From positions 31,613,949 to 31,677,948 of the forward strand of contig OX387182.1 of NCBI GenBank assembly GCA_947561395.2: a stretch of 64,000 nt of DNA, given 5' to 3'. The translations under genes were made by a program, and so were the position numbers. The notes under the pieces were generated by a model that searched no databases, was not told where the DNA came from, and saw only the letters and a program-made list of their open reading frames with translations. Each line of letters opens with the position of its first letter. The first letter of the stretch is position 1. Source of the stretch: Buxus sempervirens (lineage: Eukaryota > Streptophyta > Magnoliopsida > Buxales > Buxaceae). Shown here piece by piece: positions 1 through 64,000 of the stretch.

Positions 1-753
1 CATGCCCTGTATAGACTAAAAATGATGTTGTGCAACATGTTAACGCGGATTTGAATTTGAATAGATATATGAAGGCATCTGTAATCATATTTCTTGATCA
101 AGGAAACTTTCTTGTTCTATTCATTCATATGCAAATGCTGCTAAAAAAAAATATTTTTCAATAAAAGAAGGCAAAATCCAAGGGTTTGGATCTAAAAGAA
201 AAACCCTTTCACTTTCTTGGAAGATCATTGGTAGCATCTACATTGATTAGTTAAAAGTTTTTGGTGGCAAACTATGACTGGTACGAAACTAGTTTTGTAG
301 GTCAAAGTCGGTAAAGTCAACTAGCACAATCTAGCCTAACGGTGGGAAATCCTCTGCGTGACCCACGGCCCTCGAGTCGCCCATTTGAAATCGTCCGTTG
401 CCTTTTTACTGCATGGTGAATTGAAAAAAAGCGAAACTTTAAAAAGGAGGCGAATGTTTGAGTTTGATAGGCTCTCTTCTTTTTAGTAATTCTCGTAGAG
501 ATTTTTTATTGTTTTGACTTTTGTTTTCTTTACGCTTGACCGTTATAGGCTTTCTTGGTAGCCTGTACTCTCTCTCTCTCTCTCTTTTGTATGTGGTACT
601 TTTCTTTTACATTTTTCAAGTTGTAACAATAGCCTCCATCCTTGTTTTTTTCCAACAAAATTCAAATTATGAATAGTCTTTCCCACTTTTGTCGCTTCAT
701 GCTACACCCCTTTTTTTTACTCTGTATTAGACTAATTTATTAACTCTTTCCCT
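1..753. other. unassigned AT-rich flank, no gene seen
   Basis: I see no coding frame, LTR end or RNA gene here. The only simple structure is a short CT microsatellite at about 569-584 and several T-rich runs. It may be the oldest flanking DNA in the window or a decayed repeat. Confidence 0.5.
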
Positions 754-1541
754 TACAGGTGGCGTTGGGTTGTATCGGGTTCAAGTGGGTTATTAACGGC
801 TCAATGGCTAAATGGGTTGGGTCGGGTTCGGCCTGGCGGGTTGTGAAATCATTAACCTTAACCCAACCTGGTAATAAACGAGTTGAGCCCAACCCAACCC
901 GTTTCTTTTTAAAATTAACTAATTAATTTTAATTCTATTCTAACTTTAAATATGCTTATATAAAACTTTATTTAACATATCAAAATTTTAATGAATACTA
1001 TGAAAACATTTAATAAACATGATTTCTTTTTAAAAAAAAAAGGGTAAAGAAGTTTAAATTATTTAAAGTTAATTAAATGGATCTAAATAAAATTACAATA
1101 GTTTGTCTCAAATGCATTATATTAAAAATATAACTTATAATATCTATTAGACAACTATAACTCACATTACCTAGATATTTCATAATCAATTAGCAACTTA
1201 TATAGATATGGCAATTCTATTAATTCTTAAAATTAATAAAATTATATTAGTCATAAAAATAATTTAATAATTAACCTCCCAAGCTATAAATTTGTGTACT
1301 TAATTAGCTAAATATACTTGATAACATAATAAAATATAATATAAATAGGATATAAGAGAAAAACAAGGAAAGAAATAAACTTAATATTTAAACGGGTTGT
1401 GTTTGGGTTGACCCTTTTTAGAGGAGTTGAGAAAAGCTAAACCCAAACCCAAGCCAATAAATAAACGGGTCAACCAGAACCCGTTTAATTAGGGTTGGGT
1501 TTGGGTGGGTTGACGGGTTGGTTCAAAAATTGCAAGCTCTA
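754..1541. mobile_element. hAT-like non-autonomous DNA element (MITE-type)
   Basis: The two ends are rich in GGGTTGGGT/CCCAACCC words and flank an AT-rich core with no coding capacity, a layout common in plant hAT-derived miniature elements. The outer ends read TACAGGTGGCG on the left and, in reverse complement, TAGAGCTTGCA on the right, which is an imperfect terminal inverted repeat. They are flanked by near-identical 8-mers, CTTTCCCT at 746-753 and CTTTTCCT at 1542-1549, one mismatch apart, as expected for an old 8-bp hAT target duplication. The superfamily is inferred from end style and duplication length only. The GGGTTGGGT blocks could also be an unrelated repeat. Confidence 0.45.
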
Positions 1542-1685
1542 CTTTTCCTCGTAAAAAAAATTATCTCTCTTGTAGGAAAAGCTTCATGAGAGAAACATTC
1601 AATATGCGGAAATTAAAACAAATAAACTTACCTCCAGCCATAGTTGTTCAAGTTTGGATGAAGATCTGCTGATGAAGAGTATGTC
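1542..1685. other. junction between hAT-like element and Copia coding region
   Basis: This short spacer carries no clear LTR end or primer site. A few codons just before 1686 read in frame with the Copia polyprotein (ADEEYV), so part of it belongs to the Copia element. The remainder is unassigned. Confidence 0.4.
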
Positions 1686-4600
1686 ATGATTGATGGGAAG
1701 TCCATTTCTGATCAAATAAATGAATTTCAGAAGACTGTGAAAGACTTGACTAGTGAGGGAATTATCCTACCTGAACTGTTTGTGGCAAGAGCTCTTATTG
1801 AGAAACTGCCTCCCTCCTGGAAAGTCTATAAGACCAACCTGAAACATAAGAGGAAAGACATGTCCCTGGAAGAGCTGATAGTTCATATCAGGATAGAAGA
1901 ACAAGCCCAGGTCAGAGAGAAGACCCAGAAACCCAATGCCTTTATTCCAGTCAGCAAAGCCAATATGATTGAGGATGGTTCTAGGAAGAAGAAAAGGTGG
2001 GATTTTCAGAAACCTAGAAAACCAGACTTTAAGAATGACTCAAAGAAGAAAGGGAACTGTTTTGTCTGTGGCAAACCAGGCCATCATGCTGCTCAGTGCA
2101 GGCATAGGAAAAACAGAGACAAGACCCATGTGAATCTAACTGAGTCTGATGTGATTGTGGCTGTGATTTCAGAAGTTAATCTGATCAGCAACCCTAAGGA
2201 GTGGGTGGTGGACACTGGGGCCACCAAGCACATCTGTGGAGACCGTGCTTTGTTCACGACCTACCAGCCTGTGGGAGAGGGCGAGCAGGTGTACCTGGCT
2301 GACTCTCGTACTTCTCCAGTTGCTGGAAAGGGAAAGGTGCAGATGAAGCTCACTTCTGGGAAGCAGTTGGCTTTGACTGATGTTCTGCATGTTCCAGGCA
2401 TTAGGAGAAATTTAGTGTCTGGCTACCTGTTGAACAAGGCTGGAATTAAGTTAGTCTTTGAGGGGGATAAGTTAGTTTTGACTAAGAATGGGGTTTTCCT
2501 GGGAAAAGGATATTGTAACCATGGTCTATTTGTTTTGAACATTTCTGATGAAATAAATGAAATCTCCACTTCTGCTTATATTGATTCTCTTACTTTGTGG
2601 CATGCTAGATTAGGACATGCAAATATTTCCTATGTTAAGAGGATGCATAGTGTAGGCTTAATTAAAAATATATCAAATAATAATTTTGATAAATGTGAAT
2701 GCTGTTCAGAAGCAAAGTTTACTAATAAATCTCATAAGTCTGTTACTAGAGAATCAGAACTTTTAAGTTTAATTCATAGTGATCTAGCAGATATGAAAAG
2801 TAATATGTCTAGAGGAGGAAATAAATATTTTATTACTTTCATAGACGATTATAGTAGATATACAAAAGTGTATTTATTAAAAAGTAAAGATGAAGCTGAA
2901 CAAGCTTTTATAAAATATAAAAATGAGATAGAAAATCAGCTTGAAAAGAAAATTAAGAGATTGAGAACTGATAGAGGTGGAGAGTATGAATCAAATTCCT
3001 TCAAAGAATTATGTGAAGGAAATGGTATTATCCATGAGGTGACTGCTCCATACTCCCCTGAGTCAAATGGAGTAGCTGAAAGGAAGAACAGAACCTTTAA
3101 GGAGATGATGAACTCCATGTTGATTGGTTCTGGTTCACCCTCTAACTTGTGGGGGGAAGCTATTTTATCTGCATGTTTTATTTCAAATAGAATACCCCAC
3201 AAGAAAACTGGTAAGACCCCTTATGAGCTTTGGAGAGGGCATATTCCCAACCTTAGCTATGTTAAGGTATGGGGTTGCTTAGCTAAGGTAGGTCTTCCAG
3301 AAATTAAAAGGAAGGGGATAGGTCCTAAGACTGTAGACTGTGCATTTATAGGTTATGCTGAACACAGTGCTGCCTACAGATTTCTTGTTCTAAGAACTGT
3401 GGATGATAATATAGTGTCAGCTAATTCTATAATAGAGTCTAGAGATGCAGACTTTTTTGAGTCTAATTTCCCACTTAGACCAAAGTCTGTGAGAGGTTCA
3501 GATGAGGCTTCTTCAAGCCAACCTAGAGATGATGTTCTTGAACATGTTCCTGGAACTGTTCCTGAATATGTTCTTGAACCTAGTCCTCAACCTGAAATTG
3601 AACCAAGAAGAAGTAAAAGAGCTAGAAAAGCAACTAACATAGGTGATGATTTTTATACCTTTATGGTTGATGGTGATCCATTGACTTATGGTGAGGCTAT
3701 GTCTTCTCCAGATGCAGTGTTTTGGAGAGATGCCATAGTCAGTGAGTTGGATTCCATTATGGCTAATCATACTTGGGAGTTGGTTGATTTGCCTCCTGGA
3801 AATAAACCCATAGGTTGCAAGTGGATCTTTAAAAGAAAACTTAAAACTGATGGTTCAATTGACAAATATAAAGCAAGATTAGTGGCTAAAGGGTTTAGTC
3901 AACAAAAAGATATTGACTATTTTGATACTTATTCTCCTGTTGCTAGAATAACAACCATCAGAATTTTAATTGCATTAGCTTCAATTAATAATTTAATAAT
4001 TCACCAAATAGATGTTAAAACAGCCTTTTTAAATGGTGAATTAGAAGAAGAAATTTATATGAAACAACCAGAAGGATTTATAGCACCAGGTAAAGAAAAC
4101 AAAGTTTGTAGGCTAGTTAAATCCCTGTATGGTTTAAAACAAGCACCTAAGCAGTGGCATGAGAAATTTGATAACATTCTTGTTGAAAATGGGTATCATA
4201 TAAATGATTCTGATAGATGTGTGTATCATAAATTTAATAATAATGTTGGAATGATTATCTGTTTGTATGTTGATGATATGCTTATTATGGGCACTAATTT
4301 AGAAGTAGTATCTCATACTAAGAAATTTTTATCTTCTAAATTTGATATGAAAGATTTAGGAGAAGCTGATGTAATTTTAGGCATCAAAATAACTAAGGAG
4401 TCGGGCAGTATTACATTAACCCAATCACATTATGTAGAAAATATTTTAAAGAAGTTTGGACACTTTGATTCCGATCCTTTGTCCTCACCTTATGATGCTA
4501 GCATACATTTAAAGAAACACACTGGTGAGAGTGTTTCACAAATTGAGTATGCTAGAGTGATTGGTTCCTTAATATACTTAATGAACTGCACCAGACCTGA

Positions 4601-5228
4601 TATTGCATATGCTGTAGGGAGACTGAGTAGATACACCCATTGTCCCAACTATGAACACTGGAGTGCATTAGTTAGGGTGTTGAGGTACTTGAAGGGTACA
4701 ATTCATTATGGGTTGTGTTATTCAGGGTATCCTACAGTGTTGGAGGGCTATTGTGATGCCAACTGGGTAACTGGGCATGATGAGTCTAACTCTACTAGTG
4801 GCTATGTTTTTACCTTAGGAGGTGGGGCTGTTTCATGGAAATCATGTAAACAGTCTTGTAATGCGAAATCCACCATGGAATCTGAGTTTGTAGCTTTAGA
4901 GCTAGCTGGTGGAGAGGCAGAGTGGTTGAGAAACCTTCTACATGATATCCCTTTATGGACGAAACCAGCACCTCCTATTACCATTTTATGTGATAGCCAG
5001 GCAGCAATAGCTAAAGCCCAGAATAAAATTTATAATGGTAAAAGGAGACATATCAGATTGAGGCATAATATAATTAGACAATTACTCAGTGATGGGGTAA
5101 TTGCATTGACTTTTGTGAGGTCAGTTGGAAATCTAGCAGATCCACTGACAAAGCCTCTGAGCAAGAAGCTCGTTATTAGCACATCGAGGGGGATGGGTCT
5201 AAAGCCCATGGATATAAACAACCTGTGA
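1686..5228 (+). CDS. Copia Gag-Pol polyprotein (gag C-part, protease, integrase, RT, RNase H)
   Basis: A 1180-residue frame. In order: the C-terminal part of Gag with a retroviral zinc knuckle CX2CX4HX4C (residues 125-138); an aspartic protease with DTG at 176-178 ([12 protein letters not shown]); the integrase zinc-binding region beginning HARLGH at about 306 and the integrase core with D366, D429 and E465, the last two 35 residues apart as in D,D35E integrases; reverse transcriptase with YVDD at 861-864; and RNase H from about residue 1020 (GYCDANW). The order protease-integrase-RT-RNase H is diagnostic of Ty1/copia. The product would act in cytoplasmic virus-like particles to copy the element RNA and integrate the DNA. 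The start used is the first ATG of the open frame and is unlikely to be the native gag start. Confidence 0.9.
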
Positions 5229-5788
5229 TAGTAACCCAACCTACGTGAATGGCGATCCCAGGAAGTAGGTTCAATGGGAAGAACAAGTCACCTGAGTTGT
5301 TTGTGAAGCACTACAAGTTATTTACTTTGTGAGAAATCTATCCCTATGATGTGAGTAGTGCAAAACTGCAACGTATGTGAGGTTGAGTCATTGGACTCTT
5401 AATAGTTTCCATATTCTTTATAGATGGTGTGTTTTAATTGCGGTTTACACACTTGATGGAAATTACCTATGTGAGTGTAGAGGTGGAGCCGCCTCTGTTG
5501 AGAATTAGGGCTAATTCTCTAGAGCTCTCACGAGACCAGCAGGCGCATGGCCGTATAGGCGCCAACCTGATTAGAACCTAAAAGCAGGTATTCTAGTGTG
5601 TGGACTGCAGAGGTAGTTGTTTCACATTAAAGAGATTAGGTTTAAGAATTTATTCCACCGAATCTCTGTGAAGTCTATTCTGCAAGTTCTAAGTGTCGGT
5701 TCAAGTCCAAAAGACACCGGCATTAATGCACATTAGAATTTTGGTCACTCTGTCTATTCTCTTGAATTTTGGGCCTTGTGGGGGGAAT
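5229..5788 (+). other. Copia 3' noncoding region and polypurine tract
   Basis: About 560 bp lie between the end of pol and the 3' LTR with no convincing frame. It ends in a G-rich purine tract at about 5778-5787 directly before the LTR start, the expected primer for plus-strand synthesis. A long noncoding tail of this kind is known in some plant Copia lineages. Confidence 0.65.
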
Positions 5789-6723
5789 TGTTGTATTTTT
5801 AATGGTTTTTTAAGGGCTCAAAATTTCCTCTTGGTGTTTTGTCTTTTAGTGTTTGTCTCTTGTGGGATGAATAGTCCCACATTGGAAGTTTATGAGAACT
5901 TCCAATGGTTTATATTGAATAGTGGGAACTAAGGGGGTGCAACCCCTAAAGTGAGACACTGTTCCTTGTTGTCGGGGTTTCTTTGAATCACGCGCGTGCG
6001 CGCCGCCGCCGCCGTCCGTCCGGTCGGTCGGTCGGTCGTGTCGTGGCGTGGCGTGGTGTGTGTGTGATGCTATCTTTTTATGCTGAATATTAATCGCTTT
6101 TATTTTTGCTTTCTAAAACGTTTTCTTTTTGCTTTCTAAAACGTTTGGGTTTTATAACCGTTGGATTAAACGTTAATTAATATTTAATTAACGTTAAATC
6201 GTGTGAACGTGTGCCTCTCAAGAGACACAAACGTTCGTTTCCTCTCTTATATATAGAAGAGAGAGATTAGGGTTTTGGGGTATACGAAAACTGTCTTCTT
6301 CTTCTCTTCTTCCAAAAAACTGTTCAGAGTGACACTGCTACACGGGTTCTGTTTTGATCCAGTATTTCTGTGCGGATTACTGGAGAGACGTTTTGTCGTT
6401 GAATGCTGGAAGCCATAGTGTCGATCAACTCGTCGCACTGGAGATTCGTTCTACAGGGGACGCTTAAGGCTTTAAGCACAGAGATTTGTGAATCTCGCCT
6501 CGACTGTTAAATCTGATAAGTTCATTCCAATCCTGTTATATTTGTTTCTGCTTAAATCGTCTGTTTGGATCTGTTAGTCTTTTTCTGTCTTGATTGTTCT
6601 CCTCAGATTCGTGCATCTGTTACCATCTGTTATCTGATACTGTTTTATTGTTTACCCAATTTCATTCGTATTCTGCTACCTATTTGATAATACAGAACAG
6701 TATTTCCCCTAAATATTACAACA
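5789..6723 (+). repeat. Copia 3' LTR (935 bp)
   Basis: Begins TGTTGTATTT right after the purine tract and ends ATTACAACA, giving the short inverted ends TGTTGTA/TACAACA. A TATA box (TATATATA, 6248-6255) lies in its middle, followed by a CT-rich leader. A very GC-rich stretch at about 5988-6066 holds GCC, GTCC, GGTC and GTGGC microsatellite runs. The 5 bp after it are CATGT; no partner duplication could be located because the other end is missing. Confidence 0.8.
6248..6255 (+). promoter_or_regulatory. TATA box of Copia LTR
   Basis: TATATATA about 460 bp into the LTR, followed by an AGAAGAGAGAG purine stretch. Position and context fit the U3/R promoter of a plant Copia element. Confidence 0.6.
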
Positions 6724-7489
6724 CATGTCTCTACACCAAGAGGTGTGATCTGAAGAGACATGTTCCTACATCTCTCTCTCTCTCATACAAATTGTTAGTA
6801 GTAACATTTTTGTCCTTTTATTCAAAGTCTATGCAATCATTCTCTAAACCCACATCTTGTCTTCATCACGTAGAATGCTATAAGGCGGTAATTTAGTAGT
6901 GTAGAGGATATTTTTTATTTTGCTAACGGATTTGTAATAATAAAATGTTAATATTTTTTATTCTGCTAACGGATTTATTTTGCTAAAGAATTTTATTATT
7001 GCCGTGAGTCATTTAATTAGTTAATAATAAAACTTTTAGTTTGAATCTGATAATCATAGCCATTTGGGTGTAGATTTATTCTCCAATACTTATATAACTA
7101 TAGTTTGATTAAATCAAAATAATATTACATTTTGTAAAATGATAACTATAATCATATTTATTTCTTCCTTAATCTTTGAATAAAAAATTTCCTCTCTTTT
7201 TCGATCTATGTATTTTTTTTTATTGATTTAGTAATACTACAAGAGTACCCTTTTCAATTTAATTAAGATATGTAAAATATTTTTTCTTATTTAATTTCAA
7301 TGAGTTGACATGGTAATGTATCATTGAAAGAAATACTTAATTATTATAAATTTGCTTAAACATATTGCATTTTTTTCAATTTCAGTTTCACTAAAAAATT
7401 TTTTGTTAAAGGGGAGGTGATGATGATTATTTATTTGTGTTGTACGATTTATTAAGAGCAACTCCATTTTTCATATATGGCAATGGTTT
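6724..7489. other. AT-rich spacer without recognisable genes
   Basis: Strongly AT-rich. The only local structure is a direct duplication around 6910-6976 (TTTTATT..GCTAACGGATTT twice). No LTR ends, RNA gene or coding frame could be supported. It separates the Copia copy from the gag remnant of G1. Confidence 0.5.
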
Positions 7490-7756
7490 CCTTTTTTTTC
7501 CTCATGCCCCCTTCCCGTTGCCGGTTTGGCTCATCCTCTCCTCCCTCTCCATAGCTAGTAACTGCGTCAATGTACCCACAGCAGCGTAAACATCCTCTCC
7601 TCTATGAGGTGGTGCCTCCTGTGGTACCTGGGGCTATTGTCTCTGCGGATCCTCTGCAAGAATATGTGGCTGCTCATGTATATCAGCTTGCGGCTCCTCT
7701 ACCGGTCGTGCTACTAATGTATGGGCTCTAGTAACGGGTCTACCTCTGTTAGCCAT
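7490..7756 (-). pseudogene. gag N-terminal remnant of gypsy element G1
   Basis: On the minus strand a reading begins MANRGRPVTRAHTLVA at 7756, 136 bp inside the primer site, exactly where gag should start. Further in, the wording (AAVGTLTQLLAMEREERMSQ) matches the gag of G5 on the plus strand (AMVGTLADLLTKEREERLSQ, about 36110-36180), so both belong to one family. This is a degraded fossil; only the beginning of gag is present before the AT-rich spacer. Confidence 0.7.
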
Positions 7757-7891
7757 ATCAATTGAAATACAAACAAAATTATATTAGATAGGATCTCTCT
7801 CTAGAAATCCTAAGGTACTATCTAACGTGCTCTCACCCCCAAGGCCATCCTATGGGTTTTCTTATTTCATGTTTCCTTATCACTCTGATAT

Positions 7892-7903
7892 GCTCTGATA
7901 CCA
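7892..7903 (-). other. primer binding site, initiator tRNA-Met type (G1)
   Basis: The minus strand reads TGGTATCAGAGC, the classic plant LTR-element primer site complementary to initiator tRNA-Met, 4 bp inside the LTR end at 7908. It fixes the orientation of G1 and shows that the LTR to its right is the element's 5' LTR rather than a solo LTR. Confidence 0.85.
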
Positions 7904-8422
7904 TCTCTGTAACGCCCCGAATCTGGGTTACGAATGAAACCAAAATCCAATTCTGGAGTGTTAATTAAAATCACAGGATCTATACCAGAGTAAAGGAAGA
8001 CATGAATATAACATGATCAAACATAAATCCATCAATATCAGAGTCTACTGATCCCAATCAACAACCAAAATGAATCCATATCAAGTATCAATACAACTAC
8101 TCACAATATCCAAATAAAATCCAACAAGTAAAGTCTACAATCAAAATCTACTACTATTCCATGTAGTAGTCTTCCTCCCTGTAAGACCCCGAATTTTCCT
8201 AAATATAAAAGTAAAATAATAATTAATATTCTTGAGGATTATTATTGATGGAAATAATTTATTATTGTAGGAGAAGTTGTTATTAGTGGAGATAAGGAGT
8301 TTGGCGCAGATCCGACCGTCTGATCGTGAGTTATCGTGGTAAGATTAATATTTTAAATAAGCTGTGTTTTGATTGGGCGATGTGTGGAGTTTGATACACA
8401 TGTGTTGCGTGGGATAAGAGGG

Positions 8423-8432
8423 TATATAAATA
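8423..8432 (+). promoter_or_regulatory. TATA box of G2 LTR
   Basis: TATATAAATA about 240 bp from the LTR start, followed by a purine-rich AGAGAGAGA stretch. It agrees with the plus orientation given by the LTR ends. Confidence 0.65.
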
Positions 8433-9654
8433 AGTTTAATACCCTAGAATTATACGGTTGAAAATACTTTTGCTTATACTCGTTCGTATTCAACAGCCGC
8501 AAAAGAGAGAGAGACCGAGAGCGACTGTGTGCGACCAGAGAAGAGAAGAGAAGAAGGAGAGAGGAAGAACCAGGTTTCTTCTCCCTCCAAGGCTCGTTTT
8601 GCAATAGTATAGAGGTCTGAGAGTTGTTGTTTAAAGAAGGAAGAGGTTAACGCATGAACAGAGGTAGACAACACTGTTTTATCGAGCATTTTGTATTCTC
8701 GATTGGTTTAGTCTCTATTGCATGTTTTTATGTTGTATATTCATGTATTTAGTTTGGTAACAATCTTATAAGTATGTTAGTATCGATTACAGCATGAAAA
8801 ATCAAGTTTTTGAATACTGTATGTTCATTTTTGGGAGACCGCCGAGCTTACTGTTCTCAGCGATCCTCGGCGCTTCCAGGCGCTTGTTGAAATACGTTGA
8901 CCGCCCAAGACCATCTATTGACTTGTCGTCAGCGATCGATTTTGAACTACCGCCTACCCTAGATCGCTTGAGCGATCCTAGGTGATCCTGAACGCTTTGT
9001 GCAGAAAATGCAGATTTTTGTATTTTTAACCCCTGATTCAATTCTAAACTATTTTTAACCAATTTTAATCTTTAAATAAGATGTTTTAAGACCAAAATAA
9101 ATTACCAATTACCTGTTTTGCAAAATAATAAAAATAAGGAGGTATTTAGGGTAATTAGTTACCAAGCTTTGTAAATAACAAGAAACCTAAGTTTTGGAAG
9201 AACTAAACTTGTAAATTTGAGTTAATTAATTAAGTGACATGTAAATTTATACTGTTAATCAGAATATGATATACAGTATTTCCAGATTACATTTTGAACC
9301 TAGTTAACCCAATAAGCAAAGAAATTACAGATATAACCATTATATGCTTCTAGGCACTATTACATACAGAAATATTAGTCCTTAGGGATTGTTGGTGTCT
9401 AGTGGGCATAGCTGGTTATGGATCCATAGTTTTGGCTATATAGCTAAGGGATATTTCATTTGGGTTGAGTTACTCCATGTTGCGAATGCGCTTCCTTTAC
9501 AAGTTGGTTTGCTCTGGAGGATCCTATGTAACATCCTATCTGGCAGTTGTGAACTGGTAGTCTCACTTGGAGGGCTACAAGCATGGATGTGCATATGGTT
9601 GGGATCCCACAACGCTCGGGGATACTATATGTAGTCTTAAGACCCCCAAATTAG

Positions 9655-9772
9655 CAAGAGGCCTTTTAAGGAGCAACACGGGACTAAATCCCCTGGGAAC
9701 CCTGAAGTTAAGCGTGCTCGAGTGGGAGCAATGCTAGGATGGGTGATCCCTGGGAAGTTTTCTCGTGTTATC
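9655..9772 (+). repeat. 5S rRNA-like segment in the left Cassandra LTR
   Basis: From 9704 the sequence reads GAAGTTAAGCGTGCTCGAG, then GCTAGGATGGGTGATCCC and CTCGTGTT, matching the A box, intermediate element and C box of plant 5S rRNA. It sits in an LTR flanked by Cassandra ends, so it is not a 5S gene, although the internal RNA polymerase III promoter motifs look largely kept. Confidence 0.9.
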
Positions 9773-10059
9773 CTTGAGAACAAATCCATGAGGGCCCGTG
9801 GGCCCAGAGCGGACAATATCTCACTGGTTATGGGTCTGGGGCGTTACAAATGGTATCAGAGCCTGCCCCAACTGGAAACTGTGCGGGTTCGGCCCAACGC
9901 GGGGATGCGTTGCCCCATGGAGGGGAGTATGTAACATCCTGTCTGGCAGCTGTGAACGGGTAGTCTCACTTGGAGGGCTACAAGCATAGATGTGCATATG
10001 GTTGGGATCCCACAACGCTTGGGGATGCTATAAGTAGTCTTAAGACCCCTAAATTAGCA

Positions 10060-10173
10060 AGAGGCCTTTTAAGGAGCAACACGGGACTAAATCCCCTGGG
10101 AACCCTGAAGTTAAGCGTGCTCGAGTGGGAGCACTGCTAGGATGGGTGACCCCTGGAAAGTTTTCTCGTGTTA
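10060..10173 (+). repeat. 5S rRNA-like segment in the right Cassandra LTR
   Basis: The same segment as in the left LTR. GAAGTTAAGCGTGCTCGAG starts at 10107 and GCTAGGATGGGTGACCCC follows, the latter closer to canonical plant 5S than the left copy. Confidence 0.9.
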
Positions 10174-10789
10174 TCCTTAAGAACAAATTCGTGAGGGCCT
10201 GTGGGCCCAGAGCGGACAATATCTTGCTGGTTATGGGTCTGGGGTGTTACATCCTATATCTGGAGGGATAACCCGGTGCTCCGCTGGTGATTCCTTGTAC
10301 ATGTGGATAAGCGACCATCTCCATGTATTGATTTCGGTGCTGCATGCTGGTGGTACTTGCCAACTCGGTTGAGTTCGTGTGCAATAAGTCGATGACTACG
10401 GCTTTTATCTAAGGTGATGTTCACGAGTTTGAGTATCATTAGTAGTGTGCTCTGCAAGGCGCACGGATTCATGCGTGCCTCCGAATGGGTAAAACGGGAA
10501 GGTTGGAGTCGCTACTGCCTGATGGGGCGCAGGTGGACACCTGGGTGCCTAGTTTGTCTATTAGGCTGGTCTGCGGCTTGAAATTCTAAGTAAGGTCTCG
10601 GTTATGGTCCAGGGAAGTTCGTAGACACCCCGGTCCACCCCGTTGGTTGACGGGTCCCCTAGATTTCCTGGTTTGAGTCAACTTAGTCTTCACTCACCCG
10701 ATTCCTAATCCAGCATGCAATTTGGTTAAGTTTGGCGGGACCACCTGAGTGGTGTGGGTCCTTTTAATTGATTTTATCTTGCTTAATTA

Positions 10790-11400
10790 AGTGGTTTGAG
10801 TTTGATTGGGCGGGCCCCGTTGGAAGGCCCACGGTTTCCCTGGTGGGCCTCAATCTAAGCCTACGAGGCCCTTTGGGCTTTGGTTAATTTCCTTTGTTTT
10901 ATTTTGGGTTTAGGTTTGAAGATTTAAATTAAATTTTATTTTTGGTGGGTCAGATTGGTTTGTGGGCCCATGGGGTTGGGCCACACAAGTGTTGCAAAGT
11001 ATTTTAATTTATCTTTGATTTAGTTTTCAACATGGGCTAGATATTGGGCTTGGGGCCTGTAGTCCAGATTTGGGGCTTTGAAAGCCCAAGGTTTTGGGGT
11101 TAGGGTTCAAACCCGTACCTGTTTGGTTAGGGGGCTTGGCGGGCCCGATAGGCCCTAGCCCATGGTCTCGGCCAAACCATGCTAAGTTACATATCATGCT
11201 GCAAATAGGGTTTTTTGGGTGGGCCGCATTGGGTTTGGCTCACTTGGTTTGGTTAATTTTGCTTAAGTTGCTTGTTCATGCTTCATTTGCATCTGTCGGG
11301 ATTGGTGGGCCCCGTTGGAAGGCCCACAAGTGTTCATGGTTGGACCGGTGGTCCATGTCTCACGTTGGGTTTCCGGGTGACCCGGGAACCCTACTGGTTC
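10790..11400 (-). repeat. GGCCCA/TGGGCC-rich segment of T1
   Basis: Dense GGGCCC and TGGGCC/GGCCCA words, including self-complementary runs such as GGGCCCCGTTGGAAGGCCC. The same segment recurs in every T copy at the same place near the LTR 3' end, so it is a family character and not a gene promoter. Confidence 0.6.
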
Positions 11401-11481
11401 ACTTGTTTCGGTTGAAATAGATCAAAAAACACAAAAAGGGGGGGGGGGGGGTAAAAAGATGAAGAATTGGGCTTTCAGGGG

Positions 11482-11627
11482 GTGTATCCGAAATTAGTTT
11501 TCGGATACACAAGAAATATAGTGTAGCCGAAATTGGATTTCAGCTACATAGAAAAAATGGTGTAGCCGAAATCCAATTTCGGCTACACAAGGAGATGTGT
11601 TGATCTAACCTGAGTTGTCGGATCAGC
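11482..11627 (-). repeat. downstream palindrome array of T1 (39-bp period)
   Basis: Four 29-nt palindromes centred near 11496, 11535, 11574 and 11613, exactly 39 bp apart. The third is perfect, with 13-nt arms GTGTAGCCGAAAT/ATTTCGGCTACAC. The first has arms GTGTATCCGAAA. The fourth carries the core ACCTGAGTT found in the last palindrome of T3 and T6. Confidence 0.85.
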
Positions 11628-11654
11628 TTAAAAAGGCCTTTTTCAGGGTTTTTG

Positions 11655-13420
11655 GAATGGGGTGACTTCCTTGGGCTCCTCAGTGGGTTCTAAAATTATG
11701 TGGGCCCCTAGGAGAGCCCACCTTGGTTCAGGGAATGAGGGAGCACCTCCTTTTGGTCTCCTTTGGGATTTTTCAGCAAGGAAAAAAAGGGGGAAGAGAA
11801 GGCATGGGGTTGCCTTTTCCATCTGAGCCACCTACAGTAGCTAAATAGGGACCATGAAGTCTCCGTTATGGCCTCCTAATTCCCCATAACAGTAACCAAA
11901 CAAGGCCAAGGAAATGCAATTAAACAAAGGCCTAAACATGCTTGAGTCCAAGAATACTCATCATGCACATACCATGCATAGGGACAAGGGTGTCCATGCT
12001 CAAACTCATGTGAAAGGGGATGATAGCATGTGTGTGAGTGACCTAGCATGCCACTAGGGTGGGGGGAGGTGTGTGTGCATGTGGGGTGTGCAAGTAAGGA
12101 AGCCAATCACAAGTATGGACAAAACAATAAAGAAATAAACATGCTGTAAAAGGGGAGAACAGCAACTTCGAAGGGGGGGGGGGGGGTTTGGACATGCTGA
12201 TGGGGGTGGGAGAGGCATGGAGATTGGGGGAAAGGGCAGCCTTCATGGTGGTGCTAAGGGATTGGGTTAAGGGGGCTTTAGTGGGGGATAAATCTACTAG
12301 GAACAGCAACTGTGAAAGGGGATTGAAGCCTGCTATTTGTGGTGTGGGAATTGGGGGAAGGGAGCATGCAACCCAGGGAAGGAAGTGGGGGGTCGGCTGC
12401 TGTTCTGCATGGTGCTAAGGGGCTGGATTGGGAGTGCAAACAGGTAGGCAAACCTGTTGAAATCAGCAGTTAACAATGGGGAATGGGGAAGCATGGCAAT
12501 GGGGAATGCATGCACACATGCATACATTCAAAGTGGTCAATCAAGTAGGCATGTCATACATACACAAAGTAAAGAGATAGTAAAAAAAAACATGCTATAG
12601 AAAGACCAAGACATCCACTGTTATGGAGAGTTAAGGCACGCTAAAGGGTGCTGAGTAGCATGCAGGGATGAGGGGTCTACTGTTGTCTCCATCAGCAGCC
12701 CGAGTGGGTCATACCAGGGGGAATTATGGGTGAGGGGAGCATGTTTATTAACCCAAAGCAATGGCAAAAGAGGGGCAAACAGGGAAGCACATTAATACTT
12801 CAAAACAGCAATATGCTACGGGGTATTACAATAGGAGAAAGGAGAAGGGGCCTGTTGCCGTCTCCAGTAGCAGCTCATGTGAGCCATAACAAGGGGCTAC
12901 GGGTAGGGGGAACATGCTCATTAACACCAATCAGTAGCACAGCAAAAGGGGAAAAAGGGGAAGCATGATAGGGGGTTAAAATTCACATCTGCATGCATCC
13001 GAAGAGGGCTAACTTTGGTGACTGAGAACAGTAGATAACATTACATAAAAATCTGATCAAACATGTAAAACAGTGGAAGAAAAGTGTCAACAAGATCCTA
13101 GTCATGCATGGCACTAAAACAAAAGAATCTCATGCACACATGTAGCAACAACCATATGCAACCAAGCAACAATATACCATCTAACATGCTACACACATGA
13201 TCTATGTGACGACCTAACAACCAAAACCGAACCCCTTTAAAAGGTAACTAATGAAGGGAAGAGGGGGGCTTACATATGGGGTACATGAGAGGTAGTGCAA
13301 AGGGGGAACACCCTCCCCACTTAAATGAAACAAAGAACATGCATAACAGTAGCCCAAAAGACCCAAAAAGTGTATGGAGAACTCCCTCATCCTACCTTAG
13401 GATCAAATGTATGCCTCTTC
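11655..13420 (-). other. T1 LTR middle, no gene, with diverged repeats and G-runs
   Basis: Low-complexity G-rich DNA with two 14-nt G runs (11438-11451 just before, and 12173-12186) and two diverged copies of a unit of about 190 bp (about 12650-12795 and 12840-12968) containing GCATG-rich words and a TCAGCAGC/GTAGCAGC core. Short frames here have no recognisable protein features. Confidence 0.55.
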
Positions 13421-14131
13421 TGTAGCGCCCCAGATCCAGGTCTGCCCTATCACAGCACCAACCCGTACCCGAGACCTACTTATGGGTCCAATAGAACCTG
13501 ATTGACACAATCAATCCTGGGCAATTACATCGTAATCATTAGAGTGCATGACTAAAGAAGCATGGAATAAAAATTTTCTATATAACAAAATAATCACCTG
13601 TGTTATAATCTCCAGAACATAGTATCTGTGAATACAAAAAGGCAACTAGGATCTCACCATCTCCCACATAAGCATTCTTATAAAGAAACAATAATCCAAA
13701 ATAACTTTCAAGTCTACAAGTCCAAAACAATATTTACATCTCATATACAATCCCCCAGACAAAATACATCATCATAAAAAGAACCCTACTATGGGTGGTA
13801 GCAGTCCTCTGGCCTGAACTAAAGCTCACCCTCTATATCTGCCTCGGTACGTGGCTCACCAAGCGGATTTGAAAAAAAATCCAGAAAAACAAAACGCGTG
13901 AAACTTAAAGTCCCAGTAAGCAGCAAACATGCATGCAGAGAAATAGTTTATGCAATTTTGTAACATCATGATAATATTCACAAGTATAAGATACCAAATG
14001 CAAACCAAAACATCTCAAACAGATATAAAATGTAATTCCAAGTCAAATATCTCAATCGGGTAATTCGTGAAATCAAATCAACAATTCCAAGTCAAAAGTC
14101 CAAATCAAATTAATAATCGTTGTCCAAGATT

Positions 14132-14355
14132 AAGGCCAAGAGGAGTATTTCAACACTGCCGACGAATCAAGGCCCAGTGGAGTACTTCTACACTGCTGAC
14201 GAAATCAAGGCCAAGTGGAGTACTTCTACACCACTGACGCATCAAAGCCAAGTGGAATACTTTTTCGCTGCCCGATGAATCAAGGCTAAGTGGAGTACTT
14301 CTACGCTGCCCGATGAATCAAAGCTAAGCGGAGTACTTTTACACTGCCCCCGTTC
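14132..14355 (-). repeat. tandem repeat near the G3 3' end (six units of 37-38 bp)
   Basis: Units start near 14132, 14169, 14207, 14244, 14282 and 14320 and share AAGGCCAAGTGGAGTACTT followed by CTACACTGC. Other G copies have unrelated tandem repeats at the same relative position (G6 and G7). Confidence 0.85.
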
Positions 14356-15721
14356 ATGAAATCCAAAATCAATCAAAACGAATACCATAAAATCCTCAAA
14401 ATACATTTTGGATGAGTGGGATAGTTTTATGATTCCTAATAAGGTCACCCTACCAAAAATCAATGGATTCCGAGACGAAAAGTTTTGGACTTCAAACGTT
14501 GACTTTTCGGTGTAAAATTTTTCTAGACAGATCTACAAGGAGTTTGGGGCTCAAATTTTGGTTGTAGTCTATTGGAGGGTATACAAATCATCTAGAATTT
14601 TCTAGGCTTCTAAATCACTCATTTGGATAGCAAACTCAAAAAGTGGTCTTTTATGAAAATCGGGAAAACTGGAAAATTAGGCACAAACTAGAAAGTTGAC
14701 TTTTTATTGGTTGGGAATTGGGCCTTAGGAGTATTTTTATTGGTTCCAAATGGGGGGTAAAACCTTATTTACATGTAAAGACTTAAGTAAATGGAGCAAT
14801 AAATACACATGACATTTACTTGGGTTGTTTGAGAATGGGTTGGAGAGAAAAATGATGAAGACTGTCAAAAACAGGATCCACGATTAGGTCGTGGATTAAT
14901 CGCCCAGGGGCTATTAGCTTTAGTGTTCGGGCGTTAAGGTTTAAAGTTCTGGCGTTGAGATTTAAAAACAAAGGCAGCGCGCGCGTGTTAAGAATTTATG
15001 TTCGCGCGGTAAGGAAATAAACAAGGCAACGTGCACGCGTTGAAGGTTGACGTTCGCGCATTGAGGCTATGGATTAATCGCCCAGGCTAATCCCGATTCG
15101 CGATTAGGATAACAGAGACTTGTTTTTAGGGGTTTTGGCTCAGGATTAATCCCCAAATTTTAGGATTAATCGCAAGGTCGGGATTTTGAAATATTTTGAC
15201 TATTTTCAACACAAAACTCATGTAAATCCTTTTCAACCTTTCCAACATCAAAATGGGTGATTACAAAACATTCCAACACACTTAAAAACACCCTCTAAAA
15301 CAAAGATTCATCTCAAATCTACAGGAACACAAATCAAACACATGAAAGCTCATTCAAGACACAAATCTTAAACCCTAATATGAAATAAGATCAATAGAGT
15401 TAGAATCCATGGCAAATCAATAGAAAACTAACCAAGAGTATTATACAATCAAAACCTATGAATTTTAGAAGCAAATAGCAACATGCAAGATCATTTCTTC
15501 AAATAAATCAAACCCTAGAGAGAGAATACGAATTTTAGTAATTCATTTTGTTTTGAAGGGTTTGCTACTTACTTGCTAATGGAGAAGCACAACCTCTCAC
15601 CTAGGTCTCCTCTTCTTCCTCTTGAAGCTTTCAAGCAAGCTCCCACACTTTCTCTCTTGTTCTATACGTCCAAGACAAGAGGGAGTGTTCTAAAAAATAC
15701 TTAGAATTGCAATTAGAGCAT

Positions 15722-15732
15722 CCTTTTATATG
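15722..15732 (-). promoter_or_regulatory. TATA box of G3 LTR
   Basis: The minus strand reads CATATAAAAGG, just downstream of the minisatellite and about 150 bp upstream of the donor-like motif. Confidence 0.55.
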
Positions 15733-15779
15733 CCCAAGTTTGGTCTTTCAAATCTGCCCCTAAAGAAAGCTTTTATTCA

Positions 15780-17050
15780 ACTAAAACCTTAGGGTGTACC
15801 TAAGGCATACCAGGGATACTTTAGTGTTATTCGGGTGGGGTACCTTGGTATTAAATGGGGTACCTTGGTGGTTTAAGGGTTTTGCCTTAGCCACTTCAAG
15901 AGGCATGCTTTAGGAATGTTTGGGAGGTGTACCTCAGTTAACACAAAAGGATACCTCAGTTATATGAGGGGTACTTTAGTTATTTGAGGAGGTACCTTGA
16001 TGTTTCAAGGGATTTACTTTAGTCATTCTAGGTGTAAACTTTGAATAAGCTTAGGGGGTGTACCTCTGTTATATTAAGGAGGGTACTTAACTGTAGAAGG
16101 GGTGTACCTTAGTTATATGAGGGGGGTACCTTAGCTATATAAGGGGTTATACCTTAGGCAAAACAATGGGGGTTTACCTTACTTATATAGGGGTTACTTT
16201 AGTTAGACAAAGGGGGTACTTTGGCTATATAGGGGGTGTATCCTAAGTAAAACAGTGGGGGTACTTTAGCTGTATAAAGGAATGTACCTTAGGTAAACAA
16301 GGGGGTACTTCAAGTAAGACAGTAGGGTACCTTAGTTAAAATAAAGGGATACCTTAGGTAATACAAGTGAGGTACCTTAGGTATAATTAGGGGGTACTTT
16401 AGGTATTCGAATGGGGTACCTTGGGCAAAACAGTGGGGTACCTTAGCCAATATGAGTGAGGTGCCTTAGCAAATATAAGGGGGTACTTTAGGTATACATG
16501 TGGGGTACCTTAGGCAAACACAAGGGGATACCTTAGATAAACACAGGGGTACCTTAGGCAAACACAAGGGGATACCTTAGGTAAACACAGGGGCACCTTA
16601 GGCAATTAAAGTAGGGTACCTTAGGGACAAAAGTGGGGTACCTTAGGTATATTTAGGGGGTACTTTAAGTAACATTTGGGTGGTACCTTGGGCAATACTT
16701 GGGCATACCTTGGGTATATATTGAGGGTACCTTGGGTAATACTTGGGTGTACCTTGGGTATAGAAGTGGGGTACTTGGGGTATACTTGAGAGGTTATTTG
16801 GGTATTCTTGGGAGATATTTAAGGTACACTTGAGGGGTACCTTGGGCATTCTTAAGAGTTACTTTGAGTATTCTTAGGGGATAATTTGGGCACACTTGGG
16901 GGGTACCTTGGGTACTCTTAGGAGTTACTTTAATTATTCTTGGGAGTATTTTGGGGTATACATGGGTATACACTAGTGTTATCCGGGAGGGTACCTGGGG
17001 TAAACTTTGGGGTACCATGGGTATACTTGGGAATTACTCTAGGTACACAT
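15780..17050 (-). repeat. TACCTTAGG/TACCTTGGG minisatellite in the G3 U3
   Basis: About 1.25 kb made of many short units of roughly 20-40 bp built on GGGGTACCTTAGGTA, drifting from a TACCTTAG form (left) to a TACCTTGGG form (right). It lies upstream of the minus-strand TATA box. Open frames across it (PKYPKVPPKY-like proline/tyrosine repeats) are a by-product of the repeat. Confidence 0.9.
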
Positions 17051-18220
17051 AAGTCTAATTTTTCAGAATTTGATTTCTAATTCATTTAAGCTAATTGGAG
17101 AGTATCTTAGACAATTGGAATTGAGAAATAACATTAATTAAACTTACCTTAATAATCTTCATAAAGTTCAATTGATTTCTCTAAATCCTTAAGAATAATC
17201 CACATTTACCTCATTTTCATAACATAAATACTTAATTAGTCTAATAATCACACTTTAGATAATTAATATTAATAATTAAGATATAATTCGGGTCGGGGTT
17301 TTACATCTTCCTTACCTGTAGACTTTCATGTGGCGAAAATAAGAAGAAAATACGTGTAATATAGGCACTAAAACAGATTTACAGCAAGGAGGAAACCAAG
17401 CTCATTAACATTCTTAAAACACTCCTGTGGGCACCCCATTTCGGGCCGCACGACGAGGTGCATGCGAAATGATGCTCGCCTCGGGACTGATTTGGAGTCG
17501 CCACTGCCTGAGAGGTGCAGGCAGACACAAAAGGGGCACCTATTCGGGCCTAATTATTTTGGTCTACGGCTTTATTAGAGATTCTGGCTAAGTTCTCGGT
17601 TACGTCTAGGGAAGTCCGAAGACACCCTAGCCCGCCCCCGTCGATTAACAGGTCCCGTGGGTGTCCTTGGTTCTGAGTCAACTTAAGTCTTACCCTTCCT
17701 AGGCCAGCATGCACACTTATTTGGTCTGAATGAGGACCATTGATGGTGTGGTCCACTTTTTTATTTGATTTTATCTTTTTAACAGTTAATGAAATGGGTC
17801 TGGTATGGGCCCTGTTGGAAGGCCCAAAGGATTCCAAGTTGGGCTTAAGTCAAGCCCAAGGCCCAGTTCGGGTTATTGGGTAACCCTTACTGGATTTTGG
17901 TTATTTGGTTTAAAGGTTGATTTATATTTACACAATTTAGCGGGTTTGAGTTTTTTATGGCCCATTGGGCTTGGATTTGGCCCACGGGCAGTTAATCATG
18001 TGGCCTTTAGTCCGTTTATAAAAACGGGCTTTGGTTAGGCCAGTCGGGATGTGGGCCCCATTGGAGGGCCCACGAAGCCTTGGTGGGCTCACTTAGGCCT
18101 ACAGTCTCAAAATGAGCTTGGAAAAGTCCAAAAAGCCCAATGGGTCAAGTCTTACAACAATGGGTCGGATTGGGTCCAACCAGGTCCAAAAAAGTTGATT
18201 TTTAAGTTATTTCTTTATTT

Positions 18221-18325
18221 GCCCGTATTTATTATACGGGCTGGGCTAAACCGTAAATATAGTGCGGTTTAGGCCTGCCCGTATATTAAATACGGGTGAG
18301 CCTGAACCGTACTTCAAATACGGTT
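18221..18325 (-). repeat. downstream palindrome quartet of T2 (28-bp period)
   Basis: Four 21-23-nt palindromes centred at about 18231, 18259, 18287 and 18315, each 28 bp from the next. Arms are GCCCGTAT/ATACGGGC, AAACCGTA/TGCGGTTT, GCCCGTAT/ATACGGGT and AACCGTA/TACGGTT. GGGCT, GGCCT and GCCT spacers separate them. Confidence 0.9.
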
Positions 18326-18940
18326 TTCGCTCGATTTACAAGAAATGGTTGCCGCGGTCTCGGGTTTTGTGTCGTCCGCTCCTTTTTGCCCTCCGCCAAT
18401 CTTGATCGGTGATTTTCGTACTTCCAAATGGTGAAATCTGCAATGCTTAGTTCAGACGCATCCTTTTCCGGTGTTTTGTTTCTTTAATTGCGGCCTTCTT
18501 TCTCACGTGGAGATACCCTTCTTACCAAGGATTCTCACATTGTTTACAAAGGAAACAAACAAATTAAAACACCAGAGGAATAAAAAGAGAATTGGCTTAA
18601 AACAAAGGGATTTGCATATACGTCAAATGTAGAATAAAATAAAAGATCACCTTGCTTGTATTACCTAGTTCTGACCTGTTGAAGTTCTCCGAATGATTTT
18701 GGCAGCGCTTCCGCACTCCCTTTTATTATCCGAAATGGGTTTGAACAAAGCTTTCTTGCTATTGGAATTGAAAAGGACAAAAGGAGAAAGCAAAAGGGTA
18801 TGACCTAGGGGCAATTTGGGGATAAAATTATGCTTGAAAAATGAGAGGGCATTTGAACAGAGTTTTGGACGTGGGAGAAGCCAAAAAACGGAGAGGGTGG
18901 AGGCTAGGGGAACCAGCTTGCACAAATGGGGGCGCTGGCC

Positions 18941-18955
18941 CGCTATTTATAGCAA
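18941..18955 (-). promoter_or_regulatory. TATA box of T2 LTR
   Basis: The minus strand reads TGCTATAAATAGCG. The first promoter-side palindrome begins 11 bp upstream (18966). Confidence 0.65.
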
Positions 18956-20061
18956 AAATTTTCGTGCCCGTATTTGAAGTGCGGGCATGCCTTGCCCATT
19001 GTGCGCACTCGATTTCGGTCGCACAACGAGGCGCACGCAAAACGATGCGTGCCTCGGGATTGTTTGGAGTCGCCACTGCCTGATGGGGTGCAGGCAGACA
19101 CCTGAGTGCCTAAGTTCTTCTATTAACGCTTGGTCTGCGGCTTGAGATTCTAAGTAGGTTCTCGGTTGCGGTCTGGGGAAGTCCGTAGACAACCCAGTCC
19201 ACCCCGTCAAGTGACGGGTCCCATAGGTTTCCCTGGTTTGAGTCAACTCTGGTCTCTCACTCACCCGATTCCTAATCCAGCATTCAATTTTGGTTTAAGT
19301 CTGGCGGGACCGCCAATGTGGTGTGGGTCCCTTTACTTGATTTTATCTTTTTAATTAGAGATGAGATGAGTCTGATTGGGCGGGCCCCGTTGGAAGGCCC
19401 GCGGATTCCTTGGTGGGCTTAGTCAAGCCCATGTACCCTTGGTGGGCCAAGTGTGGCCCTTTGGATTTTGATTCAATTTGACTTGATTTTATTTTGGAGT
19501 TCAAGTTGGGTTATTAAGTTATTTTCATGCAAGGTGGGCCGGATTGCTTTGCGGGGCCGTGAGTGGGCCACACATGGTAGCCAAGTGATTTATTGGGTTT
19601 ATCTTGATTGATCTTGGCCAAAATGGGCCAGGCTTTGGACTTGGGGCCCTTTACCTGGGCTTGGGCTTGAAAGCCCAAGGCTTCTTGAGTTAGGGTTTGG
19701 AAACCCTAACCTTGGTTAGGTTCAATGGGCTTAATGGGCCCGACAGGCCCTGCCCGTGGTCTCAGCCAAACCAAGCCTAGATCTAAACATACATGCTTCC
19801 CAAGTTGGGCTTTAGAGGGCCTCCCAGGGTTTGGCCCACTCAATCAGGTTGATTTTATCTTTGTTTAACGAAATGAGTTTGTCGGGCTTAGTGGGCCCCG
19901 TTGGAAGGCCCACTGGGAATCAATTTGGACCGGGTCGGTCCATGGCCCATCTTGGGTTCCCGGGTGACCCGGAAACCCCTCTAGTTCGACTGGTTTGATC
20001 AAATAAACAAAAAAAAAAAAACAGCACAAGATCAAAAAATGGCAGGAAAAGCAATCTGGCA

Positions 20062-20168
20062 GTGTAGCCGGCCTAAGATGCCGGTTACACACAGGACTCA
20101 GTGTATCCGGCATCTTTTGCCGGCTACGAATACAACTCTGTTGATCCGACCTGAGTTGCCGGATCAAC
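20062..20168 (-). repeat. downstream palindrome array of T3 (39-bp period)
   Basis: Three 29-nt palindromes centred at 20076, 20115 and 20154, exactly 39 bp apart. Arms are GTGTAGCCGGC, GTGTATCCGGCA and GTTGATCCG/CGGATCAAC, the last with the core ACCTGAGTT. Confidence 0.88.
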
Positions 20169-21316
20169 ATGCAGAAGCTGTTTTTGTGACTTTTGCATTG
20201 GGGTTGGGTTTTTAGGCTTCTTGGGGAGTTCAAGTGATTGTGTGGGCTCCTGTGTGAGCCCACATTGGTTCGGGTGAGAGCCACTTGGCTCTCTTGAAGG
20301 TGTTTTGAGAATCAAAGGGAAAAGATGGGGGCTGGGATTTGCCTCCTCCTTTTTTCTATCCCCAATCATTGCACAAACAGGGATTCAAGTATCCCTATTC
20401 TGGCTTCTTTTTCCCACACAAACACATCATTAATTTTGCATGAAGCAACAAACAAACTAAGGCATCCCTAAGCATGTTGCAAGCTAAAATTGAACTAAGT
20501 AAACAGTGGAATATGCGGAGCACCTAGATATATCTTCAATGCATGCAACATCAACTTAGACCATGTGCAAATGAAAACTAGAACATAAACTCAATGTGCA
20601 ACATCCTATCAATGTAGTAAAGTTATTCTAATAAAAGGACATTTAAAGAAGGGAACAAGGGGGATTACTCAAGGGGTACATTGGAAAAGGCAACCATGGG
20701 GGAATATGCTCCCAACTTTGAATAAGACAACCAATAACAGCAAACATTATGCTAAGAAGCCATTAGACCATGCTTAAAATATCATGCTTAAAGTGGTACA
20801 TTCTCATCCTAGAAACCGGAGATATGCTCCCATTACCAAGGGAACTTTCTCATGCCGAAAATGATGAACACAAATGGAGGGAGAAGACGTCAACATGCTG
20901 GGAAAGAAACGGGAAACATGCTAGAGAAGAAAATAACACTTTAACATGCTTGAAATGAGCCTATTTTCATTTATGCTGAACAACAAGTTGTAGGGAACAT
21001 TACCTTGATGTTTTAACACCCTTTTGAGGTGGGTGGACTCCCTCTTGCAACAAGAACAGTGGCTGGAACCTCCTCCTTCAAGCTCAAACAGCAAGTTCCT
21101 CCTTCTCCTTCAAGTATCAAGAGGTGTGGATGAAGATGGGAAGAAGGATCCAAGGTTAGGATGGTCAAGGAAGAGGTATATTTGGTTTGGGGAAGCAAGG
21201 AGGGGTTAAAGTGGTAGGTTTCGGACCAGGTACAGTGGGGGAGAAGGGGTGGAAACAGCCTAAGAGAAGCCAACCCCGGAAATGGGGCTGCTGTTGCCTT
21301 TTTATAGAAAACTTAA

Positions 21317-21563
21317 TGTATCCGGCATTTAATGCCGGATACACTACACTTCCTTTGTATCCGGCATATTATGCCGGATACACTGCACTTCCTTTGTATC
21401 CGGCATATTATATCGGATACAAAACATAATAATTTCGAAAATTAAATGCCGTCGCGAATTTGTCGGCGAATCGGCGCGAATCTCGCCAAGCAAATCTTTG
21501 TATCCGACATTTGAGTCCGAATATGAAGAGGAGCAAGTGTATCCGGCATATTTGGTCGGATAC
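21317..21563 (-). repeat. promoter-side palindrome array of T3 (39-bp period)
   Basis: 27-nt palindromes start at 21317, 21356 and 21395, exactly 39 bp apart. The first two are perfect, with 13-nt arms TGTATCCGGCATT and TGTATCCGGCATA around one central base. Two more diverged copies follow near 21500 and 21537. The array begins about 10 bp upstream of the TATA box. Confidence 0.92.
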
Positions 21564-22135
21564 AAATCGAAAAATTACGGATTTGCCCCTCGACTTGACC
21601 GATTCGACACTTTTGGATATCTACGGATTGCCCCCTGCGAATTTTGGTTAAGTCCCTGAGATATTTGATGATTTTTGGATATTTGAGATTTAGTCCTTGA
21701 GATATTTCGCTGCATTCATCGCCACGTGCGTAGTTTCTTTGCCACGTGTGCAGTTTCCGGTTTTGCTGCGCGGAAACTTCGACAGCTTATATCTCCCTCA
21801 TCCGAACTCCGATTTGAGCAAACTCAATTGCGTTAGACTCGTATCGAAGCCCCCTATCCAATGAGATAGGGCTAAGCACCTGGTTTGGGGTTCAAAAAAT
21901 TCAACTTTCGGCTCACCCTCAAGTTTGACCGGCCCACAGAACCTTCATTCGGACTCCGATTCCAGCAAACTCAGTTGCGTTGGACTCGTGTCGGGATTCT
22001 CTATCCACTGAGATAAAGTAAGGCGGCCAATTATCACTTGATCAAAAGGTCAAATTTCGACCCCTCAGGGTTAGACTTTTCTGCTAGGGTTTTCATTTTC
22101 AGCACCTCCAGGGGTGCAAAAATAAGGTGCTTACA

Positions 22136-22293
22136 CCCGTACTTCAAATGCGGGCGAAAAGCCCCCATTTTCAAATCTCACCGAATCTGTCGTACGGGAC
22201 GCGTGTCTTGCCGTACAGCGACGTGTGTCTCTTCCAGAAGGTGTGCCCGTATTTGAAGTACGGGCATGCCCCGCCCGTACTTCAAATACGGGT
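22136..22293 (-). repeat. promoter-side palindromes of T2, right part
   Basis: Continuation of the T2 array after the T3 insertion. It has the second half of a split palindrome (ending ATGCGGGC), and two further GCCCGTA..TACGGGC palindromes starting at 22244 and 22273. Confidence 0.8.
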
Positions 22294-23400
22294 GCGCACG
22301 TTAAAAGTTGCGTATTTCAAACTCTTTATTAAATTTGATTTTTAAACAGATTTTTATCCGATTTTAATGATTATTATATTAAAATATCTTTAGATATTTA
22401 TTAAAATATTATTAAAAATTAAGAGATTTTCTATAAACAATTATTTTATTTATTTTATTCATTTATTTTGCTTTTTGCTGCTGTTTTGCCACATGGGCAG
22501 CTTTCTTGAAACTTCAACTGCCTATAACTTTTCCGTCTGATGTCCGATTTCAGCAAACTTAGTGTCGTTAGAATTGGCTCGGAACCCACTATCCACTAGG
22601 ATTAAATTTGGCAGCTGAATTGGGGTCGAGAAAAAAGTCAACTTTCGCTCCCCCAAAAGTTTGACCGACTCATAACTTCCTCATCCGGACTCCGATTTTA
22701 GCAAACTTAATTGTGTTGGAACCATGTCGAAATGCTCTTTTTAATGAGAGGAAGTTTGATGGCCAATTCTCTTTGCATTAAAAAGTCAATTTTCAGGCCC
22801 CTCAGGGTTTGAATTTTTAATTAAAATTTTTATTTTCTGCATTTTTGGGGGTGCAAAAATCAGGTGCTAACAACTCCCATTTTCATATATGTAATGTAAA
22901 ATGTAACAAGGAACCATACCTTGGATGTTGTAGCTCTCTTGTGGAGGTGTGTGATCCCCTTGGAAGCAAGACAAGGTGCTGGACAGCACCTCTCCAGTAG
23001 CAGCAGCAAGCCCCTCCTTCAACTTGTGTGAGAATGAAGAAGAAGAGGGGGGAAGAAGGAGATGGAATGGTCAAGGAAGGGTCTTTGGGGAGAGTGGAAG
23101 CAAAGGGGGTTAGAAGAAAAGGGGTTCGGACTGAAGGTTTTAGGACCCTTTTTGTTGAGTATGGAGCTCCTCTTGAACCTCAAAACAGTGGCTGGAGAGT
23201 TCTTCTCCAGCAGCAACAGCAGGTCCCTCCTTCTCCTTCAAGCTTGGTAGTGATGAGGAAGGGTGGAAGAGGGGCAAAATGGTCTTAGGAATGTGTTTGG
23301 AGGTGGTGGAGGCAAAGGAGGTTGAAAGGGGAGGGATTTGGATCAATTAGAGAGGGGGAGAATGTGGAAAGAACCAACAACCAAGACTAGGGGGTGCTGT

Positions 23401-23414
23401 CCCCCTTTTATAAG
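23401..23414 (-). promoter_or_regulatory. TATA box of T1 LTR
   Basis: The minus strand reads TTATAAAAGGGGG, with the first palindrome starting 10 bp upstream. Confidence 0.65.
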
Positions 23415-23423
23415 CAAACCATC

Positions 23424-23528
23424 TGTATCCGACCTGCATGGTTGGATACACATGATATTCTGTGTATTCGACCATGTAGGTCGGATACACTATGTATCCT
23501 TTGTATCCAACATTGTATGTCGGATGCA
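23424..23528 (-). repeat. promoter-side palindrome array of T1 (39-bp period)
   Basis: 27-nt palindromes start at 23424, 23463 and 23502, exactly 39 bp apart, built on TGTATCCGACC/GGTCGGATACA. Diverged copies follow near 23603 and 23634. Confidence 0.9.
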
Positions 23529-25938
23529 AAATCATTATTTCAAAAATTAAAGGCAGCAGGGATCCTGTCGAAGAATCTGACAAGGCGAATCTCTTATATC
23601 TGAAGTATAATTTCGGATATGAAGAAACACACATATATCCGACCATATATGTCGGATACAAAAGGCAAAATTTTGATATTTACAGATTGCCCTTTGGATT
23701 TAACCGATTTAATTGATTTGACACCTGAGATAATCGCAGATTGCCCCTGGATACTTTTAGATTAGTCTCTAAGATATTTTGAATATTTTGGATATTTACG
23801 GATTAATCCCCGAGATATTTATCTGCGTTTTCGCCACGTGTGCTGTTCTTTTGCCACTTGTGCAGTTTCCGGCATTGTTGTCCTAGAACTTTAACTGCTC
23901 ATATCTTCTTCATTTGGACTCCGATTCTGGCAAACTCAGTTGCATTAGAACTGTATTGAAGTCCTCTATTCATTGGGGCAGGGCTAAGCAGCTGATCTGC
24001 GGTTTAGCAGAAAGTCAATTTCTATTCTCTCTCAAGTTTGACCGATCTGTAAATCCTTCATTCGGACTCCGATTCCAGCAAACTCAGTTGCGTTGGAACC
24101 GTGTCGGGATTCTCTATCCATTGAGATAAAGCACGGGGGTCAATTATCACTTGATCAAAAAGTGAACTTTTGCCCCTTTAGGGTTTAATTTTTCAGCTAG
24201 GGTTTGCATTTCTGGCCCTTCCGAGAGCACAAAAATGAGGTGCTTACAAGTAGCATTGCCCATAAGCCGCACGATGGTATAGCATATGGTTGAGAGTTAT
24301 CTCAAAGGTGTATCTTTCTTTATGAGTCCTACAATGATGCTAAGATCACAAATACTTACTTCTGATATTGTTCATATGCTGGACGCATGTATTGGATGCT
24401 ATGGTTGGATGTGACTGTTTAGTACATTCCGGTTTCTATATTGGATTCTATTATGGATTTCTGAATCATGATCTTGATAGACTTCATACCGTTCATTAAT
24501 ACTTAAACTACATGCTGATTTGTATTCCATGATCGATATGAATGTTTATACGAGTTTGTTTACTTGAGACTGCTTATTCGTGCATGAAAATTTATTTTAA
24601 ATAATTATGAACTGTTTATAGCATGCATGTGTTGTCTACTAAGATATTCATATCTCACCCTACTTCTTTATTTTATTTTTCAGCTGATACGCGAGATGGG
24701 GATCATAGTGGTGATTTCCAAAGTGATCTTGTTGGCTATTTGCCGAAGGATTATTATTATCTCGACTTGATCTGAGGTCGAGGTGAGAGGATTCTATTTA
24801 CTGCTTTAACAGTTTATTTTATTTATTCGTTTTGATGTATCTGAGAGATTAGAACCTTTTGATTATTACCAGACTTAAATGATTATTTGGATTGGATAGT
24901 TTATTGGATTCTTTTTATAAGATATTAGACTACACTTCCGCACATTGATGTTTCCACACTCTGATAGTTTATTATTAAATGATTTAATTAATTCTTCAGT
25001 CTGGTTAAGTATTGATGATTACTTGATATGGGCCTGTAGCATCTCGAATTCGATTGTTGAGTTGGATTCGGGTTGTTACAGTAGCGAATCGGATTCGGGT
25101 CCGGTGCCGGTTTGCATTGACCCAGGTTTGGGGCGTTACACTCCCTATACTTCGAGTAATCATCAGCAGTTTCTACCTGCGGAGTATTGTCCTCACCAGA
25201 TGTGCGCACCTAAAAATGCCTAGATCGCACACGGGGCTCAAGTGAGTTCGTGCGTGCCTCGGGACTTTCGAAGTCGCCATTGCTTGAGAGGTACAGGCAG
25301 ACACAGGGATTGCCTATCCGAGTCTAAGTCTGGTCTGCGGCTTATTAGAGATCTAGCTAAGTCCTCGGTTATGTCCGGGGAAGTCCGAAGACACCCCGGC
25401 CTGCCTCGTTAGTTTGATGGGTCCCTCGGGTCTCCCTGATTTTTGAGTCAAATTCACCCTTCCTAGACCAGCATGCTTTCTTTTGGGTTTGGCGGGGCCC
25501 TCTAGAGGTGTGGGCCTCTTTTATTCCAAATTTTTTTATCTTTTTACTTAAGCTGTCTGGGTCGGATATAGGCCCCGTTGGAAGGCCTGTGGGTTGCCAA
25601 GTTTGGGCTTGGGCCCAGTAGGGTTATTGGGTAACCCTATTTTGGTTTAGGTTATTTAAGTAATTATGTATCTTAACGGCTTAGTGGGCTTGGATTTGGC
25701 CCAATAGCACTTATGCAAATGGCCTCGGACTCGTTTGTTGAAAACGGACCTGGTTTGGGCCGGTTAGAGGTGGGCCCCATAGGTGGGCCCATGAGGTCTT
25801 GGTGGGCCCATCTAGGCCCATGGTCCATAAGCGGGCTCAAGATAGCCCAAGCAACTTATTGGGCCGAGTCGAGCCGGTTCGGGTCGGAATGGATCCAACC
25901 AGGTCCAAAATTTCCACTTTTTACACTATTTTGAAATT

Positions 25939-26043
25939 GCCCGCATTTGTTATACGGGCTCGCCTTGTCCGTGAATAGAATACGGTTTAGGCCTACCTGT
26001 ATCGCAAATACGGGCATGCCCAGACCATATAATAAATACGGGC
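25939..26043 (-). repeat. downstream palindrome quartet of T4 (28-bp period)
   Basis: Four 21-nt units start at 25939, 25967, 25995 and 26023, exactly 28 bp apart, with arms such as GCCCGCAT/ATACGGGC and GTCCGTG/TACGGTT. Lower symmetry than in T2 but the spacing is the same. Confidence 0.88.
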
Positions 26044-26813
26044 ACGTCTGATTTTACAATTTTGTGCCAATTTCGGCCAAGATCATTTTGGCTGCCTTCT
26101 TGGGGGTTCCGGCGATCACTTTTGGGGGTTCTAGCACAGTTTCTATGGAGCAAGCATCTTCATTTGTCTTCAAATCTTCTTTTTCTTCCTTGGCCCTTCG
26201 TCACTTGCAAACCCTTATGCGTAGGGATTTAAGAAGGGAAATAGGGGGAGTTATAGGGTACAACAGATTTGCAAGGAGGACAAATCCCTCTGTGATAAAC
26301 AAACAAGATAAGTTAATCAAATTGGCTTGAAGTCATTTCAAATGTCCTTTTTAGCTTAAAATTATTCTTCTCCCTTCAAGTGAGGTTTCCTCCTTATCAT
26401 GGGGAACCCATAATCATGCAAAGTGGAAGCAAATCGATGAGATAAAAAAAATAACAAACTTAATAGCAAATAAAGTATATCTAGAAAAAATCAAGTTTAA
26501 TGTATGTTAAATGATACATTACCAAAAGCATTAATTTGCCATTACCTTTTGATTTTGATGTGTTGTGATTTTCCGAGTGATTTTGGCAGCGCTTCCGCAC
26601 TCCTGTTGATTTTCTGAAATGGGCTTGAAAGGGGTCTCCTTATCTTAAGCTTGAAAAGAATGAAAGGAGAAGGGAAATGGGCATGATCCAGGGGTATTTT
26701 AGGATTTGGTTTTGAAAGTGACAGAGTGTAGGCAGGGTTTGGGCATGAAAATAACAAGAAGGGAGAGAGGGAGAGGCTTGGGGGACCAGTTTACCCAAAT
26801 GGGGGGCTGGCCC

Positions 26814-26825
26814 CCTATTTATAGG
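26814..26825 (-). promoter_or_regulatory. TATA box of T4 LTR
   Basis: The self-complementary CCTATAAATAGG sits between a GGGGGCTGGCCCCC palindrome on the downstream side and the GCCCGTA palindrome array on the upstream side (minus orientation). Confidence 0.65.
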
Positions 26826-26836
26826 CATTTTTTTGT

Positions 26837-27021
26837 GCCTGTATTTGAATTACGGGCATGCCTTGCATGCCTTGCCCGTAATTCAAGTACGGGCGAGCCG
26901 CCCACGTGCCGAATCTCCGCGAATCCGCCAGCTGTCGCCGTACGGGACGCATGTCCCACTTCTAGAAGGCTTGCCCGTATTTGAATTACGGGCATGCCTT
27001 GCCCGTACTTCAAATACAGGC
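26837..27021 (-). repeat. promoter-side palindromes of T4
   Basis: Two pairs of 21-nt palindromes: starts 26837 and 26874 (37 bp apart because of a 9-bp duplication of the GCCTTGCAT spacer), and starts 26973 and 27001 (28 bp apart). Arms GCCCGTA/TACGGGC. Confidence 0.88.
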
Positions 27022-28302
27022 GAGCACGTTTTTTTAATGCTGGATTTCAAACCTTTTATTAAATTTGATTTTTTGCAAGATTTTTATCCGATTTTCTTTG
27101 ATTATTTTATTATAAAACGAGATTTTTTTATTTAAAATATTATTAAAAATTAAGATATTTTCTATAAACAAGTATTTTATTTATTTTATTCATTTATTCT
27201 GCTTTTTTGTTGCATTTTTGCCACACGGGCAGTTTTCTTTGAAACTTAAACTGCCCATAACTTTTCCGTCCGATATCCAATTTCAGCAAATTTAATGTCG
27301 TCGGAACCGGCTCAGAACCACCTATCCACTGGGATTAAGTTTGGCAGCTGAATTGGTCGAGCAAAAAGTCAACTTTTCGCTCCCCAAAAGTTTGACCGGC
27401 TCCTAACTTCTTCATCCGGACTCTGAGTCAATCAAACTCAGTTGCGTTAAAACTGTGTCGAAGTGCTCTTTTCAATGAGATGAAGTTTGATGGCCAATTT
27501 TACTTGGATTAAAAAGTCAATTTTTGACCCCTTCAGGGTTTGACTTTTAGTTTGAATTTTCATTTTTCTTCATTTTAGGGGTGCAAAAATCAGGTGCTAA
27601 CACCAGGATCTGAAAAAAAAAAACAAAACTGCATGAGATACAAATATCCTAGCAAGTATCACATGCATGCTTAAATACAGTTATACAGTTCTAAAACATG
27701 AATCAGTTATAAAACATATAACAGTGACGATAATACAGTTAATCCAAATAATCCATTCACAATTTCAATTCATATATAAACATAATCAATAATCCAGCAT
27801 GTAAATCCAATCAACAATATTCAATTCAAATCATTAAGTCACAGTAGAACTCATGAAATAAGACTGCCTTAACTAGGGTAATATCATTGTCCATTATGCC
27901 ACCTCCCGGCTTATGTGCGAAGCCGAGTACACGATCATCATCTCATTACGGGAGAACCCAACCAGTACGACGAAGGGTTGGCATGTACTAACTAGTCATA
28001 GTCCGATTACAAGATAAAATGAGGGAAAGATATAGCCCACTAGTACAGCGAAGGCCTCATTGAGTACACGATGGAACTGTGTGCGTGAACAAAGTATTAC
28101 AACTAGCAAAGAACAATCATTTTCACTATCTAGCTCCTAAATAGATCCATATCGAGCTATGCCCACTAGACTCTAAGAACACAAAACCAAATACGATGTC
28201 CAGTAAGCACAACTATTCTCAATCTCAATCATATCATCCCGAGTATATGGGGCATCCCTGAGTACACAGAGGCATCATCATCCCAAGTACATGGGGCATC
28301 CC

Positions 28303-31300
28303 TGTAACGCCCCGGTTCCAGGTCCATTTCCCAAAACCCGAGGTGTTATGGTAAGTAACAAAAGCAACTAAAAATTTGAATCAATTTAAAAATTTTTCTA
28401 ACTTTATAATCAGAGTAAATGCGGAAATTTGAAATAATATCCAATAGCAAATAAACTTTAAACCATTACAATGTTCTTAATCTCAGGAAGCTAATCTACA
28501 ACTAAATTGACTACCTATTTACATACTAGCCCAATGTTGTCGTCCTCTCTAAGAATACCTGAAAAATGGGAGAAACCGGAGTGAGAATAAATCTCAACAA
28601 GTAGCAAGGTGCATGCATGAAATCAGTCTATGTTTATATAAAATAAGTCATGAGGTGCACGATTAAACCAACAACATCATCAACAAGAAAAACGATAATA
28701 TAGAGAAATCACGGCAAACAGCATACCACACCTGTAACACCACAGGACTAATGGAATTGTAGACAGAGAAAGAGAGTAGACATGTGCCAATATGCTACCT
28801 AACCGAATTACGATGGATTAGCAGATCTACAGTTTGGCTATTCAACACCAACGGAAGAACCCAACCATGAGTTAGCATGTACGACCCAACCTATCCAGGA
28901 GTGGGTAACGTAGCGACCGACCAATCCAGGAGCGGTACCATACTCGAGATGATGGAATGCCTATGACACAGAATTCAAACCCCCTCTAGAAAACAATTTC
29001 ATTTACTAGCTACTATAATGGATCCATGTAAGAGCTAAGCCTGCTAGACATAACTCACAATCAAAAACTCTTAATAACATATAAATTAATAATGTAATTA
29101 CGAAACCCACACGATTGTGGAAAACCAAACCAGGGAATGGACATACTTCTTAATGACACCCACAAAATACAGAACCTCATCTGTATAACCAAATTCGCCC
29201 ATGCGGAAACAATAAATCAGGCACCAGCCTTGTCACACCAGTGACCCAAAAACTAACACAAGATGTACCAAGTCATATGTCCAAACTCTAGGTTTCAATG
29301 GCAAAATAATCCAAGTATATACGTAAATCATTCGGAGCTCAAAGCATGCTCAGATAGTTCAAATACAAGTGTAGGAACTCCCAAAATTAAGTTTGTTTAA
29401 AAGGCAATAATTTAAGACATTAACAATGTTCCTAACTCTTGATTAAAACTTTTCTATTTCTATTATCTATAAACATCCCACTTTCCTTCATTTAGAACCC
29501 AAGGTGTCAAAACGTATTAACTTTGTTATTTAGTACTTTCAGAAAGTATCTTAGGTTTATATTGAAGTTTAAGAATATGTTATGTTACCCAAAATTAGAT
29601 CTAAATAGGTTGTGGCCTCTTTTTACTTAAAACATCTCCAAAAGTTTCATATTTACAATCATCATCCCAAATTATTATTCTTTAATTCAAATTTAATTCC
29701 GCCACTTCCTACATCTCAAATTAACCTAGTTATAGGTGTTACAACTTTAGAATTTACAAAAAAATCATTAAAAATTAAATCTGGGCACAAATCCCAAAAT
29801 TTTGAATTTCTGACATAGGTCGCTCGAAGAGGCGCTCGAGCGACTGTTCTAGCGGCTATAATTTCAGGTTCTGTTTTAGATGCACAGGCAGGTCGCCCGT
29901 GGTTGCACTCGAATGGTGTATCAAGCGACTTGTTTTCATGTTCTGGTTTAAGGTATACAGATAGGGCGCTCGAGCGACTGTTCTAGTGCTCGGCCCAAAA
30001 CTCAGATTTTCTGAGTTTTTTCATAATTTCCAAAACTGCTCAAATTCCTATGGTTTTAAATTGTTTCTAAACATTTAAATTTCATTCCAAATTACTTCTA
30101 AGACAATCATAATCAAATCTTGATGATTAAAATTTATCTAAGATTTCTTTCTAAATTAAACCACCCATGAACAACACTTTTCTTGATTTTTAACGAGAGA
30201 TTTAAATCACCAAATCAAAACTTTATAATCTTCTGACTTTTCCAATGAAATCCAACTTAAAACCAATACGATCAAACATCAAAATCACAAGAAAACATGC
30301 AGTTCTTTTAGTTTCAAGTGTTTGCTACTTGCCTTTTTGATGAACCCAGATTTTTCAGAACTATTTCTATGCCCGCTTTTGGAGCTCGACCGCACCCCTC
30401 TAAGCTTCTTTAATTTAGATCTCCACCGTTCACTTTAAAGTCCTCCATGAGTAGAACAAATCCATAAAATTTCAACACATTCCAACGGTTGGATCTTCCT
30501 ATCTCATCGTTCGAAGGTGGCTAGTTGGTCATCTCTGCAACTCCTTTTTCTTTCTAAATCTGATTTTCCACCAACTTATGGGTTAGTTCGCACTACCTTA
30601 GACTCTCCAAATCCGATCTTCACCGTTCAGATTAAAGTATCTCATGTATAGATTATAACCTCCAAATTTCATAACGATCCAACGACTGGATCTCCAGGGA
30701 TCGTCGTTCAAAGTCTGCTGGTTAGACCTCTGCAGCACCTCCATTTTTCTTTTCTTCCTTTTTTTTTTCTCTCCTCTCTTCTTCCCTTAATTTTTCTCCC
30801 AAGCCCAAGCACGAATTTCCCTCTCTTTCTTATTTTTGATTTGCTAAAAACCTTAAACCTTTCCTAGACCTCCCATTTTATAAACTCTCTTAATTAGAAG
30901 TCCCACTAGGTTTAGGAGACCTTCTAAATAGGATTCCCACTCTTAATTGGAAACCTCCCTATCTTAACCCTCATTATAATTCCTCTTTTAAGTATCTCAT
31001 GTAAAAGAAGTTCTTAATTTAATTTATTTTTGTGCTAATTTAATTTCTTATTTTAAAATATTACTAAAACATCCCAAAACTCCTCTTATCCTCAAATTTA
31101 AGGCTCCTTATCAATCATAATCACCAATATACCATTTTTCCTACTTTTAAGCCATAATTTGCTATTTAAATTCAAACCTAACCCAAATTTAGTCTAGTTA
31201 AATATTTTAAGTCTACCAATTATTTACTTACTCAATATATTAATTTGGCTAATTAGAAAATGACTAAAATACCCTTTCCTTGTAATTCCATACTTAACCT

Positions 31301-31620
31301 TTGAATCTTTTTCCAAAAATTCTCCTCTTTATTCCTCACATCCATCTTAACCATATAATGCACTTGGATTAATACGTATCTTCTCCAATCATTTCTATTT
31401 AATTTACTCTCCCAATTTATCTAAATCAACCCTTCTCTTTCCTATTTAAATGAAGTCACTATTTAAATTCCTAATTACTCAAAATTATTGTTTATTTATT
31501 TAGTTACTAATATCTCTTTGGATCATAATATTATTCCTTCAATACCTAAATTAAACCTTAACTTCTCAATATTTAGGCTTATTTAATTTACTTTATTTTA
31601 GGAAAATCTAGGGTTTTACA
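28303..31620 (-). mobile_element. G4: solo LTR of the G family inside G1
   Basis: On the minus strand it starts TGTAAAACCC at 31620 and ends GGAACCGGGGCGTTACA at 28303, 3318 bp, undivided. The target duplication ATCCC is perfect (28298-28302 and 31621-31625). It has a donor-like AAG/GCAAGTAGCA at about 30332, an acceptor-like pyrimidine-CAG at about 28559 and a GCTCGAGCG-rich cluster at 29820-30000. U3 carries the palindromic ATCCAACGGTTGGAT motif near 30483. No coding sequence. Confidence 0.9.
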
Positions 31621-33124
31621 ATCCCCAAGTACACGAAGGAAAACAAAATCAGAAACCAAATCTTAATCTCAGGATGAATATAAATCTCAAATCTCTAGAA
31701 ATATCTCATAATAGTTGAAAAACAATGCAAGTTTTTCCATAAAAGTGAAGTTAATCCAAAACAATCCAAAATAGAGTTCAAAATGCTAATTTTCCCAAAT
31801 CTGACCAGAAAAGTAATTTTAGAAGTTTATTTATCTATAACCTAATTAATTACAATGATCCCATATAAGAAATACTTATTATCTTTCCAATGTAAGGTAA
31901 AACCTCAAAACACCCTTTTTAAACCACAAAATAGACTATATTGGGGAAATAAGTGGCCAACTATTTAATAAAAACCCTTTTATGTAATTTGTCTTTGGAA
32001 ACACCTTAAGAATGATCTTAGTGAAGTGTTACAAGTGATAGAATCAAGATAAACTCATTTTACAATAATTTGGAACCAAAAGTCTCTCAAAACCCAATTT
32101 TAATAGAATGCGCACAAATTCTTTGTTAAATTGAATTTTAAGATAAATCTTGTGCAAACACTTTTTAAATACTTAAATCATATTTGTACATAGGTTGGAT
32201 CTGATTAAAAACCAATTCGAAGTAAAAAAATCTCCCTAATTTGGCAAAATCAAGAAGTTCTGTCACGGGCGCTCGAATGGTGCTCGAGCGTCCTTACAGG
32301 CGTTTGTAGAAAATAATTTCAAGAAGTTGACACTCGGCTTACCTGAGTTTTCAAGTTTCTGGTTCTGAAAATTTTAAAACACACAGGCAGGGGGCTTGGG
32401 ATGGCGCTCGAGCACAATTCCAGGCGCTTGGCCAAAATACAGTTCGAGAACATATTTGTGATTTTCTGAGTTTTCGGAAATTAAACTATCAAAACCTAAT
32501 TTAATCATCCTAAAATCATATCAATCTCTTCTAAAACACTAATAGCAACTTTCTAACTAAATCAACAACAATTTAACAAATTAATAGATCAGATCTACAT
32601 ATTCTCTTCAAATCATTCAAAAATCACTAAATCTATAGTTCAACCATTCGATATCAATTCACATGCATCAAATCCGTAAAATTCTAGTATAAACACGTTT
32701 AGAAGGGTGCTACTTACTTGCTCAAGCTCAAATCCAGCACCTACAACCACAATTTCTCAGATCTGGACTCCCACAGCAATAACTCCTCAATCACTGAAAT
32801 TCATACTAATTTCATTTAATCTCTCCAGATTTGATCTGCAATGATTATTTCTCATAATTTTTACTGAGTTTAGAAGCCAAATAATGAATTAAACATAATC
32901 TACCTGATCTGCAACAAAGATTAACGAATTCCTCTGAATTTTCCTAAATAATTCCTGGCCGTGAGAATCTCCTATCTTCTTTGGATCTATTCAAACACTT
33001 CTCTTTAGATTTGATTGCCCTCTCTTCCTTTGATTTCCTCTAGATACTTCCAAGTTCAAACCACATCTCCTTCTCTAGAAGCCTCTGGAATCAATCGACC
33101 AAAACCAACTACACAAAACAATCC

Positions 33125-33134
33125 CTATTTATAG
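33125..33134 (-). promoter_or_regulatory. TATA box of G1 LTR
   Basis: The minus strand reads CTATAAATAG about 300 bp from the LTR start, in the orientation predicted by the primer site. Confidence 0.6.
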
Positions 33135-33439
33135 TTTCTGATATGCCACCAATTTCCACTTGAACTTCTGGTGATATGCTACTTGCCACTCCATAGTATC
33201 CTTTATACACCACCAATGATAAATCTTTAACTAGCCCATGTTATTTCATATATATTCATATCACCAAATTTTTTTTTTAACAATAACTACTCACCACATA
33301 CAATAAATTTTCTCCTTTTTATTCTCAAAAATTCCTTAAGTAACATCATTCTCCTTTTCTTGAAATTTTTCCACCAATAAAATAATTAACACTATAACAT
33401 CAAATTTTAAATTATTAATTAAAATTTTGGGATTTTACA

Positions 33440-33531
33440 CGAGCGCCTGCAAATCTTTTGGAACTCCCCACTCTCAGGTTGTTTGTAGGCGTTTGACGCT
33501 CAAGCATCCACAAATCTTTCGGAACTTGCTA
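33440..33531. other. 92-bp strip between G1 and G5, unassigned
   Basis: CG-bearing words (GAGCGCC, GTTTGACGCTCAAGC) recall the CpG-rich cluster of a G LTR, so this may be a scrap of an older G copy in which both elements landed. Too short to decide. Confidence 0.35.
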
Positions 33532-35885
33532 TGTAAGACCTCAAAATATTTTCAGAATTTTAATTAAATAAAAATTTGTATTTTTAATGTGGTTCTTACT
33601 GAAATTTGTAATGAATTATATAGGTGATCACATGGATGAAGGAGATCTGGAGTATGGTGCAAATCCAACCGTTGGATCATGAGATAATTGGGTAAGTATA
33701 ATGTTAAGAGTTATTTTAATTTGATTGGTTAGTTGTATGGTGGTTGGCAGAGGGGAGATACATGGGATAGCATGGAATAAAATAGGGTTTCTTATTGTGT
33801 ATACGACTAATAGTATACCTATACCCTACGTAGTTGTCTTTGGCGGCTAACAGAAGAGAAGGAAGAACTGAGAGAAGAGAAGGAAGAACCGAGAGAGGAG
33901 AAGAAGATCTGTGGAGTTTTACTGGACTTGAAGAGTTCTGCATTCCAGAAGGAGTTTTGGGTTGTTGAAAGCAAAAGATCAGATCCTAAGCTGAGAAGAT
34001 AGAAGAGGAAGAAGGAAATCTTGAGCGATCAAAGGTAAGTAGCACACCGATTAGTTGTAATCATTGTTTAAAACTGTTTTGATTGTCTAGCATGCTTTGA
34101 AGTGTTGTATACATGATTTTGGATATGATTAGAGTTGATTATAATGTACAAAAAGTAGTATATTGGATAGATAACCAGTTTCGGATTTTAGAATTAGCCG
34201 CTATTGGTCGAGCACTCGACACGATCGCCTGAGCAATCCCTGTCAAGTGACTAGCCTATAAATTCTAGATAATTAGTCGCGGAACAGATCGCTTAAGTGA
34301 CCAGGGTCGAGCGATAGTTCAAAACCTGAAAAGTACTTAGGTCGCCCATCAATTCACTTGAGCGCCCCTGTTGAACGCCATGTTATTTTCTAGTCTAGAT
34401 TTAGATACATGATCGCCTAACCCTACCACTTGAGCGTTTGGGTTGAGCAATCAACACAGATTTCGGATTTTCTGAATTTTGAGGAAACTTTCACTATAAA
34501 ATGATTTCTAATATTATTAAACCTTTGAACCAACAAATATTAAGTGTTTACGAACTGTTTCCATCGATTGTTTGATTAAAAACAAGTTAATGAGTATTTT
34601 GGGTATGTTTTGCTAAAATAGGTCTTACTTTGGGTATTCATTGATTTGGTTATTTCACAAACCGATTTGAGTCGGATGGGATAAAACTTACTCCAATTAA
34701 CTATATTTTAAAAGCGTTTGATCACTGGTATAAGCTTTGGAAAACCCTATATGCCACTAGGCACTATTTCTAAACTTCATTGATATTGAGTGAGTTATTA
34801 CTATTGGTGTCTAGTGGGAATAGCTGCATATGGATCTATAGGGTTAAGCTAGAGAGTAAAGAGGTTTTTCTTTGGTTGGATACTCCTAGTTTGCGTTCGT
34901 GCTTCCTTTGTAAGTTAGTTTGCATTGGGGGGTCTTCATGTCAATAGGGTCTCATTTCAGATACCAGTTATTGGTGAGGTGCCCTGTATGTGTCGATTAG
35001 TGGTCATCCCCATGTTCAGATTCAGGGGGTGCATGCTTGGGTGGTACATGCAAAATTTTGTATTTCAGATATCGTTGTTGGTACATGAGTTTTGTGCGCA
35101 ATAAGTAGATGTCTAGGCCTCATTTCTCAAATTTCAGTCGGGTATGAGGATTGTATTACTAGCTTCGCTCATAAGTTGCACCGTGGCTTAGTGGACGGAG
35201 TGTTTCTTGTTAAAGGCATGCTTTTCTTCATGAGTCCTACAATGTTATATGATGGTTGAGTTTTGTTTTTGCTAATTGCACTTATGTGTTGAGAATCACG
35301 TTGATGAGATAGTTCTTATTTGATAAATTGCTTTTAATTGAGTATTGATTTATCTATTGTGATTGTATCATGATTATTCGTTTACTTTATTGAGCATGTA
35401 AGCATGATTATTTTTATGTATATAAAATGTTTGTTCATGCATAGTGTTACCTACTGGTATATTCGTATCCTATCCGTGTTTTGTTTTGTTTTTCAGCTGA
35501 TCTTTGTGAGAGAGACTTGGGGGTTGGTTCTCTGGGAGAGTTCGCTGACTTTCATCCGGAGGATTATTATTATCCCGAGTAGACATTTATTTGGAGGTTG
35601 ATACGGATGATACATTTATTTGTTACTTTATATTTTTGGATGATTATGAGAGTGAGAGTGTTAGAAACCATTTTACCAGACTTATGATTTATTTTTTATG
35701 TGATGGTTTGGATGATACTTTTATCCACGCTTATTGAATTTATTGATGTTAGACTTCCGCACTTTGATATTAATTGTTGAATGAATTAAATTTGAATGTC
35801 TGGTAATTAGATGCTTTGGGCCTAGTAGCACTTCAGATTTGGGTTGGGTGCTTGATTTGCATTGACCCAGGTTCGGGGCGTTACA
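33532..35885 (+). repeat. 5' LTR of G5 (2354 bp), the cleanest G LTR
   Basis: Starts TGTAAGACC after TGCTA (33527-33531) and ends GGTTCGGGGCGTTACA, followed by primer site and gag. It serves as the reference for the family. Landmarks are the palindromic ATCCAACCGTTGGAT at about 33666, a purine-rich leader, AAAG/GTAAGTAGCACAC (donor-like, intron side starting 34035), a CpG-rich GAGCG cluster (34190-34460), and TTTTTCAG/CTGATC (acceptor-like, ending 35496). No frame of note. Confidence 0.9.
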
Positions 35886-35889
35886 GAGA

Positions 35890-35900
35890 TGGTATCAGAG
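35890..35900 (+). other. primer binding site of G5 (tRNA-Met type)
   Basis: TGGTATCAGAG four bases after the LTR end GTTACA. Same site and spacing as G1. Confidence 0.85.
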
Positions 35901-36013
35901 AAATAGGTCCTTACCGTAGGTAGCAAACCATAGGAGGGTATGGGATTGTGAGCTCGTTAGATAGAACCTTTAGAATTTATTAATCCTAATGATTGAAATT
36001 CTGAATTTTGCAG

Positions 36014-36790
36014 ATGGCTAGTAGAGGATGACAAGCACAAGCCAATATTCCTATAGAGAGGCCGGATGAGGCCGAGGAGCAACAACAGGATGCCCCACCA
36101 CCTAGTGGTGATATTTGGGCTATGGTGGGTACATTGGCAGATCTCCTCACCAAGGAGAGAGAGGAGAGGCTGAGTCAAAATGGAAATTGGAATAATGGAG
36201 GAGATGGACACAGGGATGCACCGAGACACCCTGGAGAGATACAGACAGCACGGGACTTAAAGTAGTTCCGTAAGATGGACCCGTCGATCTTTAGTGGATT
36301 GCCAGACCCGATGGAGGCCGAGAGGTGGCTTCTGAGAGTTGAGTGGATATTTGAGGCTATGGATTGCCCTGGTGACAGGAGGGTGAGATTAGCCGCGTTT
36401 TTTGTTTGAGGGGGAAGCAGCTTATTGGTGGAGAGCTGTAAGGAGGCAAGAACCCCATGCTATTCATATGACATGGGATAGGTTCACGGAGACATTCTTC
36501 GGGCAGTATTTTTCAGACGAGGCCTGTCTACAGAAGGGGAGAGAGTTCATAGACATCACCCAGGGGAGCCAGATTGTGGATCAGTACGAGGAGAGGTTTT
36601 CGGGGTTGTCTAGATTCGCACCCCATATGGTGCAGGATGAAAGGAGGACTACACACTTCGAGAGGGGTTTGAGGCCAGACATCCGGAGTATGTTGACTGT
36701 ATTCATCTGCACAGAGTATAGTGATATAGTATGTTGGGTCACTAGAGCAAAGAGGGATATTGAGACCAGAGCAGGATTGAGTAGAGCCAG
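36014..36790 (+). pseudogene. gag fossil of G5, N-terminal and capsid-like part
   Basis: Begins 113 bp after the primer site with an acidic, glutamine-rich N-terminus (IPIERPDEAEEQQQDAPPP), then the retrotransposon-gag core: FRKMDPSIFSGLPDPMEAER, WIFEAMDCPGDRRVRLAAF, FEGEAAYWWRAVRR, WDRFTETFFGQYFSDEAC. This is the pattern of plant Ty3/gypsy gag. It is degraded, with several breaks, and is cut by the insertion of G6 at 36791. Confidence 0.85.
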
Positions 36791-37715
36791 TGTAACGCCC
36801 CAGATCCGTGTTACGTAATAAAACCCTAACTCGGCTCCGGAGGTTAAATTTTCACTCAAGATCGATATATATGAGGGAAGGAAAACATGAAATAAACAAT
36901 AACTAGATAATCAGAGTGCGCTACAATCCCAAATTTAAATAATAAATACAGGAATATAACTCTAAACTCACATAACCCGAGCAACTACCCGCAGGTATCA
37001 TCCTCTACAAGAGCAGCTAAAAACAAAACAAAACAAAACAAAACAAACGGTATAAGATACAAATATCTCAGTGAGCAGCACATGCAAGTACAAAACCATT
37101 TAGTTTAGTTCTAAAACATGCCACGGTAAAACATATCGGTGACGGTAACACATATAAACCGAGTAGTTCGACGAAATTCCAACAATCCAATCGATATAAC
37201 CGCAAAAATCCATCATATAAACCCAAATAATAACATCAGTATCAAATCTCAAATAATCCAATCGATATAATCGCAAAAATCCATAATATAAACCCAAATA
37301 ATAACATCGGTATCAAATCTCAAATATAGCCTTGAAATCGCGTATAACCAGGTAACCATATGTAAAACCCCAGTTTTGAGTAGAAAAAAAAAATTTTTTT
37401 TTTTGAGATTGTATATATATATGATAATAATGATAATAGAAAATAATACAAGATAAAATAAAATATATATACATGGAAATGGACACCGGAATTTTGATAG
37501 GTTAATCAACATTTAATTATTACTGGAGATTGGGGTCATTAGTGGCAAAGAAAATAGAGGAGAATATTATTAAGTAATTAATTTCGAACTTAAAAATATT
37601 GTAGTAGATAGGGAATTAGCAATTAAGCAATCCGGGTAAAGTCAAGTTAAATAAGGGGTAGAAAGGGTATTCCGAGGGTTAATTAGGGTGAATTAGGTTA
37701 AACTTTTGCGATGTC

Positions 37716-37723
37716 TATAAATA
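37716..37723 (+). promoter_or_regulatory. TATA box of G7 LTR
   Basis: TATAAATA about 355 bp from the LTR start, 140 bp before the donor-like CCAG/GTGAGT. Confidence 0.6.
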
Positions 37724-38139
37724 GGTAACTTATATAAAATTTTCGGAGAGATTGGGGAAAAGTTGCTTCTCCGAAAATTAGGGCGGCGGCCGAAGCTTGG
37801 GACTCGAGGGGAGTCCATAAAAAATGGTTGGAAACTTGAAGAAGATCTCCAATACCAGGTGAGTGGCACTGTTTTAAAACCTGGTTTTGTGTTATTCGTA
37901 GTTTTTAATTCGAATGCATATGGTTGTGGAATGAGATTATTCACTGGGTTTCTGGGCGGAGATAGTCCGAAGGATTTTCTGTATAACTAATTGGGGATAA
38001 ATGAAAAGTGTGCTAGATTAATTTCAAAATAGGTTTGAATGTGTTCTGGGGGTATTAGGAGACTAGAGGAGTGGTTACAGACTGGAAAATTTCGGCCAGA
38101 GTTGAAGATTTGGATTTAACAGAGAACCGAAAAACACAG

Positions 38140-38370
38140 TGGGTATCGGCCCACTTGGCGCCCACTTTAGGAAGTAGGCGCATGGAAAAATCAGACTTGG
38201 CACCGAGCTCGCGCCCACTTGGCGCTCAGCTCGCGCGCACTCAAATTCGGTGCGCTTTTCTCGCGCCTATTTCACGCCTTTCTCGCGCTCACTTACTATC
38301 GATTAGGCGCATACCCAATTTTTAGGTCATGTACTATCCGCCCACCTCGCGCCCACCTCAGGAGGTGAGC
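38140..38370 (+). repeat. CpG-rich GCGCC cluster of G7
   Basis: In otherwise AT-rich LTR sequence this stretch repeats CTTGGCGCCC, CTCGCGCCCA, CTCGCGCGCA and AGGCGCAT words. Every G copy has a CG-rich cluster at the matching place downstream of TATA, but with a different word. Confidence 0.75.
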
Positions 38371-38697
38371 GCATAGTCCATTTTCTTACCAAATTGCATA
38401 ATTGAGTAAACCAATGCGGATTTTGATGATAGGAGGTCTTCGATCACTTAACAAGTTACTTGTTTAGGACGTTAGAGACAAAATTACTTATGAGAACATT
38501 AAAGATAGATTCTGGAAATTTCTTAAGCACTTCCAATGTAAATATAGGGCAAATTGTAGGTGAAGTTCTGGATACCACTGGAGATTTACTTTTAGTTCTT
38601 TTGGTTAAATACTGTACTTGATTGAGATTTTATTAAACCCTGTTTTCTTGATGGCAAGTCTTGAATTATGTTGCAAAGATTATTTACTTGTTTACTT

Positions 38698-38850
38698 GTG
38701 AAGAATTACTGTTCTGGTTGGAACACTTGGGAAGAATTACTGTTCTGGCTGGAACACTTGTGAAAAATTACTGTTCTGGTTGGAACACTGGTGTGAGTTG
38801 ATGTTCTGGTTGGAACAATGGTGTGAGTTGATGTTCTGGTTGGAACAACT
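38698..38850 (+). repeat. tandem repeat of 30-31 bp in G7
   Basis: Five units starting at GTTCTGG (38711, 38742, 38773, 38803, 38833) with the core GTTCTGGTTGGAACACTTG. T5 lies just downstream, 68 bp after the array. Confidence 0.9.
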
Positions 38851-39713
38851 AGTGATGTGTGTACTGAATGCGGAGTTTTAATTGGTGATTTATCGGTTTT
38901 GGTTTAGCTTGTCCTGGTGTGCACACCCCTTTTTCTGGGCCGCACGACGAGGTGCATGAAGAAGTGATGCTCGCCTAGGGACTGGTTTGGAGTCGCCACT
39001 GCCTGAGAGGTGCAGGCAGACACAAAGGGCACCTATCCGGGCCTAATTAATCTGGTCTGCGGCTTTTTAAAGATCTGAGTAAGTTCTCGGTTACGTCTAG
39101 GGAAGTCCGAAGACACCCTAGCCCGCCCCGTCAATTGACAGGTCCCGTGGGTCTCCTTGGTCTTGAGTTAACTTATTTTTCACCCAATTCCTAAGCCAGC
39201 ATGCACACTTATTTGGTCTGAGTGGGACCCTCTGGTGGTGTGGATCCCTTCTTTATTTGATTTTATCTTTTTTATCAATTAGTGAAGTGGGTCTGATATG
39301 GGCCTTGTTGGAAGGCCCAGAGGAATCCAAGTTGGGCTAAAGTCAAGCCCAAGGCCCAAATCGGGTTATTGGGTAACCCTTATTGGATTTTGGCTATTTG
39401 ATTTGAAGGTTTATTTATATTTACACAATTTATCGGGTTTGAGTTTTTATGGCCCATTGGGCTTGGGTTTGGCCCACGGGCAGTTAATCATGTGGCCTTG
39501 AGTCCGTTTATCAAAACGGGCCTTGGTTAGGCCATTCGGGATGTGGGCCCCATTGGAGGGCCCACGAAGCCTTGGTGGGCCCACCTAGGCCCACAGTCTC
39601 AAGAAATGGCTTGGAATTATCCAAGAAGCCCAATTAATCGGGTCAAGTTTAAATGGGTCGGATTGGGTCCAACCGGGTTAGAAAAATTACTTTTTTAAGT
39701 TACCTTATCGAGT

Positions 39714-39818
39714 GACCATATTTCAATCACGGTCTGGGCTAAACCGTAATTTTAATACGGTTCAGGCCAGACCGTAGATTAATTACGGGCACGCCTGAAC
39801 CGCTCTAAGTTTACGGTT
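39714..39818 (-). repeat. downstream palindrome quartet of T5 (28-bp period)
   Basis: Four 21-nt units start at 39714, 39742, 39770 and 39798, exactly 28 bp apart, with arms such as AACCGTAAT/ATACGGTT and GACCGTA/TTACGGGC. Confidence 0.9.
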
Positions 39819-40590
39819 TTCATCCGAACTTGCATTCTTGTGCCAATTTCGACCGGAATCAATTCTGTGGTCTTCTTGGAATGTTCTTCAATGTCTGGGC
39901 TGATTCCACTGTGTTCAGAATCCTTCATTTCCTTCATTTGGCCTAAAAGGCCATTTCTCCTTTTTCCCTTTGTTTTTCTTGAAGCAACAAGACTTTATCT
40001 TGATTATTTGCAGCCAAATTCAAGAATGGGAAAGGGGGAATTTACAGGGGAAGATCTAAGGAGTATAAACTCCTTTTGTATTTGCAAGCATTATTAACCA
40101 AAATATTAGATTTTTTAGTGTTCTATGAGTCCATCTTTTATATCATGGAATATTGCTCATTTGCATAGAGGATCCCATCAAAACAAAAACAAATTGATTA
40201 GTAAGCAAGTAATAAAAATAAAAAGAAATCCAAAATTACTCAAATGAAGGAATTCACATGTATATTGAAAGAAATGAACCATTAAGATTATTACCACACT
40301 ATTACTCCTAGATTTGTCGATGTCTGGATTCTCCGAGAAATCTGGTATCGCTTCCGCATCCTTCAAAGATTCTTAAGTTGGTTTTGAAAGGGGTTTGTTA
40401 GGTGGCTACATTCAAAGGAGGGTTATGTAAAGCTTGGGCATGGTTTTGGTAAGATAGGGGTATTTTGGGAACAAAAGAAGTTTGGGTTAGGGGTGATGGT
40501 GGTTGGGCAGGGCTTGGCCGTGGAGAGCACCAGGAGGGAGAGGGGAGCCAGCAAGGAGGAAGGCCTCTTGAAATGAGGGGGGTGGCCTCT

Positions 40591-40600
40591 CTATTTATAG
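40591..40600 (-). promoter_or_regulatory. TATA box of T5 LTR
   Basis: The self-complementary CTATAAATAG lies 13 bp from the first promoter-side palindrome. Confidence 0.65.
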
Positions 40601-40613
40601 GCAGAATTTTCGT

Positions 40614-40818
40614 GCCCGTATTTGAAGTACGGGCATGCCTTGCACGTACTTCAAGTACGGGCGTGCCTTGCCCGTAATTCAAATACGGGCGAAAAACGAA
40701 TATTTGCAATTATCGCAGATTCTTCCGTACGGGACGCGTGTCCCGCCACGCGTCCTCTTCTAGAAGCTTGCCCGTAGTTGAAGTACGGGCATGCCTCGCC
40801 CGCACTTCAAATACGGTC
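40614..40818 (-). repeat. promoter-side palindromes of T5 (28-bp period)
   Basis: 21-nt palindromes with arms GCCCGTA/TACGGGC start at 40614, 40642 and 40670 (28 bp apart), and a second pair starts at 40770 and 40798 (28 bp). Between them is a GGACGCGTGTCC palindrome, also present in T2 and T4. Confidence 0.92.
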
Positions 40819-41479
40819 CAGCACGTTTTTAAAATGTTTGGATTTCAAACCTTCATTCAATTTGGTTTATTTAAAGATTTTTATCCGATTTTTTGATTAT
40901 TTTATTATAAAACGAGATTCTCTTATTAAAAAAAAAATAAAGATATGATTATTTTTATTTATTTAATTCATCTATTCTGCTTTTTGCTGCTATTTTGCCA
41001 CATGGGCAGCTTTCTTTGAAACTTCAACTGCCCATAACTTCTCTGTCTGATGTCCGATTTTAGCAAATTTGGTGTCGTTGGAATCAGCTCGGAACATACT
41101 ATCCACTGGGATCAAATTGGGCAGTTGAATTGGGATCGAGCAAAAAGTCAACTTTCACTCCCCCAAAAGTTTGACCGGCTCATAACTTCCTCATCCGGAC
41201 TCCGATTCCAGCAAACTCAGTTGCATTAGAAACGTGTCGAAATGCTCTTTTCAATGAGAGGAAGTTTGATGGCCAATTCTCTTTGGATCAAAAAGTCAAA
41301 TTTTGGCCCCCCAGGGTTTGACTTTTTAATTGAAATTTTCATTTTCTTCATTTTCTGGGGTGCAAAAATCAGGTGTCTACACCTGGATCAAGAGTCTAAG
41401 CTTAGTAATGTGATGCCTTTGTTTTATTGGGGTAATGGCATGGCCATGGAGTGTTGCCACGACCGGTGTAGAGCAGCCA

Positions 41480-41560
41480 GAAACCCTGAGTAGGCCGGCA
41501 CTGGATGACGAAACCCTGAGTAGGCCGTCATTTCAGAGTATCCGAAACCCTGAGTAGGCC
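41480..41560 (+). repeat. GAAACCCTGAGTAGGCCG tandem repeat in G7
   Basis: Three units starting at 41480, 41510 and 41543; homologous in reverse complement to 42297-42420 of G6. Confidence 0.8.
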
Positions 41561-42296
41561 GGAACTGTGTACATGGAGGTGTGGAGGTCGCTCTAGCATG
41601 TTGATTAACCAATCAAATAATTGCATAACATTGACCATGGTGGGATTTCTTTGTTATCTGATTTTTGGTATATATATATTATGGGATTGTGGTAACATTG
41701 GGGTTTTCTTTTTATTGGTTTCATCAAAGTCTTGCCTTCTTGCTCATGTGATTATCCGACTCATATTTTACAAACTGTAAATTGTATTTGTGCATGCATG
41801 TGCTGCTCGCTGAGATATTCGTATCTCATTCCCTCGTTGTTGTTTGTTTTTCAGACACGTTTGGAGAGCCGGTACTTGCGGGTTATGTACGGGGCCATGT
41901 GAGTTATTATTTTGGGGTTATTTTTTTTGCGCACCCTGTTTCGCAATAATATTAACTTCATGTTTTCCTTACTCTGGTAGTGTGATCCTGTTAATTATAA
42001 TAACCTCTGGAGACGAGTTACAGGTTTTCCATGTGACTTGGATCTGGGGCGTTACACCATACATCAATGAAATCATAATTTCAAATAACTCAGGGTTTCG
42101 AAATACTGGAGTGTTTATCATGGGCCACTCCGCACCAATAGAGTATTTTATCATGGGCTACTCTGCACCAATAAACCAGCGAATAAAACATCTTGTCAAA
42201 TAAAGTCAAATCTCAAACGTTTTGTCAATGTCATGTAGTTGCTTAAATTGGTTAATTGACATGCCAAGGCAACATCCATCCCTCCATGTACATAGT

Positions 42297-42420
42297 TCCG
42301 GCCTACTCAAGGTTTCGGAACTCTGAAATGACGGCTTACTCAAGGTTTCGTCATCCAATGCTGGCCTACTCCCCGGGTTTCGGCATTGACAACCCAGCCT
42401 ACTTAGGGTTTTGGGTTGCT
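42297..42420 (-). repeat. GGCCTACTC..GGTTTCG tandem repeat in G6
   Basis: Four diverged units of about 30-35 bp reading CCTACTCAAGGTTTCGG. The reverse complement matches the tandem block of G7 (41480-41560), so both LTRs carry it at the same relative place near their 3' end. Confidence 0.8.
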
Positions 42421-42421
42421 C

Positions 42422-44300
42422 TACACAGGTAGTGGCAACACTCAAGGTCATGCAATTACATCAATGAAGCAATAACATTATATTACTAAGCTTAGACATC
42501 TGGATCCAGGACAAACTAGACCTTAAGTAAAATAAACTCAGCAACTCAACTCAATGTAATAAATCGACATGTAAAAACAACATCTCATGCCACCACGGCT
42601 AAACGCAAACAATATTTATCATGGGTCACACAGGACCAGCTCGCTCCATCATGGAGTTCTCAAAGTAATTCCCAAATAAATTTCACAGAACTGAATAATA
42701 TATGATTCTAAATCAGCCACCGATATAAAACAACATTCATGTAAATCATTTCTGGAGTGTGCCATACATTCAAAAATAAACTAGTATAATGGTGTAGATA
42801 AATTCCCAGCAAAATAATATTGTTCAAAACTAAATTTTCAGAATAAAACCCATTATACAATAATCAAAATAAGTATCGGAAAACTTCAGCAAAACAGTTC
42901 ATAGATTCTCAATTCCTTCATGTAGAGGTTTCAAGTATAATTATATTCTATACACCTATAGGAAAACAATATTTTATTTGAAAGCCCCAAGAAATAGACA
43001 TTTGTATAATCTGCCCAGACATAACATTAACCAAGAATATTGTCTCATGAAATCCAATTATAATTTCTAAACTAAAGAACCATATGCAAATAGATGTTTA
43101 TAAACAAAGATCCCAAGAGATCCACTTTATAAGTTCTATCTAGCAAGTAAAAGTTGAATAAAAACTCGAATAAATCAGTGTCACCAAATCTGAAATCTTA
43201 AGAATAAACTTGGTTTTACATAAATTAGAAAAACAATCAAAAGTTCTGACCAAAACTTTTTTAGTACAGGTGGAGATTAACTAACTTTATTTCTTAGTGT
43301 TCATATCTAAAACTTTCCTTCTTTTATCTTTGTAAAGAATAGTTATTATTATTATAGCTTACTTCAGAATCTGAGTTACTCTTATCTAGATCATATGAAA
43401 TAGTAACTATATAATCAAAATCCGAATTCCGTTTTCTAAATAATCAGCCATACCTAGCTCAAAAGTTATAGCTGGAGATATATGACTATCACCTCCATTT
43501 ACAGCTCCTTTAATCTAACCATCCATGTTACACCAACGCCCCAACTAATAATTTCTAATTAATCCTTTAAGTAATTTCCCCAATTGTGTTTTACAAATTA
43601 AAATGTGTATGTGTTGGACCAATTTCAGCATTCTAAGAATACTCAAATACTTAACTATACAGGTTTTCGATTTCACTAATTTATACCTTAGATATGATCA
43701 CATTTTTCATTGTCTCCTATACCTCAAAAGTCCTTTAATAACTTCTAATTAAACTCCCTTAATAATCCCAATAGAAGAAACTTAAAACAATTAAAGAAGT
43801 GTTGTAAGTGTGCTGGGTGCCAACCTTTGGGGAGGTAGGCGCCACTCAGCAGCACTCAGCGCACCCACTAAAATCCACAATGTGAGGTGCGGCTGATGCA
43901 AACCAACTAGGACTGACCTACTGTTGAACTCCCAGACCTTTTCCATCACCTTCCTAATCCTCTAAGCATGCCTTTAACATAAATTTGAATTTAAATAATA
44001 CATAAAACCAAGCCATAAGGAAGCAGCCGCCCATAGTAAAATATTCAGAGTTTTCAGCAACATCCAATGAATGAATTTAAGTTCTAAATGGAATGATCTA
44101 ATTTTTTTCATTTAGATCACTACCAGCATGATTTTAATCATCCAAACCATCAATTAACATGCAAACAAATTTAATCTAATCATAGATTCATGTATTTCAT
44201 GCCTAGGGGCCAATAACAACAAAAACAGGGAATCGGCTAAATACTTGCTCAAAGCTAAACTAAAATTCCAGTTAAAAACATCCAAAAAAATCGAATTGTG
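42422..44300 (-). other. G6 LTR middle (presumed leader intron), no gene
   Basis: AT-rich sequence with no coding frame of note and no RNA gene. It lies between the donor-like and acceptor-like motifs of the G6 LTR and contains the short CG-rich GGCGCC/AGCGC cluster at 43820-43890. Confidence 0.5.
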
Positions 44301-45041
44301 CTACTTACCTGGATGAAGACGAATCACAACTCAAAATCTCTGAATTCCACAATCAAAATCTTAGCCACCAACTATCAACTCAGCCGTCAAATTCTTTTGC
44401 TGAAATTTAACCTCTATTGGATCAAAACACTTCAAATCTGAGATCTGATTCTAAATAACAATAGATTTTCAAACGAAAGTGATACAATTAAATATCAACT
44501 CACTCCAGCAGATCTGAATTCGTAGAATTCAGTTACTCTTGCCTACTGCAGATGCATCTCAACTTCAAACCAAAATAGAGATAAGATCCGATGATGATCT
44601 CTTTTGAATCACCACAGCAACTCCAGATCTACTCCTCTCAATCCTAACTCCTCCCTTCTCTGATTGAACTCTCAGATCTCTAACTCACTTTCTCAAATGC
44701 TCAAACTAAACAAACGAATAAAACACTGATTTATATAGCTACCGCCAGAACCAATTTAATTCATGATCCTATGCTTTGACCCTCCACTAACTTCCTGCAC
44801 ATGCACCATCTGTTTCCCTTTGATTCCATGCTTGTCACACCACTGAACCTTCATCACCCAATAAATGAAAATTCCAGTAATGCCCTTAACTATCTAAATG
44901 AAATTATCCCATCCGATTTGACCAAAAGTCCCTGGTTTAACTTCTTGGCCTCCTTTCTTTGAAAATTACTAATTAACATTAATTTAATTACTAAACTAAT
45001 AAAATTTTAATTTCATTAAAAGTTAGGGATTTTATAGCCAG

Positions 45042-45409
45042 ACTGCCATTTAGGCTGCTATGGCAAAGGGGCTTCCCTAGTGGAAGCAAGAGGCCGAGGG
45101 AGATGTTCAAAGGAGAGCCCTCATGTTCCAGGCCCTTGTTCTGCAGCCCCAGGGTCGTGTTACAAATGTGGTCAACCGGGCCACCGCTTTTATGAGTGCC
45201 CTTACCCATCGACTTATTAGCCTTTGGCTGTTAGGCGGCCTCAGCAGACTGATGCACCAATTGCACCAACACCAGTGATTTCCTAGAGACCCCAGTTTCA
45301 GCAGCCAGCGCAGAGAGGACTGATGGGATAAAGACCCCAGGGTAGAGGAGCAGCACAGAGAGGAGTGCAGAGACAGCCAGTACCTGCTCTGCAGTTAGAG
45401 CAGACTAGG
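45042..45409 (+). pseudogene. gag fossil of G5, zinc-knuckle part and following strip
   Basis: Continues gag after the G6 insertion. A CX2CX4HX4C zinc knuckle (CYKCGQPGHRFYEC) is encoded at 45158-45199. Beyond it the glutamine/proline-rich strip typical of the gag-protease linker runs to 45409, where a Tat-like LTR fragment takes over. Confidence 0.75.
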
Positions 45410-46701
45410 TTGGAGTCGCCACTACCTGATGGGGTGCAGGCAAACACCTGGGTGCCTAGATTTGTCTAGTAGGCTGGTCTGCGGCTTGAGATTCTAAGTA
45501 TGGTATCAGTTATGGTTCGGGGAAGTCCGTAGACACCTCGGTCCGCCCCGTTGGAGGGCGGGTCCCATGGGTTTCCCTAGTTTGAGTCAACTGGCTTTGG
45601 TATATCTATCCCGATTCCTAAGTCCAAGACACGCAAATTTTGTTAAGTCTGGCGGGGACCACCAAAGTGGTGTGGGTCCCCTTTTATTTGGTTTTATCCT
45701 GCTTTGTTTACGTGATCTGGGTTTGATTGGGCGGGCCCCATTGGAAGGCCCACGGATCCCCTAATGGGCCTAGCATGACCCATATGTCCCTTTGTGGGGA
45801 TTGAGTCTAACCCTAAAAGCCCTTTAGGGTTTTGGTGAAGTTAATTGATTTTATTTAGGGTTTGAGTGAAAGATTGCATTAAAATTTATTCTTGTGGGCT
45901 GGAATGGTTTGTGGGCCCATTGGGCAGGCCTCACAGTGGTTGCCTTATGTTTTGATTATCTGGATTAAATCATTCTCCATCTGGGCTAGGCATGGGCTTG
46001 GGGCCCATAACCTAGGTTTGGGCTTGAAAGCCCATGGCTCGATGGGTTAGGGTTTGGGTACCCTTTCCTTGTTGGTAAACGGGCTTTCCTTGAAAAGTAA
46101 GTGGGGGCCCGACAGGCCCCAAGCCCAAGGTCTCGGTCAGACCAAGCCTAGTCTATGCCAGCATGCTTCCGATTGGGCTTGAGCTGGGCCTCAAAGGGTG
46201 TGGCCCAGTTGCTTGAGTTATTTATTTGATTTGCAATTAAAGTGTATTTATTGGACTGGGTGGGCCTCGTTAGAAGGCCCACATGTGCTCAAGTTGGGCC
46301 CATTGGGCTCCAAGGCCCATGTTGGTTTTTGGTTGACCCAGAAACTCTATTGGATGACTTGTTTTAATTGAAAATGGATAAAAAACTGGACAAGGGTGAA
46401 AACGTGATCTTTTTTGGAGTTTTTGGGTGTATCCGAAATTGTATTTCAGATACTCCTTAAAAAAAGTATCCAAAATATATTTTCGGATACAAAGGAAGTA
46501 GGGCTTATCCGACCTGAGTTTTCGGATAAGCCCAGAAAACCTATTTTTGGGCTTTTTGAAATGGGATTGGTTTCCTTGGGCTTCTAGGGCTTGCTAGGGC
46601 CTGTGTGGGCCCACAGTTGTTCAGGGGAAGGGTGAGAGCCTCATTTGGCTCTCTTTTGGCTTCTTTTGGGGAATCAAAGGGAAGGGGGTGAGGCTAGGGG
46701 C
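45410..46701 (-). mobile_element. T6: partial Tat-like LTR (downstream part only)
   Basis: The sequence from GGAGTCGCCAC (45412) through the GGCCCA-rich segment and a downstream palindrome array matches the T copies in minus orientation. It begins without the usual LTR 3' end and stops at 46701 against the start of T7. The relation to G5 on its left and T7 on its right is not resolved. No coding sequence. Confidence 0.75.
46427..46531 (-). repeat. downstream palindrome array of T6
   Basis: Three palindromes centred near 46441, 46478 and 46517. The last, with arms GCTTATCCGA/TCGGATAAGC and core CCTGAGTT, matches the last palindrome of T1 and T3. Confidence 0.82.
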
Positions 46702-47274
46702 TGTAAGCACCTCATTTTTGCCCTTCCAGAAGAGCCGGAAATGCAAACCCTGGACGGAAAGTCAAACCCTAAGGGGTGAAAATTTGAATTTTTGATCTAG
46801 TGAAGATTGGCCACCTTGGTTTATCTCAATGGATAGAGAATCCCGACACGAGTCCAACGCAACTGAGTTTGCAGGAATCGGAGTCCGGATGAAGGATTTA
46901 TGGGCCAATCAAACTTGAAGGGGAGCCGAAAGTTGACTTTTTGCCGAACCCCATGCCAGGTGCTTAGTTCTATGTCATTGAATAGAGGGCTCCAATACGG
47001 TTCTAACGCAATTGAGTTTGCTCAAATCGGAGTCTGGACGAAGAAGATATAAGCTGTCGAAGTTTCCGAGCAGCAAAACCGGAAACTGCACACGTGGCAA
47101 AGAAACTGCACACGTGGTGACAAACGCAGCAAAATATCTCAGGGGGCAATCTTTAAATATCCAAAACTTGCCAAATATCTCAGGGACTAAACCAAAATTC
47201 GCAGGGGTTAATCTGCAGATATCTAAAAGTGTCAAATCGGTCAAATTGAGGGGCAAATTTGTAATTTTTTGATT

Positions 47275-47522
47275 TGTATCCGACCAAATATGTCGGATAC
47301 ACATATTTCTGTGTGTATCCAACATATATTGTCGGATACAGAAGATTTTCTAAGCGAGATTCGCGCCGATCCCCCGACAAATTCGTGGCGGCATTAAAAT
47401 TCCAAATTATTGTGTTTTGTATCCGATATTTAATATCGGATACAAGTGGAACTTAGTGTATCCGACCATATAGGTCAGATATACTAAGGATTTAGTGTAT
47501 CCGACCTATATGGTTGGATACA
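47275..47522 (+). repeat. promoter-side palindrome array of T7 (39-bp period)
   Basis: 27-nt palindromes start at 47275 and 47314, then 47418, 47457 and 47496; within each group the spacing is exactly 39 bp. The 47418 copy is perfect with 13-nt arms TGTATCCGATATT. The TATA box follows 9 bp after the last one. Confidence 0.92.
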
Positions 47523-47531
47523 TTAGGTTTT

Positions 47532-47543
47532 CTATAAAAGGGG
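47532..47543 (+). promoter_or_regulatory. TATA box of T7 LTR
   Basis: CTATAAAAGGGG directly after the palindrome array, on the plus strand as expected for this copy. Confidence 0.65.
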
Positions 47544-49751
47544 TCAGCAGCCCCCTTTCTTGGGGTTGGCTCATTTCATTGGTCTTAGACCTTTTGCCCC
47601 CTCCCATGCTCATCCGAACCTCTCTCTTTTGAGCACATTTTGCCTCCACCAGCCCCATTCCACCCCAACACCATAGAAACCTCTTGCATCCTTCTTCTTC
47701 CCCACCTTTCTACTAACACAAAGAGTTAGTAGTTGCTGTTGGTGCAAGAAGAAGCAAGCTCTAGCTGCTGTCCAACTTCGAGAAGGTGTTTCCACCCTAC
47801 TCCAAAGCTCAAGGACCACCAGGTAAGGTTCCTCAACATATTGTGTTTCACATATATTAAAACCAGAGTTTTTTAAGGCCTTTCCCAAGCATGTCTTCTT
47901 CTCTTGCATGAGCTCATCCCCATAATATTTTAAGCATGTATTTGTGCTCATCTCACCACATGAAGACCTCCACGTAAGGGAGAGGTATGTAGATGGTTTT
48001 AAAGGGGAGAAGGTGAGATTTTTTCCAAGCATTTTCAGCCACCACAGCTGCTGTTGTGGGTTTCTATGTGTTGTTTCAAGGAGGAGCATGTTCCTCCTTC
48101 GTTTTTATCCAATGTACCCCCTTATGAGACCCCCCTTCTCTACCCTTCTTGATGTTTTGATTTCCTGTCAAGTAGGTTGAGGTCTTGAGCATGGTTAATG
48201 ATGTTGAAATGCATGTGCTTGCATGTGTTCATATGTTTATGGGGTATGTGGCATGCTCCTTTGAATGGGAGCATGATCTCACTCTTCTCATGATCAAATC
48301 AGTAAGCATGTAAGGTGGTCCTGGGGCTGCTGTTATTGGCAGCAGCAGCACCCCATTTTCTTCTTATTAACTTTGATTGATATGCCATAACCCACAGAAA
48401 TTATAGCATGCTCCCATTCCCTTAGCCCACCCCTTTTTCTTGGTAGCATGTTAAGCCTAATCAAAACTCAACTTACTGGTTGCTGTCCACCTGTTTAGTG
48501 TGAGCTTTTGTTTACTTCCCATGAAAATGCAACATATCTTTTTTAACTGTTTTTTATGACAAATGGATAAGTATGTCAGACCCTTTTGGGGCTGTGCGTG
48601 CATCGGAAACGCGGCATGGGAAAATTCGGAGTCGCCACCGCCTGATGGGGTGCAGGCGGACACCTGGGTGCCTAATCTTGTCTATTAAGGCTTGGGTCTG
48701 CGGTTTTTGAGATTCTAAGTAAGGCCTCGGTTGTGGTCCGGGGAAGTTCGTAGACACCTCGGTCCACCTCGTCGGGTGACGAGTCCCTTAGGTTTATCCT
48801 GATTTGAGTCAGCTTACTTTGGTCTCACCCAATTCCTAATCCGATATGCAGCTTGGTTAAGTCTGGCGGGACCACCTGAGTGGTGTGGGTCCCTTTAATT
48901 GCTTTTATCTTGATTATTTAGGTAATCTGAGTCTGGTTGGATGGGCCCCATTGAAAGGCCCACGGTATCCTTAGTGGGCTTAGTCCAGCCATTTACCCTT
49001 GTGGGCCTCTGTCTAGCCTAGAGGCCCTTTGGGCTTTGGTTAAGTGAATGGATTTTACTTTTGGTTTCAAATTGGATTTAAGTGGATGTAAAGGTGGGCC
49101 GGATTGGTTTGTGGGCCCCTTAGGTGGGGCCACATGGTAGCCAAGTAATTTATTGGATCTATTTTTTAAGTTTCCAGAAAATGGGTTGGACACTGGGCTT
49201 GGGGCCCGTAGTCCTGATCAGGGCTTGAAAGCCCAAGTTACGGGAAGTTAGGGTTTGCACCCTTCCTTGGTTCGGTGAGTCGGCTTTGGCGGGCCCGATA
49301 GGCCCTTGCCCTTAGTCTTGACCAAACCACACATTTCATGCATCAATTCACAAGTCTGGTTCGGGTGGACCGCCTTACGTTTGGCCCGCGCGGTTTAATC
49401 AGTTAATTTGACTTTAACTTGCTTATTTGCATGCTTTAGAGTTTGTTGGGCTTGGTGGGCCCCGTTGGAAGGCCCACTAATGTACCAAATTGGACCGATG
49501 GGCCATGTCCCAAGTTGGGTTTCCGGGGACCCGGAAACCTTGTTGGTTTATTTGGTTTGGTTTGAAAGTGACACCCACACCCAGCAACAATCATAGAAAA
49601 CACACAAAACTAACATTTATCAGGGAGAGACCGGCTCACTATACTGGGTCCAAGGGGAGGGACCCGGGGGGCGAAGCCCCCCGCGGTATGGTATAAGGGT
49701 AGTCTCGGGTTTTAAAAAATACAAGCAATTTGGAAAAAAAAAAAGGGATGT

Positions 49752-49893
49752 GCTGACCTCAGACGCTAGGCGCGAGGTCAGCGTGAGCTGGGGGGACCGA
49801 AAACCCACAAAAAGCCCTTGCGCGAAAAGCGCCTCACGTGAGCTTTGCGCGAGCGAAAAAGCTTTGCGCGAGCGAAAAAGCTTCGCGCGAGCT
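49752..49893 (-). repeat. downstream palindromic repeats of T8
   Basis: A 31-nt palindrome with arms GCTGACCTC/GAGGTCAGC (49752-49782), then three direct copies of AGCTTTGCGCGAGCGAAAA (about 49850-49893). Same place as the arrays of the other T copies, different word. Confidence 0.75.
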
Positions 49894-50399
49894 CGGCAGA
49901 CACCCTGATTCTCTGTTTTTTTTCCTTTTCTCAGAGACTGGCTTGATTTCCAGTCTCTGTAACACCTCCCAAGTGTTTCCAGCATCCCCAGAAGACACTT
50001 AAACATGCTTTGAAATTAAAATAGCACAACTCATATGAGATTATTTCAGACCATGGGGTGTGTGCATATGCTTCTAGCCCTCAAGAAATCAAAAAGAACC
50101 ATACAGGATAACCCAAGCAAGAACACATGCATGCAAAGGTGGGAACAGCAAACCCTATATGTACAAGAACATGACAGTGGAATCCTTAGCTAGCATGTAT
50201 CACCTACGAATCAACACAACTTCAGAACCTAAAATCCATGCTTCAACTCAGGAAGATTCAGAGAAGGGAAAGAGGAGGGGGCTTTATACGGGATACATTG
50301 GACAGGCTCCTTGTGAGGGAACATACTCCCTTTACTTGATGATAGAGAATCCCCAGGCAGCAAACTTGGGTGACAATAATAGCAAGAGGGAACTAGGCG

Positions 50400-50423
50400 G
50401 GGGGGGGGGGGGGGGGGGGGGGG
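50400..50423. repeat. 24-nt G homopolymer
   Basis: An uninterrupted G run in T8. Two shorter G runs (14 nt) occur in T1 at 11438 and 12173. The length may be unreliable because sequencing miscounts such runs. Confidence 0.8.
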
Positions 50424-50935
50424 TCTCTTTTACCTTTAGAGACCCTCACCTTAACCGGCATGTGAAAAATAAGCATGCAATCTACTGAGAAAATTTTCTA
50501 AACATGGCAACATGTCTCTGCTTTTATATATGTGAAAGAGAGAGTGTCGAGGAGTGATACCTGGTAGTTTTGAGATTCTCTCGAGGAACGTAGCCTTCCC
50601 CTGGAGCTCCGATGGCAGTTGGAAGGTCCCTTTGCTCCACCAACAGCAACAAGATTTCACCCCCTTAATCGGAAATGGATGAGAATGAAGGAGGGGAAGA
50701 CAGTGTTTGACAATAGGGGTGAGGTGCCTGGGGGTTTTTAGAGGCAAGGAGGGATGAGAAGAGAGGGAGCTCGGACGAAGGAGGGAAGGGAAACAGAAGT
50801 CTCGCCAACCAAAGAACGTCTCCCGACTAAAAAATTTCCCAAACCCGAAAAGAGCCCAACCAAAAGTTGTCCAACCCCTTGGACGAAGTGTCGCGCGGTT
50901 TTTATAGGAGAGAAAAAAGGGGGATCCGCTAAACT

Positions 50936-50959
50936 TGCGCTGAGCTTGGGCTCAGCGCA
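50936..50959 (-). repeat. promoter-side palindrome of T8
   Basis: A perfect 24-nt palindrome with 10-nt arms TGCGCTGAGC/GCTCAGCGCA, about 30 bp upstream of the TATA box. Confidence 0.8.
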
Positions 50960-52650
50960 TATCGTGCTTGCTACGTTCGCGGCGAGCGGCAACATGATTG
51001 AAAATCAATCAATGCAGCCGCTCGATGGTCGGAAAATCCGATATTTTTGGATTTAGTCCCTGGCCATTTTCGATTTAATCCGATATTCTCGGATTTTTAC
51101 AGATTTAGTCCCTGGAATATTTCGTACATTTGGATATTTACGGATTTGATCCCTGAGATATTTTCCTGGGCAACTCGCCACGTGTGCAGCTTTTTGCCAC
51201 GTGTGCAGTTTGCTGGTTTTGCTGCTCGGAAACTTTTACAGCTCATATTTTCTCCATTGGAACTCCGATCTGGGCAAACTCAGTTGCGTTAGAATTGTAT
51301 CGGAGCCCTTTATCCAATGACACAGGGGTAGGCATCTGGATAGGCATCTGGATCGGATTTTAGCAGAAAGTCAACTTTTGGCTCAACTCAAGTTTGACCG
51401 CCCGCAGAACCTTCATCCGGACTCCGATTCCTACAAACTCAGTTGCGTTGGAACCGTGTCAAGATTCTCTATCCAATGACATAAAGCAAGGTGGCCAAAT
51501 TTTACTTGATCAAAAAGTCAACTTTTGACCCCTCAGGGTTTGACTTTTTGTCCAGGGTTTGCATTTCTGGTTTTTCTGGGAGCGCAAAAATGAGGTGCTT
51601 ATAGGGGCTGCTGCTGGCAGCAGCTCCAGCCCCTATTGTTCCATATTTTTTCTAGCCGTAACCCCCTTGTGGCTTGCTATTTTTTGTTTGTGCCTTTAAT
51701 GGCAGCATGCCCTCCGACCTCCCCCAATATGCTTCTATTTTGATTGCTCTTGTGCCCACCATGGTTAATGCATGCTCCCTTTTTCCTTCAAGTTAAAATT
51801 TTCTTTTGCATACCTAAGCATGCTCCCCCCCTGCCCACTGCCATGCTTCACACGAGCTGCTGCTGGACACTCCCAGCCCGTAGTAGCATGATAAGCCTTC
51901 TTAAAATTCGATCCAATGATTGCTGTCCCTGTGTTTATAGCTGGCGTTGCTTGCTTTTCATGAGTATCAACACGTCTTGCTTTCACCATTTTTTTGTGTC
52001 CACTTGATGAGCATGTATGGCACCTTTGGGGCTGCTATCGGCAGTAGTTGCAGCCCTGTATTCTCCGGTAGTAGCCCATTCTTTTTTAGCATGTTTAACC
52101 TCCCTTTAGGTTGGCTGATTTGTATATGTTTAAGTCCCAGGACAGCAGCTGTCCCAGCCATATTGGCCACTTGTTTGCATGTCCCACTCACCCCTTTGAC
52201 ACTCCAATATCACAGTACCTATAGGTCATCCCCCAGGCATGACTTACCCCCTATGGACATGCTGAAACCAGATTTGAGTCTTGCTCGTGAGTTGTTGTTT
52301 TGGGGTCTTATTACATGTAGGTTTGATGATTAATTTGTTTAGCATGAAATGCATGATTGTTTGGCTTTGATTGTTGGTTGATTTATGACATGAAATCATA
52401 GAAGTTGGGGTGCCAAGACCCCCACCTTGTTGCTGCAATTACTGAAAAGAAGAGAGGAGGGCAGCACCTCCAGGCACCATTGCCTACACCCTTGCCTTTG
52501 CTGGAAAACCCCAAAAGGGATTAAAGTGGAAGCCACCTCAAGCCTGAATCAATGTGGGCCCTCTCAGGGGCCCACATGACTTGTATGAAGTCCCTAAGAA
52601 GCCCATAGAAGCAACCCCCATAGCAAAACCCCGAAAAAGGCCATTCCATA

Positions 52651-52753
52651 GTGATCCAACAACTCAGGTCGGATCACTTGGCTTTTTTGGTTAGCCGACC
52701 TATATGGTCAACTGCATTAGGCTGTGTGTATAGCCGCCATAAGGGTCGACTAC
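52651..52753 (+). repeat. downstream palindrome array of T7 (about 39-bp period)
   Basis: Three imperfect palindromes centred near 52664, 52703 and 52741. The first, GTGATCCAAC/GTCGGATCAC, carries AACTCAGGT, the reverse of the ACCTGAGTT core in T1, T3 and T6, as expected from the opposite orientation. Confidence 0.78.
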
Positions 52754-53867
52754 GTGGCAGAAATGCCAATATTGGTATTTTCATGATTCTTGTTGCATTT
52801 TGATGACATTTCCAAGCAAACTTGATGAGCCAATAGGGTTTACGGGTCACCCGAAAACCCCACATGGGACCTGGACCGCCGGTCCAATTTGGTACATTAG
52901 TGGGTCTTCCAACGGGGCCCACCAAGCCCAATAAACCCTAAATGCATGTAAATGAGCAAGTTAAGTATAAGTAACCGGTTAAACCGGGTGGGCCAAACCC
53001 AATGTGGCCCACCCGAACTTGTTTTGTGAAATAGTGTATTTAAATAGCATGGTTTGGCCGAGACCAAGGGCAAGGGCCTATCGGGCCCACCAAAGCCCGC
53101 TAATCAACCAAGTGAGGGTTCAAAATCCTAAACTCCAAGAACATGGGCTTTCAAGCCTAAATTTGGACTATGGGCCCCAAGCCCAATGACCAGATTACTT
53201 TGGCAAATTAAACCAAGATAATCTAAAAATATTTTGGCAACCGCCATGGGGGCCCACCCAGGGGCCTGCAAACCAATGCAAACCCACTTGTTGCATGAAA
53301 ATCACGTAAGTCCCCAACTTGTATAAACTAAGTAAAATCAATTCATTAAACCTAAGCCCCAAGGGGCCTCCTAGGCTTAGACAGAGGCCCACAGGGGATA
53401 CATGGGCTTGACTAAGCCCACCAAGGACACCGTGGACCTTCCAAACGGGGTCCACCCAATCAAACTCAGATCACCTAATTAAGCAAGATAAAAACAAATT
53501 AAAGGGACCCACACCACTCAGGTGATCCCGCCAGACTTAATCAAATGGTATGCTGGATTAGGAATCGGGTGAGAACCAAAGTGAGTTGACTCAAACCAAG
53601 GAACCCATGGGACCCGTCATCCGACGGGGTGGTTTGGGGTGTCTACGGACTTCCCTAGACCACAACCGAGACCTTTCTCAGAATCTTAAGCCGCAGACCA
53701 GCCCAATAGACAAGATTAGGGGGGTGGCGACTCTGAATTTTCCCGTGCGGCGTTTCCGTCACGCTGTAGACACCCCAAATTGCACTACAAAATGAGAAAA
53801 TAATTGAAAACATGTAATTGGGATTTAAAATAGGTCAAAAATGCATAAAATTCAATCATTTAAGCAT

Positions 53868-53973
53868 TGCTCGTATTGTATCTACGGGCTGATGGCGCCC
53901 GAAATTTGTATACGAGCACGCAGCACCCGTAATAAGAATGCGGACCCCACTTGCCCGCAATATATTTACGGGC
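53868..53973 (+). repeat. LTR palindrome quartet of the Tat/Ogre element
   Basis: Four 21-nt units start at 53868, 53897, 53925 and 53953 (29, 28 and 28 bp apart). The last has arms GCCCGCAA/TTTACGGGC. It lies about 200 bp upstream of the TATA box. Confidence 0.82.
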
Positions 53974-54173
53974 GCAGGAGATTTGTGCGAATTTGATCTT
54001 TGCTCGATTTCTGAGCCTTATCTTCAGTCTAATATCTCTTTAGATGAGCGAATTATCTCTTTTATTCGTTCGAATAATCTTTGTTGGCCATGGATGGGCA
54101 TTATCCTTATTTTTAACCCAATCTGGGGGATCATGGTATATCCCTCTGGACTAGCCATACCCCTGGGTTTGCT

Positions 54174-54182
54174 TATAAATAG
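54174..54182 (+). promoter_or_regulatory. TATA box of the Tat/Ogre LTR
   Basis: TATAAATAG about 410 bp from the LTR start. GAGGTGAGATC follows. Confidence 0.65.
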
Positions 54183-54344
54183 AGGTGAGATCCTTAAGCA
54201 AAGGGCCATGAAATTTTGAAGTCTAAGGAGCTCCAAGTGAAGAGAAGAATCCCTGCTGCTTTGCTTGCTCAATCTAGTTAAGTCCATTTTCCCTTTTATT
54301 TTCTGTCTTCAATTCTAGAGATAATAGGATCTTCTCCATTGCTG

Positions 54345-54640
54345 TAGAATAAGGCATGGTTATTATTTGTATTCCTAAACCTGCCTCCAAGTACCTCAAG
54401 AATCCTCTCTAGCCGTAAAAGGTGAAGAGAGAGCTAGGGGAAAGGGGAACAGGTGGATCCCTAGAATAGAACCCCATATCTGTTTTTCTCCCTTTTTTGA
54501 TAGAATAAGGCCTTTGATTGTGTTTGTATTCCCAAACCTATCTCTAAGTACCTCAAGAATCCTCTCTAGCCGTAAAACGTGGAGAGAGAGCTAGGGGAAA
54601 AGAGAACAGGTGGATCCGTAGGGTAGACCCCCATGTGCTC
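54345..54640 (+). repeat. direct duplication in the Tat/Ogre LTR
   Basis: Two copies of about 140 bp sharing CAAGAATCCTCTCTAGCCGT and GAGAGAGCTAGGGGAAA, at 54345-54485 and 54502-54640. They lie in the part transcribed after the TATA box. Confidence 0.88.
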
Positions 54641-55573
54641 TAATTTGTGAGATATGGCTGCTTTAAATATCATGTGAATGTTTTAATGATTTTGTGTTGA
54701 ATCTGAATGAATCATATGAATCCATGATGTTTATAGCATGAGATCCCCACTTTTTTCTAAAATTTGGATTTTCACCACTTTTGCACTTACAGCACTGTTT
54801 TCGTGATTTTTGTGATATTAGGCTAAGATCCTGGATCTATCATGATCTATATGATAGATCTGGATTCAGAAGCCTGAAAGTAACTTCTAGGGTTTCATGA
54901 TATGGTTTTTGAGTTATTTTTCATGTTTAAGAGAAGACCTTACGGTCTAAGTTCTCCCCTTTTGATGTTCTTCATCAACGTGGGTATTTTTTTGGTTTTG
55001 ATTTCTTGATTTAATGTGAAATTTGGGCTATATCTATGTCCTGGACTGTTCGAGTTCAATTCTGCAGTGTTTTATAAAAATCATATTTTTTCTAGATTTC
55101 TAGAATTTAACTTGAAGCCAGATTTTTTAAGTTTTCACTTTATTTTGGTTTTGTTTGATTTTATCTAAATTTTATTTTAATCATGAAACCCTAGGAATGG
55201 TATGATCATATTTGAAATTTTTGGATCAATCAGGCTATTCGTATGAAAAAACCATATACTTTTGTCTTTTTGTGATTTTTTATGATTTTTGTAGTAAGCC
55301 TTCTTTATTTTTAACATGAACAATGCCTAGCAACCACCTTGTGTGAATGAATAGGGGTGCCTAACACCTTCCCCTGTTCATAACCTAATCCCTTTACCCA
55401 TCTCTGGTTGTTTTTTTAATAGGGTTATTTTTACCCTAAATTTGCCTTTTTGTGCTTATTTGAGATTTTGGTGCCCATTCATACCTAAACAGAATGGTGG
55501 CGACTCTTTGTTTTTAACGAATCCCGTGTGATGGTCAAGAAGTCATTAATTGATTTTTTCCATGTGTCACAAC

Positions 55574-55591
55574 TGGCGACTCTGCTGGGGA
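55574..55591 (+). other. primer binding site, tRNA-Arg type
   Basis: TGGCGACTCTGCTGGGGA, two bases after the LTR end. This wording is the usual Tat/Ogre primer site, described in the literature as complementary to a tRNA-Arg. Confidence 0.75.
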
Positions 55592-56841
55592 CTTGAGGAT
55601 TTCAGCCTTTTGGTGTTTTTGTTCATGTTTTTGATGTTTTGGTTTTGCTTGCTATTTTATGTTTTTAGCATGTTTGACTTGTTTTATTGTTTTGATTGCT
55701 ATTTGGTGTTCTTAAGCATGCTTGGTATGTTTTAAATCTGAATTATTACTTTAGAATTCATGGGGGTAGAAACATGCTTAATTCTGATTTATAGGATTGT
55801 TTCTAGATGCATGCGTAGGGGGGTTCATTTTGCTGGACCATGCTTATTTCTTGCTGTATTTTTGTAATAGCATGTTTTAATTTTCAGCATGTTTTCCTTG
55901 ATGTATTTTGGTTGTATAACATGATCATATGTTTACATGTTTGGGTTATTCTTGTGAGCATGTTTTAGGTGCTATAGGGTTACTTTGTTTCCTTGTATCT
56001 GTCTACTTTTAATGTGCTTTCCTATTATGCCTTGGTTTGTATATGCATGGCTACGAAAAGACTGGCAAGGGTTTGGGATGTTGTGAATGTACCCAAATTT
56101 TACATATGCACTGTGCACATTTTATTTTTTACACAGCCTACCCCTAACCTATAGGAAGTTGAACCCGAATGTGTGTAGCTTGGCACAACGAGGTCGATAC
56201 TTCGGAAAGCGAAAGTGAAAACATTCACCTTAGAACTTTGGGCCAATGATGTGATGATAACATGGATCTGTGATTCGATTCTGGTCATCACTAGGCTTGA
56301 GTGCTAAGTTGCCATTAAGCCAAAACCCAAAGCCCCTACGCTTGAAGGTGGAGATACACGTTTTTGGCTAAAATACACAATTTTGTGGGGATAGGGGTTT
56401 GTAATTGTGGGAAGGCCGTTTGAATGGTTTGCAAGCCAAGGCATAATGCGGATGCCCTATTGAAGGTAAATAAGGTAACCCTAACTTTTGCATTATTTTC
56501 ATGTCATAGGGGTGTCATGGCGTCCATCTGTTTGGGATAAAATTGGTCCCAAACAGGCATGTATCCTAAAATTGGTGTAGCCCATAGAAAGAGTTTTAAA
56601 CTCTGTTCAGAATCAATCCTACCCAATGTTCATACAAGAGGCAACCAAAGGGTACCATACCCCTGAATATGATGTCAATTTTGGAGGGGACATGTGTCCT
56701 CCTAAGCATGTATTTTTGCAAATAGGTCAAAATCCGCTTTGGGACAGTCTAGAAGCCTTGCAAGGGTGAACCGTATGTTTGGATGAGCAATCAAAGTGAT
56801 CAAATCATGTAAAAACTGAAAAAACAGAAAAGAGCTTTGTA

Positions 56842-56946
56842 AACCGCATTTATTATACGGGCTGGGCTCGCCCGTGTTGGCTATACGGTCGTGGCTCGTT
56901 CGCAATTTAAATGCGGGCAAGGCCGGACCGTACTGTATATGCGGTT
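56842..56946 (+). repeat. leader palindrome quartet of the Tat/Ogre element (28-bp period)
   Basis: Four 21-nt units centred at 56852, 56880, 56908 and 56936, exactly 28 bp apart, with the same word family as the T2, T4 and T5 quartets (CCGCATTTATTATACGGGC, then GCCCGTG..TACGGTC, GTTCGCAA..TGCGGGC and GACCGTA..TGCGGTT). GGGCT and CCGGA spacers also match. Confidence 0.9.
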
Positions 56947-57084
56947 TTCGCGGAAAATCCAATTTTAAACAGTTTTTCCCACTAAATCTTATTCTTTTAA
57001 CCTTTTAATGATGATAAAGGAAAATGAGTTGGAATAAAATGTTTCAAAAAAATAAAATAAAAATGTGAAAAATAAAATCTTTGG

Positions 57085-57765
57085 GCCTCTGAAAGCCTTT
57101 GAATTTCAGACTTTTTTTCAAAAAGTTTTGGGCCTTTGAAAGCCTTTGAATTTCAGACTTTTTTTCAAAAAACCCCTGGGCCTCTGAAAGCCTTTGAATT
57201 TCAGATTTTTTTGGGCCTCTGAAAGCCTTTGAATTTCAGACTTTTTTTCAAAAAAAAAAAAATCCCTAGGCTTCTGAAAGCTTTGAATTTCAGACTTTTT
57301 TTCAAAAAAAAAAAAAATCCCTGGGCCTCTGAAAGCCTTTGAATTTCAGACCTTTTCCAAAAAACCCCTGGGCCTCTGAAAGCCTTTGAATTTCAGATCT
57401 TTTTCTTTGGGCCTCTAAAAGCCTTTGAATTTCAGAACTTTTCCCCTGGGCCTCTGAAAGCCTTTGAATTTCAGATTTTTCCCAAAAATATCCTTGGGCC
57501 TCTGAAAGCCTTTGAATTTTAGACCTTCTTCAAAAATAACCCTGGGCCTCTGAAAGCCTTTGAATTTCAGATTTTTCCCAAAAATATCCTTGGGCCTCTG
57601 AAAGCCTTTGAATTTCAGACCTTCTTAAAAAATACCCCTGGGCCTCTGAAAGCGTTTGAATTTCAGATTTTTTCCAAAAATATCCTTGGGCCTCTGAAAG
57701 CCTTTGAATTTCAGACCTTCTTCAAAAATACCCCTGGGCCTCTGAAAGCCTTTGAATTTCAGATC
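57085..57765 (+). repeat. 15-unit tandem array in the Tat/Ogre leader
   Basis: Fifteen copies of GGGCCTCTGAAAGCCTTTG followed by AATTTCAGA, separated by variable T- and A-rich spacers, with a period of about 33-57 bp. Each unit holds the inverted arms CTGAAA/TTTCAG, so every unit could fold into a small hairpin. The array ends about 240 bp before the gag start. Confidence 0.92.
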
Positions 57766-58004
57766 CTTTTCTCTTTTTGGGACCTGTTGGAAGCCCTAGA
57801 ATATTCCAACAATTCTAAAAAAAGAAAAAGAAAAAAAGAAGCAAATAAAGAAAAAAAAATCAAACTCATGTTCACCTAGCCTCACATAGGCATTCATAGG
57901 TATGTGAATGAGATTAAATGGGTACTGATATTTTTCTTTATTTTTTTTCAGGTACCAATACACTCGCAACCATAGCTCCTGTAACCAGATCAAGAGCTCG
58001 CACC

Positions 58005-59620
58005 ATGAATCCCATTGAGAATGAAGCTGATATTCCTAACCCAGATGTAGCCATGCTTCAGGAGCAAGTGGCAGGACTAGCCCGAATGCTAGAGAGCATA
58101 CTGTCGGTGCAGGCCCAACAAGTACAAGCCTAGAACCAAGCATCCACTTCCAACCCAGCACCTCCACCCCAAATCAATATTCCACCTCTGGTTCAACCTA
58201 TTCTTGAACCCATTTATGAACCTACCCCTGAACTTATACTGATCAGGGATGAGACAGTTGAATCGGACAAAGAAAAGGAAAAAGAAAGGATGAGGGAAGA
58301 AATGGAAAAGAAATTCATGCACAGATTGGAAATGATCCAAGATGAACTGAGAGTGGTAAAAGGGGTGAACAACTTTGGGGGCACCAACTTTGAAGACTTG
58401 TGCCTATACCCTAATGTTAACCTGCCAGCCAAGTTCAAGTGTCCAGACCTGGATAAGTATGATGGCACGGGCTGCCCCATGAGCCATCTAAAGTTGTACT
58501 GCGGTGCTTTATGCCAGTTCGGTCGAGATGAGGGTGTTCTGATTCAGCTCTTCCAAAGGAGCTTGACCGGAACAGCTTTAAGGTGGTTTGCCACCTTGGA
58601 CCATGGAAAGATAGAAGATGGAAGGACCTAGAAGATGCCTTCCTAGCTCAATACAGGTTCAATTCAGAGATCGTGCCAGATAGGTACGACGTAATGAGAA
58701 TGAGTAAGGGAAAGGACGAATTTGTAAGGCAGTATGCCAAAAGATGGAGGGAGACGGCCTCTCAGGTCAGGCCACCCATGCTAGAGCAGGAGATGATATC
58801 CACTTTCATCAGTACATTGGGTCAACCATTTTACAGCCACCTGGTGGGTCAGACCACCACTAATTTTGTTGCCTTGGTAAAAGTGGCTGACCGAATCAAG
58901 GACGGGATTAGGTCAGGTAAAATAATTTACCACTCTGCTATGGTCAGTCAATAGGACCCCAATCTGAAGAAAGGAAGTGGGTTGAAAAAGAATGGGAACA
59001 AGAAAGAGGGGGAGGTGAACATGGTACAGCCACCATCAAGCCCTAACAAGCCCATACAAATTAATATACCCGCTCATTTTCCTACTCCATCTGCTCCATC
59101 TACCCAGGCCCCAATGAGGGTTAATGTTCCAGCAGCACCCTTAGACCAAAAGAGGGCTTTTACTAAAGAGGAAAGGGATGCCTACTTCGCAGCAAGGAGA
59201 AATAGGGTTTTCACCCCTATTCCAATGTCTCCGTCTCAGTTGCTACCCACTTTATTACAAGCAGGGTATATTACCTTAAGAGAACCCAATCTGAATGCAT
59301 CCAAGAGGAGAAATTTTGACCCTTCCACCACTTGTGATTTCCACATGGGTGCACCTGGGCACCCTACTGACAAGTGTTGGCCTTTGAAACATGCCATTCA
59401 GGATTTACTTGACCAGAATACCCTGTCTTTCAATACAGGGGTTCCCAATCCTCCTAGAACAGACATAGGTCAAAACCCTTTGCCTCAGCATCATGGGGTT
59501 GGTCCATCTAATGTCATAGGGGTCATTTCTTCTAATAAAATAACCTTTGACCCGTCTCAGTTAATCGCTCCTATAGGGACAACGGTCAAAGTGTATTTTG
59601 ACAGAAGAAATTAAGACAAA
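58005..59620 (+). pseudogene. Tat/Ogre gag fossil
   Basis: From MNPIENEADIPNPDVAMLQE through an acidic and charged stretch to the gag core: FEDLCLYPNVNLPAKFKCPD, KYDGTGCPMSHLKLYC, LTGTALRWFATLD, FLAQYRFNSEIVPDRYDV, KRWRETASQVRPPMLEQEM. The typical Tat knuckle-like motif CDFHMGAPGHPTDKC is encoded at 59333-59377. It would form the particle coat. Degraded, with several breaks. Confidence 0.88.
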
Positions 59621-60299
59621 GAAATAAATGTAATTTCAAGAAAGAATGAGAGTGCTGCTGAGATATTGCAAAACCACCTCTAGTAATCAATTACAGTCCA
59701 AACCACCATTGGTCATAAATTGTGACCCTCTCAATGTTTCTATTACTTCTGTAACTCCTCAACCAAAACAATGTCCACCATTGGTTGTAGATGCTCCTCT
59801 TACTTAGACTTCATCATCCAAGTCCAAACTTCCCCCATTAGTGATAAATGTCCCTAAGCCTTCTTACTTTAAATCGGCTGTACCATGGAACTACAGCGAA
59901 GCCTTTACCACTACATTCCCTGCAGCTGAGGCAGAAAGCAAGAAAGAAGTGAACCTCATGATGAAATCAGGAAAATGTGTAGGTGTAGGAGAAAAACAAA
60001 AGGAGACAGAGAAGGAAAGGGAAGAAGAGAAAAATAAAGGAAAGGCTAAGGTAGGGGAAGATGCCCCTTAGGTAATTGACAGTGAGGCTGCTGACCTCAT
60101 CAAAATCATAAAAAAAAGTGAGTTCAATGTTGTCGAGCAGTTGAACAAAGTCCCTGCCCAGATCTCAATTCTGGGATTATTGTTGAATTCTAAAAAACAT
60201 AGGGATTCTCTGTTAAGGGTACTTCAAGGGGCACATGTGCCTAAAAATATTGAACAAGACCAACTAGGCAAGATGGTTGGTCAGATTTTATCTCACAAT
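59621..60299 (+). pseudogene. gag-protease linker region of the Tat/Ogre element
   Basis: Proline- and lysine-rich coding remnants (PKPSYFKSAVPWNYSEAF; a lysine/glutamate-rich stretch near 60000) bridge gag and protease. This is the usual variable linker in Tat elements. It holds no separate gene. Confidence 0.6.
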
Positions 60300-60740
60300 G
60301 TCATAACTTTCTCTGAAACCGAGATCAGCCCAGCAGGGTACCATCATGTTGATCCTTTGCACATAGCTGTGCTCAGTAAGGGTTGCATGATAGCCCGGGT
60401 TTTAATTGATAATGGGTTGGTTCTGAATGTCTGCACGTTAATTACATTTGTTAGGCTCGGTCTGGAGCAAAATAAAATCAAACAAAATGGAAGAATCATA
60501 AGAGCCTTTGACAGCTCTAAAACACACTCCCTAGGGGAAGTTGAACTGCCGGTCACTATTGGACCGTATATTTTTAACATCACATTTGAAGTGATGGATA
60601 TACCTGCAACCTTCAACCTACTCCTAGGAAGGCCGTGGATTCATACAGCTAAGGCTATACAATCTACCCTCCACCAAAGAGTCAAATATATTAGAGGGCA
60701 AAAGGTGATTACTGTCCTAGCTGAAAATTTGGTTCCCCCC
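60300..60740 (+). pseudogene. Tat/Ogre aspartic protease domain
   Basis: VLIDNGLVLNVC at about 60397-60432 occupies the place of the catalytic loop in Tat proteases. FNLLLGRPWIHTAKAIQSTL (from about 60613) and KYIRGQKVITVLAE follow as in the family. Part of the broken polyprotein. Confidence 0.82.
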
Positions 60741-61013
60741 ATGTGGTCCCCTGATGTAATCTATATAAACATGGAAATGACTGCTGACAAGATGACATTT
60801 CACTCTTTCCAGTTTGAAATTGTTAATTTTATACCAAGAAAAGTTGACTTGTGCTGAGAAAATGGTCAAGAAAGTACTGGGAAAGTACCATTTCCATCCG
60901 GGAAAAGGTATGGGGGTTAACCTACAAGGAAGGATAGAACCAGTAAAAGTTAAGAAGCTGGTCCCAAGAGCAGGATTGGGGTCCAAGCCAAGAAACTGGA
61001 GAAGAAAGAAGGA

Positions 61014-61760
61014 ATGGAAGACATAAAATTCCCTCATATCAGGGAAACTTTTCCCAAACTTTCTCATATGATTCAACTGTCTCCACCCCAGGATCAGTCC
61101 AAACCCCCATACTATAACATTAACCCATTCCAGAAACCCAAGTCCCCAACCTTGCAACCATATGTTCAACCTTCACCTCCACAAGCACTGGGTGAGCCTG
61201 AACCACGGGCAGAACAGGAGCAGGATTTTTCTGAGGACGTTGGAGCCTTTTTTGTCATGACAGAAGGCAACCAAGAAGAAGGAGTAGAGGAGCTACCCTT
61301 CATTGACTGGGCTGCCGTAAAAGTTCCATCTGGAACCAGCCCTACAGCAGAAGCAGGCAATGCAACTCACCCAGTACTGGTGATTTCGGATGCGGACCCT
61401 GAGCTTGAGAAGCAGGCTTGTACCCCTGCCCCAGATTCTTTTATCTTGAACAATTGGGAGGAAACTCCCCTTACTTTTGAAGCCCCGTTTGTTTGGCAAA
61501 TAGACATGGCTTCCAAAAAAAAACTCCATTAGTGGAATGCCCTTTTCCTGAAGGTTTTAATGAGCCTTCGTCTTTAGGAAAAGATTTTGTAGAAGGCTCT
61601 CAAAAAACAAAAAAACATTTTTCCATTTTTTCTAGAAAAATTAAATTTTCAAAAAGGTCCAAACCACTTATGAACCTTATAAGCAAACGGAATTGGATCA
61701 GGTTGAGTATGACTTCGACCTCGAGCTCAACTTTGACCTAATGGGGGTCGAGGAAGAGAC
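61014..61760 (+). pseudogene. protease-RT spacer of the Tat/Ogre element
   Basis: An acidic, proline-rich coding remnant (DVGAFFVMTEGNQEEGVEEL; near 61695 a DLELNFDLMGVEEETEDEE stretch) sits between protease and RT. In Ogre elements an intron is known near this boundary; I could not confirm splice sites here. Confidence 0.6.
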
Positions 61761-61899
61761 CGAGGACGAAGAAGACGACCCTCTAAAAGAAATCACATAT
61801 CAATTGGAACGTCATGAAAAGGGGATCCAACCCAATATTGAAGAGACCATATCAATAAATCTAGGGACTGAAGATGACCCAAAAATAGTGAAGATTGGG

Positions 61900-62790
61900 G
61901 TATGCCTATCTGAGGTACAGCATGATGAAATGATACGATTCTTAGCTGATTATGAAGATATATTTGCATGGTCGTATCGGGATATGCCAGGGTTAGACAC
62001 TGTATGGTTGTGCACAGGCTACAAATTCGGCCAGATGTTAAGCCAGTTAAACAGAAACTGAGAAGGTTGAAACCTGAGTGGACATTGAAGGTCAAAGATG
62101 AAGTGGTTAAACAATTCCAAGCGGGATTCTTGGCGATCTCCACGTACCTTGAATGGCTTGCAAATATAGTGCCAGTACCAAAGAAGGATGGAAAGGTCAG
62201 AATGTGTGTAGACTACAGAGGCTTGAATAAGGCAAGCCCAAAGGACGATTTTCCACTTCCACACATCGGCATCTTGGTTGACAACACTGCTGTACATAGC
62301 CTGTTCTCATTCATGGATGGTTTCTCTGGTACAATCAGATTAAGATGGCTAAGGAGGATCAAGAGAAAACGGCCTTCATTATACCTTGGGGTACTTTCCA
62401 CTACACTGTCATGCCATTTGGGCTTAAGAACGCTGGGGCAACCTAACAGCGGGTCATGACAGCATTATTCCACGATATGATCTATAAGGATATGGAGGTC
62501 TACATGGATGATATGATAGCCAAATCATGTGAAGAAGAAGACCACTTGATCAACTTGAAGAAGGTGTTTGACCGGCCCAGGAAATACAGTCTAAGGCTTA
62601 ACCCTGCAAAATGTGTCTTTGGGGCTACATCAGAAAAATTGTTGGGCTTTATAGTAAGCAGAAGGGGAATTGAGATTGACCCAGCTAAGGCTAAAGCAAT
62701 CATTGAAATGCCATCACCTAGAACGAAGAAGGAAGTTCGTGGGTTTCTTGGAAGGATTCAGTACATAAGCCGGTTCATAGCATAACTCCC
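61900..62790 (+). pseudogene. Tat/Ogre reverse transcriptase domain
   Basis: Family motifs in order: FLADYEDIFAWSYRDMPGLD, then VPVPKKDGKVRMCVDYRGLN with ASPKDDFPLPHI, a FSFMDGFSG block, YMDD at 62501-62512 within VYMDDMIAKS, LRLNPAKCVFGATSEKLLGF and KEVRGFLGRIQYISRFIA. This is a Ty3/gypsy RT. Degraded, with several breaks. Confidence 0.9.
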
Positions 62791-62879
62791 TGCTATCTGT
62801 GAACCAATTTTCAAGCTTCTGAGAAAGAATAACCCGACGGTCTGGAATGACGATTGACAAGAAGCCTTTGACATGATAA

Positions 62880-63270
62880 AGGAATATTTATTGACCCCAC
62901 CTATGCTAGTGCCACCAACTCCAGGAAGACCACTGATTCTTTACTTGTCAGTTTTGGAGACGTCAATGGGGTGTGTCTTGGGGTAGCATGACGATATAGG
63001 CAGAAAGGAAAGGGCAATTTACTATCTAAGTAAAAAGTTCACAGAATATGAAGCAAAGTATTCCCCTTTGGAAAAGACTTGTTGTGCTTTAGTATGGGCA
63101 ACTCAGATACTGAGGCATTATTTCCTTAGTCATTCCACCTTGTTGATATCCCGAATGGATCCTTTGAAGTATCTATTTGAAAAACCGGCTTTAATTGGCA
63201 AAACAGCAAAGTGGCAGCTGTTACTCTCTGAATTTGACCTCACATATATCACTTAGAAGGCAATTAAGGG
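62880..63270 (+). pseudogene. Tat/Ogre RNase H domain
   Basis: AIYYLSKKFTEYEAKYSPLE, ALVWATQILRHYFL and PLKYLFEKPALIGKTAKWQL are the standard block after a Tat RT. It would remove RNA from the RNA/DNA hybrid. Degraded. Confidence 0.85.
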
Positions 63271-63379
63271 TCAAGCCATCGCTGATCACTTAGCTGCACA
63301 TCCTCTACCAGAATACCAACCCTTAAAGACCAACTTTCCTGATGAAGCAATCCTGTTTACTAAAGAAGAGGAAAGTGAA

Positions 63380-63780
63380 AGTTCTTGGCAAATGTTCTTT
63401 GATGGGGCCGCCAACATGAATGGAAATGGAATAGGGGCAGTTATGATCAAGCCAGATGGGGCACACATCCCAATTGCAGTGAAGTTAAGGTTCCAATGCA
63501 CGAACAATATTGCAGAGTATGAAATATACATAATTGGGTTACAAGCAGCCTTAGACCATGAAGTGGAGGAACTTGATGTATATGGAGATTCGAGTCTTAT
63601 CATCTTCCAAACAACTGGTGAATGGAAAACCAAGGATCACAAACTGATCCCCTATCACCAGTATTTGGAAGAAATAAGCACTAAATTTACTCGAATTTCC
63701 TTCAACTATATGCCAAGGGCCAATAACCAATTCGTGGATGCTTTAGCAACATTGGCTTCAATGGTCAGTATGCCAGAAGG
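63380..63780 (+). pseudogene. second (archaeal-type) RNase H domain of the Tat element
   Basis: SWQMFFDGAANMNGNGIGAV, then NNIAEYEIYIIGLQAAL, VYGDSSLIIFQTTGEW and NNQFVDALATLASM. An additional RNase H between the first RNase H and integrase is a known hallmark of the Tat clade. The frame continues with acidic sequence towards the integrase, which lies beyond the window. Confidence 0.85.
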
Positions 63781-64000
63781 TGTTGATATTAGACCACTAG
63801 AAATTGAAGTCAGAGATGAACCTGCTTATTGCCTTGTTCTAGAAGAAACACTAGAAGAAGAAGTACCATGGTTTCAAGACATTAAGAATTTCCTAAATGA
63901 TCGGAGTTTGCCAGAAAATGTCACTCCTACAGAGAAAAGAACAATACAGAGTTTGGCGGGTCAGTTCTTTCTAAGTGGTGGACAGTTGTACAAGAGATCA

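Follow-up and report, generated by a model that had tools for sequence, protein, structure and literature searches.

The tandem palindromes shared by an Ogre-like retrotransposon and several short LTRs of Buxus sempervirens are, judging from their sequence, probably arrayed dyad sites in promoter DNA, which a dimeric regulator would bind with a specificity that differs between sister lineages of elements. We describe here the sequence, spacing and positions of these arrays, the swap of one motif for another, and the concordance of array sites within each of the elements read.

The region analysed (the window) is a stretch of 64,000 nucleotides containing five quartets, each made of four 21-bp palindromes at steps of exactly 28 bp (Table 1). 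Four of them, in the short LTRs T2, T4 and T5 and in the leader of the Ogre-like element, lie exactly where the initial annotation had placed them; the fifth, in the LTR of the same element, has the 28-bp step too; it starts at 53869 (and ends at 53973), one base past the proposed start of 53868. The earlier view that palindrome quartets are common to LTR, leader and T copies and have been kept through divergence holds. Each 28-type unit comprises two half-sites, (G/A)(A/C)CCGTA-N7-TACGG(T/G)(C/T), and a symmetrised half-site profile from 14 array clusters, some of them related, reads G (82%), C/A, C (94%), C (97%), G (96%), T (81%) and A (90%), followed by an AT-rich 7-bp centre. A 27-bp step is present in some families, and leader arrays have either 4 or 5 units inside one family. 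The centre of the end unit is often ACTCA(G) or its complement, in arrays of the 28-type and of the 39-type described below alike, and other centres vary; this may be a sign of common descent or a second binding word.

Table 1. Arrays, promoter elements and coding features, by position in the window unless a locus (L) is given.
Feature	Position	Strand	Remarks
5' LTR, Ogre-like 28-type element	53765..55571	+	TGTAGACACC...GTGTCACA ends
U3 quartet, 28-bp period	53869..53973	+	LTR position 105-209
TATA box GCTTATAAATAGAGG	54174..54181	+	LTR position 410, 200 bp past the U3 quartet
Putative primer binding site TGGCGACTCTGCTGGGGA	55574..55591	+	
Leader quartet, 28-type	56842..56946	+	past the primer site; 4 or 5 units in sister copies
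gag fragment	58532..58951	+	PF03732, E 1.8e-6
RNase H-like domain	63257..64000	+	PF13456, E 6.8e-18
T2 quartet, 28-type	18221..18325	-	downstream array in sense
T2 distal 2-unit array, 28-type	22245..22293	-	T2 LTR interrupted at about 22135
T4 quartet, 28-type	25939..26043	-	downstream of TATA in sense
T4 TATA box GCCTATAAATAGGGGG	26817..26823	-	adjoins decayed proximal 28-type units
T4 distal 2-unit array, 28-type	26973..27021	-	
T5 quartet, 28-type	39714..39818	-	downstream of TATA in sense
T5 TATA box GCCTATAAATAGAGAG	40593..40599	-	
T5 proximal 3-unit array, 28-type	40614..40690	-	14 bp from TATA
T5 distal 2-unit array, 28-type	40770..40818	-	
T39 downstream 3-unit array	20063..20167	-	nested T39 LTR, TATA at 21306
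T39 proximal 3-unit array	21317..21421	-	nested T39 LTR, TATA at 21306
T39 distal 2-unit array	21499..21564	-	nested T39 LTR, TATA at 21306
Second T39 proximal 3-unit array	23424..23528	-	TATA at 23412
Second T39 distal 2-unit array	23595..23660	-	
Third T39, 2 + 3 unit arrays	47275..47522	+	TATA at 47533, plus strand
ACTCA(G) end-unit centres	window 20143, 46506; L044:2326, L054:3121, L180:285 and 3978, L181:171, L184:162, L187:151		

Two units at this spacing (CCGTA-N7-TACGG-N11-CCGTA) have 11,242 exact matches on the plus strand and 11,213 on the minus strand of the 676.5-Mb genome, where one pair of perfect units may be counted once per strand. The backwards control has none genome-wide, and by arithmetic a random sequence of this length with equal base frequencies would hold about 1.3 matches to 15 fixed bases. 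When the gap between units is left free from 3 to 16, we find 14,112 and 14,166 matches against 702 and 626 for the controls. Missing quartets or random spacing in other Tat elements, which the initial annotation had named as the outcome to look for against its link, are not what we see: among the first 100 matches listed, on which the free-gap spacing figures rest, the gap is N11 (a 28-bp step) in 92, N10 (27 bp) in 6, and 6 and 8 in one each, so that this check does not refute the link. Single palindromes are barely more numerous than their control (30,850 matches to CCGTA-N0..25-TACGG against 29,687 backwards), so the signal lies in the fixed gap of 7 rather than in number; when this inner gap may take any value from 0 to 25, it is 7 in 45 of the 50 places listed, and the remaining five have five different gaps. 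The inner gap is also 7 in all 87 exact pairs with gaps up to 12 from the window and loci L009-L058, a biased measure of spacing because L009-L038 came via a pattern that fixes N7 and N11; the outer gap in this set is 11 in 44, 13 in 5 and 10 in 4. One genome was searched and the best-scoring copies were sampled, so that copy counts are lower bounds. The 14 contigs with matches total 666 of the 676.5 Mb, which suggests 14 chromosome pairs.

The 5' LTR of the Ogre-like element in the window is 95.9% identical over 1811 aligned positions to its 3' LTR (L051:1406-3204), and the LTR pairs of five elements that we call A to E are 99.1-99.9% identical. In elements A, B, C and E, TGGCGACTCTGCTGGG likewise comes after the LTR. 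Ty3-type gag (PF03732) is recognized at E 2.6e-11 or better in elements A-D, and in element E at E 4.9e-5, slightly below the cut-off. An integrase zinc domain (L050:1-405) follows the RNase H-like domain PF13456, which we take to be an archaeal-type RNase H; the reverse transcriptase and first RNase H were not located. In total the element carries 4 + 4 palindromes in its two LTRs, 4 in the leader, 5 at the promoter of an accessory gene and 4 before the 3' LTR. In LTR coordinates, the U3 quartet of the Ogre-like elements (that of the window, A, B and E) begins at 103-105, and the TATA box follows at 408-417. A listed leader is within 5 kb of 3 of the 40 U3 copies. Of the 40 leader copies listed, 9 are followed within 25 kb downstream, on the same strand, by one of the 40 accessory arrays listed.

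Other repeats accompany these arrays. Shortly past the leader quartet of the window is a 48-bp tandem repeat (57082-57763) of about 14.6 copies with an inner inverted repeat (CTGAAAGCC..TTTCAG), and two direct repeats of about 112-134 bp, 84-89% alike, are located in the LTR downstream of the TATA box (54366-54634), with similar direct repeats in elements A, B and E. Two young Ogre-like copies with gag (L039-L040 and L041-L043; LTRs 99.6-99.9% identical) have no ORF longer than 105 aa between gag and the 3' LTR in the scanned stretches L040:1500-4800 and L043:1-3100, and therefore look non-autonomous.

Beyond the window, between integrase and the 3' LTR, the element carries the accessory gene in antisense (L050:2906-3742, minus strand), which encodes a plant mobile domain (PF24924, E 6.6e-21; PF10536, E 4.1e-13). 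A 5-unit 28-type array and a TATA box, separated by 23 bp, lie upstream of this gene (L050:3774-3937). For at least 18 of the 40 array copies scored, an accessory gene in the list lies 59-65 bp away in divergent orientation, a lower bound because the gene list holds the best 150 of 5365 first-look candidates. An array near a TATA box at the antisense accessory gene is present in both sister lineages, that with 28-type and that with 39-type arrays. The accessory protein is attractive as the factor that would read the arrays because its own promoter carries one, and it may be such a DNA-binding protein; the factor may also come from the host. The accessory protein matches no solved structure at E up to 1 and no NCBIfam entry. 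The DOWN motif of plant mobile domain mutants, CATGCAGTTT, was considered and bears no resemblance to either dyad. A second plant mobile domain gene (L050:8106-9757; PF10536, E 6.3e-12) is located on the same strand in the 3' region of the window element, and is perhaps a nested insertion; its protein has only 22% identity, over 105 aa, to the accessory protein of L188.

The short T LTRs repeat this promoter arrangement. In the T-type LTRs of elements C and D, whose sense is set by gag (PF03732), 2 + 3 units lie upstream of the TATA box, the nearest 14 bp away, and a quartet lies about 800 bp downstream of it. Because the T LTRs of the window run on the minus strand, 2 + 3 palindromes stand upstream of TATA in sense, and the T quartets that the initial annotation named are the downstream arrays. 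We found no TATA box beside the leader quartet or the downstream T quartets. The T LTR of element C aligns with the Ogre-like LTR loci L055 (= L024), L057 and L017 in the array only, and with L056 in the array and elsewhere too. The proposed tie between the T copies and the Tat element is thus seen in a shared array grammar, with general sequence less shared, and a common recognition code would appear to fit it better than close descent.

Two nested insertions lie at or near arrays. In T2, a 39-type T LTR is inserted at 22135 in the proximal palindrome array of the 28-type T LTR, and at about position 1597 of L032 the U3 array of a 28-type LTR has a 39-type Ogre LTR starting some 60 bp away. 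Both are in line with the frequent targeting of palindromes by LTR elements reported in PMC6911290.

Elsewhere in the window are tandem palindromes with a period of 39 bp and a unit of TATCCG-N11-CGGATA. With the gap left free from 3 to 22, TATCCG..CGGATA occurs at 42,609 places against 357 for the backwards control, and the gap is 11 in 87 of the 89 places listed. The 28-type and 39-type units are both CCG-N11-CGG dyads, and their pitches are 11 bp apart. The TATA box lies 10-11 bp from the proximal array in the three T39 LTRs of the window; no TATA box lies within 120 bp of one more 39-type array, at 46428-46530. At 11485-11590 is a 39-period array whose units have changed in both arms together (TAGCCG..CGGCTA for TATCCG..CGGATA).

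The 39-type occupies the same positions as the 28-type in homologous elements. The element at L180-L182, with LTRs that are 100% identical over 1962 bp, has 39-type arrays in U3, in the leader, at the accessory promoter and before the 3' LTR, and its span contains no 28-type pair among the matches listed. Similarity to the window element is 69-72% in the longer LTR segments and 78% in a leader segment, and neither array region aligns. Its accessory protein, encoded in antisense at the corresponding place and preceded by an array and a TATA box, shares 73% identity over 228 positions with that of the window element. In 11 of 11 elements or LTRs with at least two readable array sites, some of them related, one system is used throughout: the 28-type in the window element, A, B, C, D, E, T2, T4 and T5, and the 39-type in L180-L182 and one T39 LTR. 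In this count, the 39-type array at L049:8209 is not part of element E, and T2 is an LTR that the nested T39 has split. The loops differ among the arrays of one element, so whole-unit copying between sites does not explain the concordance. One system at all array sites read in an element is expected if a single trans-acting factor with diverged specificity reads all of them.

The half-site cores are also the most conserved part of the arrays. Identity across six U3 regions, leaving out L024 (which is locus L055), is 0.902 in cores, 0.583 in loops, 0.533 in spacers and 0.72-0.83 in the flanks, and within four families the columns that carry shared variants number 2 of 136 for the core, 29 of 210 for loops and spacers and 42 of 479 for the flanks. 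The U3 family taken by itself shows no greater constancy of the core: 2 of its 32 core columns have shared variants, and the mean difference is 0.066 in the core and 0.043 in the flanks.

From the fixed half-site gap with its free centre, the looser pitch, the conserved cores, the placement near TATA boxes and the joint switch of motif, we infer protein binding, dimerisation and an effect on transcription, that is, sites for a dimeric DNA-binding regulator. Each 21-bp unit would be one predicted site for a two-fold symmetric, sequence-specific protein, arrayed upstream of TATA at the LTR, short T LTR and antisense accessory gene promoters, with one further array in the transcribed leader. The arrays may act as an upstream regulatory platform, either activating or anti-silencing, and could set transcription of the element and of its accessory gene together. 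Sister lineages would use a second specificity and pitch (TATCCG-N11-CGGATA, 39 bp) while keeping the CCG-N11-CGG core spacing. The leader array may be a downstream site of the same kind, or may add a role in RNA. Reading the units as dyad sites leaves unexplained why their symmetry extends beyond the need of a dimer.

A more elaborate version of this proposal, rather doubtful as a whole, is that Ogre elements encode, or depend on, a private operator code. The arrays at the LTR promoter, in the leader and at the factor's own promoter would all be read, in a feedback loop, by a dimeric factor specific to the lineage, which could be the antisense plant mobile domain protein itself. Sister lineages would have switched between the 28-bp CCGTA and the 39-bp TATCCG code at every site at once, and each short T family would draw in trans on the code of one lineage or the other.

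An alternative explanation is that the leader and 3'-end (U3) arrays form hairpins in genomic RNA that serve packaging, dimerisation or translation control, which we consider unlikely. The arrays do fold more stably, by minimum free energy, than dinucleotide shuffles in 12 of 12 strands (z -3.65 to -10.28), and similar nested folds are predicted for the leaders of the window, L039 and L042. However, when the half-sites, loops and spacers of each array are shuffled within that array, the shuffles fold equally well (z -1.69 to 1.54 in 14 of 14 arrays), and the strong values against dinucleotide shuffles thus reflect the dyads only, with no array-specific folding. Greater stability than that of cross-family chimeras is seen in all 9 transcribed arrays (z -0.24 to -2.30) and in 1 of the 5 upstream ones, a contrast for which base composition may be the cause. 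Sense folding likewise beats antisense folding in 8 of the 9 transcribed arrays and 1 of the 5 upstream ones, but for all three arrays folded both ways the shuffles differ in the same direction as the array itself (-33.96 against -25.5 for the window leader, -23.26 against -21.53 for T5, and -23.84 against -27.32 for T2); we read the difference as base composition and reject a sense-strand folding signal. Departures from pairing in sense-oriented transcribed arrays include 22 G-U, 20 A-C and 33 others, with no bias to G-U.

A hairpin or pairing code in the outer half-site dinucleotides of the 28 system, striking in the window leader, was dropped after within-array shuffles, which leave no excess for self pairs (74 of 114; 73.6 expected), neighbours (57 of 86; 56.8 expected), nested pairs (48 of 86; 53.6 expected) or outermost pairs (20 of 28; 16.9 expected, p 0.09). 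Shuffles across families leave a weak excess, with 0.861 against 0.800 for the outermost half-sites of 28-type arrays (p 0.0007), in families that are partly redundant, O3 leaders being present in both orientations (L058 and L091). In the 39 system outer positions do couple within arrays (276 of 320 against 263.5 +/- 4.1, p 0.0005; 20 arrays, some of one family). An alignment of 50 five-unit leaders, which leaves out L066 and L104 for their differing length (2 of 52), has more cells with double changes than shuffles (41 against 21.4, or 26 against 14.6 under a simple-hairpin model), relatedness being uncontrolled in both, but the number of pairs with double changes is not above shuffles (10 against 8.9, and 5 against 5.8 for simple hairpins). 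Columns 90-100 are UA in 39 leaders and CG in 11 with none broken, and RNAalifold gives a covariation term of -1.71 with double changes in 5 of 38 pairs. Hairpins in genomic RNA also leave the arrays at the TATA box of an antisense gene unexplained. The initial annotation had suggested an RNA or DNA structure kept through divergence. Its RNA half is unsupported by these comparisons, some coupling aside, and dyad sites in promoter DNA fit better.

It is very improbable that the palindromes lack a function and owe their origin and symmetry to template switching of reverse transcriptase (quasi-palindrome correction). Symmetric changes of single units, such as AATAACCG..CGGTTAAT and TTGATCCG..CGGATCAA, and variation in unit number by whole 28-bp units are consistent with such an origin, but cores resist change where loops and spacers do not, the distance to TATA hardly varies among the T LTRs, and sites whose loops differ still agree in their system. 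There is an equally slim chance that the arrays are CG/CCG-rich palindromes through which the host would seed methylation or small RNAs, by analogy with what has been proposed for maize Sireviruses, whose similar boxes form CpG islands according to passages of PMC2829016 and have an excess of small RNAs, reported second-hand in PMC10760457. Neither the lineage-specific, element-wide swap of motif nor the retention of cores by the element is predicted by host recognition.

Arrayed dyad sites for a dimeric regulator can be compared with several known systems. VANC anti-silencing proteins of VANDAL transposons have lineage-specific motifs, and are alike in that an element-encoded factor and short arrayed motifs co-diverge between families, such a factor being a candidate one for the window arrays; they differ in that VANDALs are DNA transposons with non-palindromic motifs. 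Ogre elements make up much of some plant genomes, and to our knowledge neither their activation trigger nor a role for the plant mobile domain accessory protein has been established. One motif that marks both the LTR and the accessory promoters, and switches as a set between sister lineages, would give a direct handle on the binding protein. Grande belongs to the Tat clade, and we know of no palindrome array or motif swap in it. This related plant element has a nuclear accessory protein encoded in a long 3' internal region. The accessory gene is reported to have its own promoter (Gomez-Orte et al. 2013, cited in PMC11963269). Extra ORFs with a plant mobile domain are reported in 57% of Ogre elements (Neumann et al. 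2019, PMC6317226), and are similar to ours in domain (PF10536/PF24924) and position between integrase and the 3' LTR; passages of that paper describe the ORFs, to which the window element adds an accessory promoter with the same array type as the LTR.

Among plant transcription factors, NAC proteins bind a palindrome of CGT-N7..8-ACG (passages of PMC4081100), which shares inverted CGT(A/G) half-sites with the 28-type unit, but the window spacing is CGT-N9-ACG and the flanks are (G/A)(A/C)C rather than TTN or T(G/A). We therefore rejected identity with the NAC site, and NAC and OsSUF4 sites were both set aside for misfit in spacing or core. The literature surveyed, consisting of titles, the starts of abstracts and passages, with most subscription papers outside it, does not name Ogre arrays, two exchangeable systems or element-wide concordance.

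The nearest known case is that of the palindromic repeated motif (RM) boxes of Sireviruses (Bousios et al. 2010, PMC2829016). In the passages of that paper on which we draw, the RMs are short palindrome arrays with a CGG/CCG core upstream of TATA in the LTR, have a second placement beside an extra gene (env in Sireviruses) inside the element, and keep the core while the rest varies between elements. By our own reading of a table there, they number 8-32 copies of CGG-N4..6-CCG (one element being without the core) in Ty1/copia elements. The window element shares with them a palindromic CGG/CCG array shortly upstream of TATA and at least 8 copies per element, and is not a Ty1/copia (SIRE clade) element; its Ty3-type gag indicates that the window elements are not Sireviruses. 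The window arrays further differ in form (CCG-N11-CGG, repeated every 28 or 39 bp) and in having 2-5 units each; they belong to elements with a Ty3/gypsy gag, there are two interchangeable systems, and the leader has an array too. On this comparison, it seems that plant elements of both the Ty1/copia and the Ty3/gypsy kind have evolved palindromic promoter arrays.
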